From Bacteroidota bacterium (GTDB lineage: Bacteria > Bacteroidota > Bacteroidia > Bacteroidales > FEN-979): a DNA stretch of 33,730 nt. The notes under the pieces were generated by a model. The model searched no databases, was not told the origin of the DNA, and was given only the letters and a program-made list of their open reading frames with translations. Within the stretch, counting starts at the first letter, position 1. Every line of letters begins with the position of its first letter. Shown here piece after piece: positions 1 to 33,730 of the stretch. The position numbers and the translations under genes are program-made. Where the stretch lies: contig JAUZOW010000007.1 of the NCBI GenBank assembly GCA_030706225.1, positions 1-33,730 of the forward strand. The letters run 5' to 3'.

Positions 1-393
1 AAGAGCTTGTTCTCCGTTGTCGGGTTGAGAAACCAACAGGTTTTCCACATCCACCCCTAATTTCTGAGCATAAAACCTGTCGAATGCATGCTCTGCATCA
101 ATGAATGCAGCTATCCCCCCGTTTTTCTGAGCTTGAGCAATAGCATGAATCGCAAGGGTCGTTTTACCGGAAGATTCCGGGCCAAATATTTCAATCACAC
201 GACCTTTTGGTAAACCCCCGATTCCCAGTGCAAGATCCAGTCCGATAGATCCTGTAGGGATGACATCCACATTTTCAATGGCATTGTCACCAAGCTTCAT
301 CACAGTACCTTTTCCATAGGTCTTTTCAAGCTTGTCAAGCGTTAGTTGCAACGCTTTCATTTTTTCCTTGTTCACATCAGGATCTTTAGCCAT
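1..393 (-). CDS. recA: Recombinase RecA, N-terminal part (gene runs off the left edge)
   Basis: Reverse-strand translation from ATG at 393: [89 protein letters not shown]..., containing the RecA Walker A GPESSGKT. Not in the ORF track because it is open at the edge. Confidence 0.97.
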
Positions 394-470
394 ATACTTT
401 TGATTATTAGGTTTTTATAATGGAATGATCTTTATTTATTCCTTCCTGTATCTTTCTTTCCCGAATTCAT

Positions 471-502
471 TTCCCGAAAGATCTTTTTATCTTTATCGGG
501 AA
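471..502 (-). promoter_or_regulatory. Hairpin in the recA leader
   Basis: TTCCCGA-AAGAT ... ATCTT-TA-TCGGGAA (7 + 5 bp with a 2-nt bulge, 6-nt loop). Confidence 0.55.
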
Positions 503-575
503 AGAGAGGGAAAGGTAATACATCTTTTTCCACTTTTTTTTTGTCTGTTGAAAAATAAGAGCAAAATCAGGGCAT

Positions 576-583
576 CAAAATTA
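576..583 (-). promoter_or_regulatory. Possible -7 box TAATTTTG for recA
   Basis: Complement of 576-583 matches TAnnTTTG; would give a ~175-nt leader. Confidence 0.4.
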
Positions 584-634
584 TAATTTTTACCGCTAAC
601 GAAGACGCATGAAGAAACCGAGTTATTAACAAAA

Positions 635-1279
635 TCAATCCTTCTTCAGGTGGTTGTAATATTTACAAACACCGGTCAATCCGCATTCTCCACACTTCGG
701 TTTCCGTGCCTGGCAAATATATCTTCCATGAAGAATCAGCCAGTGATGTGCAATGGAAATATACTTTTCAGGTATATTCTTGACCAGCTGCATTTCTGTC
801 TGGTATGGATTCCTCGCTCTGTAGGTCAATCCAATCCTTGCCGACACTCTGAAAACATGAGTATCCACAGCCATTGCCGGTTTCCGGAATGCTACCGAAG
901 ATATTACATTAGCTGATTTCCTTCCGATCCCGGGCAATGAAAGAAGATCTTCAAATCCGGAAGGCATGACTCCTTCAAATTTTTCCATCAATGCTTTTGC
1001 CATTCCAATGAGGTTTCGTGCCTTATTATTTGGATATGAGCAACTTTTAATCAGTTCGATTACCTCTTCCGGAGTGGCAGACGCCAGAGAAACAGTGTTC
1101 GGAAATCTCTTGAAAAAAGCCGGTGTAATCATGTTCACACGCTTATCGGTACATTGTGCTGAAAGAATAACTGCCACTGCAAGCTCATATGGATTTGCAT
1201 AAATAAGCTCTGTTTCAGCATCGGGACGATTCTCAAGAAAATATTCTATAACCTTTTCGTATCTCTCTTTCTTCGTCAT
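635..1279 (-). CDS. nth: Endonuclease III (DNA-(apurinic or apyrimidinic site) lyase)
   Basis: HhH motif LPGIGRKSANV, catalytic VDTHVFRVSARIGL and a C-x6-C-x2-C-x5-C 4Fe-4S motif (CQARKPKCGECGLTGVC). Start set at ATG 1279 rather than track TTG 1297, because the TTG lies inside a -7-like box. Confidence 0.96.
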   Translation of the reverse strand: MTKKERYEKVIEYFLENRPDAETELIYANPYELAVAVILSAQCTDKRVNMITPAFFKRFPNTVSLASATPEEVIELIKSCSYPNNKARNLIGMAKALMEKFEGVMPSGFEDLLSLPGIGRKSANVISSVAFRKPAMAVDTHVFRVSARIGLTYRARNPYQTEMQLVKNIPEKYISIAHHWLILHGRYICQARKPKCGECGLTGVCKYYNHLKKD

Positions 1280-1294
1280 AAAAACGAATTTGGA

Positions 1295-1302
1295 CAAAAG
1301 TA
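1295..1302 (-). promoter_or_regulatory. -7 box TACTTTTG for nth
   Basis: Complement of 1295-1302 matches TAnnTTTG, just upstream of ATG 1279. Confidence 0.5.
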
Positions 1303-1331
1303 AAGAAAATCAACGCATGAACTATTTTGTT

Positions 1332-1339
1332 TATGTTTG
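1332..1339 (+). promoter_or_regulatory. -7 box TATGTTTG for the FAD oxidoreductase gene
   Basis: Matches TAnnTTTG, 16 nt upstream of ATG 1356. Confidence 0.5.
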
Positions 1340-1355
1340 CAATTGCTGAAAGATC

Positions 1356-2585
1356 ATGAGCCAAACTGACTTTGATTTAACGATTATCGGCGCCGGACCT
1401 GCCGGATGTACTGCTGCCCTTTTCCTGGCGGGTAGCGGACTGTCCATAGCACTCATTGACAAATCTTCCATGCCTTGTGATAAAATCTGCGGAGATGCTC
1501 TCAGCGGGATGGTTCTTTCGGTAATGAAAAGAATACCCGGAAATGTTTACCAGGATTTCCTTGCCGAACCCGGTAAACATTCCTGCTATGGGATCCGGTT
1601 TTGTGCTCCGGGAGGACATAAACTGGATCTGCCATTCCCTTCCGGTTCGGGTTCTGATAATGGCTCCGCTCCAGGTTATGTTATGAGACGTCATCTCTTT
1701 GACGGTTTTCTGCTCCGGGAACTCCGGAAAGATCCTTCTATTTCATTTTTCCCTGATTGCTTTATTACAGATATTCAGAGAAATACAGAATTTTTATTGA
1801 TGAAAGGAAAGAATATTTCTATCCGTTCACGTATGATTCTTGGCGCAGATGGCACTCATTCCTTAACTGGCCGACTTCTTGCGGGTAATATATTGAATCG
1901 TAAAACGTTATGGATAGGAACCCGGGGATATTTCAGGAATGTGAAGGATTTTCATCCTAAAGGTTATATTGAACTCATTTTTCTCAGGGATCTGCTTCCC
2001 GGCTATTTATGGATCTTCCCTATGGAAGATGGAACAGCCAATGTAGGATTCGGAGTAATGCAACGTTCTGTCAGCCAGATTAATCCATCAAAACAGCTTA
2101 CAGAGATCCTTTCCCATCATCCTTTTTTGAAAGAACGGTTCCGGGAGGCAAAACTCATCGGAAATCTGGAAGTTCACGGACTCAACCCGGGACCAGATCC
2201 GAAAAGGGTTTCCGGTGAAAGGTTCTTGTTGGCCGGTGATGCTGCATCCTTGATCGATCCCTTTACTGGAGAAGGAATCGGTAATGCAATGGCTTCCGGG
2301 GAAATCGCGTCACGTGTCATCCGGGAAGCCTTCCGGGTTCAGGATTTTTCGGCGGACTTTCTAAAACAGTACGATGAAAAAATCAAAATGAAGTTTTTCG
2401 GAGAATTAAAAACGGACCTCGTTCTTCACAGACTGGCTAAACATCCCTGGCTTTTTGACTTCGTGGTGAAAAAAGCACTTCACAATCCTCAGTTGGTAGA
2501 AATATTCCGGAAAATGTATACTGTGGATGAAATTCGCTCCCTTCTGACAAAGCCCGGTTTTTACTTAAATCTTTTATTTAAATAA
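1356..2585 (+). CDS. NAD(P)/FAD-dependent oxidoreductase, geranylgeranyl reductase family
   Basis: N-terminal Rossmann motif DLTIIGAGPAGCTAALFLAGSG, internal GAD motif, and LLAGDAASLIDPFTGEGIGNAMASG typical of the geranylgeranyl reductase/FixC family. Confidence 0.88.
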   Translation: MSQTDFDLTIIGAGPAGCTAALFLAGSGLSIALIDKSSMPCDKICGDALSGMVLSVMKRIPGNVYQDFLAEPGKHSCYGIRFCAPGGHKLDLPFPSGSGSDNGSAPGYVMRRHLFDGFLLRELRKDPSISFFPDCFITDIQRNTEFLLMKGKNISIRSRMILGADGTHSLTGRLLAGNILNRKTLWIGTRGYFRNVKDFHPKGYIELIFLRDLLPGYLWIFPMEDGTANVGFGVMQRSVSQINPSKQLTEILSHHPFLKERFREAKLIGNLEVHGLNPGPDPKRVSGERFLLAGDAASLIDPFTGEGIGNAMASGEIASRVIREAFRVQDFSADFLKQYDEKIKMKFFGELKTDLVLHRLAKHPWLFDFVVKKALHNPQLVEIFRKMYTVDEIRSLLTKPGFYLNLLFK

Positions 2586-2594
2586 CAGTATTTA

Positions 2595-3689
2595 TTAATT
2601 GGCTGTCAATATGGTAACAGATCCGCGATAGACATCTGTGCCATTTTGTCCGGTACATTTAAGAATGTAAAAATAGGCGCCATCGGATAGATTATCCCCT
2701 TTCCAGTCACCGCTTTTATAATTATTTTTTTCGTACACCTTCTTACCCCACCGGTCGAAAACCACCAATTCGGTATTGAAAAATGCCTCCCGGTAATCCT
2801 TGGCCGGATTTCCTTCAATCCGGATCATAAAGTCGTCATTGCTACCATCCCCATTAGGTGTAAAAACATTGGGTATCTTTAATTTAGCCTCTTTTACATA
2901 AACAATATGTGTAAGTGTCGTATCACAGGAATTCTGATCCGTATAATTCAGATGGACTTCATATTCACCGGTCTTTGTATATGTATGATTGGCAGGATTT
3001 TCATTTTGGACGGTATGATTATCTGCAAAATCCCATTCCCAATTCGTCATATAATGCTTCACTGAATCGGGAAAAAAGACTGTCAGAATCGGGTTGCTGA
3101 GATAAACCGTATCACCGGGTTTTACATCAAAGGTCACATTGGGCATTTTCAGGACATCCACATTATAATCTTTCGAAAGCTTGCAATTAAAAGAATCCTG
3201 AACTGTAAATGTATAAGTTCCTTTACATAGCCCGAAAACAATGGTATCCTGTGAATATCCCGCTGCCCAGAGGTACTGGTACGGCGGTGTTCCACCGGAG
3301 ACATGAACTTTAAATTGACCTTTGCAGGTTCCCGGGCAATCGAGTGGATTGTAACGGTACAGCGTATCGATTGTCATTTGGGGATGCATCCGTAGATGAG
3401 CTCTATTGCTGGTTGCAGTATCCAAACCGGAAATCACTCTGCAGGAATAATATCCGGCATCCGCCCCCCTGACGGAATCAATAACGAACAGAGAATCTGT
3501 TGCAAAAGGAATAACCTGGGAATTCTTCATCCATTGGTAAGCAAATGTTCCTGATCCTTGTACCTTAACAGTAAAAGCAATACTGTCCTTATAGCAGACA
3601 ATAGTATCGGAAGGTGTGACTGTACATGTGATCTGGGCACCGGCATAAAAGCTGGGAAGAAGGAACAAAAACAGGGTTAGTCTCTTCAT
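2595..3689 (-). CDS. Secreted Ig/PKD-domain protein with gliding-motility-associated (T9SS type B) C-terminal sorting domain
   Basis: Signal peptide MKRLTLFLFLLPSFYAGA, Ig-like and PKD-like segments, and C-terminus IPNVFTPNGDGSNDDF...VVFDRWGKKVYE...DGAYFYILKC. Confidence 0.9.
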   Translation of the reverse strand: MKRLTLFLFLLPSFYAGAQITCTVTPSDTIVCYKDSIAFTVKVQGSGTFAYQWMKNSQVIPFATDSLFVIDSVRGADAGYYSCRVISGLDTATSNRAHLRMHPQMTIDTLYRYNPLDCPGTCKGQFKVHVSGGTPPYQYLWAAGYSQDTIVFGLCKGTYTFTVQDSFNCKLSKDYNVDVLKMPNVTFDVKPGDTVYLSNPILTVFFPDSVKHYMTNWEWDFADNHTVQNENPANHTYTKTGEYEVHLNYTDQNSCDTTLTHIVYVKEAKLKIPNVFTPNGDGSNDDFMIRIEGNPAKDYREAFFNTELVVFDRWGKKVYEKNNYKSGDWKGDNLSDGAYFYILKCTGQNGTDVYRGSVTILTAN

Positions 3690-3873
3690 TAATGGAAAAA
3701 ATTCAGGGTAAAAATACTAATTATTTCAATACACCGGATTATGGTGTTCTATGTCATGTTAACGCTCATAAAGAAGGCAAAAGTATAAAAACCGTCAAAT
3801 CGTCGCAAGAATTAGAATGTAATCTGACAGAAATTCCTGAATTCAAGTTATCAACCTTTTGGCAAATTTTTTG

Positions 3874-3914
3874 ATACGGGCGGATATGTCTGAAGGTATT
3901 ATAAATGCCCGTAT
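3874..3914 (+). promoter_or_regulatory. Inverted repeat / hairpin in the clpB leader (ATACGGGC ... GCCCGTAT)
   Basis: Perfect 8-bp arms at 3874-3881 and 3907-3914 with a 25-nt loop, ending a few nt before AAGGAG (3921-3926) and ATG 3936. Confidence 0.6.
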
Positions 3915-3935
3915 AGATGAAAGGAGATCAACACT

Positions 3936-6533
3936 ATGAATTTAAATCAATTTACGATCAAATCCCAGGAAGCAGTCCAGAAAGCAATGGAAATTGCCCA
4001 GGCCGGTCACAACCAGTCAGTTGAGACATCTCATATTTTAAAAGGGATGCTGATGGAAGACGATAATGTCGTTCCCTGGCTTCTGAAAAAGATGAATGTC
4101 AACCTGGAACCCGTAAAACAGGTGCTTGATAAAATGATTGAATCCCTTCCGAAAGTCACCGGGGCTTGTGACCAATACCTTTCTGCTGATGCCAGTCAGG
4201 CTTTGCAGAAAGCTTCTGTATTTGCCCAGGAAATGAAAGATGAATTCGTTTCTATTGAACATCTTTTACTGGGATTGCTGTCGGTGAATGATTCCGTTTC
4301 GCGTTTATTAAAGGACAACGGGGTTACGGAAAAAGATCTGAAATCAGCCGTAAAGCAGCTTCGAAAAGGATCAACGGTTAAAAGCCAGTCGGTTGAAGAA
4401 ACTTATAACTCACTAAATAAATATGCCCGGAACCTGAATGAACTGGCTCGTGCAGGAAAGCTGGACCCGGTCATCGGGCGTGATGAAGAGATCCGCAGAA
4501 TTCTTCAGATCCTTTCCCGGCGAACCAAGAACAATCCTATCCTGATCGGGGAACCGGGAGTCGGGAAAACAGCTATTGCAGAGGGAATTGCCCATCGTAT
4601 TATTGATGGAGATGTTCCGGAAAATCTGAAAACAAAACAGATTTTTTCCCTGGATATGGGTGCTTTGATTGCTGGAGCAAAATACAAGGGTGAATTTGAG
4701 GAAAGGCTGAAAAGCGTTATTAATGAAGTAATTTCAGCAGATGGAGAGATTATTCTTTTCATTGATGAGATCCATACCCTGGTAGGAGCCGGCGCCAGCG
4801 AAGGTGCTATGGATGCCGCCAACATCCTGAAACCAGCCCTGGCAAGAGGCGAATTGAGAGCTATCGGCGCTACAACGTTGAAAGAGTACCAAAGGTATTT
4901 TGAAAAAGATAAAGCTCTTGAACGCCGTTTTCAGCCAGTTATGGTCAATGAACCGGATACACTGGATGCCATCTCGATTCTGAGAGGATTAAAGGAAAAA
5001 TATGAAACGTACCATCATGTGCGTATCAAGGATGAGGCTGTCATCTCTGCAGTAGAATTATCTCAGCGGTATATCAGCGATCGTTTCCTCCCGGATAAAG
5101 CCATTGATCTGATCGACGAAGCTGCAGCAAAACTCCGTCTGGAAATCAATTCCGTTCCCGAAGAAGTAGAAGTCATCGAACGGAAAATCAGACAGATGGA
5201 AATTGAGCGGGAAGCTATCAAAAGAGAAGACGATTCGGAAAAGTTGAAGAATCTTTCGAAGGAAATCGCCGATCTGTCAGAAGAAAGAGATAAGCTGAAA
5301 GCAAAATGGCAAGGCGAAAAAGAGCTGGTTGAAAAGATCCAGGAAAATAAAAAGGAGATTGAAAATCTGAAATTGGAAGCCGATCAGGCAAACCGTTCCG
5401 GTGATCTGGGAAAAGTTGCAGAAATCCGTTACGGACGTCTTCCCGAAATTGAAAAAGAAATCGACCGGCTTAAAAAGCAGTTGATGGGACTTCAGAAAGA
5501 CAAAGCGTTGGTCAATGAAGAGGTCGGAACGGAAGAGATTGCCGAAGTGGTTTCCCGCTGGACCGGTATTCCGGTAAGCAGGATGCTGCAAAGTGAAAAG
5601 CAAAAACTGCTAAGTCTTGAAAAGGAACTTCATATGCGTGTTGTCGGTCAGGAGGAAGCTATCGATGCGGTATCCGATGCTATCCGCAGAAGTCGTGCAG
5701 GATTGCAGGATTCACGCAGGCCTATCGGTTCCTTTATCTTCCTGGGAACCACAGGTGTCGGTAAAACAGAACTTGCCAAAGCACTGGCAGAATTCCTTTT
5801 CAACAATGAGAACAACATGATCCGGATCGATATGTCGGAATACCAGGAAAGACATACTGTTTCACGTCTTATCGGTGCACCTCCGGGATATATTGGCTAT
5901 GAAGAAAGCGGTCAGCTTACCGAAGCGGTCCGGAGAAAACCTTATTCGGTTGTCCTGTTGGATGAGATCGAAAAAGCACATCCGGATGTTTTCAATGTTC
6001 TTCTTCAGGTGCTTGATGACGGGCGTCTGACTGATAATAAAGGACGTACCGTGGATTTTAAAAACACCATCATCATTATGACATCGAACATCGGTTCTCA
6101 TATTATTCAGGAAAACCTGGAAAAGGTAAATGAACAGAACCGCGGTGAAATATTTAACAGAACCAGGGAACAGGTCTTTGATTTATTGAAAAAGACTATA
6201 CGGCCTGAGTTTCTGAACCGTGTCGATGAGATCATCATGTTCCAGCCCCTGACCCGGAAAGAAATCAGCAAAGTGGTTGAACTTCAGATCAACCGTGTGA
6301 AACAGATGCTGGAAAAAAATGATATTCATCTTTCGGTCACTCCCGCTGCCATCGATCTGATCGCGACTGCAGGATTTGATCCCCAGTATGGAGCACGGCC
6401 CGTTAAAAGGGTTATCCAGCGTGACCTTCTGAATGAATTATCCAAAATGATCCTCGCCGGGAAAGTGGATAAAGACTCGGAAATCAGGGTTGACGGGAAG
6501 GAAGGGAGATTGGAGTTTTCTAATTATAATTAG
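3936..6533 (+). CDS. clpB: ATP-dependent chaperone ClpB
   Basis: 865 aa; Clp_N repeats, two Walker A motifs ([25 protein letters not shown]), middle coiled-coil, [32 protein letters not shown]. Confidence 0.98.
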
Positions 6534-6610
6534 GAAGCCTTGATTAGAAATTAGAAATTAGGAATTAGGAAGCCTTGTTTAGAAATTAGAAATTAGAAAT
6601 TAGGAATTGG
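6530..6610. repeat. Short AT-rich tandem repeat: heptamer (ATTAGAA)n within two ~35-bp units (TTAGGAAGCCTTG...)
   Basis: TTAGGAAGCCTTG at 6530-6542 and again at 6565-6577, each followed by runs of ATTAGAA heptamers. The clpB stop codon (6531-6533) lies inside the first unit. Confidence 0.85.
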
Positions 6611-6632
6611 GAAGAATGATATCATCCTCTCC

Positions 6633-7382
6633 TTACTTCCTCTCCGTTCCTTCCTCCTCAATTCCTTTTTCGGGTACGGTATCGGGAATTAGAATATCCA
6701 GCTTTATCCGGATTCCTTTTTCATAAGATTCTTTGCGGGTAATTTCGCCTTTTTCGTTGTAATAGATCCAGATACCATCAGGATCTCCTTTATGGTATTG
6801 ACCTGTGAATATTTTCTGTCCGGAAAGGAAAAAGGCTTCAACAGGTCCTTCCCGCAGATCATCAAGGTACATCCCTTTCAGTTTTATCTTTCCATCCTGG
6901 TAATATTGCACCCAGGAGCCTGTCTTTTTCCCATTCTTCCAGGAAATAAAATCAGACTTTCCGCCTGAAGGATAATAGGTTATCTCATCACCCTCCTTGA
7001 TGCCTATTTTATAATTCTCTTCGGATACAAGAGCGCCATCGTATTCACTGTAAAATTTCCAGAGTCCTTCCCTCTTCTCATTTACGAAAACGCCTTCAGC
7101 CATCTTGAATCCGTTTTTAAAGAAGGAAGTAAATTGGGACCTTGTACCGTTGCCGGTCATCAAGGAACGGGCTTTCAGTTTACCGTTTGGATAGTAATAG
7201 TGAAACTCACCGATGGGTATATTATTCAGGAAATGACCATCATATACTTTTTTTCCGGTACTGTCAAGCTTTCTCCAGTAACCCTGCTTATTTCCAAGAT
7301 TATCCTTACGATTGATCGTATCCTGGGAAAATGAAGAAATGTAAAAGCAGCTCAATAAAAAGAAACAGAATATCTTTTTCAT
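6633..7382 (-). CDS. MORN-variant repeat protein (toxin-antitoxin system YwqK-like), exported
   Basis: Signal peptide followed by repeated G-x-W-x-x-Y-x-x-x-G-K motifs (KQGYWRKLDSTGK, EGLWKFYSEYDG, TGSWVQYYQDGKIK, DGIWIYYNEKGE). Confidence 0.82.
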   Translation of the reverse strand: MKKIFCFFLLSCFYISSFSQDTINRKDNLGNKQGYWRKLDSTGKKVYDGHFLNNIPIGEFHYYYPNGKLKARSLMTGNGTRSQFTSFFKNGFKMAEGVFVNEKREGLWKFYSEYDGALVSEENYKIGIKEGDEITYYPSGGKSDFISWKNGKKTGSWVQYYQDGKIKLKGMYLDDLREGPVEAFFLSGQKIFTGQYHKGDPDGIWIYYNEKGEITRKESYEKGIRIKLDILIPDTVPEKGIEEEGTERK

Positions 7383-7401
7383 AGGGAAAGAACGAAAAAC
7401 C

Positions 7402-7422
7402 TATTTTTGCATTGCAAAAGTA
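7402..7422. promoter_or_regulatory. Face-to-face -7 boxes forming a bidirectional promoter between recR (+) and the MORN gene (-)
   Basis: + strand TATTTTTG (7402-7409) and - strand TACTTTTG (complement of 7415-7422) both match TAnnTTTG; core palindrome TTTTGCA-T-TGCAAAA at 7405-7419. No -33 TTG at the expected spacing. Confidence 0.6.
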
Positions 7423-7444
7423 AAGAATGTTTTAACAATTTCCT

Positions 7445-8068
7445 TTGGACAATTATCCATCAAAAATATTAGAAAATGCAGTCAATGAACTGGCCAAATT
7501 ACCTGGAATCGGCAAAAAGACTGCATTACGACTGGCTCTTTACCTTCTCCGGCAGGATCCTGCTGAAGTGGAAGCTTTCGGTACGGCCATCATCAAGTTG
7601 CGTAACGAAATTCTTTACTGTAAAATATGCCATAATATCTCCGACGAGGAAATCTGCCCGATCTGTTCAAGTCCGAAGCGGAATGCAGCTATTGTTTGTG
7701 TTGTAGAGAATATCCGGGATGTCATGGCAATTGAAAATACGGGACAATTTCAAGGAGTTTACCATGTTCTCGGAGGAATCATTTCTCCGGTTGAGGGGAT
7801 CGGGCCGGATCAGTTAACTATTGACAAACTGGTCAACCGGGTCAGGGAAGGAACGATCAGGGAAATCATCCTTGCTTTGCCAACGACCATTGAAGGAGAT
7901 ACCACTAATTTCTATTTATATAAAAAAATAAAGGAATTCCCGGTTAAGATGACTGCCATTGCCCGAGGAATCTCCATCGGGGATGAGCTGGAATATACCG
8001 ATGAAGTAACGCTTGGACGGTCCATATTGAACCGGACTCCTTACGAAACGCTTCTTCCCGGCCGATAA
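7445..8068 (+). CDS. recR: Recombination mediator RecR (TTG start)
   Basis: [20 protein letters not shown] HhH, zinc finger [16 protein letters not shown], Toprim [16 protein letters not shown]...YHVLGG. Confidence 0.97.
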
Positions 8069-8072
8069 AAAA

Positions 8073-8303
8073 TTATCCGGCTTCGATTTCGAAAAGCTGA
8101 AGTTGTTTTGCTTTCACTACAGGAAAGGCAGGTTTGGCATCTTTATAGTTTTCCATCAGGGGCCGGATGGATTTCTTGATAACTTTTACCGGTGTTGTGC
8201 CTCTCATTCTGCAATAATTTTCCAGAGATTTTTTCTGGCCGGCAGTCAGCTTCAGTTGAACAGTTTTATAACGGACTGGCTTTCTTTTTTTGCTTTTACT
8301 CAT
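8073..8303 (-). CDS. Small basic ribbon-helix-helix-like protein with C-terminal QLQLF motif
   Basis: 76 aa; YKTVQLKLTAGQKKSLENYCRMRGTTPVKVIKKSIRPLMENY fits a beta-alpha-alpha RHH pattern; C-terminus KAKQLQLFEIEAG. ATGA start/stop overlap with glmM. Confidence 0.72.
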   Translation of the reverse strand: MSKSKKRKPVRYKTVQLKLTAGQKKSLENYCRMRGTTPVKVIKKSIRPLMENYKDAKPAFPVVKAKQLQLFEIEAG

Positions 8304-9703
8304 TCCGTAATCTTTTCTTTGAGTATATCACGGAAATCCTGGAGAATTTTACGAGCCAGGTTTTCCGCTTTGGTCAGAAGATCGCTTTCGGCGATAATAC
8401 GGACGATCGGTTCCGTATTGGAACGGCGGAGATGGACCCATTCGTTTCCGAATTCAATCCTGACTCCATCGAGGGTATTTACAGGTTGCGACGGGTACTT
8501 TAAAATGATTTTTGAAAGAACATCATTGATATCCAGATCTGTAGAAAATTCAATTTTATTTTTGGAAATATAAAATGAAGGATAAGAATCTCTAAGCTCC
8601 GAGCATCTTTTGCCGGATTTTGCCAGGTGAGTAAGAAAGAGGGCTATTCCGACAAGAGCATCCCGGCCGTAATGAAGTTCAGGATAGATAACTCCTCCGT
8701 TCCCTTCACCGCCGATGACGGCATTCATATCTTTCATCATTTTCACTACATTCACCTCTCCCACTGCAGATGCAGAATATTTTCCGCCTGCCTTTTCAGT
8801 AACGATTTTCAAAGCCTGAGAGGATGAAAGGTTGGATACTGTATTCCCGGGTTTTAAACGAAGAATATAATCGGCAACAGAAACAAGGGTATATTCTTCA
8901 CCGATGGGATCACCCAGTTCATTGACAAGAGCGAGGCGGTCGACATCAGGATCTACTGCAATGCCAAGGCTTGCATTAATCTTGTTCACTCTTTCACTCA
9001 GAGCATGGAGGTTTTCTGGAACCGGTTCCGGGTTATGGGCAAACAGTCCCGTAGGTTCGCAGTTCAACAAATCTATTTTATCAACCCCCAGCATTTTCAG
9101 AAGAAGAGGTACCGCAATACCTCCGGTCGAATTTACACCGTCCACCACGATACTGAAATGAGCGTTACGAATGGCTTCTTTATCCACCAAAGGAAGTTCC
9201 AATACTTTTTTTATATGTTCCTCAATGGAGGAAGGATCTTTTGAATATTTTCCAATGTGGTTGTATTCTGCAAAAGAAAGATGTTCATCATCTGCAAGCT
9301 TTAGCACTTCATCCCCATCAGCTGCGGAAAGAAATTCGCCATTTGAATTCAACAGTTTCAATGCATTCCAGTGAGCGGGGTTATGACTTGCCGTAATGAT
9401 AATCCCGCCGCTGGCTTTGTGTCCGATCACAGCCATTTCAGTCGAAGGTGTTGTCGACAAACCAAGGTCAATAACGTCAAAACCCATTGAGATCAGGGTT
9501 CCGGTTACCAGAAAACTCACCATTTCTCCGGAAACCCGGGCATCTCTTCCAACTACCACGGTTTTTCTACTGTTTTCTGAACGGTTGAGAAGCCAGGCTG
9601 CATATCCGGATGTAAACCGGATAATATCCGGGGATGTCAGCCCCTTACCCGGTTCTCCTCCAATAGTTCCCCTTATACCTGAAATAGATTTAATAAGTGT
9701 CAT
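8300..9703 (-). CDS. glmM: Phosphoglucosamine mutase / phosphohexomutase
   Basis: SGGIIITASHNPAHWNALKLL active site, DPDVDRLALV metal-binding loop, RRSNTEPIVRIIAE phosphate-binding loop. Start placed at ATG 9703 (MTLIKSISGIRGTIGG); the track start at 9772 lies upstream of a -7 box. Confidence 0.93.
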   Translation of the reverse strand: MTLIKSISGIRGTIGGEPGKGLTSPDIIRFTSGYAAWLLNRSENSRKTVVVGRDARVSGEMVSFLVTGTLISMGFDVIDLGLSTTPSTEMAVIGHKASGGIIITASHNPAHWNALKLLNSNGEFLSAADGDEVLKLADDEHLSFAEYNHIGKYSKDPSSIEEHIKKVLELPLVDKEAIRNAHFSIVVDGVNSTGGIAVPLLLKMLGVDKIDLLNCEPTGLFAHNPEPVPENLHALSERVNKINASLGIAVDPDVDRLALVNELGDPIGEEYTLVSVADYILRLKPGNTVSNLSSSQALKIVTEKAGGKYSASAVGEVNVVKMMKDMNAVIGGEGNGGVIYPELHYGRDALVGIALFLTHLAKSGKRCSELRDSYPSFYISKNKIEFSTDLDINDVLSKIILKYPSQPVNTLDGVRIEFGNEWVHLRRSNTEPIVRIIAESDLLTKAENLARKILQDFRDILKEKITE

Positions 9704-9717
9704 GAATCCGTTTTTCG

Positions 9718-9725
9718 CAAATGTA
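9718..9725 (-). promoter_or_regulatory. Bacteroidota-type -7 box TACATTTG upstream of glmM
   Basis: Complement of 9718-9725 matches TAnnTTTG, about 15 nt upstream of ATG 9703; no -33 TTG at the expected spacing. Confidence 0.45.
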
Positions 9726-9810
9726 AAAGAAATCCCTGTTTTTACCCGGTCTTTGTTGGTAAAAATTAACAAATCAACGCTCTTATCGATGTCCTGTCGG
9801 TATTTTTTTC

Positions 9811-9818
9811 TAACTTTG
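9811..9818 (+). promoter_or_regulatory. Bacteroidota-type -7 box TAACTTTG upstream of the TPR gene
   Basis: Matches TAnnTTTG, 40 nt upstream of ATG 9858; -33 not seen. Confidence 0.45.
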
Positions 9819-9857
9819 CTTCGTGTATTGAATTTTCAGACCGGAGTCAGTTAATAT

Positions 9858-11276
9858 ATGAATGAGGGATCGTTTGAACAATATCCAGACAGGGATACTC
9901 TGGAACTCGTAAAGAGGTATGAAAAAATGCTCAACATGAACGAGCATTATTTTTTCGATGTTGACGAGTTTGAAGATATTATTGAATATTATTTTTTTAA
10001 AGAAGATGATAAAATTGCTGAACAATGTATTTCCGATGCATTGGACCAGCACCCCGGAGATTTACGTCTTTTACTGAAAAAGGCTCAGCAACTGGCTAAT
10101 TCAGGAAATTCCGAAAAAGCACTTACGTTATTATCAGAGATTCCGGAAGATCACATTTCAGATCCGGAAGTTCATGTTTCATTGGGTAATTTGTACAGTC
10201 AGCTGGAACGTCCTGAAATAGCCATCAAAGAATACCTTGCCGGTATTTCGGATTCCGAGGAAAATGATGATATTTACGCCAGTATAGGGTTCGAGTACGA
10301 AAACATGAGCAGATATGACAAAGCGATAGAATATCTTCGTTTGTCGCTTGAACAGAATCCCGAAAATGAACCCGTATTGTATGAAATCTCCTTTTGTTTT
10401 GAGATCACTCAGCAAAGTGAGAAAGCGATTAAATTTCTTTCTGATTTTCTGGACAAAAATCCATTTTCCGCGGCAGCATGGTTCAATCAGGGCATAGCTT
10501 ACAGTAATTGCGAGTTATATGAGAAAGCCATTGATGCTTATGATTTTGCTCTTGCCATTGATGAATTTTTCGGATCGGCCGCTTTCAACAAAGCCAATTG
10601 TCTGGCTAATTTGGGCAAATATGAAGAAGCGATCAAGGTATATCTTGAATCAGGTGAATATGAAGAAGATCCGGGTTCTCTTTCCTACTATTACATTGCC
10701 GAATGCTATGAAAAGCTGGAAAATTTTCCCCGGGCTATCGAATACTATAAGAAATGCATTGAACAGGATCCTGATTTTGCAGATGCCTGGGTTGGAGCCG
10801 GGTTGGCATATGATTCACTGAATAAGCCTCAGACCGCTATTGCCTACATTCAGAAAGCAATCCAGGTTGCTCCAACGGTCTGGGAATACTGGTTTATACA
10901 GGGCGATCTTCATATCAAACTGGGGCAGATCGAAGAAGGAATCGCCTCATACAGAAAAGTAATTGAACTCGAGCCGAATGATTCGGAAGTCTGGCTGGAA
11001 CTTTCCTATGTTTATTATCAGCAGGGAGATCTTGCCAAGGCTCTTGATGTCCTTAAAGAAGGGATGAAATGGCATGAGGAGAATCCTGATTTTCTATACG
11101 GGATGGCTTGCTATCTTCTCAGGTCAGGCAGGCAAAAGCAAGCCTATATGATGCTGGATAAAGCCCTGCATCTGGATTATGATGGGTATCGAAGGATGTT
11201 CAAGCAATTTCCGGAACTTGCTGAAAACAATGAGATCAATCATATCATCGAAACTTTTAAAAACAACCCGGATTAA
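9858..11276 (+). CDS. Tetratricopeptide repeat protein
   Basis: 472 aa with consecutive 34-residue TPR-like units (e.g. AAFNKANCLANLGKYEEAIKVYLES, AWVGAGLAYDSLNKPQTAIAYIQKAIQVAP). Confidence 0.92.
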   Translation: MNEGSFEQYPDRDTLELVKRYEKMLNMNEHYFFDVDEFEDIIEYYFFKEDDKIAEQCISDALDQHPGDLRLLLKKAQQLANSGNSEKALTLLSEIPEDHISDPEVHVSLGNLYSQLERPEIAIKEYLAGISDSEENDDIYASIGFEYENMSRYDKAIEYLRLSLEQNPENEPVLYEISFCFEITQQSEKAIKFLSDFLDKNPFSAAAWFNQGIAYSNCELYEKAIDAYDFALAIDEFFGSAAFNKANCLANLGKYEEAIKVYLESGEYEEDPGSLSYYYIAECYEKLENFPRAIEYYKKCIEQDPDFADAWVGAGLAYDSLNKPQTAIAYIQKAIQVAPTVWEYWFIQGDLHIKLGQIEEGIASYRKVIELEPNDSEVWLELSYVYYQQGDLAKALDVLKEGMKWHEENPDFLYGMACYLLRSGRQKQAYMMLDKALHLDYDGYRRMFKQFPELAENNEINHIIETFKNNPD

Positions 11277-11288
11277 AAACCATTGCTT

Positions 11289-12077
11289 ATGTTGAACCAT
11301 TCTTTACCAAATCTCCCCGACCGGACTACAAAACCCCGTGAAACAGGTGTTACAATGGTCATGGACAAAGGGCTTAGCCTGAGAGAGGCTGAAGATCTTG
11401 TTTCTGTTGCTTCAGAATACATTGATTACATCAAACTTGGGTTCGGTACATCGTTAATTACTCCGGATGTCACCAAAAAGATCAAGCTTTTCCAGAAAGC
11501 CAACATCCGTGTTTATGCCGGAGGTACTTTATTTGAAGCCTTTCTTATCCGGAATAAATACAAGGAATACCAAAAATACATTGATAAAATGGGATTTGAT
11601 GCTGTCGAAATTTCTGATGGCTCAATGATCATGGATCACAAGAAAAAATGTGAATATATTCGCGAACTTTCAAAGGACAGAACAGTTCTTTCAGAAGTAG
11701 GTTCTAAGGAAGCCGGAATTCTGATTGCTCCCAACCGCTGGATCATCATGATGCAGAATGAGCTGAATTCCGGATCAAAGTTTGTGATTGCAGAAGCCCG
11801 CGAAAGCGGTAATGTCGGTATCTATCGTCCTACCGGTAAAGCCCATATCACTCTGATCAATAAAATCCTTTCTAAAGTTCCCAATGACAGGATTATCTGG
11901 GAAGCTCCTCTGAAATCACAGCAGTCGTGGTTTATAAAGCATTTCGGTACGAATGTCAACCTGGGCAATATTTCCCCATCCGAGATCATTCCACTGGAAA
12001 CCCTCCGGCTGGGCCTTCGCGGAGATACATTTTTCGATTTTCTGCCTGCTAAATGCCAGAAATTAAAACCAGCCTGA
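11289..12077 (+). CDS. comA: Phosphosulfolactate synthase (ComA family)
   Basis: LPDRTTKPRETGVTMVMDKGLSLREAEDLVSVASEYIDYIKLGFGTSLI...VYAGGTLFEAF...GFDAVEISDGS, characteristic of the ComA TIM barrel. Start taken at ATG 11289 rather than TTG 11283. Confidence 0.88.
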   Translation: MLNHSLPNLPDRTTKPRETGVTMVMDKGLSLREAEDLVSVASEYIDYIKLGFGTSLITPDVTKKIKLFQKANIRVYAGGTLFEAFLIRNKYKEYQKYIDKMGFDAVEISDGSMIMDHKKKCEYIRELSKDRTVLSEVGSKEAGILIAPNRWIIMMQNELNSGSKFVIAEARESGNVGIYRPTGKAHITLINKILSKVPNDRIIWEAPLKSQQSWFIKHFGTNVNLGNISPSEIIPLETLRLGLRGDTFFDFLPAKCQKLKPA

Positions 12078-12083
12078 TAAAAT

Positions 12084-12821
12084 ATGATTTATTACGGACT
12101 GATCGGCTATCCCTTGACACATTCTGCATCAGCCCGGCTTTTTGCGGATAAATTCAGGAGGGAAAAGATTACTGACAGGCAATATCTTCTTTTCCCTCTT
12201 GAAGACCTTTCGATGCTGTCCCGTCTGATCCAGGAACATCCCTTGCTTCGCGGACTAAACGTCACAATTCCTTATAAGGAGAAAATTCTTCCTTTTCTTG
12301 ATGAAATCGATCCGGCTGCAGCTGAAATCGGAGCAATAAATACAATTGTCATTAAAAAATCTGATACCGGATCTAAGTTAAAAGGGTACAACACGGATGT
12401 TACCGGTTTTCTAAATTCAGCTGATTTTTCAGGACATTCCCGGGCGCTGATTCTGGGTACCGGCGGAGCTTCCAAAGCAGTAGCCGCTGCACTGAAAAGT
12501 AAAGGAATTGAAATTACATTTGTCTCCCGGAACTCTGCCGGGAAAGATGTAGTGAAATATTCATCTCTCACTCAAGAGATGATTCATGAAAACACTCTGA
12601 TTGTCAATGCAACACCTTTAGGAATGTTTCCCATGATTCATTCGTTTCCCCCCATTCCTTATAAAGCGCTTACCCGTTTTCATTTTTTATACGACCTCGT
12701 GTATAATCCCAATATTACGGAATTCATAAAAATGGGCATGGCGGAAGGGTGTCATGTACAAAACGGCTGGAATATGCTGCTCATGCAAGCAGAGAAATCA
12801 TATGAAATCTGGAATGCCTGA
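12084..12821 (+). CDS. aroE: Shikimate dehydrogenase
   Basis: YGLIGYPLTHSASARLFADKF, GLNVTIPYKEKILPFLDEID, ALILGTGGASKAVAAAL, NATPLGMFP. Confidence 0.96.
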   Translation: MIYYGLIGYPLTHSASARLFADKFRREKITDRQYLLFPLEDLSMLSRLIQEHPLLRGLNVTIPYKEKILPFLDEIDPAAAEIGAINTIVIKKSDTGSKLKGYNTDVTGFLNSADFSGHSRALILGTGGASKAVAAALKSKGIEITFVSRNSAGKDVVKYSSLTQEMIHENTLIVNATPLGMFPMIHSFPPIPYKALTRFHFLYDLVYNPNITEFIKMGMAEGCHVQNGWNMLLMQAEKSYEIWNA

Positions 12822-12824
12822 CCG

Positions 12825-13118
12825 TTATTCTTGCTTTTCTTCAGGTTTTTTTTCCAAAGGAGGTTCTGATTTCGGTTCTTCCGTGCGGATTACTTCTATC
12901 TTAAGGTCAGCTACCATGGCAGCTATAGCTCCGACTGCAGCAAGCCAGGGAACAATTAAAGCACCGATAACGCCAATGGTAACCGGGATTTCAAGATACA
13001 CTTTCCCTTCCATGTCTTTAATAATCAGTCGTCTGACATTCCCTTCATGGATCAATTCCTTGACTTTTTCAACGACTTCTTCTCCACGGACTTTGAATTC
13101 ATCTTTTATGTTTTCCAT
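12825..13118 (-). CDS. DUF4342-like small protein with hydrophobic segment
   Basis: EEVVEKVKELIHEGNVRRLIIKDMEGKVYLEIPVTIGVIGALIVPWLAAVGAIAAMVADLKIEV matches the DUF4342 pattern by recognition. Confidence 0.75.
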   Translation of the reverse strand: MENIKDEFKVRGEEVVEKVKELIHEGNVRRLIIKDMEGKVYLEIPVTIGVIGALIVPWLAAVGAIAAMVADLKIEVIRTEEPKSEPPLEKKPEEKQE

Positions 13119-13209
13119 AATGCAATTTTTTCAATTAGTTTCTTTACCTTTATGAAATATAAAAATATGAAATTTCCTTTGTGTTTTTACTAAATTTGTA
13201 TTATAAATT

Positions 13210-13240
13210 TTTGTCATTTTAAAAGAATTTCTTAATTTTG
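13210..13240 (+). promoter_or_regulatory. Complete Bacteroidota sigma-ABfr-type promoter for rpsO (TTTG-N19-TAATTTTG)
   Basis: TTTG at 13210-13213, 19-nt spacer, TAATTTTG at 13233-13240, 52 nt upstream of the rpsO ATG. Confidence 0.82.
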
Positions 13241-13292
13241 CACCCCATTATAAAAGATTTTTAAAAAAACAACCATTACAATCCGTTATCCG

Positions 13293-13562
13293 ATGAATTT
13301 CACTTCAGAAGAAAAGAAGACAGTATTTAAAGAATTTGGTAAATCAGAGTTTGACACCGGTTCAACCGAAGCCCAGATTGCATTATTTACCAAGAAAATC
13401 CAACATCTTACAGAACATGTAAAAGAAAACAAAAAAGATCTTTTCACAGAACGTTCGCTGGTCAGGATGGTTGGAAGACGAAGAAAATTACTAGGTTACC
13501 TCAAAGCAAAGGATATCGAACGCTATCGTGAGATCATCAAGAAGCTAAAGATTCGTAAGTAA
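13293..13562 (+). CDS. rpsO: 30S ribosomal protein S15
   Basis: 89 aa; DTGSTEAQIALFTKKIQHLTEHVKENKKDLFTERSLVRMVGRRRKLLGYLKAKDIERYREIIKKLKIRK. Confidence 0.98.
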   Translation: MNFTSEEKKTVFKEFGKSEFDTGSTEAQIALFTKKIQHLTEHVKENKKDLFTERSLVRMVGRRRKLLGYLKAKDIERYREIIKKLKIRK

Positions 13563-13594
13563 GTATTACAAATATTTTATCTGATCGTTAAAAG

Positions 13595-13620
13595 AGGCAA
13601 TGTAACCAATTGCCTTTTTT
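13595..13620 (+). terminator. Intrinsic terminator between rpsO and pnp
   Basis: AGGCAAT (13595-13601) - 7-nt loop - ATTGCCT (13609-13615) merging into T6 (13615-13620). Confidence 0.85.
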
Positions 13621-13646
13621 AATATCTAAAAACAAAATAGTTATAG

Positions 13647-15788
13647 ATGAATGGAATAGTTAAAAACATCCAGCTCACCGACGGAAGAACGATATCTATC
13701 GAAACCGGTAAGTTGGCCAAACAGGCAGATGGTTCTGTTGTTGTAAAAATCGGAGATACCATGCTGCTTGCGACGGTTGTGGCAAAACAAGAGGCTGAAG
13801 AGAATGTAGATTTTTTACCGCTTACGGTTGAATATCGTGAGAAATATGCGGCTACCGGCCGTTTTCCCGGTGGCTTTTTTAAAAGAGAGACACGTCCTTC
13901 CGACTATGAGATCCTGATTTCAAGAATTATTGACCGGGCTCTTCGTCCTCTCTTTCCGGCTGATTTTCATGCTGAAGTACAGGTGATTGTCACCCTTATT
14001 TCCGCTGATAAAAATTACCTGCCGGATGCAATGGCTTGCCTGGCTGCTTCATCTGCTTTGATGGTGAGCGACATCCCGTTTGACGGCCCCATTTCTGAAG
14101 TCCGCGTCGGACGTGTAAACGGACAATTCGTCATTAACCCTTCCCTCTCCATGATGGCCGAATCCGATATTGATATCATGGTGGGCGCTTCCATGGAAAA
14201 TATTGTCATGATGGAAGGCGAAATGAAAGAAATCTCTGAAGATGAAATGCTTCAGGCTCTGAAACTGGCTCAGGAAACAATTAAAATGCAATGCCAGGCA
14301 CAGATTGATTTAGCATCAATGGTTGAGAAAGCAAAAACCAAAAGAGTATATTGCCACGAAACCAATGATCCTGAATTTAAAGAAAAATTATACCAGGCAG
14401 TTTATGCCAAATTATATGATCTGGCCGGACAAGGTATTGCGAATAAACAGGTTCGCCAGAAATCATTTGATGCAATTCTTGAAGAATTTACCGCTACCCT
14501 TCCGGAAGAAGAGCTGAATGAAAAAAAGCCGATGCTCGATCGTTATTTCCACGAATTCCAAAGAGAAGCTGTCAGAAATTCCACTCTCGACCGTCGTCAG
14601 CGTCTGGATGGAAGAAAACTGGATCAGATCCGACCGATCTGGTCGGAAGTAGATTATCTTCCGGCTGCACACGGTTCAGCCATTTTTACTCGTGGGGAAA
14701 CCCAATCCTTGTCTACCGTTACACTCGGTACCAAACTGGATGAACAAGTCATCGATGGCGCTGTCATTGAAGACAAGGTGAATTTCATGCTTCATTACAA
14801 TTTTCCACCCTTTGCTACCGGTGAAGTGAAACCGATCCGGAGTACAAGCCGCCGGGAAATCGGACATGGGAACCTGGCTCTCCGTGCACTGAAAAGCGTA
14901 CTTCCCTCACCTGAAGAAAATCTATATACTATCCGCGTTGTTTCCGATATTCTGGAATCCAACGGATCTTCATCCATGGCAACTGTCTGCGCCGGAACTA
15001 TGGCTCTGATGGACGCCGGTGTCAAGATTAAAAAACCAGTTTCAGGTATCGCCATGGGATTGATTACCGATACAAAATCGGGTAAATATGCTATCCTTTC
15101 CGATATCCTCGGTGATGAAGATCACCTGGGAGATATGGATTTCAAGGTTTGCGGTACACGCGACGGGATCACAGCCTGCCAGATGGATATTAAAGTCGAA
15201 GGCCTTTCCTTTGAAATCCTCAAAGAAGCACTGGAACAGGCAAAAACCGGAAGATTATTTATTCTGGGAGAAATAGAAAAGACCATCTCCGCTCCTCGTC
15301 CTGATTTTAAACCGTTCGTTCCCAGAATTTTCCAGATGAAAGTTCCGAAGGAATTCATCGGAGCTGTCATTGGCCCTGGCGGTAAAGTTATTCAGGAAAT
15401 GCAGCGCGAAACCGGAACTACAATCGTTATTGAAGAAGTTGGCAACTTTGGCGTCATTGATATTGTAGCTGATAATGAACAGGCGAAAGATGCAGTCGTC
15501 GAAAAAATCAAGCGGATCGTTGCTGTTCCCGAAGTTGGCGAGATTTATAAAGGTAAAGTAAAAAATATAATGCCGTTTGGCGCTTTTGTTGAAATACTGC
15601 CCAATCAGGACGGACTCCTCCATATCTCTGAAATAGAATGGAGACGTCTTGAAAAGGTTGAAGATGTTTTAAAAGTTGGTGATGAAGTTGAAGTGAAACT
15701 GATTGATATTGACCCAAAAACAGGGAAAATGAAACTTTCAAGAAAAGCTTTGCTCCCTAAGCCGGAAGGCAAGGGTCCAAAAAATTAG
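13647..15788 (+). CDS. pnp: Polyribonucleotide nucleotidyltransferase
   Basis: 713 aa; two RNase PH domains, KH motif ([24 protein letters not shown]), C-terminal S1 domain ([33 protein letters not shown]). Confidence 0.98.
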
Positions 15789-15865
15789 AAATATTTGTAA
15801 CAATTGCACACTTTAACCCGTAAAATTGTCATCATTTAACTTTTTAGTCAACTAATGTTTTTTTC

Positions 15866-16729
15866 ATGAGGCAGTTAAAAATTACCAAGCAGGTCACTAA
15901 CCGTGAAACTGCATCATTAGATAAATACCTGCAGGAGATCGGAAAAGTGGAATTAATAACCGCTGACGAGGAAGTAGCTCTCGCTCAGCGGATCAAACAA
16001 GGCGACCAGGGAGCTCTTGAAAAACTCACCAAAGCTAACCTGAGATTCGTCGTTTCCGTTTCAAAACAGTATCAGAATCAAGGACTTAGTCTTCCCGACC
16101 TAATCAATGAAGGAAATCTGGGACTGATTAAAGCCGCTCAGCGTTTTGACGAAACGCGGGGGTTTAAATTCATTTCATATGCCGTTTGGTGGATTCGTCA
16201 ATCCATTCTTCAGGCTTTAGCAGAACAATCCCGTATTGTCAGGTTACCGCTCAATAAAATCGGTTCTATCAATAAAATCAATAAGGCGTATGCCACACTG
16301 GAACAGAAATTTGAACGCGAACCGAATGCCGACGAAATTGCCAATTTATTGGAAATATCTGAAAATGAGGTAAAAGAGTCACTGAAAAATTCCGGCAGAC
16401 ATGTTTCTATGGATGCTCCCCTCGTCCAGGATGAGGATAACACCATGTACGATGTTCTGAAAAGTGAAGAAAACACAACCCCCGATAACGGTCTTCTGTA
16501 TGAATCCCTTCGCAGGGAAATCGAACGGGCTGTTTCGACTTTGACACAGAGGGAAGCTGATGTTATCCGACTTTATTTCGGATTAAACGGCAGCCATCCG
16601 ATGACACTTGAAGAAATCGGTGAAAAATTTGATCTCACCCGTGAAAGAGTGCGCCAGATCAAAGAAAAGGCAATCCGCCGCCTGAAGCACACTTCCCGCA
16701 GCAAGATCTTAAAAACCTATCTTGGATAA
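15866..16729 (+). CDS. rpoD: Primary RNA polymerase sigma-70 factor (short Bacteroidota form)
   Basis: 287 aa; [41 protein letters not shown], region 4 [29 protein letters not shown]; lacks the long region 1.1. Confidence 0.96.
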
Positions 16730-16739
16730 GACCCCGGTC

Positions 16740-17383
16740 ATGGACCGATTGATTGCACCATCTATCCTTTCTGCAAACTTTCTCGAACTCGGGAAAGCTA
16801 TTGAAATGGTGAATGCAAGTGAAGCCGACTGGATACACCTCGATGTTATGGATGGGGTATTTGTTCCAAACATCTCCTTCGGATTTCCTGTCATTGAAAA
16901 AATCGCTTCTCTAGCTAAGAAACCGCTTGATGTTCATCTGATGATCGTAGATCCCGACCGGTATATTGAACGCATTAAAAAAGCAGGAGCATGGCTGATT
17001 AGTGTACACTATGAAGCTTGTACTCACCTTCATCGCACCGTTTATGCAATCCGGAACATGGATGCCAAAGCCGGTGTAGTGCTTAACCCCCATTCTCCTG
17101 TTCACCTTCTTGAAGATATTATCCGGGATGTGGATCTTGTCCTCCTGATGTCGGTCAACCCAGGATTCGGCGGCCAACGATTTATTGAGAACACTTATGA
17201 AAAGGTCAACCAGCTTAAAGATCTTATCGCCCGTAAAAATTCCGGAGCTCTTATTGAAGTGGATGGCGGTGTTGATCTGAAAAACGCTCCCCTGCTTTTC
17301 AATGCAGGAGCCAATGTACTGGTGACTGGAAATACCGTTTTTTCAAATCCGGATCCGGCAGAGATTATCCGGAAGCTGAAACA

Positions 17384-17387
<4 letters not shown>
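16740..17387 (+). CDS. rpe: Ribulose-phosphate 3-epimerase
   Basis: IAPSILSANFLELGKAIEMVNASEADWIHLDVMDGVFVPNISFG, VLLMSVNPGFGGQRFI, EVDGGVDLKNAP. Start chosen at ATG 16740 rather than TTG 16722. Confidence 0.96.
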
Positions 17388-20973
<3,586 letters not shown>

Positions 20974-20975
<2 letters not shown>

Positions 20976-21006
20976 AAAACCAGGATCACAATACTCAGGA
21001 CCCTGG
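20974..21006 (-). terminator. Intrinsic terminator of the GIN/ECF operon (reads on - strand)
   Basis: On the - strand: CCAGGGTC - 11-nt loop - GATCCTGG (8 bp, one G-U) followed by TTTTTT. It overlaps the ligA stop codon. Confidence 0.8.
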
Positions 21007-21026
21007 CTTTCACAATTTAATCTTTT

Positions 21027-21743
21027 TCAGTTTACTTTCCGGATCGAACCGGCTCCGGAGACATCCTGAAACATCTGGGTTGGTTCTCCTTTGTAATACA
21101 CATTGGCAGCTCCCGAGATATCCGCTTTAAGTTCCTTTGCTACATTTATCTCTGCTTTCCCTGCTCCGCTTATATCCAGATTATAATTTTGAGCAACCAG
21201 ATCAAAAGCATGCAGATTAACAGCTCCTGATCCATCAAGGCTTACGTTTTCAGCTGTTCCTGAAAAATGCATATTGCAACTTCCGCTCATATCAATATTC
21301 AGTTTCTGAACGGCCAAATCCATTTTCCCATCCGAAGCTCCGCTGCCTGAAATGGTCAATTCGGGAACTGTAAGACGGTTTTCTGTCTGAATATTCACAG
21401 CTCCGCTGGCATCAATTCGTTTAAGGTCAACAACCGTCAGAAAAATTTTCATTTTCGAAGCATGATGAATTGGTTTCTTTGTATCGATTTTAAGGGTATT
21501 TCCAACAACTTCCGTCCGAATCAAAGGAAGAATATTATCATCGGCTTCAACAATTACTGACTGAGCAGTACCCTGGCTGATCGTCAGATCAAAGGCACCA
21601 CCGATTTCAACAGAATTAAAAGATGAAACTGTCCGTGTTTCACGCTTATTGTTTCCGTCACCTTTTACTCCCCATACCTGACAGGAAAGCAAGAGACCTA
21701 TTACGACGACTGCAAAAAATGTTAAATTTCGGGTTGTTTTCAT
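21027..21743 (-). CDS. Head GIN-domain (DUF2807) probable lipoprotein
   Basis: Signal with lipobox-like LLLSC; repeated DxSG[AS] rungs (IDASGAVNIQ, DMSGSCNMHF, DGSGAVNLHA, DISGAGKAEI, DISGAANVYY, DVSGAGSIRK). Confidence 0.88.
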   Translation of the reverse strand: MKTTRNLTFFAVVVIGLLLSCQVWGVKGDGNNKRETRTVSSFNSVEIGGAFDLTISQGTAQSVIVEADDNILPLIRTEVVGNTLKIDTKKPIHHASKMKIFLTVVDLKRIDASGAVNIQTENRLTVPELTISGSGASDGKMDLAVQKLNIDMSGSCNMHFSGTAENVSLDGSGAVNLHAFDLVAQNYNLDISGAGKAEINVAKELKADISGAANVYYKGEPTQMFQDVSGAGSIRKVN

Positions 21744-21791
21744 ACGTTTGATTTATTTAATGGATTACAATAATTTACTTATTCTGTATTG

Positions 21792-22838
21792 TCACTTCAA
21801 ATCCACATCTCCATATTCGCTGCGTATTGTTACTTTAGAAGAAGGAGATGCATTTCCGACCACAGCTTTATAAGATTTTGAGGTATTTTTAATAATCTTT
21901 TCGCTGAAGTGTGCATTACTTTCAGACATATTCAGATCGCAGAATTTCAGGGATGCATCCAGGCTGTAGCTTGCGTTCTTTGAGATTCCTATGGAAATAT
22001 TCCCGAATTTATTATTGATGTTGATGTTCCCGAAATCAGCCGGCATTTCATTTACCGTGAAGTTTCCGTATTGAATATCCAGTGTCAGGTCCTTTTCAAT
22101 CTTCTTGATATCAAGATCGGAAAACTTTGCGGTTCCATCTACAACCGATGAATTTCCCATATCCAGCTTTCCTCCCGACAGGTTCGCATTTAAAGAGATG
22201 ATCTTTGCGGCTGTTAAATTCGAGTATTTTGAATCGATCCACAAAGCACCGGCGTACTGAACATCAAGATCAGAATATTTAATAAATACTACGGCTCCCT
22301 TCATGGATTGGATACTTCCCTTGCCGTATTTGATATCCAGCAAATTATCGGAATTGTTCAACTTGTTGATCTCGACATTTCCATACCCCACTGTAATTTT
22401 GCTTTTCCCTCCTACTTCATTTATATAGATATTTCCAAATTTGTTGGACAGGTCCAGTGCATTGGTATAGGGCATATTTACTGTATAATCCACCTTGAAC
22501 TTGATCCTTCCAGATATGTTTTTATCTTTAAATACAGTATGTGCCTGTACCTGCGATTCGTTGCCGGTAAAATCCACGGAAATATTCTCCAGTATTTTTG
22601 AAGCATCTTTCTCATTTGAAGCAGACACGGTAATTTTTACTTCTATAGATATGATATTCTTGTCCCAGTTAATACAACGGACATCTCCGAATTTGTTTTC
22701 AACAACCAACTGAGCATCCGGCTTCACAGGATATTCTTTTCGAATAACCTTGGAAAGTTCATCCCTGCTGTAGGCATTATTCCATCCGGAAATCAAAAAA
22801 ATGATGAGGAATAACGGGATTAATCTTATAGTTTTCAT
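21792..22838 (-). CDS. DUF4097-like beta-solenoid exported protein
   Basis: Signal peptide; periodic [KGQ][FY][GSC][ND] ladder motif about every 16-21 aa (NKFGNIYIN, GYGNVEIN, KYSDLDVQ, KFSDLDIK, QYGNFTVN, KFGNISIG, EYGDVDLK). Confidence 0.72.
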   Translation of the reverse strand: MKTIRLIPLFLIIFLISGWNNAYSRDELSKVIRKEYPVKPDAQLVVENKFGDVRCINWDKNIISIEVKITVSASNEKDASKILENISVDFTGNESQVQAHTVFKDKNISGRIKFKVDYTVNMPYTNALDLSNKFGNIYINEVGGKSKITVGYGNVEINKLNNSDNLLDIKYGKGSIQSMKGAVVFIKYSDLDVQYAGALWIDSKYSNLTAAKIISLNANLSGGKLDMGNSSVVDGTAKFSDLDIKKIEKDLTLDIQYGNFTVNEMPADFGNININNKFGNISIGISKNASYSLDASLKFCDLNMSESNAHFSEKIIKNTSKSYKAVVGNASPSSKVTIRSEYGDVDLK

Positions 22839-22877
22839 GACCTTGGAGATTAAGCGATTATATATAATTATAACAGG

Positions 22878-23411
22878 TTATTTTTCTTTTTTTGCAATTT
22901 TGATCTTTTCGACCATATTATCCATGACTGATTTTTTCATTTGCTCATTCTGGATAAGAGCTGATTGGACACGTTCGTCACCCGGATTATCTGTCAGGAC
23001 TTTTTTCAGTTCTTCAGATTTTGCATTCAACGCTTTTAATTCACCTTCGGCAATGGAATTCAGAGAATTATAATCCTGGCCGCAACATGCCAGTTTCCGG
23101 ATTTCACCAAGTTGTTCAGCTGATGCCTGGTCATAATATTTCATAGCATCCTGAATTTCCTGAGGGATAGAAGCGCTTTTCTGAGAAGCCTGAAGTTTTC
23201 CGGCAGTAAAGTCAAAGACCAAGGCAACTGTCGCTAAAAGCAATACGATAACTGCAGCGATTTTGAGTATGAAATTCCGGTTCAAAGTATATCTTTCCAA
23301 AGATTCATCCAAACCCAGCTTTTCACGAAACCGGTCGAAATGCCCTTCGGGGGGTTCTGACATTTCGAATGCTTTCCTGTTTTCTGATATGAATTTTTCC
23401 AGTTTATCCAT
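22878..23411 (-). CDS. Single-pass membrane protein adjacent to ECF sigma; putative anti-sigma factor
   Basis: 177 aa; N-terminal ~45 aa soluble segment (EPPEGHFDRFREKLGL), one TM (FILKIAAVIVLLLATVALVFDF), long helical C-terminal part; starts 3 nt after the sigma stop. Confidence 0.62.
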   Translation of the reverse strand: MDKLEKFISENRKAFEMSEPPEGHFDRFREKLGLDESLERYTLNRNFILKIAAVIVLLLATVALVFDFTAGKLQASQKSASIPQEIQDAMKYYDQASAEQLGEIRKLACCGQDYNSLNSIAEGELKALNAKSEELKKVLTDNPGDERVQSALIQNEQMKKSVMDNMVEKIKIAKKEK

Positions 23412-23414
23412 GGC

Positions 23415-23987
23415 TCAATTATAGTGATATGAACGTTTTTGTCTTTTTTCAATAATGATCTTCACCAGCTTTTGTTTGGCTCTGACAAACCTTGTTCTGG
23501 AAAGATTATTTGAGATATGAAGAATACTGCTGATCTCTTCGTGGTCATAACCTTCAAACAGAAAAAGAGAAAGTATAACCCTGTATGAATCCGGCAAACC
23601 GGCAATAGCTTCTTTTACTTCATTTACCTGCATCTTTAATTCTTCTTCACGATGATCTTCAGTAACATCCTGTATATCTATTCCTTCTTCATCAATAGAA
23701 ACCATTTCATGACTTTTCCTTATAACATCCAGAGAATTGTTGATTACAATCTTCTTCAACCAGGATCCAAAGCTGCCTTCACCGGTATATCTCCCGATAT
23801 TGCGGAAAGCGTCGAGGAATGATTCCTGCATGACATCTTCCGCTTCCTGTGTATCGTTCACTATTCTCAGGCTCGTATTAAACATAGCTCTATAATACAG
23901 TTTATAAATCTTAAACTGAGCATTCCGATTACCTTCTTTACAGGCATCGATCAGGTCCTGGTGAATATTTATGTATTTATCTTCCAA
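23415..23987 (-). CDS. ECF-type RNA polymerase sigma factor (TTG start)
   Basis: Sigma region 2 (NTSLRIVNDTQEAEDVMQESFLDAFRNIGRYTGEGSFGSWLKKIVINNSLDVIRK) and region 4 (LPDSYRVILSLFLFEGYDHEEISSILHISNNLSRTRFVRAKQKL). Confidence 0.93.
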   Translation of the reverse strand: MEDKYINIHQDLIDACKEGNRNAQFKIYKLYYRAMFNTSLRIVNDTQEAEDVMQESFLDAFRNIGRYTGEGSFGSWLKKIVINNSLDVIRKSHEMVSIDEEGIDIQDVTEDHREEELKMQVNEVKEAIAGLPDSYRVILSLFLFEGYDHEEISSILHISNNLSRTRFVRAKQKLVKIIIEKRQKRSYHYN

Positions 23988-24065
23988 TTCCCTGATTTTT
24001 GATGAACAGACCTTGCATTTTTCAGAATGTTACAAGTTAGATAAAAAAAAAGATCAGAAAAAAAG

Positions 24066-24073
24066 TAATTTTG
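24066..24073 (+). promoter_or_regulatory. Bacteroidota-type -7 box TAATTTTG upstream of the EamA permease
   Basis: Exact TAnnTTTG, 4 nt before the track TTG start (24078); no -33 at the expected spacing. Confidence 0.5.
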
Positions 24074-24077
24074 CGCG

Positions 24078-24986
24078 TTGATACCATTGAAACGCTCAAA
24101 TTTACCGGTTTATCTGTATGCCATTACGGCAATGCTCTTCTGGGGCATATCGTTCATTTGGACGTCAATACTTTTAAAGTATTACCAGCCTGTTACTATT
24201 ATTTTCATCCGGCTCATATTTTCTTCCCTGTTTTTATTTTTCATCATTTTTATAACAAAAAAATGGGAAAAGATTGCCCGGAAAGACTGGATCTTTTTTG
24301 TCATTAGTGCTTTCTTTAATCCTTTTCTCTATTTCCTGTGCGAAAATTATGGAGTTAAATACAGCACCTCCACTGTTGCATCGGTGATCATTGCCACGAT
24401 TCCCTTATTTTCTCCGCTGGCAGCTTTCCTCTTTTTCAGGGAAAAGCTTACCTGGATGAATTTTGCCGGGATTATTATTTCCTTTGGTGGAATATGGCTG
24501 ATGCTGCTTGCCATGGGTATGAGTATGGAAATGAACGGAGAAAACAGAGGGATTCTCATTCTGTTTGGAGCGGTTATGAGTTCTTTAATCTATTCGCTCT
24601 TTTTGCGGAGACTGACAAAAAATTATTCTCCTGTCACCATTATTGCATGGCAGAACCTGATCGGAATATTTCTTTTTCTGCCGTTGTTCTTCATACTGGA
24701 ATACAGACGCTTTATCGAAGTCCCGATAAACAGTGAAATCGTTTATTCCTTTCTGTTCCTTTCGATTCTATGCTCTTCTCTGGCATTTGTATTTTATACC
24801 AAAACCATTCAGGTGCTTGGAATCAGTAAAGCCAATATATTCTCCAATCTCATTCCTGTATTTACAGCCATTTTTTCTTTTTTCATGCTTTCAGAAAGGT
24901 TTACATGGATCAAGATTCTGGGAATAGCCATTGTAATTGCCGGTTTGTATTTATCTCAAAGGAATCATAACCGGGAAATCAATTAG
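24078..24986 (+). CDS. EamA/DMT-family permease
   Basis: ~10 TM spans; two EamA halves (AITAMLFWGISFIWTSILLKYYQPV..., LSILCSSLAFVFYTKTIQVLGISKANIFSNLIPVFTAIFSFFMLSERFTW). The start may be TTG 24087. Confidence 0.92.
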   Translation: MIPLKRSNLPVYLYAITAMLFWGISFIWTSILLKYYQPVTIIFIRLIFSSLFLFFIIFITKKWEKIARKDWIFFVISAFFNPFLYFLCENYGVKYSTSTVASVIIATIPLFSPLAAFLFFREKLTWMNFAGIIISFGGIWLMLLAMGMSMEMNGENRGILILFGAVMSSLIYSLFLRRLTKNYSPVTIIAWQNLIGIFLFLPLFFILEYRRFIEVPINSEIVYSFLFLSILCSSLAFVFYTKTIQVLGISKANIFSNLIPVFTAIFSFFMLSERFTWIKILGIAIVIAGLYLSQRNHNREIN

Positions 24987-25032
24987 CTTCAATATTTTTT
25001 GATCTCCGGGTAGACTTTTCAGTTTTCCGTTG

Positions 25033-25040
25033 TAAATTTG
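25033..25040 (+). promoter_or_regulatory. Bacteroidota-type -7 box TAAATTTG upstream of the TM1266-like gene
   Basis: Exact TAnnTTTG, 62 nt upstream of the start at 25102. Confidence 0.45.
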
Positions 25041-25101
25041 TTTAAATAGCCTGAAAGAGGCAAAATAGCTTCAAATCCAAGTTCCATTAAAAATCTGAAA
25101 C

Positions 25102-25365
25102 ATGGCAGAAAAAGAGATCTGGGTGATTGGAATTCACATCACCGACCGTATCAAGGATGCGGGAAAAATCCAGGAAATTTTCACAAAGTATGGATGCTGC
25201 ATAAAAACCCGGCTTGGTCTTCATAAGGCCAATGGAAATATTTGCTCTCCTGCCGGATTGATCTTGCTTGAGCTGACCGGAGAACCTGCCGAATTTCCGA
25301 AACTGATGGACGAGCTTCAGAAAGTCGGAGGAATTGAAGTAAAACACATGGAATTCTCGGATTAA
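25102..25365 (+). CDS. Small ACT/TM1266-like (iron-only hydrogenase system regulator-like) protein
   Basis: 87 aa; IWVIGIHITDRIKDAGKIQEIFTKYGCCIKTRLGLHKANGN...GLILLELTGEPAEFPKLMDELQKVGGIEVKHMEF resembles the TM1266 family layout. Confidence 0.62.
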   Translation: MAEKEIWVIGIHITDRIKDAGKIQEIFTKYGCCIKTRLGLHKANGNICSPAGLILLELTGEPAEFPKLMDELQKVGGIEVKHMEFSD

Positions 25366-25370
25366 TCTCC

Positions 25371-26315
25371 TTAAACCAGTGTAATTCTTGTACCGCCATT
25401 ATCAATTCCCAAAAGAGTGGTTTTGGTAATGATGGCGTCTTTGCCTGAGTTTTCCACAAAGCGGATGGCTGCTTTTATTTTGGGTCCCATGCTTCCATCA
25501 GGGAACTGACCTTCATCCAGGTATTGCTGGGCTTCTGCAATAGTCATCCGGTCAATGGTTTTTTCTTGTGGAGTATTATAATTCAGACAAACTTTTGGAA
25601 CATCGGTCAAAATAAAGAATTTATCGGCATTGATCTGGGATGCCAGCAATGCTGACGCCAGATCCTTATCAATCACAGCATCAATCCCCTGTAATTTATT
25701 AGGTGCCACAAAATAGACAGGAATACCCCCACCACCTACGGCAATAACAATATGTCCTTCCCGTGCGATCTTCTCAATCGCCTTTTTATTTATAATCACG
25801 AGAGGTTTCGGTGAAGCCACTACTTTTCTCCAGCCTCTTCCTGCTGAATCTTCTCTATAAACGGAACCGGTTTCCCGGGCATATTTTTCAGCTTCTTCCT
25901 TCGTATAGAACGGTCCGATCGGTTTCGTAGGGTTTTTAAAAGCAGGATCATCTTTATTGACCAGTACCTGGGTCGCTATTGTGATAATATCTCTTTCAAT
26001 ATCGCTGGCCTGGAGAACATTTTTCAACTGCTGTTCAATAATATATCCGATAAATCCCTGGGAATATGCCACACAAATATCAAGAGGCATTTCGGGTAAT
26101 CCATAAACTTTATTTCCTGCTGTGTTTGCCAGCATGATATTACCAACCTGTGGACCATTGCCGTGCGTGATGACAATGTTATAATCCCGCTGGATCAGTT
26201 TCAGGAGGCATTCGGATGTTGCAAAAGCATTTTTTTCCTGTTCGGAAATAGTTCCTTTCTGATCGCTCTGCAAAAGGGCGTTTCCGCCAAGAGCTACAAC
26301 TGCAAGTTTCTTCAT
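25371..26315 (-). CDS. arcC: Carbamate kinase
   Basis: KLAVVALGGNALL, ITHGNGPQVGNIMLAN, VIAVGGGGIPV, GIDAVIDKDLASALLA, DGSMGPKIKAAIRFV. Confidence 0.95.
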   Translation of the reverse strand: MKKLAVVALGGNALLQSDQKGTISEQEKNAFATSECLLKLIQRDYNIVITHGNGPQVGNIMLANTAGNKVYGLPEMPLDICVAYSQGFIGYIIEQQLKNVLQASDIERDIITIATQVLVNKDDPAFKNPTKPIGPFYTKEEAEKYARETGSVYREDSAGRGWRKVVASPKPLVIINKKAIEKIAREGHIVIAVGGGGIPVYFVAPNKLQGIDAVIDKDLASALLASQINADKFFILTDVPKVCLNYNTPQEKTIDRMTIAEAQQYLDEGQFPDGSMGPKIKAAIRFVENSGKDAIITKTTLLGIDNGGTRITLV

Positions 26316-26340
26316 ATCAGTATAACAGTTTTATATAAAC

Positions 26341-26364
26341 AAAAAAAGGATAAAATATCCTTTT
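26341..26364 (-). promoter_or_regulatory. Attenuator-like hairpin in the arcC leader
   Basis: AAAAGGATA (26344-26352) / TATCCTTTT (26356-26364), 3-nt loop; on the - strand followed by TTT. It lies between divergent genes, so no gene ends here. Confidence 0.5.
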
Positions 26365-26386
26365 ATCAATAAATCACCGTTTTATG

Positions 26387-26394
26387 CAAAAATA
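26387..26394 (-). promoter_or_regulatory. Bacteroidota-type -7 box TATTTTTG upstream of arcC
   Basis: Complement of 26387-26394 matches TAnnTTTG. Confidence 0.45.
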
Positions 26395-26504
26395 TAAAAA
26401 ATAGTTCAATTTCGACATATGAAAATGCCAAGGCAGGTAAATACAGGGTCGATTCTGGCTGTTTTTTGCTGAACAACAACAGAAAATAAAAAAGTACAAT
26501 TGTG

Positions 26505-26512
26505 TATCTTTG
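26505..26512 (+). promoter_or_regulatory. Bacteroidota-type -7 box TATCTTTG immediately before mtaB
   Basis: Exact TAnnTTTG, 4 nt before ATG 26517 and overlapping the track GTG start region. Confidence 0.5.
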
Positions 26513-26516
26513 CCGT

Positions 26517-27806
26517 ATGAATCCTTTATCCATTGCATTTCATCACCTGGGCTGCAAAGTAAATTTTGCCGAGTCCTCTTTCCTTTCCCGGCAATTTCGA
26601 CAGAACGGATATGACATCAAGGGGTTCCATGAAATTGCAGATATCTATGTAATCAGCACCTGTGTGGTGACGGCTGTTGCTGAAAAAAAATGCAGAGCTG
26701 CCATCCGGCAAGCTCATAAGCTGAATCCGGATGCCAGAATTGCCGTCATTGGTTGTTTCCCCGAATTAAAACCTAAGGAAATCTCCGGAATGGATGGGGT
26801 TTGCCTGGTACTTGGACATACAGCCAAATTCAATCTTTTCAACGAAATAGAAAAGATCGTTCACCCCTCCGCTGAAAAAAAGGAAGATCCTCCTTTTGAA
26901 AAAAATGATTTTATAGGATCCTGGTCAATGGGCGACCGAACCCGTTCTTTCCTGAAAATCCAGGATGGTTGCGATTATTATTGCTCCTATTGTGCTATTC
27001 CGATGGCAAGAGGCCACAGCCGGAGCGATACGATTGCAAACGTCGTCAAAAACGCGAAAGAGATTGCATCTCTCGGGATTCATGAGATTGTTCTGACCGG
27101 AGTGAACATCGGGGATTTCGGGAAACACAACGGACAAACACTTCAGGAATTGATTGAAGCCCTGGATAATACAGATGAGCTTCCCAGGATAAGGATCTCT
27201 TCCATAGAGCCCGACCTCCTGACGGATCCCATTATTGAAAGAATAGCCGTTTCCCCCCATTTTATGCCGCATTTCCATATTCCCCTTCAGGCAGGATGCG
27301 ACAATATCCTGAGAGCCATGAAAAGGAGATATGATACCGGATTGTACCGCTCACGGATCGAAAAGATCCGTGCATTGCTTCCTTTAGCCTGCATCGCTGC
27401 CGATGTAATCACAGGATTTCCGGGTGAAACAGATGAAGATTTCAAAGACGAAGTGGATTTCCTCAAATCCATTGATCTCTCCTATATGCATGTGTTCAGC
27501 TATTCCCGGAGAGAAAATACACTGGCCTCAAGGATGAATGAATTTTTCGTAAATGATAAGGTAAAAAAAGACCGGAGCGACATTCTTCATCAATTGTCAA
27601 ACCAGAAAAAGCTTGATTTTTACCTTAGAAATAAAGGCACATGTTCCAGGGTCCTTTTTGAATCCGATAATTCCGATGGTTTTATCCACGGGTTTACTGA
27701 GAATTATGTCAAAGTCAAAACGAAATTTGACCCCGGCCTGGTTAACCAGATAAAGGAAGTCAGACTAGAAACTATTGCTGACGATAATGTTTTTGAAATT
27801 AAATAA
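26517..27806 (+). CDS. mtaB: tRNA (N6-L-threonylcarbamoyladenosine(37)-C2)-methylthiotransferase MtaB
   Basis: UPF0004 N-terminal domain (HHLGCKVNFAESSFL, STCVVTAVAEKKC), radical SAM CDYYCSYCAIPMARG. Start chosen at ATG 26517. Confidence 0.94.
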   Translation: MNPLSIAFHHLGCKVNFAESSFLSRQFRQNGYDIKGFHEIADIYVISTCVVTAVAEKKCRAAIRQAHKLNPDARIAVIGCFPELKPKEISGMDGVCLVLGHTAKFNLFNEIEKIVHPSAEKKEDPPFEKNDFIGSWSMGDRTRSFLKIQDGCDYYCSYCAIPMARGHSRSDTIANVVKNAKEIASLGIHEIVLTGVNIGDFGKHNGQTLQELIEALDNTDELPRIRISSIEPDLLTDPIIERIAVSPHFMPHFHIPLQAGCDNILRAMKRRYDTGLYRSRIEKIRALLPLACIAADVITGFPGETDEDFKDEVDFLKSIDLSYMHVFSYSRRENTLASRMNEFFVNDKVKKDRSDILHQLSNQKKLDFYLRNKGTCSRVLFESDNSDGFIHGFTENYVKVKTKFDPGLVNQIKEVRLETIADDNVFEIK

Positions 27807-27852
27807 ATCGTAATTTTAATCGAATCCCGGTTCAATTCATAATTCGAAGCCA

Positions 27853-29022
27853 ATGTTTCCACGGATAAGCGACCTGATCAACTACATCTTCGGAACAACT
27901 ATCAATATTCCGATACAGTCATATGGTTTCATGATGGCTGTTGCCTTTGTGATCGGAGGCTATACCATTTACCTTGAGCTTAAACGGAAAGAAAAGGAAG
28001 GCATTCTTCCTGTCCGGCAAAAGAAAGTTTTGACCGGAGCTCCAGCTTCTTTCCAGGAAATTTTTTATTCAGCCATTTTCGGATTCATCCTGGGCTGGAA
28101 AGGAATCGGACTGATCGCGGATTATTCAAATTTCTCGAACAATCCCCAGGAATGGATTTTATCGGGGAAAGGCAGTCTGCTTGTAGGTTTTCTTGGAGCA
28201 GCTGTTTTTGGATTTTATTCATATTATACCAAACAGAAGAAACAAAAGAAAGAACCGGAATGGGTTGAGGTAACAGTTCATCCCTATCAGCTTACCCTTT
28301 CGATATTGCTGATTGCTGCGGTCTTTGGCATCATTGGTTCCAAGCTGTTTGATGTTGCTGAGCATCTCACAGATCTGGCACAGGATCCGATCGGAACCTT
28401 GTTTTCTTTTGCAGGATTGTCGTTCTACGGGGGATTGATTGTAGCTACCTTTGCTGTAGTCTGGTATGCTTCAAAACACAATATCCGTTTTCCTCATATT
28501 GCCGATGTAGCCGCTCCCGGACTTATCCTGGCTTACGGTATCGGAAGGATTGGCTGTCAACTTTCCGGTGACGGGTGCTGGGGAGTCATCAATAACAATC
28601 CCAAACCCGGATGGATGAGCTTTCTTCCCGATTGGCTCTGGTCATTCAATTATCCGCATAATGTCATTGATGAAGGTATTGCCATTCCCGGTTGTACAGG
28701 CCCGCATTGCAGTATCCTTCCAAACCCGGTATTCCCTACCCCACTCTATGAAACGCTTATATGTCTTGGCATCTTCGTAATCCTTTGGCTTATCAGAAAG
28801 CATCTGAAAACTCCCGGATTTCTTTTTTCCATCTATTTGATTATGAATGCAACAGAACGCTTTCTGATCGAAACAATCCGTGTTAACAAAGAATATAATA
28901 TTCTTGGCATTCATTTAACACAAGCTCAATGCATTGCGATATTCCTGGCTATTCTGGGAATCAGTGGATTTTTCTTTTTCACATGGTTGGATAAAAAATA
29001 CAGGGTAAAATCAGCAACATAA
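27853..29022 (+). CDS. lgt: Prolipoprotein diacylglyceryl transferase family protein (divergent, extended)
   Basis: Multi-pass; LSFYGGLIVA (canonical HGGL position) and YGIGRIGCQLSGDGCWG (canonical GRxxNxxNxE position); 389 aa with an extra loop. Confidence 0.85.
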   Translation: MFPRISDLINYIFGTTINIPIQSYGFMMAVAFVIGGYTIYLELKRKEKEGILPVRQKKVLTGAPASFQEIFYSAIFGFILGWKGIGLIADYSNFSNNPQEWILSGKGSLLVGFLGAAVFGFYSYYTKQKKQKKEPEWVEVTVHPYQLTLSILLIAAVFGIIGSKLFDVAEHLTDLAQDPIGTLFSFAGLSFYGGLIVATFAVVWYASKHNIRFPHIADVAAPGLILAYGIGRIGCQLSGDGCWGVINNNPKPGWMSFLPDWLWSFNYPHNVIDEGIAIPGCTGPHCSILPNPVFPTPLYETLICLGIFVILWLIRKHLKTPGFLFSIYLIMNATERFLIETIRVNKEYNILGIHLTQAQCIAIFLAILGISGFFFFTWLDKKYRVKSAT

Positions 29023-29027
29023 CTATT

Positions 29028-29816
29028 ATGGATCTGGAAAAAATTTGTACGGATGTTCGCCGGTTGACGACAGAAACAGCTGGATTTATCCAGCAGGAGC
29101 TGAATAAACTCAAAGTTTCCGATATTGAGGTAAAAAGTGAGAATAATTTTGTCACTTATGTAGATAAAACTTCCGAAACAAGATTGATGGAGGGGCTATC
29201 AAAGATACTTCCCGGATCAGGTTTTATTGCCGAAGAAAGTCCGGATCTTCAGAGGAAAGAGTTGACCTGGGTTATTGACCCTCTCGACGGAACGACCAAT
29301 TTCATTCACCATATTCCCATGTACTGCATCAGCATTGCACTCATGGAGGGAAATGATATCCGACTCGGGGTTGTACATGAATTAAACCGTGATGAATGTT
29401 TCTATACCTGGAAAGATGCCCCCTCCTTCCTGAACGGCAGACAGATCCGGGTTTCAGATACCCATTTATTAAAAGACAGTCTTCTGGCGACGGGTTTCCC
29501 ATACTATGATTTCAACAGGCTGGATGCCTATATGCATCTTTTCCGTTATTTCATGAAACATACCCAGGGAGTGAGGAGAATCGGTTCTGCAGCTGCCGAC
29601 CTGGCATATGTTGCTTGTGGAAGATTTGATGGATTTTATGAATACGGTTTGAGTCCCTGGGATGTTGCCGGCGGAATCATTCTTATCCGGAATGCCGGAG
29701 GAAAAGTTTTTGATTTTAAAAGAGGCGATAATTATATTTTTGGGAAAGAGATCATTGCAACAAACGGTCTGATCCCGGATGAATTTCTGGAAACTTTTGA
29801 AAAAAACTTCTTATGA
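29028..29816 (+). CDS. Inositol monophosphatase family protein
   Basis: [51 protein letters not shown]. Confidence 0.93.
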
Positions 29817-30322
29817 CACCTCGTATAGAACTTCTTCAGGGAGATATTACCCTTTTAAAAGTTGATGCTGTTGTCAATGCTGCCAATAAATCACTTCTCG
29901 GAGGAGGAGGCGTTGACGGAGCTATTCACCGTGCTGCAGGCCCCGGCTTACTTGAAGTTTGCCGGCTCCTGGATGGCTGCCAGACCGGTGAAGCTAAAAT
30001 CACAAAAGGATTCAAGCTCCAGGCTGATTATGTTATTCATACAGTTGGTCCCGTCTGGCATGGTGGAAATAATGATGAGGAAAAGCTACTGGCAGGCTGC
30101 TACCGAAATTCTCTTCGCCTTGCCTCAGATTATAAATGTAAAACCGTTGCTTTCCCAAATATTAGCACAGGTATCTATCATTTTCCCAGGGAACTTGCAG
30201 CCAGGATCGCCATTATCGAAACCAGAAAATTCCTGGAGGAAAGTCAACTTCCTGAAAAGGTGATCTTTATTTGCTTTGAAAAGGAAAACCTGGATATATA
30301 CCGGCAAATACTGAATATGTAA
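29813..30322 (+). CDS. Macrodomain protein (O-acetyl-ADP-ribose deacetylase-like)
   Basis: [71 protein letters not shown] overlap with the upstream gene. Confidence 0.95.
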
Positions 30323-30437
30323 CATTCACGACATTACCCTTCACAAAAAAAGATATATCTGTATTTTCAAGGGTTTCATCGATTTTATTCCATTTATTAA
30401 TCTGGAACTTCTATTTTTAGCTAATGAATTTCTTCAT

Positions 30438-32906
30438 ATGAAAAAGTGGGTTATTCTAGTTATATTTATTCTCTCTGCCCCATTTTTTTGCCTTTCTCAG
30501 GAACAAAAGAAGAAAATTCAAGCTATCCAGGTAAGTTCTCCTCCAAAGATTGATGGAATTTTGAATGAAAAGGAGTGGCAGGAAGCACCACCGGCTACTG
30601 ATTTCATTCAGCGTATTCCCTATAACGGACAACCGTCGATGTACCGAACGGAAGTTCGCTTTTTATATGACAATACGGGTCTTTATGTCGGAGCAATGAT
30701 GTACGACCCTCATCCCGACAGCATCTCGACGCAGATGGGACTCAGAGACGTACAGATCCTGAATGCCGACTATTTTTTACTTCTATTGAGTCCTTTCAAT
30801 GATGGAATCAATGCTTTTTGTTTTCAGGTTTATTCTTCCGATATACAAGGAGATTTTAAACTACCGTCAACCCTTTCTACCGGAGAGGATGATTACACCT
30901 GGGATGCAGTATGGATAAGCAAAGCACGGAAAAACGAACAGGGGTGGGTTGTGGAAATGAAAATTCCGTATTCTGCCATCCGTTTTCCGAAATTACCGGT
31001 ACAGGATTGGACTATGAATATCCAGCGTGATATTCACAGATACAGAGAAGTCAGTACCTGGAATCTTATCGATTCAAAGGTCAGCGGATATGTTAACCAA
31101 TGTGGGATTTTGGAAGGATTTCACGATTTAAAACCTCCTTTGCGATTGTCGCTGACACCCTATGTTTCAGGCTATATGGAGAAAAATCCAGAAAATCCGG
31201 AATGGAAATTTCCTTACAATTTCGGAGCCGATCTGAAGTTGGGTCTCGACCAGAGTTTTACGCTTGACATGACCCTGATCCCCGATTTCGGACAGGTACC
31301 TTATGATGACAAAGTATACAACCTGACACCCTATGAGATCAGGTACGATGAGAAACGGCAATTCTTCACTGAAGGAACAGAGTTGTTCAACAAAGCGGGG
31401 ATTTTTTATTCAAGGCGAATCGGGGGAACCCCTAAAGAATATTCCACCGTTTCGGATTCCCTCCGGACAAATGAAAAGATAAAGGAAAATCCTTTAAATA
31501 CGAGGCTGATCAATGCCACCAAAATATCCGGTCGCACCGACAAAGGGCTTGGAATCGGATTCTTCAATGCAATGTCATCCAATACCTGGGCGACCATTGA
31601 AGATACCATAACCGGGAAAACCCGGAAATTCATGACACAGGGATTCACAAACTACAACATGTTTGTGCTTGACCAGGCGCTAAAGTATAATTCGTATATC
31701 GATTTTGACAATACCAATTATTACATAACAGGAAAAGGTTATTGCGCCAATGTAACCGGAACTGTATTCCGGTTTGCCAACCGGAAAAACACATATGCTT
31801 TTTCCGGTAATGCATTTGTCAGTCAGAAATATTACAGCCATACCTCACCCGACGTGGGCTATCACTATAATGTGGGTTACGGCAAGATCAGCGGAAATTT
31901 TCTTTTTCATGTGAATCAATGGCTGGAAACCGATAATTATGACCCAAATGACATGGGTTATAATGAAAGAAACAATATTTTCAGCAATGAAGTCTATTTT
32001 CAGTACAATATATACAAGCCATTTGGTAAATTCCTAAGCTGGTACAACTATTACGATTTTCAGTATAACACACTATATGACGATCTGAAATATACATCCT
32101 TCTATACAGGATATGAAACTCATCTCACGACGATGAAACATCTGGATTTCGGATTAACATCGGATGTTCTGCCTGTCCCCTATCATGATTATTTTGAGCC
32201 CAGAGTCAGTGGTCATATGTATATACAACCGGCATTATTCCGGAACCGTTTCTGGATCTCCACCGATTATAGAAAGCCATTGGCTTGGGATGCCTGGTTT
32301 AGCCAGGAACACCGTTCAGGAAAGAAAGCAGATGAATATCTCCTGGGAATCAGTCCGCGTGTCAGAATCAGCGACAGGTTCCTGGTTGTTTTTTCTGCAA
32401 CTTATGATTATTACCTGAATAATACCGGATATGTTCTGGATTCCGTCAACACCGGCAACCAAACCGTAATTCTGTTTGGAAGAAGAGATCTGCAGACCAT
32501 CACCAATGTGTTAACTGTCAACTATATGGTCGCACCTATGATGAGCCTGGATTTACGGTTACGCCATTACTGGATCACGGCTGATTACAAAGAATTCTAC
32601 CGGCTGGATAATGATGGTAGACTTGCAGTATCCCCATATTCAGGAAACCAGGACATAAATTATAACCTGTTCAATCTGGATCTCTCTTATACTTGGAATT
32701 TCGCTCCCGGGAGCCAGCTGAGTGTTGTCTGGAAAAATTCCGTAACCCATCAGACGGATATTGTCGAACGCAATTATTTTACGGATTTCAGGAATACGCT
32801 TGATTTTCCTGCGTCCAACAGCCTTTCGGTCCGTGTACTTTACTATCTGGATGCAAATTATCTGAAGACAAGAGGAACCGGCCAGGAAAGAAAAGAGAAA
32901 AGTTAG
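30438..32906 (+). CDS. DUF5916 / CBM9-like exported protein
   Basis: Signal peptide; IDGILNEKEWQEAPPATDFIQ...VRFLYDNTGLYVGAMMYDPHPDSI; long C-terminal part with outer-membrane-beta-like aromatic strands. Confidence 0.86.
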   Translation: MKKWVILVIFILSAPFFCLSQEQKKKIQAIQVSSPPKIDGILNEKEWQEAPPATDFIQRIPYNGQPSMYRTEVRFLYDNTGLYVGAMMYDPHPDSISTQMGLRDVQILNADYFLLLLSPFNDGINAFCFQVYSSDIQGDFKLPSTLSTGEDDYTWDAVWISKARKNEQGWVVEMKIPYSAIRFPKLPVQDWTMNIQRDIHRYREVSTWNLIDSKVSGYVNQCGILEGFHDLKPPLRLSLTPYVSGYMEKNPENPEWKFPYNFGADLKLGLDQSFTLDMTLIPDFGQVPYDDKVYNLTPYEIRYDEKRQFFTEGTELFNKAGIFYSRRIGGTPKEYSTVSDSLRTNEKIKENPLNTRLINATKISGRTDKGLGIGFFNAMSSNTWATIEDTITGKTRKFMTQGFTNYNMFVLDQALKYNSYIDFDNTNYYITGKGYCANVTGTVFRFANRKNTYAFSGNAFVSQKYYSHTSPDVGYHYNVGYGKISGNFLFHVNQWLETDNYDPNDMGYNERNNIFSNEVYFQYNIYKPFGKFLSWYNYYDFQYNTLYDDLKYTSFYTGYETHLTTMKHLDFGLTSDVLPVPYHDYFEPRVSGHMYIQPALFRNRFWISTDYRKPLAWDAWFSQEHRSGKKADEYLLGISPRVRISDRFLVVFSATYDYYLNNTGYVLDSVNTGNQTVILFGRRDLQTITNVLTVNYMVAPMMSLDLRLRHYWITADYKEFYRLDNDGRLAVSPYSGNQDINYNLFNLDLSYTWNFAPGSQLSVVWKNSVTHQTDIVERNYFTDFRNTLDFPASNSLSVRVLYYLDANYLKTRGTGQERKEKS

Positions 32907-33041
32907 ACCTGACAGCCTAATCCTGAAGCTTAAATTTGTACCTTGCTGCCCTGAAAGCAATATGCTGTTCGATCCGCATAAGGAATGCATATCCCTTTTA
33001 TTTTATCTTTACATGGTTAATGAAGCAAATTTTCAGCCTTT

Positions 33042-33730
33042 ATGGATTATTCAACCCAATATACATATCTGAAAAAAGCCTTTTCTTCGGGGGAACCAAG
33101 GAATGACCTTGGAAACGAGGAAATACTGAAATTTGAATTCAATTCGGATTCTTACCCGATCCTTCCAGGAGTAGACCATTACCATTGTGTTCATCATAGT
33201 CTGGATATTGACATCGACAATACTTTCTTCAACGATATCGGCTCTATTGAAGAACCCATCCATGTTCTGGATATCAAGGTCGAAGAAAACCGGAAATTCG
33301 AATATTTCATTTTGAAACCCAAAGACGGGAAAAAAATTAAAAACATTACTTTTCTTGTCCATGGCTTTAATGAAAAAAACTGGGATAAGTACCTGCCATG
33401 GGGACAGGCAATCTGCGAAAGGACTCATAATGCTATCATTTTCTTCCCCATTGCCTTTCATATGCAACGTGCTCCTTTACAATGGAGTGACAAGAGGAAA
33501 ATGTTTGAACTGAGTGAAAAAAGAAAAGCCAAATACCCGGAAATCATTCACTCAACCCTTTCCAATGCAGCAATAAGCATGCGTCTGCATTATATGCCAC
33601 AAAGGTTTATCTGGTCAGGACTGCAAACGTACTACGATTTTATTCAGTTCCTGGAACAATGTAAATCCGGCAAACACGAAATGATTGATCCTGATTTCAA
33701 GTTCAATATTTTTGCGTATTCAATTGGTGG
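33042..33730 (+). CDS. DUF6051-like alpha/beta hydrolase, partial (runs off the right edge)
   Basis: Open frame from ATG 33042: MDYSTQYTYLKKAFSSGEPRNDLGNEEILKFEF...KNITFLVHGFNEKNWDKYLPWGQAI...FNIFAYSIGG. HGF oxyanion motif and a nucleophile elbow xSxGG at the edge. Absent from the ORF track (no stop in window). Confidence 0.7.
   Translation, partial: MDYSTQYTYLKKAFSSGEPRNDLGNEEILKFEFNSDSYPILPGVDHYHCVHHSLDIDIDNTFFNDIGSIEEPIHVLDIKVEENRKFEYFILKPKDGKKIKNITFLVHGFNEKNWDKYLPWGQAICERTHNAIIFFPIAFHMQRAPLQWSDKRKMFELSEKRKAKYPEIIHSTLSNAAISMRLHYMPQRFIWSGLQTYYDFIQFLEQCKSGKHEMIDPDFKFNIFAYSIG

Follow-up and report, generated by a model that had tools for sequence, protein, structure and literature searches.

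The small gene at positions 8073-8303 on the minus strand of the window, i.e., the whole analyzed stretch of 33,730 nucleotides, encodes a basic protein of 76 amino acids combining a ribbon-helix-helix (RHH)-like core with a C-terminal QLQLF motif predicted to bind the pocket of the sliding clamp DnaN. Judging from conservation, architecture, and context, the best explanation, which we consider likely, is a DNA-binding RHH dimer tethered to the sliding clamp. On sequence grounds, the replication machinery probably has in it a partner that has so far been overlooked. The translation of the minus-strand ORF (MSKSKKRKPVRYKTVQLKLTAGQKKSLENYCRMRGTTPVKVIKKSIRPLMENYKDAKPAFPVVKAKQLQLFEIEAG) contains 20 K/R versus 5 D/E residues, corresponding to a net charge of approximately +15, and it terminates in KAKQLQLFEIEAG with the chain end ...KQLQLFEIEAG. 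With homologues in the taxonomic family and the wider order, this ORF is a real gene. The features considered in the following are:

8073..8303, minus strand: gene of the small RHH-like protein (76 aa) bearing a clamp-binding-like motif at its C-terminus, from ORF translation and homologues
8259..8303, minus strand: K/R-rich N-terminal arm, residues 1-15, preceding the predicted DNA-contacting strand, from alignments
8148..8264, minus strand: RHH-like core with a strand (14-20) and two helices (21-34 and 38-52), from AF2, profile matches to AvtR, PutA, CopG, and ORF56, and Foldseek
8106..8147, minus strand: linker (residues 53-66) whose sequence and length mostly vary among homologues, from homologue tails and AF2 pLDDT
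8091..8105, minus strand: QLQLF motif, residues 67-71, predicted DnaN-pocket binder, from conservation and the consensus in PMC11139829
8300..9772, minus strand: glmM, upstream, with translational overlap (ATGA); start as listed for the ORF, the real one may be internal
7445..8068, plus strand: recR, convergent neighbor with conserved synteny, separate transcript

The ATG of the small gene shares the letters ATGA with the TGA of glmM. On its other side, the 3' end of recR is only 4 bases away, and as both genes are convergent, they are not co-transcribed. The distance to ligA amounts to ~10.6 kb. At the left edge of the window (about 160-185, minus strand), the RecA Walker-A sequence GPESSGKT was observed in an ORF that continues beyond the window, as a truncated recA would. 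These positions, together with the ORF and its translation, agree with the initial annotation, which had described a strongly basic 76-aa ORF starting on the glmM stop with recR, recA, and ligA nearby, but had left out the strand.

It had further been proposed to test whether the C-terminal QLxLF is conserved while the linker varies. Because the alignments A1 and A2 contain the tail, a tail-free profile (A4, core only) was built and searched anew to avoid ascertainment bias. This core-only profile yielded 165 distinct proteins, one of them cut off by a contig end and 164 complete, part of the latter coming from loci first fetched with tail-containing queries (window protein, A1, A3). The pattern Q[L/M/I]x[L/I/M][F/W/Y] is present in 162 of the 164 complete homologues, which share ancestry and hence do not represent 162 independent events. 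Entropies of the motif positions 1-5 are 0.00, 0.36, 2.70, 0.77, and 0.11 bits, with Q and F hardly changing and position 3 taking 11 residue types, while the linker mostly ranges at 2.7-3.7 bits except for the N just before the motif (1.01 bits; present in 131/162). Among the 162 carriers, 14-21 residues separate core and motif, with a single outlier of 35, and 0-56 residues follow the motif. Congruently, Q67, L68, L70, and F71 are among the invariant columns of the family alignment A1, in which the linker drifts, and the diverse alignment A2 retains the motif Q as its sole invariant and the motif F as its sole near-invariant column. No other part of the small protein is as conserved as the motif, and the refuting outcome named in the initial annotation, a QLxLF segment not conserved in orthologues, did not occur. 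The motif codons vary synonymously and are well mixed, showing that selection acts on the protein. Shuffled tails contained the motif in 0.725 of 162 cases on average (at most 5), and a proteome-wide background, estimated from long ORFs of the fetched loci, gave 8 of 1117 distinct long-ORF tails of the same DNA (0.7%), Pol IV and two GlmM fusions among them. The clamp-like motif in this family is far above chance.

A second motif was detected in ten homologues. Two clamp-like motifs in one tail were seen in the loci L105, L111, L103, L310, L113, L119, L123, L124, L130, L132, and L133, with the second copy in L119 (QLNLI) falling outside the strict pattern. The two loci L041 and L297 from one genus carry the tail KQIDLEEL, in which the final aromatic residue is missing and the motif is apparently lost or altered.

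In PMC11139829, the canonical natural clamp motif is given as Q-phi-x-[L/M][F/L] with a tolerant position 3; QLxLF is listed there as the strongest class, QLDLF among the strongest peptides, and negative charge or a free C-terminus near the motif as favored. PMC4549789 likewise describes Q-L-x-L-F, often in C-terminal position. The sequence QLQLF at residues 67-71 fits the former consensus, and the D, E, or chain end found directly after the motif in 100 of 162 homologues agrees with the negative-charge preference reported in PMC11139829. The genome harboring the window encodes a DnaE1 with an internal QASLF and a Pol IV (DinB) with QINMF near its C-terminus. It contains one copy of DnaN, which matches solved clamps (best 8dt6) and retains TDAHKL and the C-terminal MPVM, the only pocket landmarks inspected; we take these regions to correspond to E. 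coli residues 172-177 and 362-364. Taking motif and clamp sequences together, the tail very probably binds DnaN. As a point against this, the AF2 model places a low-confidence helix at QLQLF, whereas clamp-bound motifs are usually extended. Lower pLDDT (about 62-74 for residues 51-70) and the variable linker, the two indications used here, suggest that the motif segment may be accessible.

As a separate observation, locus L249 (G000 C79; 1791-5997) encodes a Pol IV-like DinB that carries QINMF, and immediately after it comes a second polymerase of the DnaE type (about 1000 aa). A Bacteroidetes DnaE2B-PolY-RecA group has been described (PMC12926913), to which this pair may belong. Within the open-licence papers searched, we found none describing an RHH or CopG protein with the clamp, an absence that is no proof, and none on Bacteroidetes-specific sliding-clamp partners.

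For the core, AF2 predicted an extended arm followed by two confident helices (residues 21-34 and 38-52); confidence drops beyond residue 60. Profile matches in the PDB are mainly RHH proteins (AvtR, PutA, CopG-family, and ORF56; E 0.006-0.5); the top match, FD15, has a repetitive chain and was judged spurious. Foldseek matches are also mostly RHH (antitoxins, CopG, CdbA, and MatP); all of them have E values above 0.1 (best 0.16-0.19) and are individually weak, as is to be expected for a domain of this size. The assignment as a predicted ribbon-helix-helix is well supported, in line with the beta-alpha-alpha pattern suggested by the initial annotation, and by analogy with known RHH proteins the protein probably forms a homodimer. 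The K/R fraction over the first 14 residues averages 0.57 among homologues, and the lysine of the strand is near-invariant in the core alignment A4. We regard DNA binding by the RHH-like protein as highly probable.

In the proposed mechanism, each subunit of an RHH dimer would have a tail with a beta-clamp-binding motif at its end, which would dock in the hydrophobic pocket of DnaN. With one tail per subunit, the dimer would present two motifs to a ring with two pockets, and both pockets of one clamp ring could be engaged. Docking would tether the DNA-binding domain, which is basic, to loaded clamps and thereby to DNA that has just been replicated or is under repair. Most likely, the protein would act as a replication-coupled DNA-binding factor, following a logic like that of Hda, a clamp-bound initiation regulator, with a different fold; its specific assignment to regulation coupled with replication, or to the marking of new DNA, is tentative. 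The broader idea that, in Bacteroidales, an order-level clamp-tethered RHH family couples fork passage to the marking of DNA or the control of initiation, taking the place of Hda, SeqA, or YabA elsewhere, is doubtful.

Two readings mainly compete with the replication-coupled role, namely control of clamp occupancy and a conventional repressor. A regulator of clamp occupancy would compete with polymerases for the DnaN pocket, the RHH part only dimerizing or binding DNA weakly. Near-optimal QLxLF/QLDLF motifs (QLDLF in 47 of 152 distinct proteins), the small size, and tandem motifs in some members would suit such a competitor, but the strongly basic arm at the N-terminus and the strand lysine, which hardly varies, suggest that DNA contact matters, and we consider this reading unlikely. 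A transcriptional repressor, e.g., of its own glmM operon, would use the QLxLF tail for binding a non-DnaN partner or stabilizing the oligomer. Most RHH proteins act as repressors or antitoxins, the small gene is often coupled to glmM, and the N ahead of the motif is fairly conserved, too. However, the motif fits the clamp consensus at each position, including the free position 3 and the acidic or terminal flank, it is sometimes duplicated, and the variable linker length is unusual for a packed interface, making a repressor rather improbable.

The genomic context was counted over 152 distinct loci, with glmM immediately upstream in 95 and farther upstream in 13, and recR convergent in 83. In the family of the window, the ORFs of glmM and the small gene overlap or lie few bases apart, which suggests that they are translationally coupled there. 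In some genomes, the gene is located apart from glmM beside cysteine desulfurase-like, grpE/dnaJ-like, or other unrelated genes (assigned by eye), so that the link to glmM is common, yet not obligatory. The linkage to glmM or recR, whose conservation the initial annotation proposed to test, holds for a large fraction of the loci but not for genomes with unrelated neighbors. In L079, L108, and L119, the RHH gene directly follows a cysteine desulfurase-like gene (identity by eye), which in L119 separates it from glmM; an upstream glmM at a distance of 1.1-1.4 kb was seen in other loci, too. In L077 (429-2063, plus strand) and L078 (minus strand), a complete GlmM is fused in frame to an RHH protein with a QLNLF tail. 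The two loci represent two species of a single genus, and the fused ORF of 544 codons lacks an ATG, GTG, or TTG start where both parts meet.

Such arrangements bear on the idea that replication and the synthesis of peptidoglycan precursors are functionally linked via GlmM, for which the frequent adjacency with overlapping ORFs and the single-ORF GlmM-RHH-QLNLF fusion may be put forward. The gene is away from glmM in several genomes, though, and the fusion may have arisen by plain operon fusion via stop-codon loss, leaving this link very unlikely. The connection between replication/repair and cell-wall synthesis envisaged at the outset is not established, considering the frequent but non-universal glmM linkage and the convergent recR.

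Turning back to the candidate clamp-tethered protein, one homologue each was found in 36 of 37 genomes of the taxonomic family of the window, its own genome included. From the order, 295 genomes were sampled evenly and searched with the core-only profile, and 99 of them gave matches with E no higher than 0.01. Approximately 90 of these are strong (E about 1e-6 or better), spanning about 41 of some 120 families (counted by hand). Around two thirds of the genomes in the order are devoid of the gene, which is thus dispensable in many lineages. In 20 genomes without a convincing match, neither a replacement gene nor recR was detected in the 1.5 kb checked 3' of glmM (for the replacement gene, 19 loci were informative). 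Outside the order, samples drawn from the class and the phylum gave weak matches only, and none of the 24 inspected by eye had a Q-phi-x-phi-F tail; distant relatives at these levels were rejected, the matches being ordinary RHH proteins or chance. A scan of named genomes was run with profile A3, as the diverse alignment A2 was too diverse, and returned relatives nearly all labeled as MAGs of uncultured Bacteroidales or Bacteroidetes, with a few labeled Chlorobiota.

Scattered weak RHH matches were obtained in Pfam, NCBIfam, and PHROGs. The window protein scored 16.7 versus a cut-off of 21 bits for RepB-RCR_reg (PF10723), 17.7 versus 87 for PRK13702 (NCBIfam), and 15.1 versus 27 for DUF6290 (PF19807); with scores under the curated cut-offs, membership in these three was rejected. 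As no curated cut-off was reached in the three libraries, the family appears unnamed therein. Taken together, this appears to be an order-level family, found in about 41 families of the Bacteroidales, not seen outside this order in the samples searched, and without a name in the libraries used. The gene is mostly single copy and syntenic, and no phage, plasmid, or viral-contig copies of the family were found. An antitoxin of a type II toxin-antitoxin pair, suggested by best fold matches including the TacA, VapB, AtaR, and CopASO antitoxins, was rejected as extremely improbable, since the window holds no small partner or toxin gene adjoining, the neighbors are glmM upstream and recR convergent, and the mostly single-copy, syntenic gene has no mobile copies among those searched for.

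To our knowledge, replication control in Bacteroidota is poorly known, and few sliding-clamp partners specific to this phylum seem to be described. A conserved single-copy protein of 76 residues, easy to express and with a near-consensus clamp motif, provides a direct experimental handle. Moreover, a conserved motif set against a variable linker can expose clamp clients overlooked by family databases.

Compared with known QLxLF clamp clients (Pol IV, Pol III alpha, Hda, MutL, MutS, and transposases), the window protein likewise bears a short motif on a terminus or loop, and its family shares the acidic or C-terminal flank, as described in PMC11139829 and PMC4549789. Unlike these clients, it presents the motif on a small RHH core without an enzyme or ATPase domain, and no RHH-based clamp client is named in the accessible portions of reviews of clamp partners. 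The strand-helix-helix core is common to RHH proteins such as CopG, Arc, MetJ, TacA, and PutA, but in place of a toxin-binding tail there is a conserved clamp motif. A weak likeness over the RHH core (E 0.0026-0.0072) connects it to RepB-RCR_reg/PRK13702, the CopB/RepA2-like plasmid replication regulators, whereas the window gene is chromosomal and without plasmid context. Hda/HdaA and YabA are clamp-linked regulators of DnaA. Unlike them, the window protein has no AAA+ domain or other homology, but it possibly follows a common logic, that of a regulator docked on the clamp.
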